Below are positions 1 through 64,000 of a stretch of DNA of 64,000 nucleotides, in pieces. The position numbers and the translations under genes were made by a program. The stretch covers positions 1-64,000 of the forward strand of contig LVAT01000020.1 of assembly GCA_001604135.1 (NCBI GenBank), in the 5' to 3' direction. Origin of the DNA: Clostridiales bacterium Firm_14. Its GTDB lineage: Bacteria; Bacillota; Clostridia; Saccharofermentanales; Saccharofermentanaceae. The notes beneath the pieces are model-generated. The model did no database searches. It was given only the letters and a program-made list of their open reading frames with translations, and was not told where the DNA came from. Each line of letters begins with the position of its first letter. Position 1 is the first letter of the stretch.

Positions 1-2
1 TT

Positions 3-31
3 GGTGTAAAAAACAGCCCGTTTTTTACACC
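3..31. promoter_or_regulatory. 12-bp inverted repeat upstream of the amidase gene
   Basis: GGTGTAAAAAAC and GTTTTTTACACC form a perfect 12-bp dyad around AGCCC. The half-site TTGGTGTAAAAC recurs near 52-64. It could be the terminator of a gene left of the window or an operator; the sequence does not decide. Confidence 0.4.
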
Positions 32-152
32 GGAATCCCTTTTTCGCAGTTTTGGTGTAAAACCCAAATCCAAAAGAACTTCCCCAAATATGATTTAAAG
101 ATTTATTTTGTCGAAAAAATAAAGAATGGTATTATCCTTTGTGGAGGTCACT

Positions 153-1682
153 ATGCCCGGAGACAATCTTGCTCAATTCAAACAGATTCTGGCGAATCTT
201 CCTGAAGACAGGAGGAAGCGCTTATACGACCGTCTCCACGCAATGCCCGCCTCCCAGAGAGAAGCATTCATTAATGACTTCACGAGAAAATATCTCTCTG
301 GCCAGAGGAAGCATCCTTCCAAGAAGACAGGCGCCCAGACAAAAGGCGCCCAATCAGTCAAGAAGCCCTCTTCCCCTAACGGCAATGCCCAAAAGAAGAC
401 TCAGCCTTCAAACGGCCAGGCTCAGAAGAAGTCACAGCCGGTAAACGGCCAGAAGAAAGCTGCGCCCGTATCAGGTCAGAAGAAACCTTCTTCTGCAAAT
501 AACCAGTCTCAGAAAAAGCAGCCCTCCCCTGCCGTCAAGGCCGGTCATGGCAAGCAGGGTTCTAACGTTAAGAAGCAGAATCCCCCGGCAAAATCGGCTC
601 CTGTCCGCAAGGAAGAAGCTGCACCCCATAAGGCAGATCGTGAGAAGAAAGCAGTTGTTCCTCAAAAGCCTGCCAAAAAGCCAATCGCAGCTCCCAAGAA
701 GATCAGGGAACTGCCGGTTGAAGCTTCTCAGGAGATTGAACCCGAGCATATCATTGCTGAACCCGTAAGAGTCATAGAAGAACCAAAAGAACCTCCGAGA
801 TCAAAGGAAGCATCTCTCCAGAGCGTTGCGATCGGCATTCTTATGGCTTTGCTCATAATCGGCTTCGGCTACATCGTCTATCTGTTCAATAAGCAGTCGA
901 TCGACAGGAAGTTCAACGAGATGTTCGGCATGCCTGCTGAAGAGACTATCGCAACTACACCTGAAGGACTTGGAATAATCGGATCCGAGCCTGAGTTCGT
1001 ACCGACCGATACGCCCACGCCGGTTCCGGCAACGCCCACGCCTACCCCGATCACTCTTAAGGAAGATCATCCTGATCTGAAAGGCAAAGTGATCGTTATC
1101 GATCCGGGTCACCAGGAAGTTCCCAACACTGAGAAAGAGACAGCGATCAAGGGTTCTTCAGCCGAGAAAGACAAGGCTACTTCGGGTGCCGTAGGCGTCG
1201 ACAGCGGTGCCAAGGAATACGAGCTTACTCTCCAGTATGCATTGGTATTAAAAGAATATCTGGAAGGATGCGGCGCAAAGGTCATCCTCACCAGAGACAC
1301 CAATGATGCTGACATCTCCAATATCGAGCGCGCGAAAATAGCGACCGACAACAAAGCAGACTGTTTCATAAGACTCCATGCCGACAGTGCTCCGGAAAGC
1401 GACATCAGCGGCGTTAAAGTATATGTCCCCTCCACCGGCAGTTATTCGAAGAATGCCGTTAAGGAAGGAACTAAGCTTGCTGAGCTCGTCGCCAATGAGA
1501 TCGGCAGCACTTCATTAGGCGTTGTACAGTCAAATATGTATACGGGTCTCAACTATGCAGACTCCGTCAGATCCTACCAGCTCGTCGTCGGATATCTCTC
1601 CAACAGCAACGACGATGCACTTATCTGCAACAGCGAGACTCCCTATAAGGTTGCTGTCGCTATCTCCGAATTCCTCAGGTAA
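153..1682 (+). CDS. Membrane-anchored N-acetylmuramoyl-L-alanine amidase-like protein
   Basis: Predicted 509-residue Amidase_3-family protein that would act on peptidoglycan outside the cell. GGAGG at 143-147 favours ATG 153 over the upstream ATG at 126. Order: a charged N-terminus, a long Lys/Gln/Pro-rich cytoplasmic stretch of about 180 residues, one transmembrane segment (SVAIGILMALLIIGFGYIVY), a Thr-Pro linker (TPTPVPATPTPTP), then the amidase domain. Zinc-ligand motifs are visible: DPGH, the Glu in KEYELTLQ, and RLHAD. The usual C-terminal V-E-x-G-F motif reads LVVGYLSN, so the second catalytic Glu appears replaced by Val. It may bind cell wall or have weak activity. No operon partner is obvious. 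Confidence 0.75.
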   Translation: MPGDNLAQFKQILANLPEDRRKRLYDRLHAMPASQREAFINDFTRKYLSGQRKHPSKKTGAQTKGAQSVKKPSSPNGNAQKKTQPSNGQAQKKSQPVNGQKKAAPVSGQKKPSSANNQSQKKQPSPAVKAGHGKQGSNVKKQNPPAKSAPVRKEEAAPHKADREKKAVVPQKPAKKPIAAPKKIRELPVEASQEIEPEHIIAEPVRVIEEPKEPPRSKEASLQSVAIGILMALLIIGFGYIVYLFNKQSIDRKFNEMFGMPAEETIATTPEGLGIIGSEPEFVPTDTPTPVPATPTPTPITLKEDHPDLKGKVIVIDPGHQEVPNTEKETAIKGSSAEKDKATSGAVGVDSGAKEYELTLQYALVLKEYLEGCGAKVILTRDTNDADISNIERAKIATDNKADCFIRLHADSAPESDISGVKVYVPSTGSYSKNAVKEGTKLAELVANEIGSTSLGVVQSNMYTGLNYADSVRSYQLVVGYLSNSNDDALICNSETPYKVAVAISEFLR

Positions 1683-1762
1683 GAATTTACAATTGAAAAT
1701 CCAAAAAGTTTGATATATTAGTAGTTAAGGCAAACAATACAAAACTCGAGGAGGTAGGCATT

Positions 1763-2338
1763 ATGGCAGATTTCGATCCCAGCATGATGAAGGATATGGC
1801 AAATCTCAAGAACGTCAACGAAGCTGATGAGCTTCTCCGTGGTTTGAAAGAACCGGGCAAAGAGACAGAGATCAAGAGCGAGTATTCATCGCTCAAAGAA
1901 GTCGAAATACTCAGACAAAAAGTTGAAAAGCAGACTTATCTTCTCCACGCTTTCTGGATCATGCTCAAAGAGCACGGCGCAACCAACGAAGAACTCGACA
2001 AGGCTTTGAACGAGGCCGTTCTTCTCCAGAAGAGAACAGATTTTAAGACCATCGCTAATTGTCCTTCCTGCGGCAAGGGCCTTCAGAAGATGGAGAACAA
2101 GCCTTTCGTATCCAAGTGCTACTATTGCGGCACAGAGCTCCTCATCAATCCTTACAAGAAGTACGACGGACTTGATCCTTACGACACAGGATACGCAGAG
2201 AAGATCGAAGAGCCCGCTCCCTATGTACCTGACGATGTAGTTGAAGCGGCTGAGATCAAGGATGCTCAGGACATCATCAGCCAGAGCTTCGAACCTTACG
2301 ATGTCACTAAGGATCTGAACTTCGAAGACGAACTCTGA
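1763..2338 (+). CDS. Zinc-ribbon protein of unknown function
   Basis: A 191-residue soluble protein starting at ATG 1763 behind GAGGAGG. The first ~110 residues are acidic and helical with heptad-like spacing, suggesting a coiled coil. A CPSCGKG pair and a CYYCGTELL pair at about 118-140 form a four-Cys zinc ribbon. The tail is acidic. It lies 80 bp after the amidase gene in the same direction and is followed by a clear terminator. No specific function is recognised; it could be an adaptor or nucleic-acid-associated protein. Confidence 0.6.
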   Translation: MADFDPSMMKDMANLKNVNEADELLRGLKEPGKETEIKSEYSSLKEVEILRQKVEKQTYLLHAFWIMLKEHGATNEELDKALNEAVLLQKRTDFKTIANCPSCGKGLQKMENKPFVSKCYYCGTELLINPYKKYDGLDPYDTGYAEKIEEPAPYVPDDVVEAAEIKDAQDIISQSFEPYDVTKDLNFEDEL

Positions 2339-2365
2339 TCTATAAGAATTGAACATTATGCAAGA

Positions 2366-2395
2366 GGGACCGCAGCAAAGCGGTCCTTCTTTTTG
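2366..2395 (+). terminator. Intrinsic terminator after the zinc-ribbon gene
   Basis: GGACCGC (2367-2373) pairs with GCGGTCC (2380-2386), followed by TTCTTTTTG. It closes the amidase/zinc-ribbon transcript just before the ssrA promoter. Confidence 0.85.
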
Positions 2396-2397
2396 TG

Positions 2398-2426
2398 TTG
2401 AGCAATCAGGCCAAAGCATATATAAT
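2398..2426 (+). promoter_or_regulatory. ssrA promoter
   Basis: TTGAGC (2398-2403), a 17-nt spacer, then TATAAT (2421-2426). Transcription would start about 2433, some 35 nt before the mature tmRNA 5' end. Confidence 0.75.
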
Positions 2427-2467
2427 ATGCGTCTGGAAAACTTAAATGTTTTCCTCTTTTCTGATAC

Positions 2468-2846
2468 GGGGATGCACTGGTTTCGACGGGGCTTCTGATG
2501 TCGGGAAAGCGGGTGGAGGATCCTCGTTGTGCCTCCTTAAAAAACGGGGAATTGCAAGTAATTGCAGACAACACAGAGCTCGTAGCAGCCTAAGGCTACC
2601 GTCCTTCCGCCTATCTTCTCGCGGGAGTGTACGTACACCGAAGACCTCGCCTGAGAGAGGTTAAGCAGGCAGTCCTACCGGTTAAGCTTTGCGCCGGCTA
2701 GCGGCTTTAATCTTATGAAGCTACTGGAACCGACGCCCGTCGATGGGCCACGCGGGAATAGGAATAATTCATCCGTCGACTGCACCCGGAGATTGTCCCG
2801 GAGGAAGAGGTTTCGGACAGGAGTTCGATTCTCCTCATCTCCACCA
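2468..2846 (+). ncRNA. ssrA: tmRNA
   Basis: Transfer-messenger RNA for ribosome rescue. The 5' GGGGATG pairs with CATCTCC before the 3' ACCA, forming the alanine-type acceptor stem. The typical 5' block GCACTGGTTTCGACGGG and a T-arm GGTTCGATTC-like segment (GAGTTCGATTCTC) are present. The tag frame starts at resume codon GCA 2564 and ends at TAA 2591-2593; it encodes ADNTELVAA. Length is 379 nt. The 3' end is also the attachment site of the mobile element immediately downstream, and the core repeat restores an intact 3' end. Confidence 0.95.
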
Positions 2847-2849
2847 AAA
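2831..2849 (+). repeat. attL core in the 3' end of ssrA
   Basis: The 19-bp core (CTCCTCATCTCCACCAAAA) is repeated exactly at 15798-15816. The pair marks the ends of the integrated element; the left copy keeps the tmRNA acceptor end intact. Confidence 0.88.
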
Positions 2850-2921
2850 ACTGTACGGGCATTGTAAAAAGTCAATAAATTCAAGGGTTTGCGAGTTCTC
2901 GCCTATTCTTGAAAATGTAGG

Positions 2922-2941
2922 TTACTACAAGCTTACTACAA
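2922..2941 (+). repeat. Integrase arm-type sites, left end
   Basis: Two TTACTACAA copies 11 bp apart. The same nonamer occurs twice just after the integrase gene (15647, 15659) and as TTACCACAA twice after attR (15888, 15899). Placement near both ends is typical of Tn916-family integrase arm binding. Confidence 0.65.
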
Positions 2942-2973
2942 AAACACGACTCAATAAAAAGTATGCCCAAAAT

Positions 2974-3003
2974 AATAGCGATCGGATATCCGATCGCTAT
3001 TTT
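2974..3003. terminator. Perfect palindrome, probable bidirectional terminator
   Basis: AATAGCGATCGGAT (2974-2987) and its exact complement (2988-3001) followed by TTTT. It probably replaces the native ssrA terminator displaced by insertion, and may also end leftward cargo transcription. Confidence 0.65.
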
Positions 3004-3019
3004 ATTGCAATTTGTTTAT

Positions 3020-3127
3020 GAGCGTCCAAAGAACAGTAAAAATCATTGAAAAACCGAGGTTTCCGGGCATTTTGTTCCTTTCAGGAGCCACTCTTTAGCT
3101 ACTAAATTATTGCTCACTTTGGTTCAT
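3020..3127. repeat. Downstream repeat, copy 1
   Basis: A ~110-bp segment starting GAGCGTCCAAAGAACAG, with clear similarity to 5726-5838. Each copy lies just 3' of one of the two paralogous solute-binding-like genes, so it probably travelled with the gene during duplication. Confidence 0.7.
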
Positions 3128-3179
3128 CCATGACAGTCTAAGTTGTGTAAATGGTCACTCCAACCAATGATTTTCAATG

Positions 3180-5396
3180 TTAACCTCTTTCGGCAATCAT
3201 CAAATTTACTCTATTCTCAATTATCTTTATTACTTCATCAAGTGATTTTTGTCCATCGAAATAGGAAGGCATCTCTTCATCTATGATAATTCTTATCGAA
3301 TAATCGGTTGAGTAATAGAAGGTTCCATTGCTAATGATAGATACATAATTATCAATAACCGCCTGATCTATTGGCTTTCCATCTGTTACAGTAACGGCTA
3401 ACGTGGTAAAAGCGTTTCTGCTCACAGGTATTGCGGAAGCATATTTTTGTATATCCTCATTTAGCATAGAAGATATGAACTGCCAACACCCTTCCTGACA
3501 AGATGAGCAAGCAGCAATCGAAGCACAAGAAGTGAAACGGTAGCATGGCCCTCTTCCATCAGGAGACGGCTGACCTATCAGTTTTCTGTTAGCAAGCGAG
3601 ATTCCATACTGTTCATAGTCAGTGGCCACCCCATAAAGAGACACACTTCGTATTCTTCCCTCGTTATGAGTTATCGTCTCCGGAACATTATCATGAACAT
3701 ATTCCGCTAAAGCTCTGAAATCCTGATTATTGAAGTTGACTCTTCCGTCAGAAGTCTCATACAGATCAAATGATACTGCTACAAGTTGGTCGAAATAGGC
3801 CATTTGGCTTTGATATGAATACATCGGATCGTTATTATTGCAGACTTCACTAACAAATTTGTTGTAGTCTTTTATCTTAATGCCAGTACCAAGACCTTTA
3901 GCCTCTTCGTTATCAACAAGAAGACCTTGAACAGTAACCTCTAGCGGCAAGGTGTATTTTCTTCCATCAATATCAGCTGCTTCAATTATGTTGGTAAAAT
4001 ACTCCTTCGGATCAAGCTTTAAGTCTTTAATCAAGGAATCTATATTCACCAAATACTTGCCGTTTTGTATCTCTCTGCAATCAGAACTGTCCAATATCAC
4101 ATCAGGCCCTTCACCCGAAGCAATATCAGCCATCAGCGCATTTATCTTTTCACTCTTTGCTCTGTTGGTTTCTGCATTGTAATCGATCATTGCAGCATCC
4201 CAGTCAAATACAGACCAATAGTTATAATCTTCATTATCCTTTATGAAATAAGCTTCGCTACGCTTGTTAAACTCACTTATTCCATTAGCTTCCAGAATAG
4301 TAAGCATATCCAGATGAGCTGCTTCAATGATCTGTTTTCCCGCATTAGGATTGGTTTCGGCTTTCGTAAGGATAACAATCGTATTATCCATTCCAGCTGC
4401 ATTGCACTTCAATATTATTCTTTCAGTTGTTGAAGAAAGAACGGTCGAAGCTTTATACATATAAAACGATAACAGCGAATTATTGAAATCGATTACGGGT
4501 GTCTTTTCACCGCCCTTGCCATCAGAAACAACCAAACTATGGTCTTCAACACTATATTCGCCCTTATAATCCTCTATCTCAGTAAAAGACAAAGACAAAG
4601 TGTTTAGAAGCATATATTTTGTTCTTTCGTAAGAGGTCACAAGCAAAATAATATTGTTGTCATCATACTTTTCGAAAGTGTCTATAAAATCGAAATTATC
4701 TGTTCGGACCTCATGGCACATGCCATTGTTCAAGGTATAAATGCAAGCCTTCATATTTGAATAGCACTTAAGAAAAGCCGTACCATTCACACAAACAACT
4801 TCATTGACCGAGATATTATCCTTCCCTGATGCAGAATCAAATTTGAGTTCATTTAACTCGCCTATCGACTTATCAGTTATATTTATTACACAGTCATATG
4901 TTTTTAGACCTGTGTTATCCGTATATTGTAAAGTGACCAGCAGATGTATCTCGCCATTGACTTCATACACACCGCCAATATCATTGACAAAACGCTCTTC
5001 AGAAGACAGACGCGACGCCAGATCAATAGAACCTAAAAATTCGCCTTCACTTCCTTCTTCAATGCTGAAACATGCAATCTCGTTTATTCCTTCAACATTG
5101 TCTTCTTTATAATTCCAGCCGCCATAATACACATAGATATTTTTATCAGTCACAGCTGCTAATTTACTGTTAATGCTAATATCTTTGGACTCTACATCGA
5201 ATGACAATTCCTCTGTTATGACCGAAAACTCAGAAGCATCCCACCACTCATCATTTTCAGAGATATATTTGGGGGCATTTATATTGTGATCCATATCAGC
5301 GTATGGATCTTTCTTGCTGCATGATGTCAGCACTCCAACGGACAGGGCGAGTATAAGCAGTTTAGTGAAAACTCGTGTACATGTTCTTTTGGTCAT
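3180..5396 (-). CDS. Solute-binding-like lipoprotein, paralogue of the M56-fusion ectodomain
   Basis: A 738-residue predicted lipoprotein. ATG 5396 is preferred because GAGGGG precedes it by about 7 nt. The signal peptide ends in a lipobox, LTSC. Residues ~40-370 are beta-rich and may be a propeller-like sensor region. The C-terminal ~370 residues resemble family 1 extracellular solute-binding proteins (GEGPDVIL, then a YFTNII...DGRKYTLP stretch). The C-terminus (EEMPSYFDGQKSLDEVI) matches that of the M56 fusion encoded upstream, and NPNAGK matches NPHAGK. No permease or ATPase genes are nearby, so a sensory role linked to the M56 protein is more likely than transport. The ligand is unknown. 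Confidence 0.7.
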   Translation of the reverse strand: MTKRTCTRVFTKLLILALSVGVLTSCSKKDPYADMDHNINAPKYISENDEWWDASEFSVITEELSFDVESKDISINSKLAAVTDKNIYVYYGGWNYKEDNVEGINEIACFSIEEGSEGEFLGSIDLASRLSSEERFVNDIGGVYEVNGEIHLLVTLQYTDNTGLKTYDCVINITDKSIGELNELKFDSASGKDNISVNEVVCVNGTAFLKCYSNMKACIYTLNNGMCHEVRTDNFDFIDTFEKYDDNNIILLVTSYERTKYMLLNTLSLSFTEIEDYKGEYSVEDHSLVVSDGKGGEKTPVIDFNNSLLSFYMYKASTVLSSTTERIILKCNAAGMDNTIVILTKAETNPNAGKQIIEAAHLDMLTILEANGISEFNKRSEAYFIKDNEDYNYWSVFDWDAAMIDYNAETNRAKSEKINALMADIASGEGPDVILDSSDCREIQNGKYLVNIDSLIKDLKLDPKEYFTNIIEAADIDGRKYTLPLEVTVQGLLVDNEEAKGLGTGIKIKDYNKFVSEVCNNNDPMYSYQSQMAYFDQLVAVSFDLYETSDGRVNFNNQDFRALAEYVHDNVPETITHNEGRIRSVSLYGVATDYEQYGISLANRKLIGQPSPDGRGPCYRFTSCASIAACSSCQEGCWQFISSMLNEDIQKYASAIPVSRNAFTTLAVTVTDGKPIDQAVIDNYVSIISNGTFYYSTDYSIRIIIDEEMPSYFDGQKSLDEVIKIIENRVNLMIAERG

Positions 5397-5439
5397 TTCT
5401 ATTCCCCTCTTTTGCAATTATATAACCTTGCAAGCCTCT

Positions 5440-5655
5440 TCAACCTTTTAAACATCCAATTGGAATAACAAACACGCCATCTTCTCTTCTATATCCATAT
5501 TCAGTTCCGGTAATCACAAGTTTTAAGTCCGGCAGTCTTATAGGACATCCTCTCTTATTCAAAACCGTACGAATATTGCCCTAGATAACAGTGACTACTG
5601 AATCCAAATCTCTGTCCAAGGAAATATGCAAACAGCTCTTCCATAAACCTAATAT
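5440..5655 (-). pseudogene. Gene fragment with an in-frame stop
   Basis: Reading leftward gives a protein-like frame that ends at TGA 5440-5442 and includes RGCPIRLPDLKLVITGTEYG and DGVFVIPIGCLKG, broken by TAG at 5581-5583 where Gln (CAG) would fit. No start codon remains in this frame. The 5' side abuts the repeat at 5652. I do not recognise the family with certainty; it is a decayed remnant of an accessory gene. Confidence 0.6.
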
Positions 5656-5722
5656 TACCAAATTAACAGTTAGCATACCAAAGTTTTGTCAAACAGAGCT
5701 TGGTCTCGATTTGTAACCGTTT
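5652..5722. repeat. Repeat shared with 10573-10660 (copy 1)
   Basis: ATATTACCAAATTAACAG through AACCGTTTT matches 10573-10660, apart from a 12-bp gap and a few substitutions. It is a dispersed intra-element repeat. Confidence 0.75.
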
Positions 5723-5725
5723 TAG

Positions 5726-5838
5726 GAGCGTCCAAAGAACAGCTAAAAACATTGAAAGGGCGGGGTTTCCGGGCTTCACGTTCCTTTTTTTAGCCACTCT
5801 TCAGCCACTTGATAATTACTTTCATTCGTTCACCAAAA
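5726..5838. repeat. Downstream repeat, copy 2
   Basis: Similar to 3020-3127. It lies 3' of the M56-fusion gene. The stretch 5839-6068 holds only a GC-rich hairpin (5945-5987, CAAGG...CCTTG) that may be a terminator; no gene is visible. Confidence 0.7.
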
Positions 5839-6068
5839 CACTATGATATTACTTCATTTCAGCAAATTAGAGGATAATCAGCCGGTAAAATAGAGGCAGA
5901 TTGTTGTCTACGAAGAAAACGTTAATGAATCGAGAAAATAATAAACAAGGCCCCGAAGTGTGGGGACACTCCTTTCGTTGGGACCTTGCGTTCTTATGAT
6001 TGAAGGACTTATTCAATCCTTCTATAGTCGGATTCAGTCATCCGTACTATACTGCTTATATTTCAAAA

Positions 6069-9000
6069 CTACCCTCGTTCATCTAACACTTTCTGTATTC
6101 TGTTCTCAGCAATCTCAATTACAGCATCCAAATCCTTCTGCCCTAAAAAATATGCTGGCATTTCTTCAATAAGAATCATACTAATATCCGGATCTTCAGA
6201 TTTAACCCTTGAACAGCCCAGTATTATATTTTCAATAAACTCTATGTCCTGCATTGTTATCTTATTGCCAATACTGTTGCCATAGCTGCCACTACCTCCA
6301 TTGCTATAGTATTCAACGGCAACTGCACCAGCGTTTTTAAATGCTTCCCTGCTCAAAACAAATCTGTCATTCATGGCAATCTCGTTTTGAATATCATCAG
6401 ACAAAAGCAGCTTTACAAACTCACCACAAGCTTTTGAATCAACAGCATGTGTAGACACTGCTACAGAACAAGTAGGTATAAACAGAGGCCCTCTGCCGTC
6501 AACAGACGGAAAACCAAGCATAGTCACCCCTCTTCCGTAAGGAGTAATACCCATACCCATGCCATAAAAACCGTTTATTCCCGTGCATCCCGATCCCAAA
6601 GTTAAGTCGCATTTCAGAAGAGGACTCTCTGCATAGCATGAACTATACCACGCATTAAGGGAACTTCCATTTTCCGGTACATTATCTTTAATATAGTCAG
6701 CAAGCTCTTTAAATTCCGGTTTAGACAAATCAACTTTTCCGTTCGATATAAACTCATCGCTCATACCACTAAAGAGCATTGAAAAATATACTGCCTGACC
6801 ATTAACAATAGGGTCATTTCCATTCAAAGTTTCTCTGACAAACTTCTTATACTCTTCAAGCGTAAAGCCCTTTGCAGTACTACTGACATTTTCAGCTTTG
6901 GTGAAGATTCCTTCCATTCCAAAGCTTATTGGCAATTGATAAAGAACGCCATCAATTTTTGACCCTTCTATAATGTTAGTAAAATACTTATCAGAATTAT
7001 ATTCTTTTAAAAATTGTGAAAGATCAATAAGACAGTTTGAATTATTAAGTTGATTGAACCCACTAACATTCATCAGTATGTCAGGGCCTTCGCCGTTGAT
7101 AATATCTATGGCAAGTTTGTTGCTCAGTTTGCCTTTACCCTTTATTTCAGACAAGTCCATGACGTCCTGATTATTATTATCATAATTATTATCAAAGAAA
7201 TCACTATATAAATACCTTGTTGAAACTTCAATAAAGCATTTACCGTTAGTCTGATTGAATAGCGCGATTGATTTCCCCGTAAATCTGTCCACTCCATCAT
7301 AGGCATATAATTCTAAAACAGTTTTACCTGCGTGAGGATTCTTATCTGCTCTCGTAAACTCGATAATTCTAATCTTGTCAGCCTTTCTTCCGGAATAAAC
7401 ATTTGTCATATCATATTTGCAGCAGATCACAAACCTGTCATCAGTGCATTCCATCAATGTAGAGTACTGGATCAATCCAATATTAAGATCACACCAGTTA
7501 AAATCGAGAGCAAGCTCAATTGACTTTGTCCGTGCATTTACTCTTGATATTCCACAGTCAGAGTTGAAATATATCATCCCGTCAGGGCTGGATAAGGATT
7601 CATATAGCGAGGCAGAATCCAACCACTCATACTCTTTAGAATCAGCAGGGGTTAACTCATTATTTTCAAGATCAAGGTGATAGTATACTCTTTTATTTCC
7701 AATAGATTCCATTATCAATGCACGGGTGTCAGTTACTGCTAAAACCGATGAAACCCATACATCTCTATCTGCTTTCTTGATTTCTACCTTTGATACCATC
7801 TTGTCAGGTGCTGTAATACTCAGTTCAGCGTATCTGAGCTCCTCATCATCCTGATGATCGATCACTTCAATCTCATATCTGCCTATTGCATAGAATTTCG
7901 AAGTTGTATAAAGGCCATTATTACCGGATTCATGGGTAGCCAGAAGTTCCCCTGTAAACGGATCATAATCTCTTTTTACCAAATTTGTTTTAGAAATAAT
8001 TATCCCGTTTGAGTAATAAGCATCCTGAACATAGTTTTCACTGACAGTAAGATCTTTAAGCAAATCGATAGTATTCACAGTTTGACTGGTCTTACGGTCT
8101 ATAACTGCAACATAACAGAATTTATAGTCTTTTTGATTGTAATTATCCCAATCTATTTCGTCATCGCGAGGCATCTCATAGTCTCCTGATGTGCGAATAA
8201 TATAGTAGTTTTCATCCATTCCAACAAATTGATAATTCAGCAAAGACATTACCTTGTTTTCATCAGCACCGCTCTTCACTTCAATTATGTTCGTGTTGAA
8301 CCAGGGATCATCTGCCTTAACCCTTCTGGTATCTGAAGTCTTTGCAAAAGAACAACTTGTAACCAACAGTATAGCCGCCATGCTTAAAGCCGTAACCTTT
8401 CGGCTGCTATTTGCCGGTCTCTTTAAGTTAATTATCCTCTTCTTCATCATCTTATATCCGCTTCTCATTCCAGTTGACAGGGTGAAAACAGCTTTATTTG
8501 TCTGTTGTTGTGGTATTCCAACCAGTGTTCTTGCATATTCTTTATAAGAATCAACTCCATAAGCTCTCATAACTTCTTCATCACACGCATATTCACAATC
8601 CCGACCGGAAAGAATAAAAGCTAACCATATTATTGGGTTATACCAATTAAGAAACAGAACCAAATAGCGGATTAATACCCATAAATAGTCACCATGTTTA
8701 TAATGACTTGCTTCGTGACAAACTACAAAATCGTTAATCTTCTCCGAACTGTTATCAACATAGATTCTATTAAAGAGAAGGAATGGTGTTTGTTTATGTC
8801 TGATACTATATATTTTGAGACCACTTGAAGGATCTCTGCCGATATATTTCCTGTTACGTTTGCAATAAGATATAAATCCGGTATTGTACACAGCTAATGC
8901 TATGATAAGAATGGCAGAAACAAGAATACTGCTATTCTTCAGTGCAGCGCCTATTTTCCCAGATTTGTTTGTTTTGATAATTGATACATCGACATGATTA

Positions 9001-9353
9001 TCCGTTATATGCTCACGTTCATAGCTTATTCCGGACGATCTTTGAATCTTATGATTAACAACAGACTGATTATCCGAAAGAGATTGCTCAGTCTCCATAT
9101 CTCCAAGCATGAATGTAGAAGGAACTGCTTCTTTAACTTCCTGTGTCGCAACTTCAGTATTTGAAGTGAACAGAGTATTTCCAATATCTGCTACAGGAAC
9201 ATTTATCTTCACAAATGGCATTAAAATCATATAGAGCGGAATAGCAATCCAAAAAGCATATTGATACTTTCGGAGTATTTTTCCGTTCGACAAAGCTCTG
9301 ATGACAATTATCCCAAGCGTTAAAATAGTAATGCCAATGATATAGCGCAACAT
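6069..9353 (-). CDS. M56 (BlaR1/MecR1-type) metalloprotease sensor fused to a solute-binding-like ectodomain
   Basis: 1094 residues. The N-terminal ~330 residues look like a BlaR1/MecR1 antirepressor: transmembrane segments at ~2-20, ~32-52 and ~144-164, the zinc-protease motif HEASH at 213-217 and the family signature YACDEEVM at ~255-262. A further hydrophobic segment at ~321-335 ends in LLVTSC, resembling a lipobox. Instead of the usual penicillin-binding domain, ~750 residues follow, homologous to the lipoprotein encoded at 3180-5396: a beta-rich part, then a solute-binding-like part (GEGPDILM, EEMPAYFLGQKDLDAVI). The gene starts 1 bp after the BlaI repressor gene. Inferred role: ligand binding outside triggers cleavage of BlaI. 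No beta-lactamase is present in the window. Confidence 0.8.
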   Translation of the reverse strand: MLRYIIGITILTLGIIVIRALSNGKILRKYQYAFWIAIPLYMILMPFVKINVPVADIGNTLFTSNTEVATQEVKEAVPSTFMLGDMETEQSLSDNQSVVNHKIQRSSGISYEREHITDNHVDVSIIKTNKSGKIGAALKNSSILVSAILIIALAVYNTGFISYCKRNRKYIGRDPSSGLKIYSIRHKQTPFLLFNRIYVDNSSEKINDFVVCHEASHYKHGDYLWVLIRYLVLFLNWYNPIIWLAFILSGRDCEYACDEEVMRAYGVDSYKEYARTLVGIPQQQTNKAVFTLSTGMRSGYKMMKKRIINLKRPANSSRKVTALSMAAILLVTSCSFAKTSDTRRVKADDPWFNTNIIEVKSGADENKVMSLLNYQFVGMDENYYIIRTSGDYEMPRDDEIDWDNYNQKDYKFCYVAVIDRKTSQTVNTIDLLKDLTVSENYVQDAYYSNGIIISKTNLVKRDYDPFTGELLATHESGNNGLYTTSKFYAIGRYEIEVIDHQDDEELRYAELSITAPDKMVSKVEIKKADRDVWVSSVLAVTDTRALIMESIGNKRVYYHLDLENNELTPADSKEYEWLDSASLYESLSSPDGMIYFNSDCGISRVNARTKSIELALDFNWCDLNIGLIQYSTLMECTDDRFVICCKYDMTNVYSGRKADKIRIIEFTRADKNPHAGKTVLELYAYDGVDRFTGKSIALFNQTNGKCFIEVSTRYLYSDFFDNNYDNNNQDVMDLSEIKGKGKLSNKLAIDIINGEGPDILMNVSGFNQLNNSNCLIDLSQFLKEYNSDKYFTNIIEGSKIDGVLYQLPISFGMEGIFTKAENVSSTAKGFTLEEYKKFVRETLNGNDPIVNGQAVYFSMLFSGMSDEFISNGKVDLSKPEFKELADYIKDNVPENGSSLNAWYSSCYAESPLLKCDLTLGSGCTGINGFYGMGMGITPYGRGVTMLGFPSVDGRGPLFIPTCSVAVSTHAVDSKACGEFVKLLLSDDIQNEIAMNDRFVLSREAFKNAGAVAVEYYSNGGSGSYGNSIGNKITMQDIEFIENIILGCSRVKSEDPDISMILIEEMPAYFLGQKDLDAVIEIAENRIQKVLDERG

Positions 9354-9354
9354 A

Positions 9355-9711
9355 TTAATCCTCTTCGATTATCCTTCGAAGCTCCTCTAACTGCTCTTTT
9401 GTAAGTTTGTCTGAACACTTTAGATTGGAGATCAGCAATCCAACATTACCGCCATATACTTTGTCCAGAAAGGATGTTGTCTCCTCTAGTTCAGCTTCCG
9501 TTCTATCTACTGCAGCACGGAACCATTTGGTTCGCCCCTCCTGGTCATAGGAAACCAGACCTTTTTCAACCATACGATTAAGCAAAGTAATAATTGTCTG
9601 CTTAGACCATCCGGTCTTTGCATCTAAGGCTCTTGTAAGTTCCATTAAAGTCATGGATTTATTAGTCCAAAGACAATTGATGATCTTCCATTCTGAATCA
9701 GTTAAACGCAT
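9355..9711 (-). CDS. blaI: BlaI/MecI/CopY-family transcriptional repressor
   Basis: 118 residues of the Penicillinase_R family. The winged-helix N-terminus (LTDSEWKIINCLW, then WSKQTIITLLNRMVEKGLV) is typical. The C-terminal half is the dimerisation region with the cleavable helix. It is translated just upstream of the M56-fusion gene (stop and start 1 bp apart), the standard repressor/antirepressor pairing. A large dyad overlaps its promoter, so autoregulation is likely. Its target probably includes its own operon; there is no beta-lactamase gene nearby, hence the blaI symbol denotes family only. Confidence 0.85.
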   Translation of the reverse strand: MRLTDSEWKIINCLWTNKSMTLMELTRALDAKTGWSKQTIITLLNRMVEKGLVSYDQEGRTKWFRAAVDRTEAELEETTSFLDKVYGGNVGLLISNLKCSDKLTKEQLEELRRIIEED

Positions 9712-9735
9712 TAATAATCATTCCTCCGTACTGGT

Positions 9736-9879
9736 CTACTCTTGTTTACCAATATACAACTTTGGTCGACAAGAGTCAACCAGGCTGAACAGATCACGTG
9801 TGATGATGTTCTCCTGCAAATGTTGCGTTTTCATGAATGGCAACGAATCCGCTACTTCTGTGTTTTTGTCATTTTTCAT
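9736..9879 (-). CDS. Possible small protein, 47 residues
   Basis: ATG 9879 to TAG 9736 encodes a 47-residue peptide starting MKNDKNTEV. It overlaps the blaI promoter and dyad and has only a weak GGGA upstream. Composition is protein-like but no family is recognised. It could be a chance frame. Confidence 0.25.
   Translation of the reverse strand: MKNDKNTEVADSLPFMKTQHLQENIITRDLFSLVDSCRPKLYIGKQE
9738..9779 (-). promoter_or_regulatory. blaI promoter with overlapping operator dyad
   Basis: On the minus strand, -35 TTGACT (9774-9779) and -10 TATATT (9751-9756) are 17 bp apart. ACTCTTGT-N2-ACCA (9738-9751) mirrors TGGT-N2-ACAAGAGT (9763-9776). One half covers the -35/spacer and the other lies at the -10/start region, the usual arrangement for BlaI autorepression. 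Confidence 0.75.
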
Positions 9880-10034
9880 TTTAATTCCCTAAACACCACC
9901 CACGAACAGGCTACCAATGTCCAGTACTTGTGAAGGATTCATTATGAAATTTTTGTTTTTTGCTTTAGACCACATAATTTTGCCCTCTCCCATTCCTAGT
10001 AAGTGAAGGTCGAAATAATTCCAAGGTCGTTTGG

Positions 10035-10097
10035 AATGTCATATAAGCCCCAAGGTGTTAAAAAGTGGTAACACCATGGGCCTAGTTTTATGACATT
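10035..10097. repeat. Nested long inverted repeat
   Basis: Three concentric stems: AATGTCATA with TATGACATT, GCCC with GGGC, and GGTGTTA with TAACACC. It could be an origin-associated hairpin or a transcript structure. Confidence 0.6.
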
Positions 10098-10191
10098 TTC
10101 AAAATTATCGCCAAAATCGGGGGGCCAAAACGGGGGGCAATGTCCAGTAATAATGAAGGGAGATTTATTTCGACCTTCTTCGGACACCCAG

Positions 10192-10535
10192 CTTAATACT
10201 GGACCGAAGGGTACGTTCCTTGTATCGGCGTTAAAATACCGAGCCAAGTTGACTTCGACCTCGCCATGACCTTCCATCCCGGAAGAGAGCGATAAAGGGG
10301 ATAAGTCAGAATCAGGATTGCAACCTGAGGGAGGCGATGACAGATACAAAGGGATAATGATACTTCTGCGTAGTCACAGGCCGAGCGTTGAATCGGGATC
10401 AAAGTCCGCCCGAGAGCCGTCACACCCAATGAGCGCAGCGGGGAGCAATTCCACCGGGGTGAAAGTCCCATGATCTCGTAACAGCAATGCGAGAGCCCTA
10501 AGGTCGACTACTTTACTACTGCAAAAACGGATTTG
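10192..10535 (+). repeat. Structured ~340-bp repeat, copy 1 (candidate RNA)
   Basis: Closely similar to 10786-11128. At least two stems are preserved by paired substitutions: TCGGG/CCCGA here (10393-10397, 10409-10413) against ACGGGA/TCCCGT in copy 2, and a C-G pair here against T-A there near the 5' end. GAAA-type loops favour the plus strand as the transcribed strand. I do not recognise a known RNA family. Confidence 0.6.
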
Positions 10536-10572
10536 GAAAAACCATTTCTATATGGTTACTCTGCTAAGTCTG

Positions 10573-10660
10573 ATATTACCAAATTAACAGTTAGCATACC
10601 AAAGTTCTTGTCAAACAGAGCTTGGGCAATTACTTGGTCTCGATTTGTAACCGTTTTGGG
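10573..10660. repeat. Repeat shared with 5652-5722 (copy 2)
   Basis: Longer copy of the dispersed repeat, with an extra GCAATTACTTGG segment. It sits between the two structured repeats. Confidence 0.75.
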
Positions 10661-10740
10661 ACAGATCGGACCTTTTAATATTACATTTTCAAATTTCCGC
10701 AAAAAACACCCCTGACAAAACGGCTTCTCAGTTCAGTAAA

Positions 10741-10769
10741 GGTGAAGAGAGAGTTTTTTACTCTTCACC
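10741..10769. terminator. Hairpin between the structured repeats
   Basis: GGTGAAGAG (10741-10749) pairs with CTCTTCACC (10761-10769); the loop contains TTTTTT. It could end a transcript from copy 1, although no T-run follows the stem. Confidence 0.4.
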
Positions 10770-10785
10770 GGACCTTGACAACTGA

Positions 10786-11128
10786 ATATTACCAAGCCGT
10801 AAGGAACGTTACTTGTACTGGAGTTAAAATTCCAAGCCAAGTTGACTTCGACCGCGCGAAGACCTTCCGAAAGGGGGAGAGCGATAACGGGGATGAGTCA
10901 GAATCAGGATTGCAACCTGAGGGAGGCGATGACAGGTACAAAGTGATAATGATACTTCTGCGTAGTCACAGGCTGAGCGTTGAAACGGGATTTGTCCTCC
11001 CGTGAGCCGTCGCACCCAATGAGCGCAGCGGGGCAGAAAGCCACCGGGGTGAGAGTCCCATGATCCCGTAGTCAGCAATGCGAGAACCTTATGGTCTATT
11101 GTTTTACTACTGTTAAAAACGGATTTTT
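10786..11128 (+). repeat. Structured ~340-bp repeat, copy 2 (candidate RNA)
   Basis: Second copy, about 250 bp after the first. It shares the blocks GTCAGAATCAGGATTGCAAC, GAGGGAGGCGATGACAG and CACCCAATGAGCGCAGCGGG, and ends with TTTACTACTG...AAAAACGGATTT. Substitutions between copies tend to keep base pairing. Open frames crossing it are not conserved between copies. Confidence 0.6.
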
Positions 11129-11171
11129 GCAGCATAAAATACCAGCTAGCTAAAAACACCGTTTTTGACAA

Positions 11172-11257
11172 ATGTCGGATTAAAATGTCCAATTTATGTC
11201 AGATTTAAGACTTCTTGTATCAGATTTCAGGTTTCTTGCGTTTTTTATGTCCGATTT
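11172..11257 (+). repeat. Iteron-like repeats upstream of the helicase gene
   Basis: Five imperfect copies of ATGTCNGATTT start near 11172, 11185, 11196, 11217 and 11247; two lie in a larger ~21-bp repeat with CTTCTTGT/TTTCTTGC. Their position before a RepA-type helicase gene suggests a replication origin. Confidence 0.5.
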
Positions 11258-11408
11258 GACCCTCTCCCACTGCTTATAAGTAGAGGGACATATATTTTGG
11301 TCACCGATCCTCATGGCTATCAAAACAATAATACCCTCTTTTACATGGCGGTTGTTCACGAATGAACGGCCGCTTTTTTATTCCAAATCTATGAAAGGAG
11401 TTATGCCT

Positions 11409-12404
11409 ATGGCAAAACAAGAACCGGCGCTGGAATTGATCAGCGCCAAAGATGTAAAGGTCAGACCAGTAAAATGGCTCTGGCCTTTTTTTATTCCCAA
11501 AGGGAAGATCACACTTCTTCAGGGAGATCCGGGAGACGGCAAGAGTACCTTTATGCTCACACTTGCTGCCTATATGACCAGAGGTGACCCTCTGCCCTTC
11601 ACGGATTATGAAGAACCGCCTGCGCCAATAAAAGTGATCTACCAAAGCACAGAGGATGATTACGATGACACCATCATCCCCCGCTTCGAACAAGCAGGCG
11701 GAAACCTTGATAACTTCGAGTATATTGATGAGTCAAAAAAGCACCTAACCTTTGAGGATCCCCGTCTTTTGCAGGCTATAAAACAAACAGGTGCAAAACT
11801 CATTGTCTTAGATCCACTATCCTCTTACTTTGGCGATGGAAACATCAACGCTTCCAATGAAGTAAGACCAAAGTTCAATGTTCTTATTCAGACAGCACGT
11901 GAAACTGATTGTGCGATCGTTATTGTCAACCATCTAAATAAGATGTCGGGAATCGGAGCAAAGTACCGTGTACCCGGATCTATCGATGTTGTAGGTGCCG
12001 TGAGAAGTATCCTTCTTTTAGCCAGAGATCCCGAAGACGAAGACAAGCGGTATTTGTCTTTGTTGAAGTCGAACCTTGCACCTGAGATGGGGTCTTATGT
12101 TCTTCAGCTCAGTGATAAAGGTATGGACTTCACCGGCCTTTCAGACAAGAAAGCTGACGAACTCTTACGAAGCCTGGACATCTGTCCTGGCGCAGGAAGA
12201 CCAAACGACCGCCTGCAAGAAGCCAAAAGCTTTCTTGAAGAGCTTCTTGCTGACGGAAGCATGATGCTCGCAGATGAGTGCATGAACCGACTCAAAGAGA
12301 GCGGTATATGCAGATCAACTGCGAATAGCGCGAAGCGGGAGCTCGGCATATTATCCGTTCGCATGAACGAACGATGGTATTGGAAGCTCCCGCAAGCCGA
12401 ATAA
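11409..12404 (+). CDS. RepA-type AAA ATPase / replicative helicase
   Basis: 331 residues. GGAG at 11397-11400 favours ATG 11409. Walker A is GDPGDGKST at ~38-46. The Walker B region LIVLDPLSSYFGDG and the motif IVIVNHLNK are typical of RepA/RecA-like hexameric helicases of plasmids and integrative elements. The C-terminal ~70 residues resemble a helical DNA-binding segment (ADECMNRLKESGICRSTANS). It probably supports replication of the excised element, acting at the iterons just upstream. It is followed by the oriT region and the relaxase gene. Confidence 0.8.
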   Translation: MAKQEPALELISAKDVKVRPVKWLWPFFIPKGKITLLQGDPGDGKSTFMLTLAAYMTRGDPLPFTDYEEPPAPIKVIYQSTEDDYDDTIIPRFEQAGGNLDNFEYIDESKKHLTFEDPRLLQAIKQTGAKLIVLDPLSSYFGDGNINASNEVRPKFNVLIQTARETDCAIVIVNHLNKMSGIGAKYRVPGSIDVVGAVRSILLLARDPEDEDKRYLSLLKSNLAPEMGSYVLQLSDKGMDFTGLSDKKADELLRSLDICPGAGRPNDRLQEAKSFLEELLADGSMMLADECMNRLKESGICRSTANSAKRELGILSVRMNERWYWKLPQAE

Positions 12405-12481
12405 GGCCTGCAAAGTAAGATGTTAAGATGTTAATAATTCCTATAGGTCAAGAATCAACATCTTACTTTTCTTAGCAGGCC
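12405..12481. repeat. Interrupted 20-bp inverted repeat after the helicase gene
   Basis: GGCCTGC + AAAGTAAGATGTT (12405-12424) mirrors AACATCTTACTTT + GCAGGCC (12457-12481) with a 5-nt bulge. It may be a terminator-like or transfer-region hairpin. Confidence 0.6.
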
Positions 12482-12567
12482 GAAGATGCGAGAACAGAAT
12501 AAGAAAGAAGCAGGTATCGTTCGCCTGCTTTTTTCGTTTCTGAACTCGCCAAAGGGAGTCAAGGGGT

Positions 12568-12614
12568 ACTCCCCTTGCACACCACCTTGTTTACAAGGTG
12601 TAGTGTGTTACACC
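12568..12614 (+). other. oriT: Probable oriT of the MobV type
   Basis: GGTGTA-GTGTGT-TACACC (12597-12614) has the same layout as the pMV158 origin of transfer and contains its nick sequence TAGTG/TGTTA, placing the predicted nick between 12605 and 12606. Two further hairpins lie just upstream (AAGGGGTACTCCCCTT and CACCTTG-TTTA-CAAGGTG). The MobV relaxase gene follows 365 bp downstream. Confidence 0.75.
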
Positions 12615-12630
12615 CAAACAGATACTGAAA

Positions 12631-12788
12631 GAAAGTCGAAAGGCGGTTCTCTTCCGGTGGAAGAAAACTGCCTTGATGACTTTCGAGGCTGTTGGGGAGA
12701 TATGAGTGCGCCGGTGTTTGGCGCTCTTATATTGACACAACAGAGCTTCGTTGGAAGATTGGCCGCCGCTTATTGCGGGCAATCTTCC
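12631..12788. other. Series of long hairpins between oriT and the relaxase gene
   Basis: Three hairpins: GAAAGTC...GACTTTC (12631-12684) enclosing AAGGC...GCCTT and TCTTCC...GGAAGA; GCGCC...GGCGC near 12708-12724; and GGAAGATTG...CAATCTTCC (12753-12788). They could be a single-strand origin or a relaxase-regulation RNA. No gene is visible in 12405-12978. Confidence 0.5.
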
Positions 12789-12906
12789 ATAAGGAGCGTC
12801 CTTCGGTATCTGTCGGGTGTACTAATCCGCATTAACCGCAAGATGTTGCTCATGGCTACCCTCTGAATTATTAACTTATTAACATCTTGCAACCTAACCT
12901 AAGAAT

Positions 12907-12934
12907 GCCTCGCTAAAGAAAAAGCGGGGCTTTT
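12907..12934 (+). terminator. Intrinsic terminator before the relaxase gene
   Basis: GCCTCGCT (12907-12914) pairs with AGCGGGGC (12923-12930), followed by TTTT. Confidence 0.65.
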
Positions 12935-12978
12935 CTAATTTCACACAAACAAAACTCAAAACAAAGGAGATTAAGAAA

Positions 12979-13953
12979 ATGTCTTACGCAATTATGAGAA
13001 TCAACAAATGCAAAGCAGGCGCTGTCGGCCGACTTGCAAAGCACCACGAACGAGAGAAAAAGGAATACAAGAGTAATCCTGATATCGATCTTACCCGCAC
13101 GTCAGAGAACTTTCACATCAAGGGCCCGCCAGAAAGCTACAAAGGATTTATTGAAGCAAGAATTCAGGAAGTCGGATGCAAGGTAAGAAAAGACAGCGTT
13201 GTAATGCAGGACAGTATCTGCACTGCTTCGCCTGAGTTCTTCCAAGGTAAATCCACATATGAGATTTCTTTCTTCTTCCGAAGGGCTTACGAGTTTTATA
13301 CCAAAGCATTCGGCGAAGATAACATTATTTCCGCAGTCGTTCATATGGATGAGAAAACACCGCACATGCACATATGCTTCGTGCCGATAACCAAGGACGG
13401 ACGTTTGTCTTCCAAAATGATCATCGGCGGACCTCAAGGACTGGTGAAACTGCAGGATATGTTCTACGAGCACATGTCCGTATATTTCCCCGAGCTCAAG
13501 AGAGGTATCCCGAAGTATCTGACTCACCGCAAGCATCTTCCCGTCTATCTGTTCAAGAACGCAGATATGTTGATGGAACACTTCGACGAGATCTCTCAGG
13601 CGATCAACGATATTGGCCTTATCAAGAGCAAAGAGAAAAAGGCTCAGGCCATAGAGCTAATATCAAGGTATGCACCAGAGATGGCGAAGATGAAGGAACA
13701 GATCAAGTCCGTTGATAAGTATGTGGAAAGTCTTAAAGGTCAAATTGATGACCAGAAAGATGTTGGCCGTTACTGGAAGGGCAAAACGGCGGAATTGGAA
13801 GCAGCCATCAAAGAAAGGGACGGAAAGCTTGATGAACTCAGGGAGAAGCACGCAAAACTGAAAAAACAGTTGGATCTGGTTCCGCCCGAGCTGCTGGATA
13901 CTCTCGCAGCACAAGAAAAGGAGCGCAGAAAAAGGAATAATCGGATCAGGTAA
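12979..13953 (+). CDS. mob: MobV-family relaxase (Pre/Mob)
   Basis: 324 residues, preceded by GGAG. The N-terminus (MSYAIMRINKCKAGAVG, then the K/R/E-rich HHEREK) matches Pre/Mob proteins. The metal-binding motif HMDEKTPHMHICF at ~120 carries the HxH cluster of MobV relaxases. The C-terminal ~90 residues form a coiled coil. It should nick at the pMV158-like oriT upstream and stay bound to the transferred strand. It is shorter than MobM (~494 residues), mostly in the C-terminal part. No coupling protein or secretion genes are present. Confidence 0.88.
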   Translation: MSYAIMRINKCKAGAVGRLAKHHEREKKEYKSNPDIDLTRTSENFHIKGPPESYKGFIEARIQEVGCKVRKDSVVMQDSICTASPEFFQGKSTYEISFFFRRAYEFYTKAFGEDNIISAVVHMDEKTPHMHICFVPITKDGRLSSKMIIGGPQGLVKLQDMFYEHMSVYFPELKRGIPKYLTHRKHLPVYLFKNADMLMEHFDEISQAINDIGLIKSKEKKAQAIELISRYAPEMAKMKEQIKSVDKYVESLKGQIDDQKDVGRYWKGKTAELEAAIKERDGKLDELREKHAKLKKQLDLVPPELLDTLAAQEKERRKRNNRIR

Positions 13954-14043
13954 CGGAAAGAATGCCGAGACCTCCGGGCGTCGCCATAGCGCGGCGCTTT
14001 TACATTCCTGCAAAAGGAAAATCTAATATCTGGAGGTCAGTAT

Positions 14044-14139
14044 ATGACTAACAAAACATTTATTACTGCTGCCAAAAACAAGGCAGTATCAAAGGTCTCG
14101 GTTTCAAAAAATAAAGGAGGTGATCGTTATGAGGAATGA
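14044..14139 (+). CDS. Small ORF overlapping the excisionase start
   Basis: ATG 14044 sits 7 nt after GGAGG and encodes a 31-residue basic peptide ending at TGA 14137-14139. The excisionase ribosome site and start lie within its last codons, so translation may be coupled or the ORF may be a leader. No family is recognised. Confidence 0.45.
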   Translation: MTNKTFITAAKNKAVSKVSVSKNKGGDRYEE

Positions 14140-14326
14140 AGTACCTATATCCGATAAGGCTCTTCTGACATTAGAAGAAGCTGCAGAGTATTTCAATATC
14201 GGAATGAACAAACTCAGAGAGCTCACCTGTGATGATCACTGCCCGTTTGTGTTATGGAACGGAAGCAAAAGACTCATCAAGCGTGAACCATTCAAAGAGT
14301 ATCTGTATAAACAGTACTCTATCTGA
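14129..14326 (+). CDS. xis: Excisionase / MerR-like helix-turn-helix protein
   Basis: 65 residues; GGAGG at 14116-14120 selects ATG 14129. The sequence (LTLEEAAEYFNIGMNKL, then a wing and the basic end KRLIKREPFKEYL) matches the Tn916 Xis / DNA-binding excisionase family. It lies directly before the tyrosine integrase gene, separated by a terminator hairpin. Its role is directional excision of the element with the integrase. Confidence 0.85.
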   Translation: MRNEVPISDKALLTLEEAAEYFNIGMNKLRELTCDDHCPFVLWNGSKRLIKREPFKEYLYKQYSI

Positions 14327-14354
14327 GAACAACTGAATAATTTACTACAAGAAG

Positions 14355-14394
14355 AGTATGCCCAGGTTTATAATGAACTCGGGCATACTTTTTT
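14355..14394 (+). terminator. Terminator between xis and int
   Basis: AGTATGCCC (14355-14363) pairs with GGGCATACT (14381-14389), followed by a T-run. It would limit readthrough into the integrase gene. A TTACTACAA-like arm site occurs just before it at 14342-14350. Confidence 0.75.
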
Positions 14395-14418
14395 GAAACT
14401 AATGGAGGTTCAAAAAAG

Positions 14419-15645
14419 ATGAATAACAGCAGATATGCCAATAAAAGAATCAAGTTAAGGAAAGGAGAATATCAGCGAAGTAATAACACTTTTGCGTATT
14501 GGTGGTTTGATAAGAACGGCAAGAGGCAGTTCGTTTATGCAAAAACACTTCCCGAACTTCGTGAGAAGGAAGAACAGATCATCAGGGACACCTTGGACGG
14601 AATCGATTACAGCAAGCTCGATTCGACCATCAAATCTTATTTCGAGTTATGGAAAGAGATCAAGAGCGGCATAAGAGAATCCACTTTCACATCCTATATC
14701 AGATTCTATAATCGTTATGTGGAACCTGAGTTCGGTAATAAGAAACTGAAGAATGTTACTTACAGCAGCATCGTGATGTTTCTTAAGAATCTAGCAATCG
14801 AAAAGGGATTGTCATTCGGAACGATAAGAAATATCAAGGTAGTCCTTTCAATGGTGTTCGATCTAGCAGTAAGAGATGGTGTCTTAAGAAATAATCCGTG
14901 CAAAGGCACGCTTCGCGAGCTCCAAAGAGAATTCGAGAAGAACACCAAAGATGTTCGTGCTCTCACGCTTGAAGAACAGAAGCTTTTCGAGTCCTTCTTG
15001 GCAAGACCCGGTCATTATCACCAATACTATGCAGTATTCACCACGATGTTGTGGACAGGGATGCGAGTCGGCGAAGTACTTGGGCTTAGATGGGAAGACA
15101 TCGATTTTGAGAACAACGAGATAAATGTCAATCATATCCTTATCAACTACGATAAAGGAAAAGGCAAAGGAAGCATATTCGCAATCAATCCACCCAAGAC
15201 AAAAAACAGCAATCGTACTGTACCAATGCTGCCAAAAGTGAAAGAAGCTCTGCTAAAGGAAAAGGAAAAACAGGAACAACTCGGTATCTGTTGTCTTTCA
15301 GAAATCGATGGCTACACAAACTTTATCTTCCTTAACAGCAAAGGTAAAGTTTTAGACTACAAGAAACTGAACAACAGACTTACCCAGATCAGCAAAGCAA
15401 TCAACAAGGAAATCCTCGCTGACGGAAATGCTACAGTTGATGAATTCCCTCATGTACACAACCATATACTGAGGCACACCTTTGCAACACGCATGAGAGA
15501 AGCCGGCGCAGATATGAAAGCTGTATCCGACATGATGGGCCACGAAGGTATCCTGATAACCCTTACAACCTACACAGATGCTTCACGCGAATTTAAGAAC
15601 CGGGAGATTGCACTCCTGCAGGATTACTGCGAGAACGCTATGTAA
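14419..15645 (+). CDS. int: Tn916-type tyrosine integrase
   Basis: 408 residues. The N-terminal arm-binding domain (residues ~10-60, LRKGEYQRSNNTFAYWW) is followed by a SAM-like core-binding domain and the catalytic domain. Catalytic residues are visible: Arg in TGMRVGEVLGLRW, His-x-x-Arg in HNHILRHTF, His in GHEG and Tyr in TTYTD. The gene lies 150 bp from attR, with arm-type repeats between. A truncated relative of this protein is encoded at 18416-18736. It catalyses integration into the ssrA 3' end and excision with Xis. Confidence 0.95.
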   Translation: MNNSRYANKRIKLRKGEYQRSNNTFAYWWFDKNGKRQFVYAKTLPELREKEEQIIRDTLDGIDYSKLDSTIKSYFELWKEIKSGIRESTFTSYIRFYNRYVEPEFGNKKLKNVTYSSIVMFLKNLAIEKGLSFGTIRNIKVVLSMVFDLAVRDGVLRNNPCKGTLRELQREFEKNTKDVRALTLEEQKLFESFLARPGHYHQYYAVFTTMLWTGMRVGEVLGLRWEDIDFENNEINVNHILINYDKGKGKGSIFAINPPKTKNSNRTVPMLPKVKEALLKEKEKQEQLGICCLSEIDGYTNFIFLNSKGKVLDYKKLNNRLTQISKAINKEILADGNATVDEFPHVHNHILRHTFATRMREAGADMKAVSDMMGHEGILITLTTYTDASREFKNREIALLQDYCENAM

Positions 15646-15646
15646 G

Positions 15647-15667
15647 TTACTACAATACTTACTACAA
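15647..15667 (+). repeat. Integrase arm-type sites, right end
   Basis: Two TTACTACAA copies 12 bp apart directly after the integrase stop codon. Confidence 0.65.
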
Positions 15668-15797
15668 AATCTACCACATTTATTGACAAGTTTATGTAGG
15701 CTTACGGAGACTTCTGATACAGGCAAAACTCTCCAACGCCTTAAAGATAAAGCTTTTATAGGTTTTTATAGGATTATGGGAAAGCACATCAACGTAG

Positions 15798-15816
15798 CTC
15801 CTCATCTCCACCAAAA
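15798..15816 (+). repeat. attR core
   Basis: Exact 19-bp copy of the ssrA 3' end core at 2831-2849. Sequence beyond it resembles the left end of the element, not plain chromosome. Confidence 0.88.
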
Positions 15817-15940
15817 CAAAGATGGGCATAGGAAAAAGTCAATAAATTAAGGGTTTGGCGGACTTAAGTTGTTCTTAAAATCACAACTTACCACAAACTT
15901 ACCACAAATTTATTACATACCAAAAGATGTGCCCAAAAGA

Positions 15941-15974
15941 ACAGCGATCGGATAAATGTCCGGTCGCTGTTTTT
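15941..15974. terminator. Inverted repeat terminator at the remnant's left end
   Basis: ACAGCGATCGGA pairs with TCCGGTCGCTGT across TAAATG, followed by TTTT. It corresponds in position to the palindrome at 2974-3001 and can stop rightward or leftward transcripts. Confidence 0.6.
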
Positions 15975-15995
15975 CTTTTCATTGTGTGCTCCTTA

Positions 15996-16817
15996 TCAGA
16001 GTACATTTAATCTTTTATCGGCAAGTTTCTTTGACACGATAATAGAGCCTATTATCTCTATGATCAAAAGCAGGAGCATAACACTATATATGATCTGATC
16101 GTAATAAGCCAACAATCCGATTGATCGATAAAGTTCTTCAACTGTTTGAACGGTGTATTTTTCCAGTGCATTACAATATTTCATAGAAAGATCGTTTGAT
16201 ATATTCATGATAACTATGAACACAGAGCAATTTGCAAGCACTTCGATGATTATGGCTAGCACAAGGTTCCTGACAGTCTTCGAAGGATCAAAGCTTCTGC
16301 TGATTACAAATGCAAGAAGAATAAGAAATCCACAGGCGGCAAAAAGAATAAAGGCGCAGATAAACCATACGATATATTCAATTGCCATGTCGGCCAAATA
16401 CTCACCCGTGACAGCAATACCACGAGAAGAGTAATATCTGAAAAAATATACCAAGTCATAAAGTTTTTCAGCCATAAACAGCAAAATTACAATTAGGCTC
16501 TCGATGATTATCGCAGGAACTGCTCTGGAAAATATTATCTTCGACTTTTTAAATGGAAGAGAATAATACTTGTATGATTTTCCGAGGAGAAGATCAACGA
16601 CAAATGTTTTGTACAAGCTGAGCACTATTGCGACTACACAAAGAACAAAGAAGAATGCTGAGAACAGCCATAATGCACCATGTATATATGTCTTGACTTT
16701 TAGATACTCATTTTCAACGAAAACAAGCACAAATTTGAGCATTATATATACCAATATCAACGGGCAATTAAACAACAATAGTTTTTTTGTCGTTTCATTC
16801 GCTAATTTACTGTTCAT
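15996..16817 (-). CDS. ABC transporter permease-like membrane protein
   Basis: 273 residues with about six predicted transmembrane segments (for example ~17-35, ~45-68, ~98-116, ~148-170, ~185-205, ~240-260). It has no clear family motif beyond an ABC-2-like layout. Its start overlaps the end of the ABC ATPase gene by 4 bp and the two follow a GntR regulator, the usual YtrA-type operon order. It is probably the membrane part of a small exporter; the substrate is unknown. It appears to be cargo of the decayed second element. Confidence 0.6.
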   Translation of the reverse strand: MNSKLANETTKKLLLFNCPLILVYIMLKFVLVFVENEYLKVKTYIHGALWLFSAFFFVLCVVAIVLSLYKTFVVDLLLGKSYKYYSLPFKKSKIIFSRAVPAIIIESLIVILLFMAEKLYDLVYFFRYYSSRGIAVTGEYLADMAIEYIVWFICAFILFAACGFLILLAFVISRSFDPSKTVRNLVLAIIIEVLANCSVFIVIMNISNDLSMKYCNALEKYTVQTVEELYRSIGLLAYYDQIIYSVMLLLLIIEIIGSIIVSKKLADKRLNVL

Positions 16818-17536
16818 TTATTGTCACCTCCAAACCAATCAATCCTGAAGGAATCCTTAAAGAAATCATTTAAAGATTTTCCGGTTTCTTCCCTGATTTC
16901 TTCAACCGATTTGTGACAGAAGAGTTTGTTGTCTTTGATCATAATCACTTCATCAAGGATCGGTTCTACATCATTAAGAAGGTGTGTTGAGATAATAACT
17001 GAAGCATCTTCTTTGAATTCCTTAAGGATCGTTACAACGATTGCTTCCCGGTTTACGGGATCGACACTGGCAAGCGGCTCATCAAGAAGATATAGTTTGG
17101 CGTCCCTGCTAAGAGTTAAGATGAGCATAAGGATCTCGCGCATTCCTTTTGAAAGGGAATTGATCTTGGCCTTTTCGTCAAGCTTAAAGATCTTAAGATA
17201 CTTTCTGCATTTTTCCTCATCAAAATCCTTGTGATAATTGTTATAGAATTTCACGGCCGTACTAATCTTATTTTCGCCGCTGAAAAGATCATGATCCGGG
17301 AGATAGCTTATTAACGCCTTAGTTTCAGGTCCTACTTTCCGTCCGTCAACTGTGATCTCTCCCCCGTCTAACGTTAGGAAATCTGCAATGAGCTTAATGA
17401 TCGTTGTTTTTCCCGATCCATTAGGAGAAGCAAGTCCGACGATTGTGCCAGGCTTTATCTTAAAGCTGATATCGTCCAGGACAGTCTTTCGACCGTATTT
17501 CTTTACTATATTTTTCGCTTCAACGGTATAACTCAT
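16814..17536 (-). CDS. ABC transporter ATP-binding protein
   Basis: 240 residues. Walker A reads GSPNGSGKTT-like (ASPNGSGKTTI at ~36-46), the signature is LSKGMREIL at ~131, and Walker B is LYLLDEPLASVD. The family resembles YtrB/YhaQ-type exporter ATPases. It overlaps its neighbours by 4 bp on both sides, so the three genes form one operon with the GntR regulator upstream and the membrane protein downstream. The ASPNGSG P-loop has Ser for the more common Pro-Asn-Gly-Ala context but keeps GKT. Confidence 0.85.
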   Translation of the reverse strand: MSYTVEAKNIVKKYGRKTVLDDISFKIKPGTIVGLASPNGSGKTTIIKLIADFLTLDGGEITVDGRKVGPETKALISYLPDHDLFSGENKISTAVKFYNNYHKDFDEEKCRKYLKIFKLDEKAKINSLSKGMREILMLILTLSRDAKLYLLDEPLASVDPVNREAIVVTILKEFKEDASVIISTHLLNDVEPILDEVIMIKDNKLFCHKSVEEIREETGKSLNDFFKDSFRIDWFGGDNK

Positions 17537-17895
17537 TTGCTTTCCGCCTCCTTTAATATCTCGATGGCTTCTTCAAGCGTCATGCCTGCCGACTTGGTAA
17601 ATTCTATGTAGTCTTTCGCTGCTTTTTTCGCGGCATTTTTGCGATAATCTGCTATGAGTGCCCCGTTTTCAGTAACGTATCTTCCACTGTTGCGGTGAGT
17701 TACGATAAGTCCGCTTTCTTCGAGCGCGCTTAAAGCTTTTTGCATCGTGTTGGGATTTACACCTGCTTCCACTGCATATTCCCGGACGGAAGGAAGCTTA
17801 TCTCCGGCTTTGTATTTACCCGAGACAACATCAACCGTAATCCGTTCAACTATTTGTTGGAAGAGTGGCCTTGACTCATCGAAATTCCAGCTCAT
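17533..17895 (-). CDS. GntR family (YtrA subfamily) transcriptional regulator
   Basis: 120 residues. The N-terminal winged helix has the GntR signature (FQQIVERITVDVVSGKYKAGDKLPSVRE...VNPNTMQKAL). The C-terminus is short, as in the YtrA subfamily, which controls adjacent ABC transporter genes. It is first in a three-gene operon with overlapping ends. A good promoter and a short ACTG-N8-CAGT dyad lie upstream, consistent with autorepression. Confidence 0.88.
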   Translation of the reverse strand: MSWNFDESRPLFQQIVERITVDVVSGKYKAGDKLPSVREYAVEAGVNPNTMQKALSALEESGLIVTHRNSGRYVTENGALIADYRKNAAKKAAKDYIEFTKSAGMTLEEAIEILKEAESK

Positions 17896-17961
17896 AATTA
17901 TTCCTTTCAGTTATGTTTATGTAATATATTCCATCTAAACTAACTGTGCCACTGCACTAAT

Positions 17962-17990
17962 ACAGTAACACGCTCCTGTGGGTGTGTCAA
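17962..17990 (-). promoter_or_regulatory. Promoter of the GntR/ABC operon
   Basis: -35 TTGACA (17985-17990), 17-bp spacer, -10 TACTGT (17962-17967). An ACTG-N8-CAGT dyad overlaps the -10, a plausible operator. Confidence 0.7.
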
Positions 17991-18025
17991 TACTCGAAAT
18001 CAGTATTATTCCTTTGTCTCCGCCA

Positions 18026-18060
18026 TGCAAAAACAGCGGCCGGAATGATCCGGTCGCCGC
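18026..18060 (-). terminator. Terminator after the broken zinc-ribbon gene
   Basis: On the minus strand GCGGCGACCGGA pairs imperfectly with TCCGGCCGC, followed by TGTTTTTG. Confidence 0.6.
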
Positions 18061-18110
18061 TTAAAGATTTAGCAGTCAAACACCTTAATTGTTATTAAGC
18101 TTATTGAGAG

Positions 18111-18434
18111 TTATTTTTCATCTGCTCTATAATCATGAGCGCAACTATTGCAATAATATCGCCCTTCAATTTTAACTCCGCGGCTTAACAGATCTGTTTT
18201 TTCATTACCATCTGTTGTTCTGATATTGCAACCGCACAAAGAACATTTTTGATATTCTTTTCCTATTTCAATCGGCCAAACAGTTATTGTTCTATCGTTA
18301 GAAGATCCTTGGCTGAGTTCTATTTTGTCAGGTGTAGCTTTCTCGAGGTATTCTCCCAGTTCCTAATCAAAAGCTTCGAAATCCTCGATCCCTTCACCAC
18401 TAAATGAATAACTAATTGAAATCAAATAGTCCAT
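18111..18434 (-). pseudogene. Zinc-ribbon protein gene broken by an in-frame TAG
   Basis: Reading leftward from ATG 18434 gives a continuous 108-codon frame to TAA 18111-18113, interrupted only by TAG at codon 24 (after FEAFD). The second half encodes KCSLCGC and YYCNSCAHDY, a four-Cys zinc ribbon. No ribosome site serves a restart. The 5' end overlaps the truncated integrase on the other strand. It is either a recent nonsense mutation or a decayed accessory gene. Confidence 0.65.
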
Positions 18435-18736
18435 ATGCCAAAAACAAAGCTAAGCTAAGGAAAGGAGAATACCAGCGAGGAAATAACACTTTTGAGTATC
18501 GGTGGACCGATAAGCACGGCAAAAGACAATGTGTTTATGCAAAGTCTCTTCCCGAACTTCGGGAAAAAGAAAAAGCTATTACCAAAGATATCTTAGATGG
18601 TATTGATCACTACAAACTCGAATCAACCATCAATTCCTACTATGAATTGTGGAAGAAGATCAAGACCGGAATAAGAGAATCCTACTTCGCAACATGTATC
18701 AGGTTTTATGAACGGTATAGGATAAAGACTGCTTAA
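18416..18736 (+). pseudogene. Truncated Tn916-type integrase
   Basis: 106 codons from a TTG. It closely matches the N-terminal quarter of the intact integrase at 14419-15645 (LRKGEYQRGNNTFEYRW, SLPELREKEKAI, then IRFYERY), after which homology stops and a stop codon follows. The catalytic domain is missing. It marks the right side of a second, degenerate element. Confidence 0.85.
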
Positions 18737-18785
18737 GACTTTTCCGTTAAGCTTTCCACAAAAGCCTTAAAGATCTTTACTAAGC

Positions 18786-19211
18786 TCACGCAAAATCAGC
18801 GAGCCACGAGTATGTATAGACAGTCTTAGACGGCTCTTCTGCCGTCTTTGAATTCACATCGCAGAAAATGTAAATCCACTGCCCGTACTTAACATCTAAT
18901 TTGCCTTCTCCGGTAAGAACAGGATCTGTATTCTTCAACTTTTGCGCTTCTTCGTCAGCCAATTCATCATCAGCTATATAAACGCTCCAAACAGCGTTAT
19001 CTTCAGGAGGAGTTTTGAAAGCAAAATTCACCGCTGTTGTCCCCGTGAACTTCTCACCTTTATAGCCCTTCTCGAAAACATCCTCACCGGACACCTGAAT
19101 TAGGAACCCTGCAGGTTCAGGCGGAAGCGTAGAATAAACAGGCACTTTGCTGCATGAAGCAAAGAGAAACAGACACAAGATAATTGTTATAAAACTCAAT
19201 ACTCTTTTCAT
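18786..19211 (-). CDS. Small lipoprotein of unknown function
   Basis: 141 residues with an N-terminal signal and lipobox (LFLFASCSKV; Cys ~20). The mature part is a compact beta-rich domain without recognised motifs. It overlaps the upstream winged-helix gene by 4 bp (ATGA), so the two are co-transcribed. It is presumably anchored outside the membrane. No function can be assigned. Confidence 0.6.
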   Translation of the reverse strand: MKRVLSFITIILCLFLFASCSKVPVYSTLPPEPAGFLIQVSGEDVFEKGYKGEKFTGTTAVNFAFKTPPEDNAVWSVYIADDELADEEAQKLKNTDPVLTGEGKLDVKYGQWIYIFCDVNSKTAEEPSKTVYTYSWLADFA

Positions 19212-20407
19212 ACTGAGATTGTATAACCCTTGCAGTCGTTAAAACAAGAGAATTCTTTTAAAGTTTTGTCCAATGCACTGCTCAGTTTCTTTGTCTGACG
19301 TACGCCGGGCTCCCACCAGAGACCTTTTACCATGAGCACGCCGGTTTCCTTATCAGGCGCAGCTTCAATGCGTCCTATGAAACGGTCGCCAAAAAGCATC
19401 GGCAGTGTATAGTAGCCATACTTCCGCTTATCTGCAGGCGTATAGATCTCCCAGGAATAACGGAAATCAAACAGAGCATTTATCAGATCTTTATCCCACA
19501 TCAGAGGATCTAAAGGTGCTATAAAAGCCATGCGGGGTTTTATGTCAGCTGAACCATCCAATATAGAATCCATAAGTTCCTTATCTTCAGAACGGTAATA
19601 GAATGGCTGCTTTATCCCTTCAACCATAACAGCGCATATCTTCCCCTCTAAAACAAGATCAGACAGGATCTTTTTTCTCGTATCGGCATTGATGTAAAGC
19701 CCTAAAAACGCAGTGCTGTTCTTATCCCAAAGAAGGCCTACGGCACCTATCCTTCTTAAGACGCGCCAGCATAGGAATTCGTATTCATTCCTGCAAGGAT
19801 TCTTCGCGCTAAGGATATCTGACGGAATATGCTTTTCTGCAAGATCGTAAAACTTACGGCTGCCGTTCTTGTGATGGATAACAAGTTCGCCATCGGTATA
19901 AAGCTGTTCCAGGATCGATCTTGCCGCAGGAGATTTCCTGTCCCAGTGGCCGCTCCAATGCATAGACGAATGCCAGAATATCTCGCCTTCTATAGGGAGC
20001 GTGCTGCTCGTTACAGGGCCGTTCTCGCTGATATAAGAGATCGCCTCTTTTCTCAATTTGCTTATGCCTTTAAAAGTCTTTCCGAGCTTGCGGCTCTTGT
20101 CCCTGTAAGATGAGAAATATGGCCAGTCTTCAACAGGCCAGATAGAAAGTTCCTTATCTGCATAATCGACAAGCAAACGGTCTTTATAGAGCAATTCAGC
20201 CAGCATGTTTTTTCGAAAGCCTTTTACGCGTGACTGCAAAGTAAGTTCGGCATTCTTGCCGCATACATCTACAGGATCAAACTGAATACAGCCGGCCTGA
20301 CGGACATAATCGTAAGCTCCGCTTTTTCCTGCAAATCTGTAAGGACCGATCAGTCCCTGTTTGGCAAGAACAAACAGTCTTGCCTGCTGCCTGGTAATGC
20401 TATCCAT
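19208..20407 (-). CDS. YcaQ-like winged-helix DNA glycosylase
   Basis: 399 residues of the HTH_42 / YcaQ family, DNA glycosylases implicated in unhooking of interstrand crosslinks. The N-terminal winged-helix repeats start with TRQQARLFVLAKQGL. The segment CIQFDPVDV holds the Q-x-D catalytic-type motif of the family. WWEPG near the C-terminus is also typical. It is the first gene of a pair with the small lipoprotein. Enzymatic assignment is from family knowledge only. Confidence 0.75.
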   Translation of the reverse strand: MDSITRQQARLFVLAKQGLIGPYRFAGKSGAYDYVRQAGCIQFDPVDVCGKNAELTLQSRVKGFRKNMLAELLYKDRLLVDYADKELSIWPVEDWPYFSSYRDKSRKLGKTFKGISKLRKEAISYISENGPVTSSTLPIEGEIFWHSSMHWSGHWDRKSPAARSILEQLYTDGELVIHHKNGSRKFYDLAEKHIPSDILSAKNPCRNEYEFLCWRVLRRIGAVGLLWDKNSTAFLGLYINADTRKKILSDLVLEGKICAVMVEGIKQPFYYRSEDKELMDSILDGSADIKPRMAFIAPLDPLMWDKDLINALFDFRYSWEIYTPADKRKYGYYTLPMLFGDRFIGRIEAAPDKETGVLMVKGLWWEPGVRQTKKLSSALDKTLKEFSCFNDCKGYTISV

Positions 20408-20495
20408 ATAACAATGCTCCCCACAAACATTTGTTCTTGATTATAGCATAACTTATAGCGATGAAAAGCCCTTTATCAGCAGACTTTTCTGCATT

Positions 20496-21293
20496 TTATT
20501 CATACAATTCAGTTCTTCGAAGTGAAGTATATGGCTTCTTTTTCCTGATCTCCGAAGCTGCCGCCAGATCTATATCAGCGATCAACAATTTTTCCTCTCC
20601 ATCGGCAACAGATCTGATATCCCCATTAAAGTCACACATAAGAGATTCACCGGAGAAATTCATCTTATCTTCCTTCCCCACTCTGTTGCACATTGCGATA
20701 TTTACGCTGTTCTGGAATGCCTGCACACGTACTTCCCACTGAAAAAGCTCAGACGGTTCTGCTGTTGTATTTGCGGTAGGAACAATGATAAGTTCCGCCC
20801 CGTGAAGAGCCTCTGTACGGATACTTTCAGGATAATGCCTGTCAAAACAGACTACGATACCGATCTTTCCAAACCTTGTATCAAATACGCGAAAACCTTC
20901 TTCAGAGGGTGTGTAATAGTTCTGTTCGTAAAAACATTCACACTGTGCGACATGGACCATCTTCTGCTTTCCGATAATACAGCCGCCGTCATCTATCAGA
21001 AGGCTCATATCATAGCGTTTGCCGTTCTCTTCGATGTAAAAATTCGGACAGGCATAGATCCTTTTCTCTTTGCAGAACGATCTCATCTCAAATATATATT
21101 TGCTGTCTTCATCTATAACATAACGTGATGCGTCTGAATTCTCATACTGCGCAAAGAATGGAGACAGTTGAACCTCAGGAAAACAGATAAGATCAACACA
21201 CTGCTTTGACGCTTCACGGATAAAAGACAGGCTCTTTTGAAAGTTTGCCTCCATATCCGGTTCCATTGACATCTGAGCCAGGGCAATACGCAT
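20496..21293 (-). CDS. Carbon-nitrogen hydrolase (nitrilase superfamily)
   Basis: 265 residues; AGGAG 7 nt upstream selects ATG 21293. The nitrilase triad is visible: Glu in CFPEVQLSPF, Lys in IGKQKMVH, Cys in GIVVCFDRHYPE. The family hydrolyses amides such as N-carbamoyl compounds or omega-amides; the substrate is not determined. The start lies 20 bp inside the end of the small Cys-motif gene upstream, so it belongs to the cluster with two small cysteine proteins and an HD protein. Confidence 0.85.
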   Translation of the reverse strand: MRIALAQMSMEPDMEANFQKSLSFIREASKQCVDLICFPEVQLSPFFAQYENSDASRYVIDEDSKYIFEMRSFCKEKRIYACPNFYIEENGKRYDMSLLIDDGGCIIGKQKMVHVAQCECFYEQNYYTPSEEGFRVFDTRFGKIGIVVCFDRHYPESIRTEALHGAELIIVPTANTTAEPSELFQWEVRVQAFQNSVNIAMCNRVGKEDKMNFSGESLMCDFNGDIRSVADGEEKLLIADIDLAAASEIRKKKPYTSLRRTELYE

Positions 21294-21312
21294 AAAATTC
21301 TCCTGCACCTTA

Positions 21313-21510
21313 TCACTTATAGTCTGAGGAAACATCTTCATAGGTACGCTTCCCGTTTATATAATCTTCATATGCGAGTTCTGCATCCTTTCCATGAAAG
21401 ACTGTGCAGAGTCCGCACATGTCACAGTCCGCAATACAAGGGTACCGGCTTTTAATGTATTCTCTCCGTTTTTCAACAGAAGAAGAAATAATATCAGGTG
21501 CTGAATTCAT
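21313..21510 (-). CDS. Small cysteine-motif protein A
   Basis: 65 residues with CIADCDMCGLC at ~25-35. It ends in an AYEDYINGKRTYEDVS segment matching the protein encoded just upstream (IYQDYIDGKRELREIN), so the two are tandem paralogues with a 4-bp overlap. Such proteins occur widely in Clostridia and are often mislabelled as PurH-related. The clustered cysteines could bind a metal or Fe-S cluster. Function unknown. Confidence 0.6.
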   Translation of the reverse strand: MNSAPDIISSSVEKRREYIKSRYPCIADCDMCGLCTVFHGKDAELAYEDYINGKRTYEDVSSDYK

Positions 21511-21728
21511 TGTATCTGCCTGTTTTGGCGGTACTCTTCCATGTACGACATATTTATTTCTCTGAGTTCCCGCTTTCCGTCAATATAATCCTGATAGATA
21601 TCCCACGGCGAACCTCCGCCGAGCCAGCATGATGAGCAATTCTCACAGCCGCCGCCACAATCAAGAGAAGACCTGACTATCTCTTCTCTCTCCTCTCTTG
21701 TAGTGTCCTTGATAAGAAGCGACTTCAT
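21507..21728 (-). CDS. Small cysteine-motif protein B
   Basis: 73 residues with CGGGCENCSSC at ~24-34, followed by the shared DYIDGKRELREINM tail. It starts 12 bp after the HD-domain gene and overlaps its paralogue by 4 bp. The four spaced cysteines suggest metal or cluster binding. It is a conserved hypothetical protein of Clostridia. Confidence 0.6.
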   Translation of the reverse strand: MKSLLIKDTTREEREEIVRSSLDCGGGCENCSSCWLGGGSPWDIYQDYIDGKRELREINMSYMEEYRQNRQIQ

Positions 21729-21740
21729 AAAAACACTCCT

Positions 21741-22337
21741 TTATGCTTCTGATGCCATCTCCGAATTGATAAGATCCTCATTAGCTGCCATAGCTGCCAA
21801 CGTCATTGTAAGGAGCTTATCGAGTTCCCAACCGAGCTGAGATGCTCCACGTTCGATAACTTCTCTGGAACAACCGGCAGCAAATCCCTTGCTCTTGTAT
21901 TTCTTCTTCAAGGATTTGAGTTCCATGTCTTTTGTGCTTTTCGAAGGTCTCATAAGTGCCGCTGCCCATATTAGACCTGTAAGTTCATCAGCAGCGAAAA
22001 GAACCTTCTCCATCTCATGAACAGGCTCGACATCTATTGTCGTACCGCACCCTACTGTTATTCCGTATCCATGAGAACAAACGGCATGGATAATATCTTC
22101 GCCGATCCCGTTTTCTCTTAATAATTCAGGAGCTTTCAGGCAATGCTCCTCAGGATAAAGTTCGAAATCAATATCATGAAGCAATCCTACGATACCCCAG
22201 TATTCAGCATCATCAGCATAGCCGAGTTCTGTTGCATACCATTTCATTACGGCCTCAACTGTCAGGGCATGCTGAATGTGGAACGGATCTTTATTGTATT
22301 TTTTCAGTACTTCAAATGCTTCGTTACGGGTGATCAT
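21741..22337 (-). CDS. HD-domain hydrolase
   Basis: 198 residues of the HD/HDIG superfamily. The metal-binding histidine of the first helix (HIQHALTVEAVM) and the HD pair in LLHDIDFELYPEEHCL are present, with a further DELTGLIWA downstream. Members are phosphohydrolases acting on nucleotides or related metabolites. It heads a cluster with two small Cys proteins and the nitrilase-family gene. Specific substrate unknown. Confidence 0.8.
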   Translation of the reverse strand: MITRNEAFEVLKKYNKDPFHIQHALTVEAVMKWYATELGYADDAEYWGIVGLLHDIDFELYPEEHCLKAPELLRENGIGEDIIHAVCSHGYGITVGCGTTIDVEPVHEMEKVLFAADELTGLIWAAALMRPSKSTKDMELKSLKKKYKSKGFAAGCSREVIERGASQLGWELDKLLTMTLAAMAANEDLINSEMASEA

Positions 22338-22403
22338 AGAAAGTCTCCATCATCATGTTAATTCTTTTATTATAAGCCTACTTAATCAATATGTTTATCT
22401 TTT

Positions 22404-22991
22404 TCATCCAATGATTACTTTCCCGCACTCATCGAACTTCAATGTTGCATTCTCCGCATGCATCATTACAGGACGGTATCTGTAAGGTTTAAATTCTCCT
22501 TCGGGTGTGGAAATAACAGTTCCGAATACAGGTTCAATGCTCTTGAGCTTACCGCTCTCATAGAGCTCGACACCCAGTTTCGTTTTTATAGTTCCTGCTG
22601 AAGTTTTTACGATCAGCTCATCACACGGCCAAAGGGTTATGGCTCTAATCTTGCCATTAGGATAAAAGAATATGCATTGAGGTCTTATGTGATATATTTC
22701 CCCTTCAATATCGAAGTCATAATAAGGCGCATTCTCAGCCTCTTCTGAGATGCTCCAGTAGGCACTTATCTGACCATATAAGGGAAATATTCTTTTCGCA
22801 TTGCCGTCCTCGTAAAAAGTAATTAATTCTGTTTGGAACTCTCCTGCAGGAAAAGATAAAACAACAGGTTCTTCAAGATACACACTCTTAACAGAACCTG
22901 ATTCAAAATAAGATACCGCACAGCGGTGCTTCTTTCTGTAATCAGAAGCCCCGCTGCACGGAAGGAGATTACCGTATTTTGTTTTAACCAT
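22404..22991 (-). CDS. MORN-like repeat protein at the end of the nitrogenase-like operon
   Basis: 195 residues from ATG 22991; longer upstream readings only cross the NifB-like gene in another frame. It overlaps that gene by 8 bp. The sequence consists of repeats such as YFESGSVKSVYLEEP, FYEDGNAKRIFPLYG, FYPNGKIRAITLWP and YESGKLKSIEPVFG, resembling MORN/YwqK-type beta repeats. Its place as the last gene of a D-K-H-B operon suggests a link to that enzyme, but no function is known. Confidence 0.6.
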   Translation of the reverse strand: MVKTKYGNLLPCSGASDYRKKHRCAVSYFESGSVKSVYLEEPVVLSFPAGEFQTELITFYEDGNAKRIFPLYGQISAYWSISEEAENAPYYDFDIEGEIYHIRPQCIFFYPNGKIRAITLWPCDELIVKTSAGTIKTKLGVELYESGKLKSIEPVFGTVISTPEGEFKPYRYRPVMMHAENATLKFDECGKVIIG

Positions 22992-24258
22992 GGCTGAACG
23001 TATCAGCTGCCCTTTCTTTCCTGTCTTTGTATAACTCCGAGTGAAGGTCCTTACCCTTTCCGGGGATTCCAAGACTGTCTGCACGGCAGTGCTGGCAGTG
23101 ACGGAAGACCTCAAGATATTTGCCTGCTTCCTGACGGACTTCTTCAAGATCCGCACAGGTCGGGGCAGGAATATCAGCCATCTCATTCTGAGGGATCAGC
23201 GGAATAATATTCAGGATCGAAGCACCAAGCCCTGCTGTTACTTTTGCAACTTCAGGAATGTGCTTATCATTGATCCCGGGAACAAGAACGCTGTTGATCT
23301 TAACTACGATTCCCAGTTCAGCTGCACGGCGGATACCTTCAAGCTGTTTCTCTATAAGTAACTTCGCACCTTCCACACCTTCATGTTTCTGTCCCTTCTC
23401 ATCGATAACAAAGTTATTGATCTTTGCTTCGATCTCAGGATCTACCGCATTAACAGTTACGGTAAGAGTCTCTATGCCTATCTTTGCGATCTCATCAACC
23501 TTATCGGGAAGCCTGAAACCGTTTGTTGACAGACAGCAAATAAGCTCGGGAAATGCCTCTTTAACAAGACGGAATGCCTTGAGCGCCTGATCGTTCGCGA
23601 GTGTGTCTCCAGGCCCGGCTATACCCACTACAGTAAGTGCGGGACATAATTCTTTTGCTCTTCTGACTGTCTCAACAGCTTCTTCAGGCTTTAACACCAA
23701 TGAACTGACACCGGGCTTTATCTCTGATTTGTTAAAAGCCCTTGTGCAGAACTTGCAGCTGATGTTGCATACGGGACTTACGGGAAGATGCACTCTTCCG
23801 GCCGTCACATTCGAATGGCCTCCCAGGCATGGATGTCTTTTCTGCAGATTCTCGAAAGAACCTTTTCTAAGCGTCTCATCGTATGCCTTTCTCCTTTTTT
23901 CTTCTTTATATTTCGGTGCCAGGATGCTGACGCGGGAGTTAACGACTCTTTCAAGTACATAAGCAACTTCGCGTTCAACATCAACACTTTGTATAAGCTT
24001 CTCATCAAGAGCCTGCTTTGCATGAAGGCCAGACTTTGCCGAAAAGACGATATTGCAGTCGTCTATCGCGCTTGCAAGGCGCTCGATAAGGGAATCGTCA
24101 TGCTGGAGGCTTACTCCATAGCTGTCGATCCTTCTCGTATCAACAAGTTCATATTTCTTGGACTCGGTATCTATCTCATAGATATCGAATCTGTCGGCTA
24201 CACCGAAGTGTCTGTTGATAATAACGCCGTCTCCTGTCGCAAATGCTGCTCTGATCAT
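22984..24258 (-). CDS. nifB: NifB-like radical SAM protein with N-terminal NifX-type domain
   Basis: 424 residues. Residues 1-~105 (IRAAFATGDGVIINRHFGVADRF) match the dinitrogenase cofactor-binding NifX/NafY domain. The radical SAM part begins with RHPCLGGHSN, contains the cluster motif CNISCKFC at ~175-182, and ends with CQHCRADSLG, as in NifB. NifB builds the carbide-containing NifB-co cluster from Fe-S units and SAM. In classical fused NifB proteins the NifX domain is C-terminal; here it is N-terminal. The gene follows the NifH homologue by 10 bp. It probably makes the cofactor of the neighbouring D/K enzyme; it would be marB in the methylthio-alkane reductase scheme. Confidence 0.85.
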   Translation of the reverse strand: MIRAAFATGDGVIINRHFGVADRFDIYEIDTESKKYELVDTRRIDSYGVSLQHDDSLIERLASAIDDCNIVFSAKSGLHAKQALDEKLIQSVDVEREVAYVLERVVNSRVSILAPKYKEEKRRKAYDETLRKGSFENLQKRHPCLGGHSNVTAGRVHLPVSPVCNISCKFCTRAFNKSEIKPGVSSLVLKPEEAVETVRRAKELCPALTVVGIAGPGDTLANDQALKAFRLVKEAFPELICCLSTNGFRLPDKVDEIAKIGIETLTVTVNAVDPEIEAKINNFVIDEKGQKHEGVEGAKLLIEKQLEGIRRAAELGIVVKINSVLVPGINDKHIPEVAKVTAGLGASILNIIPLIPQNEMADIPAPTCADLEEVRQEAGKYLEVFRHCQHCRADSLGIPGKGKDLHSELYKDRKERAADTFSHG

Positions 24259-24268
24259 TGTTTATTCC

Positions 24269-26466
<2,198 letters not shown>

Positions 26467-26467
26467 C

Positions 26468-27967
26468 TTAGATTCCTCCGTTTCCTCTTGCGCATCCTCT
26501 GCCTGAACCGTCTCCCTGGAAATATCCGGGATCCTGTTCGAACCACCACTTGGTGTAAGGATTCGAAGCGTGCTTGGAATAGTTCTTTATGAACTCTATG
26601 GAATCCAAAGCATCATCTATTCTTCTTGCGTAATTAAGTGCGCCCTTGTATCCGATACCGAACTGCTCATCACCGATAAGAAGTGAAGGGATACCGAACT
26701 TCGCGCCCCACAAGGTCATTCCGCCGTGTCTTGCAAGAATAAGATCAGGCTTGATTCTGTTCAGTGCGTTTACAAGCTCGCAAGCCTGCTTGTTGCATAC
26801 TCTGTAGTCAGGAACGTCACCGTAGTTCTTTACTGCCTGACCAAGGATATCGAGCTTGTCATCACCACTGTCATAAACAGGATCGTGATGGAACACCGCC
26901 GCACCGACGACCTCCATTCCGAGCTCACCGAGCAATGTGATAAGCGCCTGGCCATGAGCTGCACCTGCAGTTACATAAGCCCTCTTTCCCTTGAATCTTT
27001 CCTTGAGCTTTTCGATCTCAGGAAGATACTTCTCGTGACCTTCCTTAATGATCTCCTCTGCAATCTCTTCCTTGCCGACGAGCTTACCGAAAGCCCTGAG
27101 CCATCTGTCTGTTCCTGCAACACCGTATGCCGGCGGTACCAATACTTCAGGTACACCGTGAAGCTGGTTCAAACCTGCGCCCATGTATGTCGAGAGCGAC
27201 GGGCAGATATGAATGGAAGCTGCAGCCTCGCTTACGTGTGATAATTCCTCTACCGTTGAGAACGGGATGATATATTGGGGTTCATATCCGAATCTTCTTA
27301 CGATGTCATCGAAAACATGGCTTCCCCAGAAATTGATGATATTTACTTTGTTTGTCTTCTTCTCTGCAGGCTTTACAATACCTCTTAATACCGTGTGATA
27401 TGCGGCATCGAAGCCTGTGGTCCAGATTTTGGATCTGAAACCTTCGCAGTTGCATGTTGCGACCGGAATTCCCAGTTCCTTGCTTGCTGCTTCAACAACA
27501 GCTTCGATATCCTCACCGATGATGCCTGAAGCGCATGAAGTAGTTACGAAGATAGCATTGGGATGCTCTCTTTCGTATGCAAGTCTGATAGTTTCTTCAA
27601 GCTTTTTTGCTGCTCCGAAAACTGTATCCTTCTCAAGAATGTTCGTTGAGTAATACCTTCCGAGTGCGGCAGGAAGATTTCTCTTGGTCTGCTCGATCCT
27701 GTAGGTGAAATTGAAATCTGCAAACTCACCAGAGCATCCGATCGGTGCGTGATTGATAACGACCGCATCCCTGATCATTGCGAGCTGGCAGAATGCCTGC
27801 TGCTGGTTGCATCCAAGGCACTGAGAGAACTTTCTCTTACAGTCATGGAGCTCGCCTTTTGCAGACTTCTCCACGATCTGTGAAGCGCTTCCTGTAAATG
27901 CATTGATAGTTCCGAGTCTTTTCTCGCGAATTACAACGCTGGGTTCCTTAATACTGATAGTTGACAT
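26468..27967 (-). CDS. Nitrogenase-like component 1 alpha subunit (NifD/MarD-like)
   Basis: 499 residues. P-cluster-type cysteines occur in CLGCNQQQAFC, INHAPIGCSG and TTSCASG. The cofactor cysteine corresponding to NifD Cys275 is kept (IHICPSLSTYMGAG). The segment aligned with NifD His442 (YHGFDGFAIFARDMD) reads GIGYKGALNYARRID, with Ile in place of the His. No NifE/N/V or molybdenum genes are near. Neighbours are LysR regulators, O-acetylhomoserine sulfhydrylases and a sulfonate-type transporter, so organosulfur reduction is the best inference. RBS GGAG precedes ATG 27967, with a 10-bp hairpin just upstream. Confidence 0.85.
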   Translation of the reverse strand: MSTISIKEPSVVIREKRLGTINAFTGSASQIVEKSAKGELHDCKRKFSQCLGCNQQQAFCQLAMIRDAVVINHAPIGCSGEFADFNFTYRIEQTKRNLPAALGRYYSTNILEKDTVFGAAKKLEETIRLAYEREHPNAIFVTTSCASGIIGEDIEAVVEAASKELGIPVATCNCEGFRSKIWTTGFDAAYHTVLRGIVKPAEKKTNKVNIINFWGSHVFDDIVRRFGYEPQYIIPFSTVEELSHVSEAAASIHICPSLSTYMGAGLNQLHGVPEVLVPPAYGVAGTDRWLRAFGKLVGKEEIAEEIIKEGHEKYLPEIEKLKERFKGKRAYVTAGAAHGQALITLLGELGMEVVGAAVFHHDPVYDSGDDKLDILGQAVKNYGDVPDYRVCNKQACELVNALNRIKPDLILARHGGMTLWGAKFGIPSLLIGDEQFGIGYKGALNYARRIDDALDSIEFIKNYSKHASNPYTKWWFEQDPGYFQGDGSGRGCARGNGGI

Positions 27968-27986
27968 TTTTTGTAATCTCCTTTGT

Positions 27987-28015
27987 CAATCACCTATCAA
28001 CCAAGTAGGTGATTG
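27987..28015. promoter_or_regulatory. 10-bp palindrome upstream of the nitrogenase-like operon
   Basis: CAATCACCTA (27987-27996), 9-nt spacer, TAGGTGATTG (28006-28015). It contains ACCTA-N9-TAGGT, as at the O-acetylhomoserine sulfhydrylase promoter. In the mRNA it would fold as a hairpin just before the ribosome site; it may be an operator, an RNA element, or both. Confidence 0.65.
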
Positions 28016-28026
28016 CATGAAAAGAA

Positions 28027-28056
28027 TGATACACTTACGGAAATTTAAGTGTTAAT
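28027..28056 (-). promoter_or_regulatory. Putative promoter and LysR-type dyad of the nitrogenase-like operon
   Basis: -35 TTAACA (28051-28056), 18-bp spacer, -10 TATCAT (28027-28032). ACACTTA-N8-TAAGTGT (28032-28053) overlaps the promoter and has the T-N11-A shape bound by LysR-type regulators; such a gene ends 60 bp upstream of here. Confidence 0.45.
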
Positions 28057-28088
28057 ACACAAAAACAATAGTTGGTTATAAGTAAAAT

Positions 28089-28985
28089 TTATGAGGCAAA
28101 AGAGCGTAAATGCTCTATATATTTCTCACCCAGTTCGCTTAACGTGCTGCCGTCGCGCGTAATATAGATGACAGAGGTCTTTTCCCTGCTGTCATAAGGG
28201 ATTGCTGTATAGCTGCTGCCGTTTAATTCTTCACAGATAATGCCGGAACAAAGCGTATATCCGTTAACTCCGGTCATCAGATTCAACATAGTTCCGCGGT
28301 CATTGACCCTGATTATGTTTCTCTTGGCAAACATGCTTACCGGCTCTTCCGACAGATATATCGGTGCACCTTCTCCCTGTGTAAAAGTCAGGCACGGATA
28401 TGCCTCCAGGTCTTTTTCTGTCACTCTCTTAGATTTTGCAAGTGGGTGCTTTGATGACAGATAAGCAAATACCTTGCAGTCAAAGAGCTTGTGATACTGA
28501 AGGTTGTTCGCCTTCAGATATTTGATCAGATAATTGCTGTTATATTCATCAATGTGTATTATGCCGATCTCGGATCTGAATGTTCTTACATCGTTTATGA
28601 CATCCGATGTCTTTCCTTCATATATTGAGAAATCGAACTTGTCAGTACCGTAATTTGAAATCAGCTCAATATAAGATTTAACAGCAAATGTATAATGCTG
28701 CGTGGAAACACCGAATCTTATCTTCTGTTCTTTGTCGATATACCGCTCTTTAAGCAGGTCGTATTGAGCTACGACCTGTCTCGCATAGACAATAAAATCA
28801 GCACCTTCTGCAGTGGTGGTAACACCTCTGTTGGAACGTTCAAATATAGTTATGCCTATCTCATCTTCGAGATCCTTTATAGCATCGGATATTGCCGGCT
28901 GTGATACATAGAAACGCTGTGCTGTTTTATTTATCGACTTCTCATCTGCAGTAGTGATCGCATATATCAATTGCTGCAATGTCAT
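28089..28985 (-). CDS. LysR-type transcriptional regulator
   Basis: 298 residues. The N-terminal helix-turn-helix is standard (FYVSQPAISDAIKDLEDEIG at ~26-45), followed by a type 2 periplasmic-binding-fold effector domain. It lies between the SDR gene and the nitrogenase-like operon, in the same direction, and is a close relative of the second LysR at 31454-32368. LysR regulators of this type often respond to sulfur compounds such as O-acetylserine; in Rhodospirillum rubrum a LysR protein controls the mar genes. It is the best candidate regulator of the operon downstream. Confidence 0.88.
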   Translation of the reverse strand: MTLQQLIYAITTADEKSINKTAQRFYVSQPAISDAIKDLEDEIGITIFERSNRGVTTTAEGADFIVYARQVVAQYDLLKERYIDKEQKIRFGVSTQHYTFAVKSYIELISNYGTDKFDFSIYEGKTSDVINDVRTFRSEIGIIHIDEYNSNYLIKYLKANNLQYHKLFDCKVFAYLSSKHPLAKSKRVTEKDLEAYPCLTFTQGEGAPIYLSEEPVSMFAKRNIIRVNDRGTMLNLMTGVNGYTLCSGIICEELNGSSYTAIPYDSREKTSVIYITRDGSTLSELGEKYIEHLRSFAS

Positions 28986-29029
28986 GTCTAATTACCTCTG
29001 TTTAATATTCAACCATGTCTTATCTTTTG

Positions 29030-29836
29030 TCAGCGTGTGAGAAGTCCTGCATCAAGAACAAACTGATTTCCGGTCATGTACCTTGCTTTATCGCTTGCTA
29101 TATACTTAACTGCTTCAACTATATCCTCTGTCTCGATCCAAGGTGTCTTTAAGAGATTGCCTGCTGATCTTTCAGCGATCTCAATAGCTGTCGTTCCCTC
29201 AAGTTCTGCAAGTCCGTCGTTCATCGGTGTATTTACGCCTGTCGGATGCAGCGTAACGACTCTGATGCCATAAGGTGCAAGCTCTATTGCCTGGGATTTA
29301 GCAAGTCCCACAAGGCCATGCTTGGAAGCCGAATAATGGCTCATGCGTCCGAATCCCCTGAGTCCTCCCACAGATGAGTTGTAAATTATCACGCCGCTCT
29401 TCTTTTCTATAAGATGCGGAATAACATATTTCGATACCAGGAAGCCTCCCTTGAGATTAACTTCGATGAGGGCATCCCACTGTTCCTCTGTAAGTTCCCA
29501 TGAGTAACCGTAAGCAGCGATTCCGGCATTGCTGAACAGGATGTCTATTCCGCCGAACTCGTTTACTCCGCGGTCAACGGCCTCTTTTACGTCTGATGCC
29601 TTACGGACATCCCCTGCATAGATCAGGATCTTTCCTCCAACGGCTTCCACATCGCTCTTGAGCTTTTCGAGATCCTCATTGGATGATCTGTTATAAGCCG
29701 GATATTCTATCCTTGCTCCAAGATCGAAAGCGATAATGTTCGCGCCCTCTTGTGCAAAAGCTATTGCCACAGCTCTGCCCTGGCCTTTTGCGGCGCCGGT
29801 GATAAATATGGTTTTCCCTTCAAATTCACGTGACAT
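29030..29836 (-). CDS. Short-chain dehydrogenase/reductase (SDR)
   Basis: 268 residues. Nucleotide-binding motif GAAKGQG at ~14-20, NAG motif (SNAG) at ~105, catalytic Ser in YNSSVGG, and Tyr-x-x-x-Lys in YSASK. It resembles NAD-dependent alcohol dehydrogenases of the classical SDR group. It lies 18 bp after the sulfhydrylase gene and 44 bp before a LysR gene. A plausible role is processing an alcohol or aldehyde left after carbon-sulfur cleavage, but that is inference. Confidence 0.85.
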   Translation of the reverse strand: MSREFEGKTIFITGAAKGQGRAVAIAFAQEGANIIAFDLGARIEYPAYNRSSNEDLEKLKSDVEAVGGKILIYAGDVRKASDVKEAVDRGVNEFGGIDILFSNAGIAAYGYSWELTEEQWDALIEVNLKGGFLVSKYVIPHLIEKKSGVIIYNSSVGGLRGFGRMSHYSASKHGLVGLAKSQAIELAPYGIRVVTLHPTGVNTPMNDGLAELEGTTAIEIAERSAGNLLKTPWIETEDIVEAVKYIASDKARYMTGNQFVLDAGLLTR

Positions 29837-29854
29837 GTTCTTACGCCTCCTTCA

Positions 29855-31153
29855 TCAGGCAAAAGCCTTTTCGAAGGCCTGTGTAAGATCGCTTATGAGA
29901 TCTTCTGCGTCTTCAAGACCAATAGACAGTCTGATAAGGTTAGCCGGAACATCAGCAAGTTCAAGCTGATCGGGTTCAAGCTCAGTATGAGTATTTTCCG
30001 GCGGATTTGTGATGAGTGATCTTACATCGCCGATATTTACGTGATAGTTAAAGTTCTTAAGAGATTTGATAAATATGCCTTCCTGCTCTCTGGTACCCTT
30101 AAAACCGAATGAGAGAAGTGCTCCGGGGCCCTTAGGGAAATCCCTGTCAGCTAAATCTTTAAACTGGCTTCCCTTTGCATATGGATATCTTACAAACTCT
30201 ACCTCATCGCGGCTCTCAAGGAATTCAACGACCTTTCTTACTGTCTGGACCTTCTTATCAAGTCTTACTGAAAGCGTCGATAAGCCCTGAAGAACAAGAT
30301 AAGACTCGAAAGAACCTAAAGCACCGCCGAAAAACTCAGTGAAGAAGATCTTAAGGGATGCAATAACAGGTGCACCGGGAATGAACTCAACAGCGCTTCT
30401 CTTATTATTCTGAAGATCTCTCATCTTCCAGCTCTTCTCATAGAACTGGGGATACTTCTTCTCATCGAACGGGAAGTCACCCTTCTCAACAACGATTCCT
30501 GCAATTACATTGCCGTGACCGTTGATCTCCTTGGTTGCAGAGTAAACGATAATGTCTGCGCCATGCTCGAAAGGTCTGTAGAGATACGGTGTAGCTACTG
30601 TATTGTCTACGACAACAGGCACGCCATGTTCATGCGCGATCTTTGCGATAGCATCGATATCATAAAGTTCGATATTAGGGTTACTGATGGACTCAAGGTA
30701 TACCGCTCTTGTATTCTCATCGATAAGTTCACCATATGCTGCGGGATTTGTTCTGTCCTTAACAAATCTCGTATCCACGCCGTACTTAGGCAGGAATTCT
30801 GCAAGATCTAACTGTGCCGCACCGTAAAGTGATGAACCGGCAACGATATTGCCGCCACCTTGTGCAAGTAAAAGAAGCGTATATGTTATAGCAGCCATTC
30901 CTGAAGAAAGTGCTACTGCAGCCTTGCCTCCGTCAAGTTCTGCTATCCTCGTCTCAAGGATCGATCCTGTCGGAGTGCCCACTCTGGAATAAATACCGCC
31001 TGACTCTGCACCGGTCCAGAGTCTTCTTGTTCTGTCGATATCGTGAAGATCGAATGAAGCGGTCTGATAGATGGGCGGTACTACCGAATTAAAGTGCTCT
31101 GATGATTCATATCCTGCTCTTATAGCCTTTGCGCTGAAACTGTTTTCTGACAT
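29855..31153 (-). CDS. O-acetylhomoserine sulfhydrylase-type PLP enzyme
   Basis: 432 residues of the Cys/Met metabolism PLP family. The lysine that binds PLP is in YSATKEINGHG; the VVVDNTVATPYL segment is typical of the O-acetylhomoserine branch. The reaction would be O-acetylhomoserine plus sulfide or methanethiol to homocysteine or methionine. AGGAGG precedes ATG 31153. A leader-peptide attenuator and a palindrome-bearing promoter lie upstream, indicating sulfur-amino-acid control. A second paralogue is at 38340-39635. With the nitrogenase-like enzyme it could capture released methanethiol. Confidence 0.88.
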   Translation of the reverse strand: MSENSFSAKAIRAGYESSEHFNSVVPPIYQTASFDLHDIDRTRRLWTGAESGGIYSRVGTPTGSILETRIAELDGGKAAVALSSGMAAITYTLLLLAQGGGNIVAGSSLYGAAQLDLAEFLPKYGVDTRFVKDRTNPAAYGELIDENTRAVYLESISNPNIELYDIDAIAKIAHEHGVPVVVDNTVATPYLYRPFEHGADIIVYSATKEINGHGNVIAGIVVEKGDFPFDEKKYPQFYEKSWKMRDLQNNKRSAVEFIPGAPVIASLKIFFTEFFGGALGSFESYLVLQGLSTLSVRLDKKVQTVRKVVEFLESRDEVEFVRYPYAKGSQFKDLADRDFPKGPGALLSFGFKGTREQEGIFIKSLKNFNYHVNIGDVRSLITNPPENTHTELEPDQLELADVPANLIRLSIGLEDAEDLISDLTQAFEKAFA

Positions 31154-31188
31154 TGTTATATCCTCCTGATAATGTGTGTTTTCGAAAT

Positions 31189-31222
31189 AAAAAAAGCCCG
31201 GGGGCTTGTTGAACTCCCGGGC
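31189..31222 (-). terminator. Attenuator terminator upstream of the sulfhydrylase gene
   Basis: On the minus strand GCCCGGG (31216-31222) pairs with CCCGGGC (31196-31202), followed by seven T (31189-31195). Its 5' arm is also exactly complementary over 11 nt to 31295-31305 inside the leader ORF, giving an alternative antiterminator. Confidence 0.8.
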
Positions 31223-31254
31223 CAGATAAAGTTAAGTGTATCTTGTATTAAAGC

Positions 31255-31350
31255 TTATTTTAAACATCGACATGACACACCGGTCAATCCATTTGCCCGG
31301 GAGTTAAGCATTCGACAACACATCATGATGTTTGCTGAAATGCGGTTCAT
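31255..31350 (-). CDS. Leader peptide of the sulfhydrylase attenuator
   Basis: 31 codons from ATG 31350, with GGAG 7 nt upstream. It begins MNRISANIMMCCRMLNSR and later has CRC, so Met and Cys codons are enriched (Met-Met-Cys-Cys at 9-12, Cys at 27 and 29). The antiterminator segment AACTCCCGGGC covers codons 16-19. A ribosome waiting at codons 11-12 leaves that segment free. The peptide itself probably has no function. Confidence 0.7.
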   Translation of the reverse strand: MNRISANIMMCCRMLNSRANGLTGVSCRCLK

Positions 31351-31381
31351 ATCATGTCTCCTTTTCTGAAATTATGATGGA

Positions 31382-31417
31382 ATGTTAACCGAATTTACCT
31401 ACTATGTCAATAGGTAA
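31382..31417 (-). promoter_or_regulatory. Promoter with palindromic operator, sulfhydrylase operon
   Basis: -35 TTGACA (31405-31410), 17-bp spacer, -10 TAACAT (31382-31387). A perfect TTACCTA-N9-TAGGTAA palindrome (31395-31417) overlaps the -35, suggesting repression. The -35 and palindrome are arranged as at the serine acetyltransferase promoter. Confidence 0.75.
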
Positions 31418-31453
31418 TTTCTTTTCTCATGATTATCGTATATAGATTACTTC

Positions 31454-32368
31454 TTAACCTATTTTCAGTATCTTTTTTACTTCCTGAATATAACCTTCCG
31501 TGAGCGATGTGATCTCAATATTGTTCTTGATGATATACCCAATATGCATAACCGCATCATCGTCATCTCCCCTGAAGCGGATCATCTTATATTGCTGGCC
31601 GTTGATATCATCTAAGATTATTCCCGAACACAGAGTATAGCCGTTCAGTTCAGTCATCAGATTCAGACCCGATGCTCTGTCACAAACCTTGATCCTTCTG
31701 GGATAATCCTTCTCGGCAAGTATCTCCTCTGAATAGTAAATGGGATCGCCTTCGCCCTGCTCAAATGCGAGACAAGGATACGGTGCGAGATCTTCCATTG
31801 TGAGTTCGTCCGCATCAGCAAGAGGGTGATCTTTTGCTATATACACACATGCTTTGCAGTCAATTAGATGAACAAAGCGGAGGTCATTGTCTCGGAGTTT
31901 CTTCTCTATTACCTTACGGTTATATTCGCTTATAAAAAGGATTCCGATATCGCTCTTCATTGAACCGACATCATCTATTACATCACGCGTCGTTGTCTCC
32001 CTGAAAACAAACTCATACTTCTTCAGGTCAAAATCTTTTATCAGCTCAGCGAAAGCTTTTACGGCAAATGAATAATGCTGTGTTGATATGCCGAATTTTC
32101 TTTTCCGTTCACCGGCATTTCCGAAATGGTCTTTAAGAATATCGTATTGCTGACTGATCTGTTTTGCATACACGATAAAATCTCTTCCGTCGGGTGTAAG
32201 TGTCATTCCTTTACCTGACCTGACAAAAAGAGATATCCCCAGCTCATTCTCGAGCTCTTTAATTGCTTTGGTAAGTGTAGGTTGTGTAATAAACAGATCT
32301 TCTGCCGCACGGTTCATAGAGCCGACTTCAGAGATCGTAATTGCGTAAACCAATTGTTGTATCGTCAT
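31454..32368 (-). CDS. LysR-type transcriptional regulator (second)
   Basis: 304 residues. The N-terminal winged helix (LFITQPTLTKAIKELENELG) and effector domain match those of the LysR at 28089-28985 along the whole length, so the two are paralogues. It lies upstream of the sulfhydrylase leader. It probably controls part of the surrounding sulfur genes, such as the transporter genes upstream. Confidence 0.88.
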   Translation of the reverse strand: MTIQQLVYAITISEVGSMNRAAEDLFITQPTLTKAIKELENELGISLFVRSGKGMTLTPDGRDFIVYAKQISQQYDILKDHFGNAGERKRKFGISTQHYSFAVKAFAELIKDFDLKKYEFVFRETTTRDVIDDVGSMKSDIGILFISEYNRKVIEKKLRDNDLRFVHLIDCKACVYIAKDHPLADADELTMEDLAPYPCLAFEQGEGDPIYYSEEILAEKDYPRRIKVCDRASGLNLMTELNGYTLCSGIILDDINGQQYKMIRFRGDDDDAVMHIGYIIKNNIEITSLTEGYIQEVKKILKIG

Positions 32369-32478
32369 ATTCCGGTCATCCTTAGGATTTGATTACAAGA
32401 TTGTATTGCAAATCAGGAAAACCAAGAAATACTCATTTCCGATAACCAAATATAACTTTTAGTTATAGGGTTCAATAA

Positions 32479-33162
32479 CTATCTATTCTCCGGAGCAAGC
32501 CTCCCGTGCGACATATTGAGGACTTTTGAAGCATAGTCCAATGTCTCCCTCTGATGTGTCACGACTACAACAGCCGTCCCTTCACCTGAAATATCCTTAA
32601 ATATCTCCATAACTTTCGATGTATTGTCACGGTCAAGATTTCCTGTCGGTTCATCAGCAATGATCACCGCGGGTTTATTGATTACGGCTCTGGCTATAGT
32701 TACTCTTCTCATCTCCCCGCCCGATAATTCCGAAGGATACACATCAAGAAGATCTTTGATGCCCAGTTTCTCAGCCAGCTCAATTAACCTTTCCTTAGGC
32801 GGTTCCTCTTTTCCGCCTATAACATAAGGGAAAAGAATATTCTCTCTGACAGTAAGCGAAGTCAGAAGACTGTCTCCCTGCGGAATATACTTGATCTTCT
32901 CATTTCTTATCTCAGAAAGTCTCTTGTCATCGATGGTGCTGATATCCTCACCGTCAAAAAGGACAGTTCCAGACTCAGGCTTCGTCAGGCCGAGAAGGAG
33001 ATTAAGAAGCGTTGTTTTCCCGCTTCCGGACTCCCCTGTAATGATGATGAATTCACCCTTATTAATTTGAATATCAACGTCATCTACAGCCCGGAAAGTC
33101 TTTCCGCGCCTTTCGTATTCTTTTACAAGTTTCTCGGAACAAAGATATTTCATATTATTCAC
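32479..33162 (-). CDS. MacB/LolD-type ABC transporter ATP-binding protein
   Basis: 227 residues. Walker A GESGSGKTT at ~40-48, signature LSGGEMRR at ~138, Walker B VIIADEPTGNLD. It belongs to the LolD/MacB/FtsE group that works with FtsX-type permeases. It overlaps the permease gene by 8 bp and follows it and a DUF4418 gene. The complex likely acts on extracytoplasmic substrates by mechanotransmission rather than classical transport. Substrate unknown. Confidence 0.88.
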   Translation of the reverse strand: MNNMKYLCSEKLVKEYERRGKTFRAVDDVDIQINKGEFIIITGESGSGKTTLLNLLLGLTKPESGTVLFDGEDISTIDDKRLSEIRNEKIKYIPQGDSLLTSLTVRENILFPYVIGGKEEPPKERLIELAEKLGIKDLLDVYPSELSGGEMRRVTIARAVINKPAVIIADEPTGNLDRDNTSKVMEIFKDISGEGTAVVVVTHQRETLDYASKVLNMSHGRLAPENR

Positions 33163-34363
33163 CCGCCCTCATTGTGTAATAAGTCTCTGCATGAGAAAGA
33201 CTTAACGTTGACAGGAACGATGCCAGAGAACTGAAAAGGACAGTCACGGCAACTCCCAAAAGCCCATACAAAATGACTACCGGCAAGGGTGACATAAGAT
33301 AAGGAACATCAAGTGAATTCTCAATGAGGCGGTTAAACGGAAATACTGTAAGTATACCTGCCAAAAGGCCAGCTGCGCCGCCTGCAGCACCGATGATCAG
33401 GCCCTCGGTCAGTGATGAGAAACAGATCTTTGAAGATGACATACCAAGGATCCTTAATATTGCAAATTCTTTCTTCCTCTCATGGAAGATAACGGAAAAG
33501 AAAAGGATCATGGTAACGAATGAAAAGACAAGAAGCACTGTAAGCGTAACATTTATAAGCCTGTCTACCGAACCGAGCTTTACTGAAAGATCATTGATCA
33601 GTTTGTCAGTTTCAATAAACTTAATGCCTTCAGCTTTGCCGTAGATCTCTTTTTCGATACCGGTAATGTCGGCATTCTCACTGACACGGATAAGAACAGT
33701 TGATACAAACGCTCCGTCATCTTCCGGATTAATAAACTGATACCCCTTTTCCTTTGCATCGGAGAGGATCTCATGCATTGTATCTCTGGTCATGAACACA
33801 GAATGATCGAGTCCTGTTGCTGTCTCACCGAGCTTACCTGCAACTGGATACTCACTTCCGTAGAACTTCACTTTTCCGTCCGGCAAAGGAGTAACTTCAC
33901 TGCCGATGATCACGCTTCCTTTTTCCACTTCATCCGTGATCCTCTCGTCGATCCAAGGATCGATTACAAAATCAGTATCCGGATCGTAAGCTATCAGCTG
34001 AACCCTTGTCGAGCAGCAATCAGAGGACAGAGAAGTAAAATAGAACTGGCTCGTTGCACATTCCACGCCTTCGATATCATGAAGAGCCTGAGCTACCGAA
34101 ATGTCCATATAGAAAAACTCAGGTTCGCCTGTAAGCAGAATGTTCCTGGCCTTCACTTCCGAAGACTCCGGAACGATCATGAGATCTGCTCCCATACGCT
34201 CCTGCATCCTGGTCATGCCGTTATTAAGCGATCCTTTCAGCACGCTTCCTACGAACAAAGCATAAGAACCGATAAGAGCAGCAAGCATCAGGCAAAAAGA
34301 CCTGTACGGTCTTTTCCTGATGTTCTTAATGCCAAAGTCCAGATTTCCTTTAAAGTTACTCAT
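33155..34363 (-). CDS. FtsX/MacB-type ABC permease
   Basis: 402 residues. One N-terminal transmembrane segment (~20-40), a large extracytoplasmic domain (~45-275), and three C-terminal segments (VTLTVLLVFSFVTMILFFSV, the GLIIGAAGGAAGLLAGI region, and VVILYGLLGVAVTVLF). This is the MacB/FtsX topology. Only 1 bp separates it from the DUF4418 gene upstream; it overlaps its ATPase gene downstream. Confidence 0.85.
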   Translation of the reverse strand: MSNFKGNLDFGIKNIRKRPYRSFCLMLAALIGSYALFVGSVLKGSLNNGMTRMQERMGADLMIVPESSEVKARNILLTGEPEFFYMDISVAQALHDIEGVECATSQFYFTSLSSDCCSTRVQLIAYDPDTDFVIDPWIDERITDEVEKGSVIIGSEVTPLPDGKVKFYGSEYPVAGKLGETATGLDHSVFMTRDTMHEILSDAKEKGYQFINPEDDGAFVSTVLIRVSENADITGIEKEIYGKAEGIKFIETDKLINDLSVKLGSVDRLINVTLTVLLVFSFVTMILFFSVIFHERKKEFAILRILGMSSSKICFSSLTEGLIIGAAGGAAGLLAGILTVFPFNRLIENSLDVPYLMSPLPVVILYGLLGVAVTVLFSSLASFLSTLSLSHAETYYTMRAGE

Positions 34364-34364
34364 C

Positions 34365-34769
34365 TCAAGCTTTTTTCTTAGATGTCAGATAAAGAGCTGT
34401 GTGGATAAGCGCCACAACAACGATCAATGCTCCCGCAATGATAAGAGCGGGCTTTGTTCCTGATTGGCAAGGCATGTCAGCTGAACCGCATACACCGATA
34501 ACCACAGTGGGAATAAGGATAACAAGCACACCGTTTATCGCTGAAGCAACCGAATAAGCTGCAGCAGCCGCCTTCTCTTTTGTCAGAATGATGAGCACTC
34601 CTAAAACTAATGTGACAATACCGATCGCGACCTCTGTCTGTGATGTCCAGTGACACTTCATGAACTTTCCTTCCATTGCCTCACAAACTTTAAAGATCAC
34701 TGTCGGAATAAGAGCTGTGATAAGCCCTAAGACTGCAATTACAATACCTGTTATTTTTGATTTATTCAT
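34365..34769 (-). CDS. DUF4418 membrane protein
   Basis: 134 residues with four predicted transmembrane segments. Conserved Cys in FKVCEAMEGKFMKCHW and VCGSADMPCQSG fit DUF4418 proteins, which occur next to MacB-type ABC genes in Clostridia. It begins the DUF4418-permease-ATPase set, directly after the sulfonate-type transporter genes. Its function is not established. Confidence 0.75.
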   Translation of the reverse strand: MNKSKITGIVIAVLGLITALIPTVIFKVCEAMEGKFMKCHWTSQTEVAIGIVTLVLGVLIILTKEKAAAAAYSVASAINGVLVILIPTVVIGVCGSADMPCQSGTKPALIIAGALIVVVALIHTALYLTSKKKA

Positions 34770-34786
34770 TTTAAAAATATCCTTTA

Positions 34787-35587
34787 TTAAATGTTGTATT
34801 CCGGTTCAGGATGAGCCGTAGCAAGATCAAATTCCTGGAGAAGTTTTCTTCGCATCGCAAGGAATTCAGCTTCGCCTCTCTGTCTCGGATGAGGAATATT
34901 AACCTCAATGATGTTACTTATCTTTCCGGGTCTGGGAGTCATAATTACAATCCTGTCAGAAAGATATATAGCTTCGTCTATATCATGGGTTACGAGAACC
35001 ATCGTAATACCATTAAACTTATGCAGTTCCAGGAGCTTATCCTGGATATCGGCACGGGTAAAAGAATCCAGTGCGCCCATCGGTTCATCGAGAAGAAGCA
35101 TTTTCGGATCATTTATCAATGTCCTGGCAATTGCCACTCTCTGAGCCATTCCTCCGCTTATCTGATAAGGATATGAATCCTCGAATCCATTAAGTCCGAC
35201 AAGCTCAATATATTTGGGCACTTCAGACTTTTTCTCTTTATAGATCTTTCTTGTTTTAAGACCGTATGCAATATTCTGTTCAACAGTAAGCCAGTTAAAC
35301 AGACCACCCTGCTGAAAAACATATCCGCGCTCAGGATCCGGTTTTGTGATCTTATGATCATCCATAACGATCGAACCTGAGTCAGGCTTATCAAGGCCTG
35401 CTATCGAACGGAGCAAAGTTGTCTTGCCGCATCCGCTTGCGCCAATGATTGAAATGAATTCTCCGCGTTTAACGTTCAGACTAACGTCCTCAAGGGCTTC
35501 AACATCTGCGCCGTCATCATCCTTATATATGCGGCGGAGGTTCTTGATCTTAAGAATGTAATCTTCTTTTTCAATCTGTTCAGCCAT
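34787..35587 (-). CDS. ssuB: Sulfonate/taurine-type ABC transporter ATP-binding protein
   Basis: 266 residues. ATG 35587 overlaps the permease stop as TAATG, the likely start; an upstream start would overlap further. Walker A GASGCGKTT, Q-loop VFQQGGLFNW, signature ISGGMAQR, Walker B MLLLDEPMGALD. It belongs to the SsuB/TauB/NrtD family that energises uptake of sulfonates, taurine or nitrate. It is encoded with its permease and binding lipoprotein (C and A genes) in one operon. Confidence 0.85.
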   Translation of the reverse strand: MAEQIEKEDYILKIKNLRRIYKDDDGADVEALEDVSLNVKRGEFISIIGASGCGKTTLLRSIAGLDKPDSGSIVMDDHKITKPDPERGYVFQQGGLFNWLTVEQNIAYGLKTRKIYKEKKSEVPKYIELVGLNGFEDSYPYQISGGMAQRVAIARTLINDPKMLLLDEPMGALDSFTRADIQDKLLELHKFNGITMVLVTHDIDEAIYLSDRIVIMTPRPGKISNIIEVNIPHPRQRGEAEFLAMRRKLLQEFDLATAHPEPEYNI

Positions 35588-36576
35588 TATCTTACGAGTC
35601 CCTTCTGCCATCTTAAGGCGTATTTTTCCACCCTCTCAAGGATTGCAGTGATGAAGCTGAACAATACAGCCATTACAACAATTGCAGCAAAAACTTTGTA
35701 GTATGCGCTCCACACTTTGGAGAGATTGATGTAATATCCGAGTCCGCCAGGCTGTCCCATCATCTCCGCCATTACAAGGGTTGTGAACGCGAATGCATTT
35801 GCTGTCGATATACCTGTAAAGATCTGCGGCAGAGCATGCGGAACGGCAACTCTGAATACCAGATCCAATGTGTTCGAACCCAATGTTCTTGCTGCTTCGA
35901 ACTGAACCTTCGGTGTCGACTTGATTCCCTGTGATGTAAGGCTTGTTACCGGGAACCAGACACAAATAACAATAAGGAATACCGCAGCGGCAAAAGGTGT
36001 CGGAAGAAGCGTTAAAGCAAATGGCATCCATGCTACTGCCGGGATTACGCCCGTAACCTTAAGTACGGGCGTGACCCAGTAGTATACCTTTGGAAACCAG
36101 CCAACGAGAATGCCGGTTCCAACTCCGAATACCACTCCAAGGGCAAATCCTGCAGCATAAAGCCTTAAAGAATAAAGTGTATTCTCCAGCACGAACTGAG
36201 GTTCGATGAGAAACGCTTCAACGATACCTGCAGGTCCCGGAAAAAACGGCTGAGGCAGTAATTGCCATTTAGTTCCGAGAATGTCCCAAACCAGAAGTGC
36301 TATTCCTGATGCAAACCTTATTGGTGCACCCTTAACGTATTTCTTCCATTTGTCGTGATCTTTTAATGAGATAAGACCTGACACAAGAAATATTGCCGAT
36401 AAGACTATGAGAACAGCTCTGTAAGTACTGTTAATATCTACAGTTATTCCTGCAACAGAATATTCTGTTATCTCAACATCAGCGGTGATCGGGATCAGGG
36501 CATTAAGAAGCGCCGCGATCAGGAATCCTGTTATTGATAAGGAAAAGCCGTAAACGATTGAACTCTTCTTAATCAT
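35587..36576 (-). CDS. ssuC: Sulfonate/taurine-type ABC transporter permease
   Basis: 329 residues, with two extra N-terminal transmembrane segments before the SsuC-like core. The EAA-type loop is seen as FEAARTLGSNTLDLVFRVAVPHALPQI. Overlaps of 4 bp with the binding-protein gene and TAATG with the ATPase gene show tight translational coupling. The extra N-terminus of ~85 residues is longer than in E. coli SsuC. Confidence 0.85.
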   Translation of the reverse strand: MIKKSSIVYGFSLSITGFLIAALLNALIPITADVEITEYSVAGITVDINSTYRAVLIVLSAIFLVSGLISLKDHDKWKKYVKGAPIRFASGIALLVWDILGTKWQLLPQPFFPGPAGIVEAFLIEPQFVLENTLYSLRLYAAGFALGVVFGVGTGILVGWFPKVYYWVTPVLKVTGVIPAVAWMPFALTLLPTPFAAAVFLIVICVWFPVTSLTSQGIKSTPKVQFEAARTLGSNTLDLVFRVAVPHALPQIFTGISTANAFAFTTLVMAEMMGQPGGLGYYINLSKVWSAYYKVFAAIVVMAVLFSFITAILERVEKYALRWQKGLVR

Positions 36577-37613
36577 TTGCCGCCATCCACATTTACTTCA
36601 ACGAAGTATTTTGACGTGTAAGTATCAGCATCTGTCTTAAGATATCCGATATCGTAAAGCTGCTGTGCGAAGTAACGTACATCATCCTTTACATTGAACA
36701 CATTGTTTGCACGCTGCTCATATGAAGGATAGTTATATGAAGTGATAAGCTCGACAGCGAGTTCACGGTCCTCGATCTGTGAATACTTGCCCTTGATAAT
36801 GATGTCTACTGCCTGTTCAGGATTCTTGTTGATAAAGTCCTGAGCCTTTCTGTAAGCACGGAGCAAAGCTGCGATCTCTTCGGGATTCTCCTCATAAACC
36901 TTTCTTGAAGCATATAAGAAGCAGCAGGATTTGCCTGCGAAAGGTTCATCAGTTGTAATATTGAGAATTGTCTTAACCTTGCCGGCCTTCTCGGCTACGC
37001 TTGCGAGCGGATCCCACATTGCAGCGGCATCGATATCGCCTTTATATAATGCCTCAAGTTCAAGGTTGCCGTCTGCAAAAGGAAGGAATTCAACCTGGTG
37101 ATCTTCCTGTCTTGCTGAAATACCTGCATTCTCGAGCCAGACGCTTGCTACCTGATGGGGAGTTCCACCGATCTCATCAACGCCGATCTTAAGATTTTTC
37201 AGATCTTCAGGTGATTTGATCTCAGAATCGGGACGGACAACGATCTTGATGCAGCCGTCATGGAGCTTGTCAACAACTACTGTATTAACGCCTTCCTCCA
37301 TTGAAGGGAAAAACTGGAAATCTCCGTTAACGATCGGAATAGTTCCGTTATTAAGACCGATCTTTCTTGTCTCTGTATCAGCTGAGATAAGTGTTACATC
37401 AAAGCCTTCTTCCTTAAAGTAACCGTTCTCGTACGCAATATAGATAGGTGCTCCGCACAATGAACCGTCAAGTCCGGGAATATTGATCTTCCACTTAGCT
37501 CCCTCTTCTTTTTTAGCGCAGCCTGCAAAAGGCAATGCGAACGCAAAAAGCGCAATTACCGCTACTGCTTTTTTCGAAGCCTCACGGATTTTTGTATTGA
37601 TCCTCTGTGACAT
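36573..37613 (-). CDS. ssuA: Sulfonate/taurine-type substrate-binding lipoprotein
   Basis: 346 residues with a signal and lipobox (FAGC, Cys ~32). The mature part is a type 2 periplasmic-binding fold of the SsuA/NrtA family (APIYIAYENGYFKEEGFDV, then IGVDEIGGTPHQVASVWLENAGI and GDIDAAAMWDPLASVAEKAG). It delivers ligand to the permease and ATPase encoded downstream. The exact ligand is not determined; organosulfur compounds fit the surrounding genes. Confidence 0.85.
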   Translation of the reverse strand: MSQRINTKIREASKKAVAVIALFAFALPFAGCAKKEEGAKWKINIPGLDGSLCGAPIYIAYENGYFKEEGFDVTLISADTETRKIGLNNGTIPIVNGDFQFFPSMEEGVNTVVVDKLHDGCIKIVVRPDSEIKSPEDLKNLKIGVDEIGGTPHQVASVWLENAGISARQEDHQVEFLPFADGNLELEALYKGDIDAAAMWDPLASVAEKAGKVKTILNITTDEPFAGKSCCFLYASRKVYEENPEEIAALLRAYRKAQDFINKNPEQAVDIIIKGKYSQIEDRELAVELITSYNYPSYEQRANNVFNVKDDVRYFAQQLYDIGYLKTDADTYTSKYFVEVNVDGGK

Positions 37614-37706
37614 TTTCTGTCTCCTCCTTTTTCGATTGAGAAGATTTAAGCACAGAGATAATTTTGCCGCTAATCTACAATATTCATTGAAAACTATAGA
37701 AAATGG

Positions 37707-38210
37707 CTATACATCATAAACATTATTAAATGTTAAACGCATTTGATACCAGGTGACTCCGCCATGGACCGACTTTAAAGTCACGCCTTCATTTACAAAT
37801 CCGAATTTTGAATAATAGTGGATTAATTCTTTCTTACAAGTAAGAACAATGCCTTTACGCCCGTCTTGTTGAGATTCATCGATAATACGTTTTATTAGAG
37901 TACCTGCCAGACCCTGTTTTCTATAACCGGGGATCGTATTAACACCGAAGATCATCTGCCAGGCGCCGTTCTCGTTATGCATTGATGCTTCTTCATACAT
38001 CCTGTCAGTAAGATCTCTTTCATCAGTTACAAGACCATCAACAAAAGAGACCAATCTGTTATCAATAAAAAGCAGCCAGAAGTGATCGCCGTAGCGTTCA
38101 AGACGCCCACGGAATTCTTCTTCTGTTGCTGCCTCTGAAGCGGGAAAACACTCCCTCTCCACTGCCGCGATCTTATCCAGATCTTTTATAGTCGCTTTTC
38201 TTATATACAT
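37707..38210 (-). CDS. GNAT-family N-acetyltransferase
   Basis: 167 residues. The acetyl-CoA binding signature appears as YRKQGLAGTLIKRII (R/Q-x-x-G-x-A) at ~115. The N-terminus (IRKATIKDLDKIAAVERECF) is typical GNAT. The substrate is unknown. It stands alone between the transporter operon and the second sulfhydrylase, which is divergent. Confidence 0.82.
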   Translation of the reverse strand: MYIRKATIKDLDKIAAVERECFPASEAATEEEFRGRLERYGDHFWLLFIDNRLVSFVDGLVTDERDLTDRMYEEASMHNENGAWQMIFGVNTIPGYRKQGLAGTLIKRIIDESQQDGRKGIVLTCKKELIHYYSKFGFVNEGVTLKSVHGGVTWYQMRLTFNNVYDV

Positions 38211-38339
38211 GCACTTATTCTATACAATTCAATTAAAGCCTGGGTATACATTTTGTTTATCAGGAACGATAACGAACATCTATTATCTTTTAAGTTCCCG
38301 CTATTCTATAATCCCTTCCAACACAGGAGGAGACAAATC

Positions 38340-39635
38340 ATGGCTTACAATTTTGACACATTAAAGATCCGTGCAGGATATGACCCGCTTCAGCATAATC
38401 ATGCCGTAAGCGTACCTATTTATCAGACAGTAGCTTTCGAGATGGGAAGCACTGAAAGAGCTGATGCTTTATTTGCATTTGAACTTGAGGATCCGCTCTA
38501 CACAAGAGTATCCAATCCCACCGTTCAAGTTCTGGAAAAAAGAGTTGCCGCACTTCACGGCGTTGAAAGTGCTGTTGCAGTAGCATCAGGCATGGCCGCC
38601 ATCTCATACACCGCATTGGCCCTTGCAGCACAAGGCGGAAGGATCCTTACAAGCCCGCGCCTCTACGGCGGTGCTGTTGACGGATTCCCCTCGATCCTTG
38701 CAGAACTCGGCGTTAAATATGACATGATCGAGAATCCCGACGATTCTAATGAGTTCGAACGCAATATCAAAGACGATACCAAGGCAATCTATATCGAGAC
38801 CATCTCAAATCCTTTGGCAACAGTCCTTGATTTTGAAGCAATCGCAGACATTGCCCACAAGCATGGTATACCGCTTGTTGTAGATAACACTGCAGCTACG
38901 CCTTACCTCTTCAACCCGTTTGAACATGGCGCAGATATCGTAGTTTATTCGGCAACAAAGGCCTTGTGCGGTCACGGTAATGTTATCGCCGGCCTTATTC
39001 TCGAGAAAGGCACATTCGATTACGGTTCAGGAAAGTTCCCTCTTTTCGAGAAGAAACTGTGGTTTTTAAGAGACAGAAATGACAATCCGAGAAGTATTCT
39101 TGAGTCTTTCCCGAAAACGCCCGTTACCGGAAAGATCAGAGCAGTACACTTGAATTACCTTGGCGCTGCCCTCTCCCCGTTTGATGCATATCTTATTCTT
39201 CTCGGAATCGAGACACTCTCCGAGAGAGTCTCCAAGCAGGTGTCTTCCGCGCTTAAGATTGTGGAATACTTAGACAACAACGAACACGTTAACAGCGTCA
39301 GCTATCCTTATGCCAAGAACAGCAAATATAAGGCTCTTGCCGATAAATACCTTCCTAACGGTGCAGGCGGACTCTTCTCATTTGAGTTCAACGGAACCGA
39401 AGAACAAAAGAGGAAGTTCATCGAAGCAGTTAACATATTCGGCTACCAGGCAAATATCGGTGACGCCAAATCGCTCATTGTAAACCCCGCACAGACAACT
39501 CACGGCGAACTTACATACGAGCAGCGTGATATAACAGGTCTTACTCTCAGTACGATCAGATTATCGATCGGCCTCGAAGATCCACAGGATCTTATCGATG
39601 ACCTTGATCAAGCCTTCGAAAAAGCCTTCAAATAA
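38340..39635 (+). CDS. O-acetylhomoserine sulfhydrylase-type PLP enzyme (second copy)
   Basis: 431 residues starting at ATG 38340 behind AGGAGGAG. PLP-lysine motif YSATKALCGHGNVIAG and IPLVVDNTAATPYLFNP are intact. It is a paralogue of the enzyme at 29855-31153 and among the few plus-strand genes in this part. The reaction is probably O-acetylhomoserine plus sulfide or a thiol. No leader ORF or attenuator is visible upstream, so the two copies seem to be regulated differently. Confidence 0.88.
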   Translation: MAYNFDTLKIRAGYDPLQHNHAVSVPIYQTVAFEMGSTERADALFAFELEDPLYTRVSNPTVQVLEKRVAALHGVESAVAVASGMAAISYTALALAAQGGRILTSPRLYGGAVDGFPSILAELGVKYDMIENPDDSNEFERNIKDDTKAIYIETISNPLATVLDFEAIADIAHKHGIPLVVDNTAATPYLFNPFEHGADIVVYSATKALCGHGNVIAGLILEKGTFDYGSGKFPLFEKKLWFLRDRNDNPRSILESFPKTPVTGKIRAVHLNYLGAALSPFDAYLILLGIETLSERVSKQVSSALKIVEYLDNNEHVNSVSYPYAKNSKYKALADKYLPNGAGGLFSFEFNGTEEQKRKFIEAVNIFGYQANIGDAKSLIVNPAQTTHGELTYEQRDITGLTLSTIRLSIGLEDPQDLIDDLDQAFEKAFK

Positions 39636-39670
39636 AGACATTTTTATGTTTTTCCTGATAATAGCCCTTT

Positions 39671-39700
39671 CTGTCCCCTCAACCAGGCAGGAGGGGTTAT
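39671..39700 (+). terminator. Hairpin after the second sulfhydrylase
   Basis: CCCCTC pairs with GAGGGG across AACCAGGCAG, followed by TTATTT. A moderate terminator. Confidence 0.5.
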
Positions 39701-39853
39701 TTAATTGCCGATTGTCTTTAACGCACCCAGACAGTGAATCCTTACAACACGGTTCTCATCTGTCTCAGATATCTTTTTAAGTATCTGCTCATAAGGCCTC
39801 ACGAACTCAGGTCTGCGTTTTCCGAGCACCCGAAAAATCTCAGGAGCCTCCAT
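39701..39853 (-). pseudogene. HEAT-repeat-like gene fragment
   Basis: Reading leftward: RVRMEAPEIFRVLGKRRPEF, then PYEQILKKISETDENRVVRI and HCLGALKTIG to TAA 39701. The frame continues upstream in a protein-like way but hits TAG at 39890-39892. It looks like the C-terminal end of a HEAT-repeat protein whose 5' part has been lost. It lies downstream of the terminator that ends the serine acetyltransferase transcript. Confidence 0.5.
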
Positions 39854-39926
39854 TCTCACCCTTTCAGCGTCATCGCACTGTTCCTGAAACTATTTGTCTT
39901 CCTGGATTCCAGGTACAAGCGCAAAT

Positions 39927-39965
39927 AAAAAACCTCGCCCAGGACCGCAAACTCTAGGGCGAGGT
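39927..39965 (-). terminator. Terminator of the serine acetyltransferase transcript
   Basis: CCTCGCCC and GGGCGAGG form an 8-bp stem; on the minus strand it is followed by TTTTTTATTTG. The stretch from 39966 to 40098 has no gene. Confidence 0.8.
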
Positions 39966-40098
39966 AAAAATATTACTAAATCTTAGAAGGCAACCGTCTT
40001 TGCAGACCGTGCTTCATATGATTATTCTATCATTCGGCATATATTCAGTCAACGAAATACAAATCGTTCATATCGATAAAACATCAAAATAATCCGCA

Positions 40099-41058
40099 TC
40101 AGATGATGTAATACCACTCGTCGCTCTGCTTAACCTCTTCACTCTTGGCGTTTTTGCCGTCAGCCTTATTCTCTTTTTCAAGATTGGTCATGCTGACCTT
40201 GGAATTAGGCTCAACAGATGCGGTGATAAATGAGTTGCCGCCGATTACGGTGTTCTCGCCGATAACGGTATTGCCGCCGAGGATTGAAGCATTCGCGTAG
40301 ATGGTAACGTTATCGCATATCGTAGGATGACGCTTCTTGCCTGAGAGCTTCTGGCCGCCTCTTGTAGAGAGAGCACCAATAGTTACACCCTGGTAGATCT
40401 TTACGTTGCTGCCGATTATGGATGTCTCACCTACAACGATACCCGTGCCGTGATCAATGAAGAAATACTTGCCGATCGTAGCACCCGGATGGATATCGAT
40501 TCCCGTCTCGGAATGAGCATATTCGGTCATGAGACGCGGCAGGATCGGGACTTTCAAAAGATACAGCTCATGCGCAATTCGATAAACCGTGATCGCCATA
40601 AGTCCGGGATATGCGAGGATGACTTCATCGAAGTTAGCTGCAGCGGGGTCGCCGTCCAATGTAGCCAGAAGGTCTGTCTCAATATATTCCCTGATCATGG
40701 GGATCTTCTTGAAGAATTCCGTCGTGATGCGGTAGCTCTCTTCCTCGCGCTTCTCATCAGTCATCTTGTCGTCACTCTGGGAATAATCGAGAGCCCTGTA
40801 GATCTGCTTTTTCAAGTGATAGAAAACATCTTCGATCGTTACCGCGAAGGAGTTCTTCGGATTATAGATCTTATATGTGAGATCGCGGAAATATCCGGGA
40901 TAGATGATCCTGAAGAAATGCTCTACAAGCTCTCTTACCTCATCCTTGTCAGGATTGCTGAACAGCTTTATAGCATCAATATTCTTTCCGCCGTTATAGT
41001 CATCAAATATAGCCTGGACAATCTGGTCGATCTCTTCATGCATGGCATCTTTAGTCAT
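40099..41058 (-). CDS. cysE: Serine O-acetyltransferase
   Basis: 319 residues, of the longer EpsC/SatA-like type. The left-handed beta-helix of hexapeptide repeats starts with the HIS motif region IDIHPGATIGKYFFIDHGTG and continues (VVGETSIIGSNVKIYQGVTI, TICDNVTIYANASILGGNTV). It makes O-acetylserine from serine and acetyl-CoA, the first step of cysteine synthesis. Its 5' region carries a leader ORF with five consecutive Cys codons and a terminator/antiterminator pair, so it is almost certainly controlled by cysteine supply. Confidence 0.9.
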   Translation of the reverse strand: MTKDAMHEEIDQIVQAIFDDYNGGKNIDAIKLFSNPDKDEVRELVEHFFRIIYPGYFRDLTYKIYNPKNSFAVTIEDVFYHLKKQIYRALDYSQSDDKMTDEKREEESYRITTEFFKKIPMIREYIETDLLATLDGDPAAANFDEVILAYPGLMAITVYRIAHELYLLKVPILPRLMTEYAHSETGIDIHPGATIGKYFFIDHGTGIVVGETSIIGSNVKIYQGVTIGALSTRGGQKLSGKKRHPTICDNVTIYANASILGGNTVIGENTVIGGNSFITASVEPNSKVSMTNLEKENKADGKNAKSEEVKQSDEWYYII

Positions 41059-41081
41059 ATTAACGTCTCCTTCTTCTCAAT

Positions 41082-41119
41082 AAAAAACCCGAAAACTTCA
41101 TTGTTTCCGGGTGAATCTT
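41082..41119 (-). terminator. Attenuator of the serine acetyltransferase gene
   Basis: On the minus strand ACCCGGAAAC (41103-41112) pairs with GTTTTCGGGT (41087-41096), then TTTTTT. The segment AAGATTCACCC (41109-41119) overlaps the 5' arm and is complementary (one bulge) to GGGTGAGATCTT (41171-41182) at the leader stop codon, giving an alternative antiterminator. Confidence 0.85.
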
Positions 41120-41176
41120 ACTTACAAATCATTTTTATTCCGGCACTCATCGCATACGAACTGCGCCCTTAAGATC

Positions 41177-41230
41177 TCACCCTTGGGACAAACAGCAACA
41201 ACAACATAAAAGATTGTTCTCAAATGTCAT
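41177..41230 (-). CDS. Cysteine leader peptide of the serine acetyltransferase attenuator
   Basis: ATG 41230 to TGA 41177 encodes MTFENNLLCCCCCLSQG, with five Cys codons in a row. A ribosome finishing at TGA would cover the antiterminator segment at 41171-41182 and allow the terminator to form. A ribosome stalled at the Cys codons would leave it free, so transcription continues into the cysE-type gene. AAAGG lies 11 nt before the ATG, a weak ribosome site. Confidence 0.85.
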   Translation of the reverse strand: MTFENNLLCCCCCLSQG

Positions 41231-41262
41231 ATGCAACTATACCTTTCTTTTTCTTATTATGG

Positions 41263-41291
41263 ATTCTATCAACAATTACCTACCCAGTCAA
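41263..41291 (-). promoter_or_regulatory. Promoter of the serine acetyltransferase gene
   Basis: -35 TTGACT (41286-41291), 17-bp spacer, -10 TAGAAT (41263-41268). TTACCTA (41276-41282) lies between them; its partner half (TCGGAAT, 41292-41298) is degenerate. The half-site position relative to the -35 is the same as at the sulfhydrylase promoter. Confidence 0.75.
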
Positions 41292-41305
41292 TCGGAATGA
41301 CTTTG

Positions 41306-42022
41306 TCAGGCAGCTTGACCGGTCAACAGCAGTTTTAACAGGAAAAGCAGCAGAAGATGGCCGGGATAGAACGCATAGAACAGCCATTTAAGCCCCTTGC
41401 CCTTCTTTCCGTTATACAGCAAGAGCGGCACTATACTTAATCCTGTCGTACAGTAGTAACCCATCGTTCTTGTAAGTGCCAGGAAGGCGACTCCGGGGAT
41501 CGGCCTGACATAATGATTCACATCCTTAAACACATAGAACAGGAACACTGATGCTACTGCAAACATCGTATAATCCGCTTTAACCAGCATAGCAACGACC
41601 GCCATGGCAATGACAGCCAAAACCCCAAGCATGGTCCTCCACACACTGTATCTGCCTTTGATCTCACTTTTCGGACCCCTGATAAGATCGAAAAGCATCA
41701 GCGCAGCTATGGAGATAAAGAAGGACAGCATAATATTCTGGTGAGAAAGATTGATATTTCCTTCAAAAGCCAGATCGAAGGGCACCTCACTGACAAGAGC
41801 GAAAATTCCCATTCTAAGAAGATACTTATTCCTGTTCCGGGTATGAATATATCCTTCGGCAATACAGAAAGCGAAGATCGGCATCGCAAGTCTTCCGACC
41901 ATCCTCAGCCAGATGATATCAGGGAAAAACACATCACCCACATGATCAAAGGCCATACTGATCATGGCAATGATCTTGAGCATTGTCCCGTCTAAACATC
42001 TGATGCCTTGAGTTTTTCCCAT
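41306..42022 (-). CDS. TraX family membrane protein
   Basis: 238 residues with multiple predicted transmembrane segments. The N-terminus (GTMLKIIAMISMAFDHVGD, then MVGRLAMPIFAFCIAEGYIHT) is the TraX signature. In F plasmids TraX acetylates pilin; chromosomal homologues in Clostridia are of uncertain role and related to membrane acyltransferases. It lies between the cysteine-synthesis gene and the pilus regulators, with no clear operon link. Confidence 0.8.
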   Translation of the reverse strand: MGKTQGIRCLDGTMLKIIAMISMAFDHVGDVFFPDIIWLRMVGRLAMPIFAFCIAEGYIHTRNRNKYLLRMGIFALVSEVPFDLAFEGNINLSHQNIMLSFFISIAALMLFDLIRGPKSEIKGRYSVWRTMLGVLAVIAMAVVAMLVKADYTMFAVASVFLFYVFKDVNHYVRPIPGVAFLALTRTMGYYCTTGLSIVPLLLYNGKKGKGLKWLFYAFYPGHLLLLFLLKLLLTGQAA

Positions 42023-42118
42023 CTTAAAATTCCCGCCGCCAGTATTATTAGATCACGCCGGTCATTATAACATTGCGAAAATCTGATGGTAAGGGCTCTT
42101 GCAGCCGCACGCAAAGCG

Positions 42119-42901
42119 TTACTTGATCTTCTTGAAGATCGAATACTCAGCCCAGCTGTACTGGGACATGTACTCGCCCTGATAAGAATTCAGGATCGTG
42201 CTGTCGCCCTCAAGATACTTGAAATAATCGCACTCTATGCTCTTGGGATTGATACCGATCTGGCCGCGCTGTCTTACAACAACATCTTCACGTCCGAGCT
42301 CGCTTAAGGTCTTTGTGAGGTCCTGCCTCAGCTTCTTTAAGTAATCCTGACGGTCCGTGCCGAAGTCGTCATCTTCCCAGATAACCGCGATTATCTCGTT
42401 ATTGGTACAAAGAGCTCCTCTTCTGTCGATAAGATAAGCTAAGAGCTCCTTGGTCTTCTTATATTTGAACTTGATCGGCTCGCCGTTGCAGTAAACTTCA
42501 AAATTGCCAAATGTAACAGCCTTGATCTGACCTGATTCAAGGACCTGGCCGTATCTTAAGGTCTCCAAGGCCTTCTTGATCTTCTCGGTGGTAACGGGCT
42601 TCATTATGTATGCAGATGCATAGAGCGAGAATGCTTCGCCCGTAAAATCGCCATATCCGGTAACAAATACAATGTTTACCTTAGGGTTCATTGTCTGGAT
42701 GTTCTTGGCGAGCGTAATACCGTCGCCGTCTCTCATTTCGATATCAAGGAAAGCAATATCGCAGCCGTTCCTGCCGACGAAGACCTCAGCATCAGTCATT
42801 TTCCTGAACGCATTGATCGTCTCGTTCGGAAGGTTCTCTTTTATGGCCGAAACAAGAGCTTCTAACGATAACTTCTCATCATCTACAGCAATAATGTTCA
42901 T
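42119..42901 (-). CDS. Response regulator with winged-helix/BTAD (SARP-like) output
   Basis: 260 residues. Receiver domain: DDEK at the start, phospho-acceptor Asp in IAFLDIEMRDGDG (~54), and Lys in YIMKPV (~101). The output domain (FGNFEVYCNGEPIKFKYKKT, then LAYLIDRRGALC) is a winged helix of the OmpR/SARP type with a short BTAD-like end. It follows the histidine kinase gene by 13 bp. SARP-type proteins bind direct repeats one helical turn apart; TGTCCC pairs with 11-bp spacing occur at the two pilus-gene promoters, which makes this the prime candidate for their activation. Confidence 0.82.
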   Translation of the reverse strand: MNIIAVDDEKLSLEALVSAIKENLPNETINAFRKMTDAEVFVGRNGCDIAFLDIEMRDGDGITLAKNIQTMNPKVNIVFVTGYGDFTGEAFSLYASAYIMKPVTTEKIKKALETLRYGQVLESGQIKAVTFGNFEVYCNGEPIKFKYKKTKELLAYLIDRRGALCTNNEIIAVIWEDDDFGTDRQDYLKKLRQDLTKTLSELGREDVVVRQRGQIGINPKSIECDYFKYLEGDSTILNSYQGEYMSQYSWAEYSIFKKIK

Positions 42902-42914
42902 TCAATCGTTCTCC

Positions 42915-44327
42915 TTATCCGTTGGCAGCGGGCTTCTCATCTTCGTTGTCATCATCAGGCATTGACTTGCTCTTCTCGCCGGGGAGCTTGGGAACTGTGA
43001 TTACAACAGTGGTGCCCTTGCCCTTTGTCGAGAAAATATCGAGTTCTCCGTTTACCCTCTTCTCGATCCTGAAACGCACGTTCTCAATGCCGATATGTGA
43101 TCTGCCGTCATTAGCCGGCTTCTTCTTGGGGTCAAAACCTACGCCGTTATCAACGACATAGATATAGAAATTCTCAAAATCCTCAATTGTTCTGATTATA
43201 ACCTTTCCGCCATTAGGGCTCTTGGCAATACCGTGTTTGACGGCATTTTCGACCAGTGGCTGAACAACGAGCATGGGAATATGGAAATCAGAAGGTCCGA
43301 TGTCGTATTCGATCTGAAGATCGTCATCGAAACGGAGCTTCTCGAGATCAAGGTAATTCTTTACGTGCTCAAGCTCCTTGCTGAACGGTGCCAGGTCATC
43401 TGATACAAGTGAATCGATATTCGCTCTTAAATAACTTGAGAACCTGTCTATGGCGGTCTGTGCAAGTTTTGTGTCTTTTGCACACAGATAATAAATGATA
43501 TTCAGGACATTGAAGACGAAGTGCGGCTGCATCTGGGTGATTACCATGTTGAGCTGGAGATTCTCGATCTCTTCCTTCTTCTCGGCAATGACCTTATTTT
43601 GGTTTAAGAGCACCATATTCTGCTGGAGTACTTTCTTATTGAGCGCTTCCTCGAGATAGGTGATCCGGACATTATTTACAATGAAGATAATGATCAGCGA
43701 GATCGACATTCCGATGTTGGTAAGGCCGATGCCGGGCTTAAAGATAACCTGAAGGACTACCATCGAGAACGGGATCGTTACATAAAGGAGCAGGCTTATG
43801 ATCTGCTTTACCATGAGCCTCTTTGCACAGATTATTATCTGGAGAACGACAAGAACATACAATACACCGATAAGAACAAGAGCGACATTATACAAAGGCT
43901 GTCTGTGATAGACGTTGTGCTCATCGATAAGATAGTACCAGTGAGTGTATTTCGCGGAGATAATACTGGTCAGAGCGCAGCCTGCAGCAAAGTAATAAGT
44001 GAACGTAGCTATAGCGTTCGACGCCTTACCTGCTCTTGCAAGATACTTAACAAATCCCACGAACAGCGCGACCATCAGATACTGAAGGAGCATCGTAGCA
44101 AGCATCGATAACCGGAAAACCACATGCGCCCAGGGCTCGTCGACATTCTGGCTTACAACTACACCGACGTCAAATGTTAAGGTGGCAGCCGTAACGAACT
44201 GCATGATGCACATAACGGAATCTGCTCTGTTGTTGATCTTTCTGACCACGAGAAAGTATATTCCGATGCCGGAACATATCAGAATTCCCCAGATCTCAAA
44301 TGCTGCCAGTAAGTACTCAACTTCCAT
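42915..44327 (-). CDS. LytS/YesM-type sensor histidine kinase
   Basis: 470 residues. Seven to eight N-terminal transmembrane segments (to ~230), a coiled-coil linker (~230-265), the His_kinase motif QMQPHFVFNVLNIIYYLC with the phospho-His, and a HATPase end (VQPLVENAVKHGIAKS, DNGVGFD, GIGIENVRFR-like). Its ATG overlaps the sortase stop codon by 1 bp (TAATG). It probably senses a membrane or surface signal and controls the pilus genes through its partner regulator. Confidence 0.85.
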   Translation of the reverse strand: MEVEYLLAAFEIWGILICSGIGIYFLVVRKINNRADSVMCIMQFVTAATLTFDVGVVVSQNVDEPWAHVVFRLSMLATMLLQYLMVALFVGFVKYLARAGKASNAIATFTYYFAAGCALTSIISAKYTHWYYLIDEHNVYHRQPLYNVALVLIGVLYVLVVLQIIICAKRLMVKQIISLLLYVTIPFSMVVLQVIFKPGIGLTNIGMSISLIIIFIVNNVRITYLEEALNKKVLQQNMVLLNQNKVIAEKKEEIENLQLNMVITQMQPHFVFNVLNIIYYLCAKDTKLAQTAIDRFSSYLRANIDSLVSDDLAPFSKELEHVKNYLDLEKLRFDDDLQIEYDIGPSDFHIPMLVVQPLVENAVKHGIAKSPNGGKVIIRTIEDFENFYIYVVDNGVGFDPKKKPANDGRSHIGIENVRFRIEKRVNGELDIFSTKGKGTTVVITVPKLPGEKSKSMPDDDNEDEKPAANG

Positions 44328-45751
44328 TATTTATTCAAGCCTTCCGGTTTGTTCATCTGTGCTACTTCTTCAGGTGTCAAGATTCTTATATCTCTATAAA
44401 CAAAGCATACAACATCAACTATAAACATAATAGCACTAATTGCTATCATGACCGGCGTATACTTGTCGCACATGACCACCGGAGTCGTCATATCTTCGGT
44501 AAGGAAGAATACAAGAACTGAAGAACACAGAATGAATATCTCAATAGCAGTACCGGTGTTGACCCTTAAACGGAATCTCTTGAGCTTATCCTTGATCTTA
44601 TCGCCGTATCTTATGATCGCCATGGCATCAGAGCCGCTGTATCCGTATCCGGAATAAAGATCCCTGATCTTCTTTGCTGCCTTGCTCTGGCTGAACTTGA
44701 TCCTTGCCTTTGTAAAAGGCAGTACTACGACGATGCAGTAAATAACGCATACAACGTTAAGGAATGCCCAGTTCTCGGATCCGAAGGGGTGTCCGATCGC
44801 TGTGAGCCTGTCGATAACAGTGGGAGTATCATTGTTGTTTCCACCGCTATTGCCGCCGTTCTCACCGCCGTTGTCCGCAAATCCCGGAATATCCTTGTAA
44901 TCGACAGGAATAGCTTTGCAGAAAACAACGATTCGACCGTTTGTAATGGCGGATTCGCATGTGGAGAGCGCCAGTATCATGGCAGGGTCTCCGGACTTCT
45001 GGAGCTGGTCAAGCACGGCAGCTCCCTCCTTCTCGAACAATTCGAGAGCCTGTCTGTCGGAGTCGCTCAAGAGCCTGTAGAATTCGGAATGAGTGAGGAT
45101 ATACTTGATCCTCTCGCTTATCGTAAGCGCCTTTATATCGTAAACATTCTCATCGTAAGCGTCAGTCAGCATGACAGCGAAAACGTCGAGCTTATAGTAT
45201 CTGCCGCCCGCATAGAGCCAGCCGCCCAAGTGAGAATTGAAATAATCTTCTTTCTTATACTTTTCGAGATCACCGAACATGGCACCGTTATCCATGTGGT
45301 GGCCGAAGATAACATTGTAGGGATCGGAAAGATCTTCCGAGTTGTCTGTCTTAAGATAGATCGCACCGGTAATGCTTGTCTTGCCGTAGATATCCTTGGT
45401 GGCATATTCAAGGTCATCTTCGCCCTGAACGACAGGATAGTCGATATTAGTATCGTAGACAGTGATCCAGCCTCTGGCATCCTCATTGACTTCTTTAAGT
45501 CTTGCAAAGCTGTCCTGATCGTAATCAGATCCGCTTCCGTCGCCATTATCCTTACCCTTGCTTCCATCGTTTGTATCAACAGGAAGGGGCTTGAACTGCT
45601 TTAATTCGTAGGATGAGAACGCGTGCTGGTTGATATAGAACGTATCATAGAGAGAGTATGCAGCAAACATTATGATGATCACTGCAACAACGGCTACAAT
45701 CGCTCTCATAACCGTCTCAATGATCTTAACGATGCTGCATACTGTCTTCAT
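44327..45751 (-). CDS. Class B sortase (pilus-type)
   Basis: 474 residues. N-terminal transmembrane anchor (~15-35), sortase domain with catalytic His in FGHHMDNGAMF, Cys in LALSTCESA and Arg in TNGRIVVF; these are class B features (like SrtC of FCT pili). A further C-terminal extension of ~180 residues carries three predicted transmembrane segments, unusual for class B sortases (~250 residues). It is encoded with the pilin, SipA-like protein and two-component system, so it likely polymerises the pilin via the [IS/IT]PTG-type motifs. Confidence 0.85.
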   Translation of the reverse strand: MKTVCSIVKIIETVMRAIVAVVAVIIIMFAAYSLYDTFYINQHAFSSYELKQFKPLPVDTNDGSKGKDNGDGSGSDYDQDSFARLKEVNEDARGWITVYDTNIDYPVVQGEDDLEYATKDIYGKTSITGAIYLKTDNSEDLSDPYNVIFGHHMDNGAMFGDLEKYKKEDYFNSHLGGWLYAGGRYYKLDVFAVMLTDAYDENVYDIKALTISERIKYILTHSEFYRLLSDSDRQALELFEKEGAAVLDQLQKSGDPAMILALSTCESAITNGRIVVFCKAIPVDYKDIPGFADNGGENGGNSGGNNNDTPTVIDRLTAIGHPFGSENWAFLNVVCVIYCIVVVLPFTKARIKFSQSKAAKKIRDLYSGYGYSGSDAMAIIRYGDKIKDKLKRFRLRVNTGTAIEIFILCSSVLVFFLTEDMTTPVVMCDKYTPVMIAISAIMFIVDVVCFVYRDIRILTPEEVAQMNKPEGLNK

Positions 45752-45777
45752 ATGATGCCTCTATACTACTTAGGAGA

Positions 45778-46353
45778 TTACAAATTGTTACGCCTTATCA
45801 AAGTAACAACTGAGCCTTTGATCTCTTTTGCCTTAACCGTACCGTAGTAACGGCTGTCTTCTCCGCCCTCTCGCCTGTCTACCAGGATGAAATATTCGCC
45901 TTCGGGAATAGTCTGGGGGAATTCCTCATAGCCCTCGTAACGGGGCGTTGTGTAGTAGATCTTAGGTTCTTTGATCGCATTGCCGTTGACGATCAGATGA
46001 GCTTCATCAGTGATATCGACTGTATCGCCGCCTACGGCAATTACTCTTCCAAGGTAGATCGTATCGTTCTTATTGATGACTACTACCTCATTAACGTCGA
46101 ACTTTCTGTCAAATCTGAAATAAAGGAGCAGATCTCCGTAATCGACTCTCGGAGACATATCATTCGAAGGAGCCTTCATGATTCCGAAAACAACTCCCAG
46201 CATGAGCCACACGAGAATTATGATTATCAGGATGCTCAGGAGTGAGAAATGGAGGGATCTCATCTGTGACTTGGCCTTGCCGATAGTCTTCTGTGTACCG
46301 GAAACTACAGAATTCTCCTCATTTCTCTTCTCTATATTAGTATTCTCACTCAT
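45778..46353 (-). CDS. SipA-like pseudo-signal-peptidase of the pilus locus
   Basis: 191 residues of the signal peptidase I fold: one transmembrane segment (~35-58), the box SNDMSPRVDYGDLLL, and YLGRVIAVGGDTVDI. In active enzymes these read S-M-x-P and K-R-V; here the catalytic Ser is Asp and the catalytic Lys is Gly. The same two changes are known for streptococcal SipA, a chaperone-like factor needed for pilus assembly and not a protease. The gene lies between the pilin and sortase genes, as in FCT regions. Confidence 0.85.
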   Translation of the reverse strand: MSENTNIEKRNEENSVVSGTQKTIGKAKSQMRSLHFSLLSILIIIILVWLMLGVVFGIMKAPSNDMSPRVDYGDLLLYFRFDRKFDVNEVVVINKNDTIYLGRVIAVGGDTVDITDEAHLIVNGNAIKEPKIYYTTPRYEGYEEFPQTIPEGEYFILVDRREGGEDSRYYGTVKAKEIKGSVVTLIRRNNL

Positions 46354-46394
46354 ATGGCTACCTCTTATTACTCCCCTGTGGTTTTTAAAGAAGG

Positions 46395-46419
46395 TACGGA
46401 TGCTTCATCAGCATCCGCA
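46395..46419 (-). terminator. Hairpin after the pilin gene
   Basis: TGCGGATGCT pairs with AGCATCCGTA across GATGA. There is no strong T-run, so it may attenuate or stabilise rather than fully stop transcription into the SipA-like gene. Confidence 0.55.
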
Positions 46420-46472
46420 CCCCTTAAATTCATTTTAACCGATAACCTTAGCGATTCGGATACCTTTCCGTA

Positions 46473-47708
46473 TCAAGCTTCGTCTTCTTTTCTCTTAGCT
46501 GTACCGGCAACCAGGAATCCTACACCGAATGTAAAGAGAATTACGAACGGAAGGATTGCAAGAGCTACGCCTGTAGGTGAGATAAGAACGTATTCATTTG
46601 TGAATTCAACTGTCTTATCTTCGCCTTCTGCACCCTTCGTTGTAGTAACTGTAACAGGATCAGTATTAGCCTGAGGCTCAAGCATTACGTTAGAAAGATC
46701 CGTCTCAGCTCCGCTTGTAGTTACATAATAGATCTTAGCGTCTATATCGTTCTTCTCAGAGATACCGACTGTTGTTCCGCAAGGGATACCGGTATATGTA
46801 ACTGAATTACCATTAGCGATAGTTGTTGTTATACTTGCATCCATAGCTAAAGGATCGCCATCAGAAGAGATAAGATTGAAATTACCGCTGACACCATCAG
46901 GTTTGGTGAATGTCAATGTGAACGGGAAACCATGGTCATTATTAGCAGCATCATTAACAAGTGTCTTTTTTACTTCAAGATTATAAGTATAGTATGCATC
47001 TGCCTTAAGTGTTGCTGCGCCGGAACCTGAACCTGTTGTTGTGTCAACAAAACCCTGTGTCTTAACTACATCATCAAGATTGTTGCTGGCAGCAGTAGAT
47101 CCGTCGATATTATCATCAACCGCAAACAAAACGTAGCCGTAGATCTTGTAACCTGCTGTCTCGCCGTCCTTAGGATCTCTTACATAAACATCGAGATAAC
47201 GGACAGTTTCAGTTGCATTATCGCCAACTACTCCGACAGCAGCTTTGTTTGAACATGTCTCAGTAACTACATAACGATAGACACCTGCACCGGGGAATAT
47301 AACACCATCAAAGCTTATTGTAATAGGCTTAAGGTTAGATGCACCAGCAGGCGCTGCATCTACCTTTTCATTATTCGGATAAGCAACCGCTCCTGTAATA
47401 GTCGGGGTGCCAACGCCGGCCTTTGTTAATGCCTTAACGCCGTCTACATCTGTAATTTCCTTTTCTGCTGAACCGGCTCCAATAGTATATGTATAGCTTA
47501 CGCCAGGTCCATAGACTTCATCAGCTGAAGGATTGTAAACCTTAAGATCCTTCTGAATTACCAGAGTTGTTTCAAGAGCAGTAGCAGGATTTTTATCACC
47601 TGTTACGCCTTCTTCCGGCAGTTCAGCAGCCATTGCTGATACGCCCAGCGCGGCTACCATAGCTGTAGCAACGAAAATACTTGCTACTTTTCGTAATATG
47701 CGTTTCAT
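46473..47708 (-). CDS. FctA/Spy0128-type pilin (isopeptide-bond shaft protein)
   Basis: 411 residues; AGGAGG 8 nt upstream selects ATG 47708. A signal peptide ends near AMAAE. Two Spy0128/FctA-type domains are indicated: one with VYRYVVTETCSN (Glu for the isopeptide bond) and one with the NGNSVTYTGIPCGTTVGI stretch. The C-terminus is a sorting signal: ISPTG, a hydrophobic stretch and KRKEDEA. It is the likely pilus backbone, polymerised by the class B sortase encoded downstream and aided by the SipA-like protein. The promoter carries the TGTCCC direct repeats. Confidence 0.85.
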   Translation of the reverse strand: MKRILRKVASIFVATAMVAALGVSAMAAELPEEGVTGDKNPATALETTLVIQKDLKVYNPSADEVYGPGVSYTYTIGAGSAEKEITDVDGVKALTKAGVGTPTITGAVAYPNNEKVDAAPAGASNLKPITISFDGVIFPGAGVYRYVVTETCSNKAAVGVVGDNATETVRYLDVYVRDPKDGETAGYKIYGYVLFAVDDNIDGSTAASNNLDDVVKTQGFVDTTTGSGSGAATLKADAYYTYNLEVKKTLVNDAANNDHGFPFTLTFTKPDGVSGNFNLISSDGDPLAMDASITTTIANGNSVTYTGIPCGTTVGISEKNDIDAKIYYVTTSGAETDLSNVMLEPQANTDPVTVTTTKGAEGEDKTVEFTNEYVLISPTGVALAILPFVILFTFGVGFLVAGTAKRKEDEA

Positions 47709-47782
47709 ATTAGTATCCTCCTCATTAGTCATCAGTTTTGAGTTTTTGAATTTGTTTGTAGTTTGATGTTTGTTGTAACTTT

Positions 47783-47816
47783 TTTATACCATTTGGTTAG
47801 GGACAGAAATGGGACA
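47783..47816 (-). promoter_or_regulatory. Pilin promoter with TGTCCC direct repeats
   Basis: TGTCCC (47811-47816), 5 bp, TGTCCC (47800-47805), 11 bp, -10 TATAAA (47783-47788). No -35 consensus is present at the usual place, as at activator-dependent promoters. Identical spacing is found at 54915-54948. Confidence 0.7.
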
Positions 47817-47975
47817 CTTTAAGCATTTTTGATACATTTCTCGAAAAGTGTCACACTTTGTTAATCATTTTCGCTTTGCTCCTGCCCCCTTTCTTTATTT
47901 CACGTAATTTATAAAATCACACCTTATATAATCAATAAATATTTACTTTTGACCTATTAATGATCGAGCATCTGT

Positions 47976-50900
47976 TCATTCGTTCTCTTTCTTCTTCCTG
48001 CGCCTGCGCTTCAGCACGACCGGTACCAGCAGCAGGCTGGAAGCCAGTAACAGTGCATATGGATGCACATTGGAAGTGACTCCGGTCGGAGTGATCAAAG
48101 CTGTGCCCTTGTTTTTGAAGACTACAGTAAGGCTGTTGTTCTCATCAGGCTCAAAGGCATTATCGTTGCTTGTAAAATTCTGTGGTCTTCTGGTTGCCTG
48201 TTCCACCGCAAAGGTGTAGGACAATGTGGAGTTATCTGTTGAATAGGTAATGTTGTTCTCAGGAACCACGTTTTCTACGAAAACCTCCGATGTGTAGCCG
48301 TTCTTCTGACTCTGAGTGATATTCAGCGTGTACCTATAGTCAGAGACATAGTCGTAAACCTTTTGCTTTACACATTGCTGCAGGTAGTCCTCTTTTACCA
48401 CAAGGCCGTCTTTATCGGTAACTGTGATCCACACACTGTACTCATAAGGCTCGGCTGTTGTTCTAGTAACCGTGATCGTGACCATATACTGCTGATTGTT
48501 CTTGAGTCTCGTAGACACAGAACCCCACGTGCTGTTCGGTGCACCGTATTCTAATGCACTGCTGTTCATTTTACCCCAGACCTGAACGTTCTGGATCTCG
48601 ATATTGTAATCAAATTCGTCAGCTGAGTTTCCTCCCTCCGTACGGTTTTCCACGGTAAAGGTGAAGGTCTGACGCTTTCTTTCCGTCCAGGAAGTAACCA
48701 GCGTTACGTTCTCAGTAACAGGCTGCGTAAAGTCAAAACCATAATTGTTAAGAACAGTCTGAACGTTCTGATCAATGTTTTTAGCACTTGACCGGTATCC
48801 GTCTGTCGTAGAGTTATATTTAAGCCATTTGATGAAGACCCACCCGGTTTTTTCGGAATTTGGCGATGGATCAGCAGGCTTAGGGACACATTCGCCTTTA
48901 GCCACAGTATATGTGACATAACGCAGATCCGAGCTGTCCTGATAGAAAGCGTACGCACCGGGAGTATTGGTCACAGCCGGACCGTTCCAGGTATGGAGCT
49001 TGACCGGATTAGCATTAATATTGCCATATACGATATTGTATCTTACCATAACGGTATCACTCCAAACGGCGTACAGGGTCTGATTGTAGGGAGGCTGCTG
49101 ACTGAAGTCCCAGAGGTAGTCGCTCTTGATCTTTTCCAGCACATTGGAGCCTGAATCCGGAGTAATGGTCGTCTCTCCCCATGTAACCGCTGTATCGGAG
49201 CTGAAGTCTGAATGAGAAGCAATATCCGAGTTGGTCGTCCAGCCGATGAAAATCTTGCTGTTGTGATCCGGGTCAGAAGGACGGTAGGAATTATTAACGA
49301 TCTTTTCTGAGTCAATCGTGTACAGATCGCCTGAAGCATGTACGTAGTTCTCTGATGATTCCGTCCAGATACCGCCGTTTACATTATAAATGACCTGAAG
49401 AACGGGTTCTTCAGTATAGGTGACAATGATGCCTGTAGGATTGGTCACCAGAGTGCCTGTATAAGTTGCGGTTCCGCCAAACGGGATCTTGTCGCTGCCG
49501 GTGCCGTAAGAATCGGTCGAGCCGAATACGCCGTTGACTTTCAGCTTATAACCGAGGTGATCGTTAGTCGCCGTTGCCGTAACGGTATCAGTGCCTGCAA
49601 CCGCACCCGGGAGGACGATCTTGACCTCACCGTTTACGTCACCCGACTTTGCGGGAACGGTGATCGTGCTCGTTGCCGCCTCACGGTCGAATTCACCGGT
49701 CGCCTTGTTGACAATGCTGATGGTGCTGTTTCCGCTTCCGGAAAGATTTATGGTGATCTTCTTGTCAGTAGTGTTGACAAAGGTAACGTATACCATGGGC
49801 TCCCACATGGCATAGAGAGTCCTTGCATCGTTTCTGGTGACTGCTATAACTGAATCCGCAGCATAAGCAGGGATATAAGGTTTTGTGGTCGTCGGTCTGT
49901 TCGGATCAGAGTTTTCGTCAAATCCCAGCAACAAATAGTCATTTTTATGTGCGAAAAAATTCCTTCCCGTGATCTGATTATACGACTTAATTGTGGCATA
50001 GCGGTACAGGTGCAGCGAAATATTGGACTGGAAATCGCCGAGCAGGATCTGCGTCGGATGGCTTCCATCCGTCGTATTGATGTAAGAACTTCCAGGGCCG
50101 CTAAGAGCCGGAAGGAGCGTGGAATCAGTTTCGTTCACATATCCGTCATGAGCATTATTCGCATCGAGGATCAGGTTGGTAACATCCGGCCTGCGGTAAG
50201 AATCACTGACACGCTCGTAATACGCCTGCATGTGTATGATGCCGCCGTGTCCATCGGTCTGGGTAACCAGCGCTGAATTTACGGTAAAATCGTCGCCGGG
50301 GCTGTAGTAGATCGGGTTTCCGTTTTCGTCGAACTGGATCGGTGTCCATTGCTGGTAGGTGTATTGCTGTCCGTTAACAGTGATCGTACTGCTGTTCCCG
50401 TCCGGCCTTACCACACGCCAGCCACGGAACACCCAATTCTCCGTTACATGCGTGGGCGCCCTCAGGATGTTCGTTAACGACTGGTCGGCATAGAGCTGCG
50501 TTGCCGGAAGAGCAGGATCAGTCCACCGTTCAATATCGCCGATGACGGCGGTGAATTGACCGTTCTCCTCTACGATGAAATAAGGATTGTATCTGATATA
50601 GATGCCACCGTCGAGTCGCCATTTAGCGCGGAGCTTGATCTCACCATAGACGGGGTCGTTGAAGTTGTAAGGCATGGAAGCCTCGGAACCGTTATCATAA
50701 ACCCTGTACCAGCCCATAAAGGTCCAGTGCTCGCTTTCTGTGATGTGACGGTATTTCTGTGTGGAAACGTAAGTAGCTTTCCACTGGTCAAAGCTAAGGA
50801 GCGTAATATCAGGGCGAGAACCATTATTCTTGTTTGCTTCGGCTACCTTGTAATAGAAATCATACAAGTCGTAAAGCTCGGTATAGCCCTGAGAGGCATC

Positions 50901-53900
50901 ATTGTTCTTATACATACCGGTGCCGTATGTGCCATCGACATACAGCGCATTACGCAAGTCAGACGGGAGTCCGCGTTCGCCGCCGTCAGTATCTTTATAC
51001 TGCATGTTGACATAGTAGTAGACATGGCCGCGGTAAGTTGCCGCGTCCTTATCGCTCAGCTGTACATAATTCTTCGGACTGAGAGTGTATTGACCGATCC
51101 TTTCGCCATAGGTGCCGTTGAAGTAGGTGGACTGGTCACGGCGGTATCCGCTGTCAGCAGGACGCTCTACGATCGGCTGATTCTGGTCATCTAAGACCTG
51201 CTGGCCAGTGACCGGATCCAGCTTATAGAGAACACCGCGGTTAAACGCTCCTCTGCCGGAACCGTCATACGAAGATGTTTCATCATGGTTGATATGGTCG
51301 ATCTCACCACCGTTCGGATCGATCTCCACCTTGTACTTAAGCGCTTTCAGGACCGGATAAAGCAACACATTGGCTTTAGGCATAGTGCTGTTCGCAAAAT
51401 CGAAAGGTTCGCCTATGCCGGCTTCATTGGTATACCAGCCAAGGAATTCATAACCTGTCCTTGACGGCGGATCATACTTGTTTGCATCCGCAAGAGACTG
51501 TGTATAGTAATAGGTATCTGTCTTATGGTCCGCCTCGTTCTCGTACATGAAGGTCAGGTTATACTGCTTCGGTCTGAGGAAGAAGTATATGTGATAATCC
51601 TTCTGGCCGGATATATCCGGATTTGTAACCTGTGTAGGGTTATAGCAGCTGTAGAAGAGTTCATAGCCATCAGGCGTGTCAACCAGCTGGAACTGAGGTT
51701 CCAGGTTTGAGATGAGGAATCTCGGAGAATCTGAAAGCTCTATGAAATTGCGCCCTGCGATCTCGCTCTTATCACCTGCGGTGTGTTCCTGGCTCCAAGT
51801 GGTCAGATTATATGACTGGTAATCATTTCCTGAGACAATGTGGGCAGTATTCGGATCGTAAGTGCCCGGAATTGCCTCGTAGAGGATATGATACTGCTTA
51901 AATCTGGTGGATTTATTCTTTTCTCCGAACCAAGCCACCAGATGGTGAACCTGATTTTCGTTGATAATTGCATCTCCGGCTCGGTTGCTGCAGAGTTCCG
52001 CAGACATATACTGGTATACGCCGTTGATATCCGGGTTTGCACCCTGAGGATTGCCGACGGTATTTCGTTCATTGGCGATACGGCAATAAAGGCTTCCGTA
52101 ATAAGCAGCCCAGATGTACAACGTATATTTCGAATTGTCGGGTCCGGCAAAAGTGAAATTCGGATTGGACGGCGAAGGCCAGCGGTCACCGATGTAAGCG
52201 CCGTACTTTGCCTTGATGACGTACAGGTTGGCCTCATCATCCGCCGGATCATAATCACCCATGACATTCGCATTTGTAGTGACGTAGGTCGAATCATAGG
52301 TATTGCCTTTATAAGACATCGAATATGTCCCCGAGTATGATTCCGAGGCATTATGCGAATTGGTATAGCCCAAAGCCGTAACCTTCGAGTCCTTGAACAT
52401 GTATTCTATCCAGTTGCCATCCCAGGTATCAGGCGTATCGGCCGGTTTCTGGTGTCCGCCTGATTTTACGTAACCGTCACGGCCAATGTGGAATACGATC
52501 TTAAAGACCTTGCGACTGAAATAAACGTTGATGACCGTAGTTCCGTCGCCGTTTATGACAACGGATGCGTCAGATAGGTTCTCGTCCAGGTCGTAGAACT
52601 TTTTCTCATCCGCAGGTACTGCTCCGGCCTCGTCCAGGTATTGCTCGTTCAATATTGAAACCGAATTAACCTTGAAGTTTTTTAGAGCTGACAGGGGCAG
52701 CGTAGATCCGGAAGCATAGCTTGTGCCAAGCTGAGCATTCAGGTCTGTAGTCGAAATAATCTTTACGGAAGCGGATGTATAATCGTCTTTCGGATCGGAA
52801 GGTGCAACATAATTCTGCTCCTGTGCATTCTCCGTCCAGTAAACGATAGAGATGTTGGTCGCCGCAGGGATCCATTTTGCATAGAGTGTCAGACGAGAAA
52901 GCCCGTAGTAGAATTTAAGCTTGCCGTCAGAAACTTCCCAAGCCTTGCTGCCTCCCTCCATGCCGGTAATAGTCGTGCCTGTAAGAACGCTGACCTTGCC
53001 GTCAGTAATCGTAGTTCCGGTGATTTGTCTGCCTCCGGTAAACTCTCCGGTATTGGGATTATAATTCTCGATGTCTGCGAACCAACCGCCGAAGTCGTAT
53101 CCCTTACGTGTAGGCGCATCAAGCTTTGTTAATATGCTCTGCCTTTCGATTTCCGAAAGAGAAGCGTTGACACCGGTTTCCTCCCATGCCATCAGATAGC
53201 GTGATTCGACATAGGTGGCACCGTTGCCGGAGATACCAACGTTAAAATCCGCCCAGCGGGCTTCGATAAAGATAGGATAGAGATCAATATCTCCTGTGAC
53301 AGTGATATATTTTCCGTCTTTTCCGGGATCCTTGAGCTCGTTTCCGTTATAGTCAATAGTTTCAACTTTGACCCAATCAGTGCCGTCATAATACTCCCAG
53401 CCTTTAAAGATGAGGCGGACAGCATCTGTGCTGGTTGCCGCAACATCGCTGACCTTGACTTCTGCGGAAGAAGCACCGCCGAACACCAAAAGCTTGCGCG
53501 TCATCAGGTTGGAAGCGCTGGATCCTGCTCCGGAATCGTGCGCGAACTGCATAAAGTTCACAAAATGATAGTTCTCATATACGGGCGCAACAAGGACGTG
53601 CACATTGCCGTCTTTATCGACAGCACCGGATCCTGTAACTCCATCTAATGACCAATTAACCGTATCTCCGACACTGACATTTTTCTCACTGATGGAGATA
53701 GGCTTCTCAAATGCGATATGGTCGGGTTTAGCCGGCCATGTATAATAAAGTTTATTATTATTTTTACCTATTCCGTATTCATCAGTCTCTCCGCTCTTCA
53801 CATACGGATCTACAACATACCAGCCATAAAAATGCTTCGTCGCGGTATTTACAGGATCCGCGATAAGCTCGAGCGATTCATCATCTTTCAATATCTGGGA

Positions 53901-54872
53901 ATTTTGTTTGTCCTTATTCTCACTCTTATTATAGAATTCATAAGGATCTACGGCATAGTAAGAAGTATTACCGTCAGTCATCGGGCTGCTGAAATCGGCA
54001 CTGATAAAATGGAACTTGACTCTGGGCGTAACAACGGTGCTCTCATCCTCGTGCTCGATGATAACATAGACACTGAAATGCCCTGCTTCGAATTCAACCT
54101 TGCCGTTTTTGACATCAGAATCGATCTTCTCGACCTTCTTATTCTTGATATCGACAGGCTTGCCGCTTTCCGCAAGTTCATCAGGAACATAAATGACCTC
54201 TGTTTCATTTTTTGTAACACTGTTACATTCTTCCGATGCTACCTCAATCTTGAGGGGCTCAGCAGGCTGCCATTCGTTGCCTTCCTTATCAAAGACCTTG
54301 ATGTCGTAAGCTGCGATAACCTTTGCACCGCTGACTTCGACCTCTGCTTTCTCTGCAGTAACCTTAACGTCTGTAGGTAAAAGGCCTGAAACGTATATAT
54401 CTTCGCCTTCAGCCTTGATCCTGCGCTCTTTGAGCTCGATATCAGGCTTAGCGGGCTTTGTCTCATTATTCTCAGGCTCTGAAGGAACCTCTTCAGAACT
54501 TTCTGTTTCTTTTATATCTGTTTCTGTGGATTCTGTTGTCTCGGGTTCTGCCGGCTCTGTGTTTTCGATATCCGTGAAACCCGTTTCATTTTCTCCTTCT
54601 GTAACATCGATGACATCAGTTTCATTTTTCTCTTCCGGTGTCACATTCTCGATCGTGGTTTCAACGGGAGCTGCTGTGTTCTCTACAACGGGAGCCTCGC
54701 TCTCGGTCGAAGACACATCTGCATCTTCGACCTCATCAGCGAAAACGGTTCTAATGGAATTAAAGAACTGGCCTGCTTTGTCATAGGACATGATTACGGA
54801 AGCTGTCATTGCCGAGACCAGAACGATAGCAACGAGCTTTTTGGATAAGATACGATAGTTAATGCGCTTCAT
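47976..54872 (-). CDS. Giant sortase-anchored surface protein with InlB-type repeats
   Basis: About 2298 residues; AGGA 7 nt before ATG 54872 fits better than the ATG at 54878. Order: signal peptide (to ~45), an acidic Thr/Glu-rich region (~45-150), a beta domain, then many InlB B-/Listeria-Bacteroides-type repeats recognised by GW-Y/F-x-x-x motifs (FGGWFADIE, FLGWYTNEAG, FMGWYRVYDN, FRGWRVVRPD, FIGWTTNSD) and ending LYAVW-like. The C-terminus has ITPTG, a hydrophobic stretch and RRRRKKKENE. It is the first gene of the pilus locus, so a tip adhesin role is likely; ligand unknown. Confidence 0.85.
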   Translation of the reverse strand: MKRINYRILSKKLVAIVLVSAMTASVIMSYDKAGQFFNSIRTVFADEVEDADVSSTESEAPVVENTAAPVETTIENVTPEEKNETDVIDVTEGENETGFTDIENTEPAEPETTESTETDIKETESSEEVPSEPENNETKPAKPDIELKERRIKAEGEDIYVSGLLPTDVKVTAEKAEVEVSGAKVIAAYDIKVFDKEGNEWQPAEPLKIEVASEECNSVTKNETEVIYVPDELAESGKPVDIKNKKVEKIDSDVKNGKVEFEAGHFSVYVIIEHEDESTVVTPRVKFHFISADFSSPMTDGNTSYYAVDPYEFYNKSENKDKQNSQILKDDESLELIADPVNTATKHFYGWYVVDPYVKSGETDEYGIGKNNNKLYYTWPAKPDHIAFEKPISISEKNVSVGDTVNWSLDGVTGSGAVDKDGNVHVLVAPVYENYHFVNFMQFAHDSGAGSSASNLMTRKLLVFGGASSAEVKVSDVAATSTDAVRLIFKGWEYYDGTDWVKVETIDYNGNELKDPGKDGKYITVTGDIDLYPIFIEARWADFNVGISGNGATYVESRYLMAWEETGVNASLSEIERQSILTKLDAPTRKGYDFGGWFADIENYNPNTGEFTGGRQITGTTITDGKVSVLTGTTITGMEGGSKAWEVSDGKLKFYYGLSRLTLYAKWIPAATNISIVYWTENAQEQNYVAPSDPKDDYTSASVKIISTTDLNAQLGTSYASGSTLPLSALKNFKVNSVSILNEQYLDEAGAVPADEKKFYDLDENLSDASVVINGDGTTVINVYFSRKVFKIVFHIGRDGYVKSGGHQKPADTPDTWDGNWIEYMFKDSKVTALGYTNSHNASESYSGTYSMSYKGNTYDSTYVTTNANVMGDYDPADDEANLYVIKAKYGAYIGDRWPSPSNPNFTFAGPDNSKYTLYIWAAYYGSLYCRIANERNTVGNPQGANPDINGVYQYMSAELCSNRAGDAIINENQVHHLVAWFGEKNKSTRFKQYHILYEAIPGTYDPNTAHIVSGNDYQSYNLTTWSQEHTAGDKSEIAGRNFIELSDSPRFLISNLEPQFQLVDTPDGYELFYSCYNPTQVTNPDISGQKDYHIYFFLRPKQYNLTFMYENEADHKTDTYYYTQSLADANKYDPPSRTGYEFLGWYTNEAGIGEPFDFANSTMPKANVLLYPVLKALKYKVEIDPNGGEIDHINHDETSSYDGSGRGAFNRGVLYKLDPVTGQQVLDDQNQPIVERPADSGYRRDQSTYFNGTYGERIGQYTLSPKNYVQLSDKDAATYRGHVYYYVNMQYKDTDGGERGLPSDLRNALYVDGTYGTGMYKNNDASQGYTELYDLYDFYYKVAEANKNNGSRPDITLLSFDQWKATYVSTQKYRHITESEHWTFMGWYRVYDNGSEASMPYNFNDPVYGEIKLRAKWRLDGGIYIRYNPYFIVEENGQFTAVIGDIERWTDPALPATQLYADQSLTNILRAPTHVTENWVFRGWRVVRPDGNSSTITVNGQQYTYQQWTPIQFDENGNPIYYSPGDDFTVNSALVTQTDGHGGIIHMQAYYERVSDSYRRPDVTNLILDANNAHDGYVNETDSTLLPALSGPGSSYINTTDGSHPTQILLGDFQSNISLHLYRYATIKSYNQITGRNFFAHKNDYLLLGFDENSDPNRPTTTKPYIPAYAADSVIAVTRNDARTLYAMWEPMVYVTFVNTTDKKITINLSGSGNSTISIVNKATGEFDREAATSTITVPAKSGDVNGEVKIVLPGAVAGTDTVTATATNDHLGYKLKVNGVFGSTDSYGTGSDKIPFGGTATYTGTLVTNPTGIIVTYTEEPVLQVIYNVNGGIWTESSENYVHASGDLYTIDSEKIVNNSYRPSDPDHNSKIFIGWTTNSDIASHSDFSSDTAVTWGETTITPDSGSNVLEKIKSDYLWDFSQQPPYNQTLYAVWSDTVMVRYNIVYGNINANPVKLHTWNGPAVTNTPGAYAFYQDSSDLRYVTYTVAKGECVPKPADPSPNSEKTGWVFIKWLKYNSTTDGYRSSAKNIDQNVQTVLNNYGFDFTQPVTENVTLVTSWTERKRQTFTFTVENRTEGGNSADEFDYNIEIQNVQVWGKMNSSALEYGAPNSTWGSVSTRLKNNQQYMVTITVTRTTAEPYEYSVWITVTDKDGLVVKEDYLQQCVKQKVYDYVSDYRYTLNITQSQKNGYTSEVFVENVVPENNITYSTDNSTLSYTFAVEQATRRPQNFTSNDNAFEPDENNSLTVVFKNKGTALITPTGVTSNVHPYALLLASSLLLVPVVLKRRRRKKKENE

Positions 54873-54914
54873 AATCATGTCCTATTTTTACAAATTGCCT
54901 AGTCTTACACTCCG

Positions 54915-54948
54915 ATGATAACAAAGCACCGGGGACAGAATGGGGACA
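54915..54948 (-). promoter_or_regulatory. Promoter of the giant surface protein with TGTCCC direct repeats
   Basis: TGTCCC (54943-54948), 5 bp, TGTCCC (54932-54937), 11 bp, -10 TATCAT (54915-54920). Layout is the same as at the pilin promoter. Confidence 0.7.
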
Positions 54949-54996
54949 CTATTAAGCTAATAAATAATAAGAATCTGTGAATTCAGTAAATCATAA

Positions 54997-55022
54997 AAGA
55001 AAAAGCCGGTATGTTTACCGGC
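54997..55022 (-). terminator. Terminator of the suf operon
   Basis: GCCGGTA pairs with TACCGGC (55005-55022), followed on the minus strand by TTTTTC. Confidence 0.8.
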
Positions 55023-55051
55023 CGTAATAAAGCAAAAATCAATGTCGGTGT

Positions 55052-55486
55052 TCAGTCCGGCTGCTGGTTCAGGGCGTCTTCCAGTGTGTGCCAGGCAAGA
55101 ACCGCGCACTTAACTCTGGCAGGGACTTTCGCTACACCGGCCAATGCCGAGCAGTCTTCAAGCCTGTCTATGTATTCCTTCTCATCAGCTTCGCCCTTGA
55201 TCATTCGAAGATAGAGATCGACAAGGCCTTTTGCCTCTTCAACAGTCTTCCCCTTGATCAGGTCGATCATGAGAGATGCGGATGCCTGCGATATGGCGCA
55301 GCCGCTTCCGATGAAGCCCAAGTCTTCTATGATGCCGTTCTCGATCTTCACCTGAAGAACGATATCATCACCGCAAGTCGGGTTGTTGCCTTCAAGACTT
55401 ACCGTAGCACCTGGCACGGGCCTTCTGTTGTGAGCAGCTCGGCTGTTTTCCGTTATTATCTGAGAATATAAGCTTTTAAGATCCAA
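55052..55486 (-). CDS. sufU: SufU-type Fe-S scaffold / sulfur acceptor
   Basis: 144 residues. The three conserved Cys of SufU are present (GNNPTCGDD, GSGCAISQAS, and CAVLAWHTL), and the Asp of PTCGDD. SufU accepts persulfide sulfur from SufS with zinc in Bacillota. It overlaps sufS by 11 bp and ends the operon before a terminator. Confidence 0.9.
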   Translation of the reverse strand: MDLKSLYSQIITENSRAAHNRRPVPGATVSLEGNNPTCGDDIVLQVKIENGIIEDLGFIGSGCAISQASASLMIDLIKGKTVEEAKGLVDLYLRMIKGEADEKEYIDRLEDCSALAGVAKVPARVKCAVLAWHTLEDALNQQPD

Positions 55487-56702
55487 TTCCCATTACCTTC
55501 CTTGTCTGCTCTACAGAGCGGATAAATATGTCAACATCGTCCATGTCGTTATAGATCGCAAAGCTTGCGCGGAGGCATGACCCGATCCCCAGCCTTTCCA
55601 TTAATGGTTCTGCGCAATGGTGACCTGCTCGGACGCATACGCCATAAGAATCCATTATCGTGGCAGCATCATGCGGATGAACGCCTCTGATATTAAAAGA
55701 TATAAGGCTCCCGGATTTATCTGAACCGGACGGATAGATATCGATCCGTCCGAGTGCATTTAATCCTTCTAAGGCTTTCTTACAAAGCTCTGTCTCGTGT
55801 TCTCTGATCTTATCAAGGCCTATTGCTTCCACATAACGTATTGCTTCGACAAGGCCCGCTTCATCGCCCAGATTGCACGTTCCGGCTTCGAATTTTCTCG
55901 GTGGCTTGGCATATGTCGTGCCGCTCTCATGAACGTGGGAGATCATGTCGCCGCCGCTTAGGAACGGAGGCATAGCATCCAGCAATTCATATTTACCGTA
56001 AAGAACACCTATTCCCATCGGTCCGTAGACCTTATGTCCGGAGAATGCCACAAAATCAGCATCCATATCCCTGACGTTGACCTTCATGTGCGCTACGCTC
56101 TGTGCACAGTCAATGACAGCTATACCGCCGTTCTGATGAACAAGTCTTGAGGCAAGCTTTACGGGATTTTCGATTCCCAACACATTGGATACATGGGCCA
56201 TGGCCAGGATCTTGGTAGAGCTTCCTATCTTCGAAGTCAGTTCTTCTTCGGTATATTCACCCTGTTCGGTTGGATAGAGATAAACAACTTTGGCGCCGGT
56301 TACTTCGGCTACGCGCTGCCACGGAACGAGATTACTGTGATGTTCCGATACGGCAACCGCTATCTCATCGTCTGTTTTAAGATTTGCAAGACCATAACTG
56401 TAAGCAACAAGATTAAGTGCTTCTGTTGCGTTGCGGGTGAAGATCACCTCTTCAGCCCGCTCGGCATTCAGAAAAGCTGCAATTACTTGTCTTGCATTCT
56501 CATGTACATCAGTCGCTCTCATTGCGAGCTCGTAAACTCCCCTGTGGGGGTTTGCATTGTCGCCTGTGTAATATCTCTTAACGGCAGCCAGCACCACATC
56601 CGGCTTCTGCGTTGTCGCAGCGTTATCGAGATATACCATGCGCATATCGTTTTCGAGCTTACTTAGTATCTTAAAGTCTTTCTTATAATACTGAGAGAGC
56701 AT
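55476..56702 (-). CDS. sufS: Cysteine desulfurase SufS
   Basis: 408 residues. The N-terminus (KDFKILSKLENDMRMVYLDNAATTQKP) fits the SufS start at ATG 56702. PLP-Lys is in DADFVAFSGHKVYGPMG and the active Cys in VRAGHHCAEPLM. It takes sulfur from cysteine for Fe-S cluster assembly and passes it to SufU. The start overlaps the end of the interrupted sufD by 20 bp. Confidence 0.92.
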   Translation of the reverse strand: MLSQYYKKDFKILSKLENDMRMVYLDNAATTQKPDVVLAAVKRYYTGDNANPHRGVYELAMRATDVHENARQVIAAFLNAERAEEVIFTRNATEALNLVAYSYGLANLKTDDEIAVAVSEHHSNLVPWQRVAEVTGAKVVYLYPTEQGEYTEEELTSKIGSSTKILAMAHVSNVLGIENPVKLASRLVHQNGGIAVIDCAQSVAHMKVNVRDMDADFVAFSGHKVYGPMGIGVLYGKYELLDAMPPFLSGGDMISHVHESGTTYAKPPRKFEAGTCNLGDEAGLVEAIRYVEAIGLDKIREHETELCKKALEGLNALGRIDIYPSGSDKSGSLISFNIRGVHPHDAATIMDSYGVCVRAGHHCAEPLMERLGIGSCLRASFAIYNDMDDVDIFIRSVEQTRKVMGIGS

Positions 56703-57705
56703 CGAGTCTTTCTCCCATTGATTTCGTTACTCTGTTTTTAATATCTTCATTAGCGATCATGTCGACAACAGGCGAGAACCTGGATTCGATGATCAGGCGC
56801 TTCGCGTCTCTTAACGGCACTCCCCTTGACTGGAGATAGAAGAGCATATCGTCATCAAGTCTGGTCGTCGTTGCCGCATGCATTCCCTCGACCCACTCTT
56901 CTCCGCAGAGGATGAGCGGTGTTGTAAGATTTATTACTTCATCGGAAAGCATTACGGTATCTTAGCCTTCGTGACCGATCGCATGCACGCATCCGCGCTT
57001 GAAGTCGACAGTCTTCCTCAAAGTCTTATAAGCGCGTCCTGACAGAAGTCCGATTGCCTTGATCTCTGAGAATGTTTCCTTACCGTAGAAGTTAGTGCTG
57101 TCATTCATGTCGAGCACTTCGTCGTTGTCAGCAAGATATGCCGTTGTTACGTTGCAGCGGCTGTTATCGCCGATAAGTTCTGAACGGATTCCGTAAAGTG
57201 CACGGAGGCTTCCTATAGCAATCCTGACTACTTCAATATCAGCGTTCTCTTCGGCTTTAATTGCAACACCGCTCCTGACGTCTGAACGGATACCCGACAG
57301 ATTAAGCAGATAAAGCTTTACTTTAGCATCCCTGTGAGCATAGACCTGTGTCAGGATATCCAATTGCTCTTCATTCTCAGAATCAATTATCTGAACAAGC
57401 TCGGCTTCGGCTCCTTCAAATACTTCAAGGCATTCTCTTACAACGCCTTCCTTATATTCTGATACGAAAGTGTTATCCCCGCTTTTTGCAGCCACACTCT
57501 TGCACTTGATTACCGATGCATTAGCTTTAACGTCGTTGTCAAAATCTGCTCCCGCACCGCTTACCATGTCATCGAAAACAGGACTTACGGAATATTTTTC
57601 CAGCTTTTTGGAATTATTTATGTCTCTCTCGAAAACTTCCGGTGCATAATTAACCTTCAGGTGGTTCCATGTAGGCATCGGAATAGTATTTACTCTGTAA
57701 CTCAT
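56683..57705 (-). pseudogene. sufD: sufD interrupted by an in-frame TAA
   Basis: A SufD-like frame runs from ATG 57705 to 56683, broken only by TAA at 56962-56964. Both sides are in the same frame: N-terminal 247 residues end GCVHAIGHEG, then stop, then DTVMLSDEVINLTTPLILCG. A typical SufD continues without a break here, with Glu the likely original residue (GAA to TAA). The downstream ATG 56952 lacks a ribosome site. SufD normally pairs with SufB and SufC to build clusters; this copy would make a truncated protein. A sequencing error or readthrough is also possible. Confidence 0.8.
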
Positions 57706-57718
57706 AACAATACCTCTG

Positions 57719-59140
57719 TCAGCCTATGCTGCCTTTCATCTCAAGATTGATCAGATTGTTCATTTCAACTGCGTACTCGACCGGAAGTTCTTTCGCGATT
57801 GGCTCGGCAAAACCGCCTACGATAAGGGCCTTTGCATCGTCTTCAGATAAGCCTCTGCTCATCAGATAGAAGATCGAATCTTCGCTGATCCTTCCGATCT
57901 TTGCTTCATGACCGATGTCGACCTTGCTGTTTCTGATATCTGATACAGGGATCGTGTCAGATCTGGACTGGTCATCGAGCATCAAGGACTCGCATGTGAC
58001 TGCGGACTTGCTGTTCTCAGCTTCACGGGTGATCTTTACTTCAGATCTGAAGTTGGACTTGCCGCCGTCTCTGGAGATCGACTTGGTCGTGATATGAGAA
58101 CTTGTATTTCTTCCCATATGGATTACCTTGGCGCCCGTATCCAGCTCCTGGCCTTCACCTGCGAAAGTAATGCCCGTGTATTCCATTCTGGAATTATCGC
58201 CTTTGAGGATGCTCATAGGATAGAGATAGGACGTGTGTGAACCGAATGAACCTGATACCCATTCGATTATTCCGCCCTCTTCAACAATAGCACGCTTGGA
58301 ATTAAGGTTATACATGTTCTTGGACCAATTCTCGATCGTCGAATATCTTACACGTGAATTCTTGCCGATATAGATCTCAACGCATCCTGCATGGAGATTA
58401 GCGATGTTGTACTTAGGAGCTGAGCAGCCTTCGATGAAGTGCAGATATGCATCATCTTCAACGATAATGAGAGTATGCTCGAACTGTCCTGCACCAGGTG
58501 CATTGAGTCTGAAATAAGACTGCAGCGGGATCTCTACAGATACGCCCTTAGGAACGTATACGAAAGAGCCACCTGACCATACAGCACCGTGAAGCGCCGC
58601 AAACTTATGGTCTGTGGGAGGTATCAGCTTCATGAAGTGTGATCTGACGACATCAGCCATATCACCCTTCAATGCACTCTCGATATCTGTATAGATTACG
58701 CCCTGTGCCTCAACTTCTTTTCGCACATTATGGTAGACGATTTCAGAATCGTACTGGGCACCTACACCGGCAAGCGACTTACGCTCAGACTGAGGAATAC
58801 CGAGCTTCTCAAATGTATTCTTGATATCTTCCGGAACATCTTCCCACTTTGCGCTCATCTCGCCCTTAGGACGTACATAAGTAACGATATTATCCATATC
58901 AAGTCCGTCGATCGGCGGTCCCCATGTAGGGATATCAAGTGAGTTATAAGTCTTCAGCGCTTCAAACCTGAATTCAGCCATCCATTCAGGATCTTCCTTT
59001 TCCAGTGAGATCTGTCTTACCACTTTCTCAGTAAGACCTGAATTGACTATCATTGCAGGATCAAGTTTGTCCTTAAAATCATACAGGGTGCGGTCAATCG
59101 CATCGACCCTGGTCTTCTCTTCAACTTCAAACATGATCAC
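57719..59140 (-). CDS. sufB: Fe-S cluster assembly protein SufB
   Basis: 473 residues. The SufB beta-helix core is evident (GSFVYVPKGVSVEIPLQSYF, then EGCSAPKYNIANLHAGCVEI, SVTCES-like AVTCESLMLDDQS, and RSDTIPVSDIRN, GHEAKIGRIS). SufB with SufC and SufD forms the scaffold for cluster building. It starts 4 bp inside the end of sufC. It lies 13 bp before the interrupted sufD, so a SufB2C2-like complex may carry the work if SufD is nonfunctional. Confidence 0.92.
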   Translation of the reverse strand: MIMFEVEEKTRVDAIDRTLYDFKDKLDPAMIVNSGLTEKVVRQISLEKEDPEWMAEFRFEALKTYNSLDIPTWGPPIDGLDMDNIVTYVRPKGEMSAKWEDVPEDIKNTFEKLGIPQSERKSLAGVGAQYDSEIVYHNVRKEVEAQGVIYTDIESALKGDMADVVRSHFMKLIPPTDHKFAALHGAVWSGGSFVYVPKGVSVEIPLQSYFRLNAPGAGQFEHTLIIVEDDAYLHFIEGCSAPKYNIANLHAGCVEIYIGKNSRVRYSTIENWSKNMYNLNSKRAIVEEGGIIEWVSGSFGSHTSYLYPMSILKGDNSRMEYTGITFAGEGQELDTGAKVIHMGRNTSSHITTKSISRDGGKSNFRSEVKITREAENSKSAVTCESLMLDDQSRSDTIPVSDIRNSKVDIGHEAKIGRISEDSIFYLMSRGLSEDDAKALIVGGFAEPIAKELPVEYAVEMNNLINLEMKGSIG

Positions 59141-59877
59141 ACCTCTTCCGTTACTGAGGCATAACCAAATTCATTGATCCTGTCGATAAGACTTCTGTCT
59201 CCTGTTCTTAAGATCTTGCACTTGCCGATTACGTGGACCTTATCGACATCAAGTCCGTCAAGGATACTCGCATTATGAGTAATGATGACCAGAGAGTTTT
59301 CCTTGTTATGGAAGTGTCTGATGCCCTGGGTTACGGTCTTTACCGCATCGACGTCAAGGCCTGAGTCTGTCTCATCCAGAAATGCAAGCTTCGGCTGGAG
59401 CATAAGGAGCTGCAATATCTCAGCCTTCTTCTTCTCTCCGCCTGAGAAACCGACGTTAAGGTATCTGTCAGCATATGCATGATCCATGCCGAGCGCATCC
59501 ATCTTCTCTTCGAGTTCGCGTCTGAAAGCAACGATCTTTTCCTTTGTTCCCTTGATCGAACCTCTTGCTGTTCTTAAGAAGTTCTCCATCGTGACTCCGG
59601 GAATCTCCAGAGGATTCTGGAATGACATAAAGATTCCTTTTCGCGCTCTCTCGTCAGGCGAAGCATCAGTAATGACTTCCCCGTCGAAAAGTATCTGGCC
59701 GCCCTCCACTTCATATGAAGGATTGCCCATTACCGCTGATACGAGAGTTGATTTTCCTACACCGTTCTGTCCCATGAGGACATGGATCTCGCCCGGTTCG
59801 ATCTTGAGATCGACACCGTTAAGGATCGTCTTGTCCTCTACTGCTACCTTGAGATTTTTTATTTCCAAAAGTGCCAT
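59137..59877 (-). CDS. sufC: Fe-S cluster assembly ATPase SufC
   Basis: 246 residues. Walker A GQNGVGKST, signature FSGGEKKK, Walker B LAFLDETDSGLD; this is typical SufC. First gene of the sufCBDSU operon. Its promoter carries a GTTAGT-N4-ACTAAC palindrome, also found before the DUF3793/flavodoxin genes, indicating iron control. Confidence 0.93.
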   Translation of the reverse strand: MALLEIKNLKVAVEDKTILNGVDLKIEPGEIHVLMGQNGVGKSTLVSAVMGNPSYEVEGGQILFDGEVITDASPDERARKGIFMSFQNPLEIPGVTMENFLRTARGSIKGTKEKIVAFRRELEEKMDALGMDHAYADRYLNVGFSGGEKKKAEILQLLMLQPKLAFLDETDSGLDVDAVKTVTQGIRHFHNKENSLVIITHNASILDGLDVDKVHVIGKCKILRTGDRSLIDRINEFGYASVTEEV

Positions 59878-59903
59878 TTAAGGTACCCCAATCTAATCAG
59901 ATA

Positions 59904-59919
59904 GTTAGTTGTAACTAAC
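59904..59919. promoter_or_regulatory. Palindromic operator at the suf promoter
   Basis: GTTAGT (59904-59909), 4 bp, ACTAAC (59914-59919). It lies just downstream of the -10, over the transcription start. The same palindrome occurs at 63766-63781. A DtxR-family regulator gene sits nearby. Confidence 0.75.
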
Positions 59920-59930
59920 TTCAAATGAAT

Positions 59931-59959
59931 TATATACCATTTTGGTGGGTTTATGGCAA
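59931..59959 (-). promoter_or_regulatory. suf operon promoter
   Basis: -35 TTGCCA (59954-59959), 17-bp spacer, -10 TATATA (59931-59936; TATAAT is also possible 2 bp on). Confidence 0.65.
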
Positions 59960-60059
59960 AACTCAAAAGATTATTGCTCAAAAAACGTTGAATTTCGGGC
60001 ATTTTTCAGCGTTTTTGTTACTAATGAAAATCACATTCAGTGTACAACCATTAAGAATT

Positions 60060-60097
60060 AAATGGGGAGCCTCAAATGATGCTCCCCATTTAGTTTT
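60060..60097. terminator. Terminator between the DtxR-family gene and sufC
   Basis: AAATGGGGAGC (60060-60070) is the exact complement of GCTCCCCATTT (60081-60091), followed by AGTTTTTG on the plus strand; the minus strand also has T-rich sequence. Confidence 0.8.
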
Positions 60098-60130
60098 TGT
60101 GCCATTCGGGTAAAGGTTGGTTTGTCTATG

Positions 60131-60493
60131 TTATGTTTTTCTGGATTCCTTTAATGCTTCAAATGTTTTGTCGCTCAACACATGTTCGATCCTGCAAGCA
60201 TCACCTGAAGCAGTCTCTTCATCAACGCCGAGAGACATGATGAAATCCTTTAAGACAATACGCTTCTCATAGATGTTCTTAGCGATACTCTCCCCTTTCT
60301 CAGTCAGAGTAATATACCCCTGGGGATCGATCTTTATATATTCCTCGGTCTTTAGTTTTCCCATTGCACGGCTTACGCTCGGCTTCGAGAAACCTAAGTG
60401 ATTTGCAACATCCAAAGAACGGACCGGCCTTCCATTTTCGGAAAGCTGCAATACAGATTCCAGATACATTTGCCCCGATTCTCTAAGGCTCAT
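60131..60493 (-). CDS. DtxR/MntR-family metal-dependent regulator
   Basis: 120 residues from ATG 60493, which has AGGAGG 4 nt upstream; an earlier ATG at 60559 is less likely. N-terminal winged helix (LRESGQMYLESVLQL, then LDVANHLGFSKPSVSRAM) and the metal-binding/dimer part (IVLKDFIMSLGVDEETASGDACRIEHVLSD) match the family, including the Glu-x-x-Cys-x-x-Glu-type ligands rearranged as GDACRIEH. There is no SH3-like third domain. It probably senses Fe or Mn and binds the GTTAGT-N4-ACTAAC palindromes at the suf and DUF3793 promoters. Confidence 0.82.
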   Translation of the reverse strand: MSLRESGQMYLESVLQLSENGRPVRSLDVANHLGFSKPSVSRAMGKLKTEEYIKIDPQGYITLTEKGESIAKNIYEKRIVLKDFIMSLGVDEETASGDACRIEHVLSDKTFEALKESRKT

Positions 60494-60580
60494 AAAACCT
60501 CCTGTTTTAAAAGGGAGAAGGACTGCCGCCTTCATCTGACGGCAGCCCCCCCTAGACATGATGTATAAACAGAGGAGAAA

Positions 60581-61915
<1,335 letters not shown>

Positions 61916-61920
61916 TTATT

Positions 61921-62676
61921 TCAGTTCGCCTTTTTCGCGCCCTGATTTGCAACTGCTTTCATCTTTGCTTCGATAGCAGACTGGTCACCGAGATATCTGT
62001 GGCTTATTGCCTTGAAGTCATCGCCGAGCTCATAAACGAGCGGTGTTCCGGTAGGAATATTGAGGCCTAAGATATCTTCATCAGAGATGTTATCGAGATA
62101 TTTAACGAGAGCTCTTAAAGAGTTTCCGTGTGCTGCGATAAGAACGCTCTTGCCTGCGCGGATCTCGGGTACGATCGTCTCGAGATAATAAGGAATGACT
62201 CTCTCGATCGTTGTCTCAAGACTCTCTGTCAAAGGCAGGAAGTACTTGTCAACATATTTGTAAGCAGGCTGCTTGGCAGGATTTCTCTCGTCATCTTCTT
62301 CCAATGCCGGAGGTTTAACATCGAAAGAACGTCTCCAGATCTTTACCTGGTCCTCGCCGTATTTCTCGGCTGTCTCAGACTTGTTCAAGCCCTGAAGCGC
62401 ACCATAGTGACGCTCATTAAGCTTCCATGACTTGATCTGGGGAATATAGATCTCATCCATCTCATCGAGGACGAGATTTGCCGTATGAATAGCTCTCTTA
62501 AGAACGGATGTGAAGCATACATCAAAAGAGATTCCCTCTTCCTTAAGAAGTCTTCCGCCGTTCTTTGCTTCTTCTCTTCCGGCATCCGAGAGATCAACAT
62601 CGGTCCAACCCGTAAAAAGGTTTGCCTTGTTCCATTCAGATTCGCCGTGTCTTATAAGTACGATTCTGTAACTCAT
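61921..62676 (-). CDS. gpmA: 2,3-bisphosphoglycerate-dependent phosphoglycerate mutase
   Basis: 251 residues; GGAG 5 nt before ATG 62676. Phospho-His motif [10 protein letters not shown], the [10 protein letters not shown] segment, [10 protein letters not shown] and [14 protein letters not shown] are typical of GpmA. It interconverts 3- and 2-phosphoglycerate. Many Clostridia use the cofactor-independent type, so a GpmA here is a mild oddity. It is next to enolase. Confidence 0.93.
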
Positions 62677-62716
62677 TTTCACTCCAGTTCCGGTCAGTTG
62701 CCTGACCTGATAGTTA

Positions 62717-63139
62717 TTAAGATGCGAGAGCTGCGCCTAACTCCTTGCAGTTCTCAACGCCGTCAGCGTCAGGTGCATCGTTTACGATAACGCTGTCACA
62801 AACGAGGTTTGCGCCAGCTGCCTTGCAGCGGTCTTCCCAGTTTCTCATCCATTCGCCGTCGCCCCAGCCGTATGAACCGAAGAGAGCGATCTTCTTGCCT
62901 GAAAGAGAACCCTCAATGCCTGTGAACATAGGATCGAATTCGCCTTCCTCAAGAACTTCTGCACCCATTGCAGGGCAACCGAATGCGATTGCGTCAAATT
63001 CAGCAACCTTATCTGCCGTAAAATCTGAAGGTCCGAGCAAAGCTACCTCTGCTCCCTTCTCCTTCATACCGTCAACTACTGCATTAGCCATAGCTTCCGT
63101 ATTGCCTGTACCACTCCAAAAAACAACTGCTGTTTTCAT
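62717..63139 (-). CDS. Flavodoxin
   Basis: 140 residues. FMN phosphate loop [10 protein letters not shown] at ~10-19, GCPAMG and [12 protein letters not shown] match short-chain flavodoxins. It is a low-potential electron carrier, able to replace ferredoxin under iron limitation. It lies 24 bp after the DUF3793 gene and is probably under the same iron-type operator. Confidence 0.92.
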
Positions 63140-63163
63140 TTATGTAATTCCTTTCTATGGCGC

Positions 63164-63715
63164 TCAGCACGCCGTTGTTAACTTTTCTATGGTGCTGCCT
63201 TCATTAAGTCTTCTGCAGTAGATAGACGTGCATTTGTTGTAAAGCTCGAAACGCTTCTTAGCCTCATCAACATTGCCGTATACCTTCCAGCATCCGATAC
63301 ACTTGGAATCGCAGGCATGGTTCTCGATAAAGCCTCTGACATCCTCTGACGGATACCCCAGGAAAAGACCGATCTCATGCGGGAATTCGTCAGATTCAAA
63401 AAGTTTGCTTACGAGGGCCTTTACGCATCCTTCCAGATCTTCAGGTTCATAACCGTATTCGGAAAGAAGTTCTTTGACGTCATCTTCCATAAAGTACTTT
63501 CTAAGCTTCTCAGGACGGTACATATAGACCAGTGAAGGCTTATTGTCAGCACATACGGGAATAAGACGCACACCGTAAGGACGGAGTCTGATGTTTAGTG
63601 AACGGACATGTTCCAAAGTGTATTCATTCGTCTGCCCCATACAGTTGAACAGACTGCCAACCTTTATGCCCGCAAGAGTAGGTGCACAATTTCTCACCAC
63701 CATCTCGTCAAACAT
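63164..63715 (-). CDS. DUF3793 family protein
   Basis: 183 residues. Sequence (CAPTLAGIKVGSLFNCMGQT, then HEIGLFLGYPSEDVRGFIEN and CKCIGCWKVYGN-like) matches DUF3793, a family commonly found next to flavodoxins in Clostridia. Several Cys (KCIGCWKVY) could bind metal. The function is unknown; the promoter with the iron-type palindrome suggests a role in low-iron metabolism. Confidence 0.8.
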   Translation of the reverse strand: MFDEMVVRNCAPTLAGIKVGSLFNCMGQTNEYTLEHVRSLNIRLRPYGVRLIPVCADNKPSLVYMYRPEKLRKYFMEDDVKELLSEYGYEPEDLEGCVKALVSKLFESDEFPHEIGLFLGYPSEDVRGFIENHACDSKCIGCWKVYGNVDEAKKRFELYNKCTSIYCRRLNEGSTIEKLTTAC

Positions 63716-63765
63716 CGGAAGATTCCTTTCTAGAAGTTTCCTTCAGTTATTCTCTGTTTACTTCT

Positions 63766-63781
63766 GTTAGTCTTAACTAAC
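63766..63781. promoter_or_regulatory. Palindromic operator at the DUF3793 promoter
   Basis: GTTAGT (63766-63771), 4 bp, ACTAAC (63776-63781), directly after the -10, as at the suf promoter. Confidence 0.75.
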
Positions 63782-63789
63782 CGACAAAA

Positions 63790-63818
63790 AATATACCAAT
63801 TTGTTCGTGAGATGTCAA
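63790..63818 (-). promoter_or_regulatory. Promoter of the DUF3793/flavodoxin operon
   Basis: -35 TTGACA (63813-63818), 17-bp spacer, -10 TATATT (63790-63795). Confidence 0.75.
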
Positions 63819-63853
63819 TAAAGAAATCGAGGTATTTCAGGAATGTCTTCGTG

Positions 63854-64000
63854 TCAGATCAACGTGCAGATCCATGAGAGCAAAGCTACGCATGGAATGA
63901 ATAGAACAACGTGAATAAGATGAGTTTTCCAATTGTAGCCAAACAAATATCGGCCAAGTACCGGCTTAGTCTCAGGATAGAAATTCGTGAAAAAGTTGAA
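63854..64000 (-). CDS. C-terminal end of a membrane protein (partial)
   Basis: An open minus-strand frame runs from the window edge to TGA 63854-63856: 48 residues including GRYLFGYNWKTHLIHVVLFI and a second hydrophobic stretch (CVALLSWICTLI). It reads as the last transmembrane part of a larger protein that extends past the window. The family is not recognised. Confidence 0.5.
   Translation of the reverse strand, partial: FNFFTNFYPETKPVLGRYLFGYNWKTHLIHVVLFIPCVALLSWICTLI

Follow-up and report, generated by a model that had tools for sequence, protein, structure and literature searches.

The classical leader-peptide attenuators are those of trp, his, leu and ilv in Proteobacteria. The leader analysed here, upstream of a serine acetyltransferase-like gene, would have in common with them the tandem regulatory codons, the ribosome-dependent antiterminator, the intrinsic terminator and a gene of the same pathway, and it differs from them in the use of Cys as regulatory codon, in its occurrence in Clostridia and in that no protector (1:2) hairpin is found. 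Outside Proteobacteria and Actinobacteria, the relevant passage of a 2010 study names ermC as the only leader-peptide system known to its authors until their own His leader in bacilli (PMC2965389), and an excerpt of PMC9413887 relates that predictions of His leaders later came to include some Eubacteriales. By the descriptions in these two papers (PMC2965389, PMC9413887), the His leader-peptide attenuators of Firmicutes, including some Eubacteriales, stand in place of T-boxes; they are likewise leader peptides in Firmicutes, but concern histidine and other genes.

For cysteine, uORFC-8-2 of Rhodobacterales is presented in part of PMC8632094 as a tandem-Cys uORF with a terminal U-run, for which Cys attenuation was proposed. 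It has two tandem Cys codons located in a stem and lies upstream of cysS in alphaproteobacteria (PMC8632094), while the leader here has five and another gene, and we rejected membership in uORFC-8-2 because the downstream gene and the lineage both differ. In Actinobacteria, runs of Cys codons precede cys operons (PMC1262725; mycobacterial work cited in PMC13236596), and the passages of these papers on Mycobacterium propose Rho-dependent termination or translational control and report that a conserved terminator hairpin was not found, unlike here. The better-known controls of cysteine genes in Firmicutes are Cys T-boxes, CymR-type repressors and CysR. According to a section of PMC2940859, cysKE of Clostridium perfringens is under a Cys T-box, which would share with the present leader the genes, the signal of Cys-tRNA charging and the premature termination; there the RNA senses the tRNA directly (PMC2940859), whereas the present leader has no T-box match. 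For clostridia without a T-box at cysK, that section suggests other mechanisms (PMC2940859). The matches listed from the open-licence PMC literature included no leader-peptide attenuator of Clostridia with Cys or Met/Cys codons.

Leader region of the serine acetyltransferase gene

The window, that is, the whole stretch of 64,000 nucleotides analysed here from Clostridiales bacterium Firm_14, carries on its minus strand a serine O-acetyltransferase-like gene of the cysE/epsC family (40099-41058), with 153.8 bits against the EpsC model (cut-off 150) and 165.2 bits against the TIGR01172 cysE model, below the cut-off of 210.65. Serine acetyltransferase is the enzyme making O-acetylserine, and this gene, the putative target of regulation, fits the Cys pathway. 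The window also has two O-acetylhomoserine (OAH)/O-acetylserine (OAS) sulfhydrylase-like genes, at 38337-39635 (+) and 29855-31153 (-). An earlier note on this DNA had claimed, on the minus strand upstream of the serine acetyltransferase gene, a promoter, a 17-residue leader ORF with five consecutive Cys codons, an antiterminator pair at the leader stop codon and an overlapping 10-bp terminator with a T-run; each of these parts is recovered by our analysis, with the downstream assignment passing the EpsC cut-off and falling short of that for cysE.

The predicted promoter, TTGACT-17-TAGAAT at 41291-41263 (-), is of sigma-70 type, with 10 of 12 consensus matches and a TG before the -10 element. 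Promoter-like sites are frequent in shuffled sequence, at a mean of 1.7 per region, and the support for this one therefore lies in its conservation. The promoter overlaps, on the same strand, a candidate operator in which the inverted repeat TTACCTA-N9-TAGGTAA is imperfect. Downstream there follow a Shine-Dalgarno-like AAAGG (41246-41242, -) and the leader ORF MTFENNLLCCCCCLSQG, 17 codons from ATG 41230 to TGA 41177 (-), whose five tandem Cys codons, TGT TGT TGT TGC TGT at 41206-41192 (-), are the proposed stall site. The peptide may be of 19 residues, since the spacing from AAAGG is more favourable for a TTG at 41236 than for the ATG at 41230, and the near relative L043 has ATG at the position of this TTG. 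Directly upstream of the whole region lies a TraX-family gene (Pfam TraX) at 41306-42022 (-).

The first strand of the antiterminator, GGGTGAGATCTTA at 41182-41170 (-), holds the leader stop codon; a linker hairpin (41168-41142, -) separates it from the second strand, TAAGATTCACCC at 41120-41109 (-), whose ACCC is at the same time the base of the terminator 5' arm. Folded in isolation, the antiterminator segment has -21.9 kcal/mol (z -3.0). The intrinsic terminator at 41112-41082 (-) is made of a 10-bp stem with a 6-nt loop (41112-41087, -13.6 kcal/mol, z -4.0) and a T-run at 41087-41082.

The Cys run itself is rare by chance. Five successive TGY codons in any frame are expected 0.02 times per window (2 in 100 shuffles), and a CCCCC leader appears in none of 3000 shuffles of the promoter-to-terminator stretch, while the weaker feature of three Cys within five codons appears in 57 of 3900 shuffles of 13 homologous stretches. 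A broad scan for the TGY run, in which frames were not separated, matches 78 of 85 genomes of the genus and matches the reversed control too.

As for known RNA regulators, a T-box at this gene was rejected, with no covariance-model match in the window or in 20 serine acetyltransferase loci; elsewhere in the genome there are five T-box matches, one of them over the cut-off. A SAM or other Rfam cis-regulator was likewise rejected, with no match at the cysE leader. Other RNA features of the window are two matches to the pemK RNA motif (RF02913) at 10354-10473 and 10946-11063 (+), about 600 bases apart, and a tmRNA at 2468-2846.

Recurrence of the Cys leader in relatives

Relatives of the serine acetyltransferase were detected in 59 of 85 genomes of the genus and 77 of 115 of the family (E <= 1e-60). 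We then compared 82 upstream regions drawn from genus, family and order, leaving out L027-L030 (partial gene match), L098-L100 (gene start unmatched) and L031-L041 (promoter matches, mostly duplicate loci), together with 79 further regions from named genomes at 46-77% identity, an 80th (L178) having no upstream sequence. When a Cys-run leader is defined as a short ORF with at least three Cys in five codons, the comparative search that the earlier note had proposed as a check gives such leaders in 13 of the 82 related regions and in none of the 79 named serine acetyltransferase loci.

The promoter motif, searched with a loose pattern widened to admit the form of L003 and L044, is present in 24 of the 82 regions; all 13 loci with a Cys leader are among these 24, each of them with a terminator, and the other 11 have no Cys leader. 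Three of these 11 (L005, L045 and L046) have the cysE promoter with a terminator close behind and lack the Cys leader, and loci as near as L007 (about 87% identity) have neither promoter motif nor leader. On the whole, the 13 loci represent about four lineages. Seven are very close relatives of the window (CCCCC), and the remaining lineages are L006 (CCCCC), L009 and L051 (CCCIC, CCCFC), and L015, L058 and L059 (CCTCC, CTCC, CSCC). The residues flanking the Cys run vary between lineages, as in MTFENNLL-CCCCC, MSFIRFS-CCCCC, MFSKKHTI-CCCIC and ...IA-CCTCC.

Antiterminator and ribosome geometry

In all 13 loci, RNAduplex pairs the segment after the Cys codons with the 5' side of the terminator, and for 11 loci no more than 9 of 500 shuffles give a duplex as good or better, the other two being L006 (81/500) and L059 (40/500). 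These pairs were scored sequence by sequence; MAFFT misplaces a bulge in L004, L042 and L043. In L015, L058 and L059 the layout is kept with a helix of unrelated sequence (ACTCCCGTA/TACGGGAGT in L015). The formal covariation counts come from the sister leaders described below. The core of strand 1 starts 8-12 nt past the last Cys codon in 13/13 loci, about where the leading edge of a stalled ribosome would be, a spacing that refers to the core helix only: in 10 of the 13, the optimum given by RNAduplex is extended towards the Cys run by weak pairs (gap 0-4 nt).

If the leading edge of the ribosome is assumed to lie at +15 from the P-site codon, and the pairing is scored before the 3' arm of the terminator emerges, the modelled pairing of strand 1 with strand 2 amounts to 7.9-16.6 bp while the A site holds a Cys codon, the last Cys of L009 (3.2) being the exception, and is mostly gone a few codons beyond the last Cys in all 13 loci. 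The claim of the earlier note that stalling at Cys frees the first segment thus agrees with the model at every locus, with L009 low at its last Cys. Its further claim that finishing at TGA hides this segment fits 10 of the 13 loci and does not fit L006, L009 and L059, where the leader stop codon is past strand 1, so that a finished ribosome would not cover it and occlusion must occur in transit.

When the full transcript is folded at equilibrium, the terminator is favoured in most of the 13 loci at every ribosome position. In L001, L002, L003 and L044 its value falls over the first four Cys codons to about 0.36-0.53 and is 0.82-0.90 at the fifth, with values lowered already ahead of the Cys run in L001 and L002; the dip is mild in L004, L042, L043 and L051 and absent from the remaining five loci. 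Because equilibrium favours the terminator in most loci, the model requires that the antiterminator forms first, co-transcriptionally. We did not find a protector (1:2) hairpin at cysE, and the ribosome-free RNA still forms the antiterminator in the model; untranslated leader RNA should therefore read through by default, unlike in trp. The classical attenuation geometry put forward in the earlier note is accordingly supported for leader, antiterminator and terminator, which recur at 13 loci, and departs from the classical form in that no protector hairpin is found.

Leaders of mixed Met and Cys codons

This genome has at least three leaders of such kinds, located upstream of cysE, of an OAH sulfhydrylase-like gene in the window and of a MetQ lipoprotein gene elsewhere, and the promoters of the latter two are of the same kind as that of cysE. 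On the minus strand of the window, the second promoter at 31417-31382 includes a perfect inverted repeat TTACCTATTGACATAGTAGGTAA (31417-31395); it precedes a leader ORF of the M-C-C-R-M type (MNRISANIMMCCRMLNSRANGLTGVSCRCLK, 31350-31255), a candidate antiterminator strand 1 (AACTCCCGGGC, 31305-31295), a terminator at 31223-31189 whose 5' part GCCCGGGAGTT (31222-31212) serves as strand 2, and the O-acetylhomoserine/O-acetylserine sulfhydrylase-like gene (29855-31153). The antiterminator and terminator here are built on CCCGGG. The MetQ leader of this genome is MYNQITITTNSMMCCRMLSSRARKMATAMSSDASRLAKRC. Strand 1 of both leaders begins 9-11 nt beyond the final Cys codon, and its partner is the 5' arm of the terminator. 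An NCBIfam search with the MCCRM peptide of the window gave no family, and the MCCRM leaders tested gave no Rfam match.

For the MCCRM antiterminator, 31 of 39 distinct segments were analysed, L226, L229, L231 and L251 being left out as near-duplicates, L228 for a mis-cut T-run, and L257, L259 and L260 as deviating from the consensus in both strands. Pairing in the antiterminator amounts to 95.6%, and 17 cells carry changes on both sides, a number reached by 0 of 500 shuffles; five pairs have two-sided change, which 24 of 500 shuffles reach. Slid versions of it are 19-50% paired, and the terminator stem has zero two-sided changes. Because the core CTCCCGGG belonged to the search pattern, and L257, L259 and L260 were omitted, the covariation rests on the outer pairs.

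The DNA TGTTGTCGAATG is near-invariant in the MCCRM leaders L222-L251. CGA is found in 29 of these 30 loci, and makes up 4.5% of the Arg codons in 37 long ORFs of the window; TGT makes up 56 of 58 Cys codons, compared with 38% in the same ORFs. A protector hairpin predicted in other families may explain this near-invariance, though only partly. Upstream of strand 2, more than half of the sequence CGAATGN is paired in 47 of 62 leaders, its partners being variable, and a CGAATGC/GC(G/A)TTCG hairpin, which would act as a protector, is predicted in L241, L252, L270, L271, L283, L285, L287 and L305, while MCCRM leaders of the genus type have no clear protector partner for CGAATG.

Distribution of the mixed leaders

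Overall, the DNA pattern of MCCRM with at most two mismatches is detected in 58 of 85 genomes of the genus, against zero in the reversed control. An exact 15-mer occurs in 7 of 391 genomes of the class (six of the genus and one other), and the covariance model R1 in 13 of 391, which spread over five families, namely that of the genus and four others. In the family of one of the genomes, G440, the same model matches 23 of 200 sampled genomes. There, 24 of 26 newly read loci have a short Cys ORF just before R-M, mostly with several Cys and often mixed with Met; L299 has a single Cys before R-M, and L288 and L304, for which the parser gave no leader, may be false or mis-parsed. Variants of the leader include MMCCRM, MCMRM, MCCCRM, MCMCMCRM and MCCMCMCRM. 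Met stands at codon -4 before CGA, a codon outside both the search pattern and the covariance model, in 25 of 40 leaders of the genus and 15 of 27 others, the second L308 match among these 27 looking spurious.

Downstream of these leaders, MetK, and an ABC permease at domain level, score above NCBIfam cut-offs, while OAH sulfhydrylase, a cystathionine enzyme family, MetQ and MetN are best NCBIfam matches below the curated cut-offs. Pfam matches above gathering are NlpA lipoprotein, solute-binding protein, permease, LysR and Cys/Met PLP enzyme. The downstream gene of L307 has no match, and the remaining genes were assigned by N-terminal resemblance alone. At L281 (G440, minus strand), a CCCMCMC leader and a terminator lie directly upstream of a tRNA-Cys (GCA) gene (1501-1430) and metK. 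For a tRNA-Cys gene, control by an attenuator of Cys/Met type would be unusual. At L252 (G250:C11), near the contig start, an MCCRM leader is followed only by what appears by eye as the C-terminal end of a reading frame for cysteine synthase, an arrangement that may be due to truncation or an assembly fault.

Promoter motif and alternative explanations

The motif TTGACNNRGTAGG has six copies in the genome against four in the reversed control, so that the count alone means little and the case rests on context. Four of the six are promoters of sulfur genes, i.e. cysE, the OAH sulfhydrylase-like gene (31410), a cysteine desulfurase (iscS/nifS) and the MetQ-family lipoprotein, while the remaining two resemble chance hits. 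A further copy with one mismatch (TTGATTAAGTAGG, 22377-22389, -) has an ORF close behind, and a Cys leader was not seen there. The repeat TTACCTA-N9-TAGGTAA covers the -35 element of the OAH sulfhydrylase and MetQ leaders and is degenerate at iscS and cysE. Control of such pathways by Rrf2 proteins is known for CymR (PMC2940859) and for IscR. Two Rrf2 matches are found in this genome, one of which (C45:75356-75745, minus) is divergent from iscS with the site in between. The main control could then belong to a repressor of the Rrf2/CymR-IscR type bound at this repeat, leaving leader and terminator as weak fine-tuning or relics, and the 11 regions with the promoter motif and without a Cys leader are in keeping with it. 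We regard this as unlikely. The motif count is close to its control, and leaders of different lineages retain Cys runs, antiterminator and terminator although the remaining residues, and even the sequence of the helix, are altered, so that the attenuator itself appears to be under selection. Repressor and attenuator are, moreover, compatible with each other.

Two further explanations place the control in translation or in the peptide. If the hairpins masked or freed the gene's ribosome-binding site, this would resemble the translation attenuation that an excerpt of PMC13236596, citing Canestrari 2020, ascribes to cysteine genes of M. smegmatis; at cysE, the hairpin followed by a T-run fits an intrinsic terminator, and the ribosome-binding site (41072-41064) is outside both the antiterminator and the terminator helices, which makes such control very improbable. 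Five adjacent Cys, together with the near-invariant DNA around TGTTGTCGAATG and its CGA in the MCCRM family, might also suggest that a Cys-rich peptide acts by itself through metal binding, oxidation sensing or sequence-dependent ribosome arrest. This we find scarcely credible, as the non-Cys residues at cysE are unconserved between lineages while the spacing from Cys to antiterminator is kept.

Proposed mechanism and significance

With a tandem-codon leader ORF, an intrinsic terminator, a conserved and mutually exclusive antiterminator and, in the model, the stall geometry all found at cysE, this leader is very probably a ribosome-mediated transcription attenuator responding to Cys codons. 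We infer that the region is transcribed and its leader translated. When Cys-tRNA is scarce, the leading ribosome would stall when a Cys codon occupies the A site, and its front would then lie just short of strand 1 (GGGTGAGATCTTA), which would then pair with strand 2 (TAAGATTCACCC) and capture the base of the terminator 5' arm, letting RNA polymerase read through into the serine acetyltransferase gene. With ample Cys-tRNA, the ribosome would continue to the stop codon and mask strand 1, leaving strand 2 free, so that the terminator forms and transcription stops ahead of the gene. In this manner the leader would respond to cysteine, and a repressor, likely of Rrf2 type, would add a layer of control at the promoter.

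We further consider it reasonably likely, at a lower confidence than for cysE itself, that these leaders belong to a sulfur-amino-acid attenuation system extending across several families of the class, with a codon run suited to each pathway: Cys only before serine acetyltransferase, and mixed Met and Cys before O-acetylhomoserine sulfhydrylase, cystathionine enzymes, MetQ/MetN transporters and one tRNA-Cys/metK locus. One peptide would thereby sense the charging state of two tRNAs, with an Rrf2-type operator on top at least in the genus. The larger value of the cysE leader lies in the shared system that it indicates. A recurrent Cys leader at cysE together with the wider Met/Cys family would add a sulfur-amino-acid sensing system, and would offer naturally occurring variants with which to examine how the specificity of attenuators depends on codon content and ribosome spacing.
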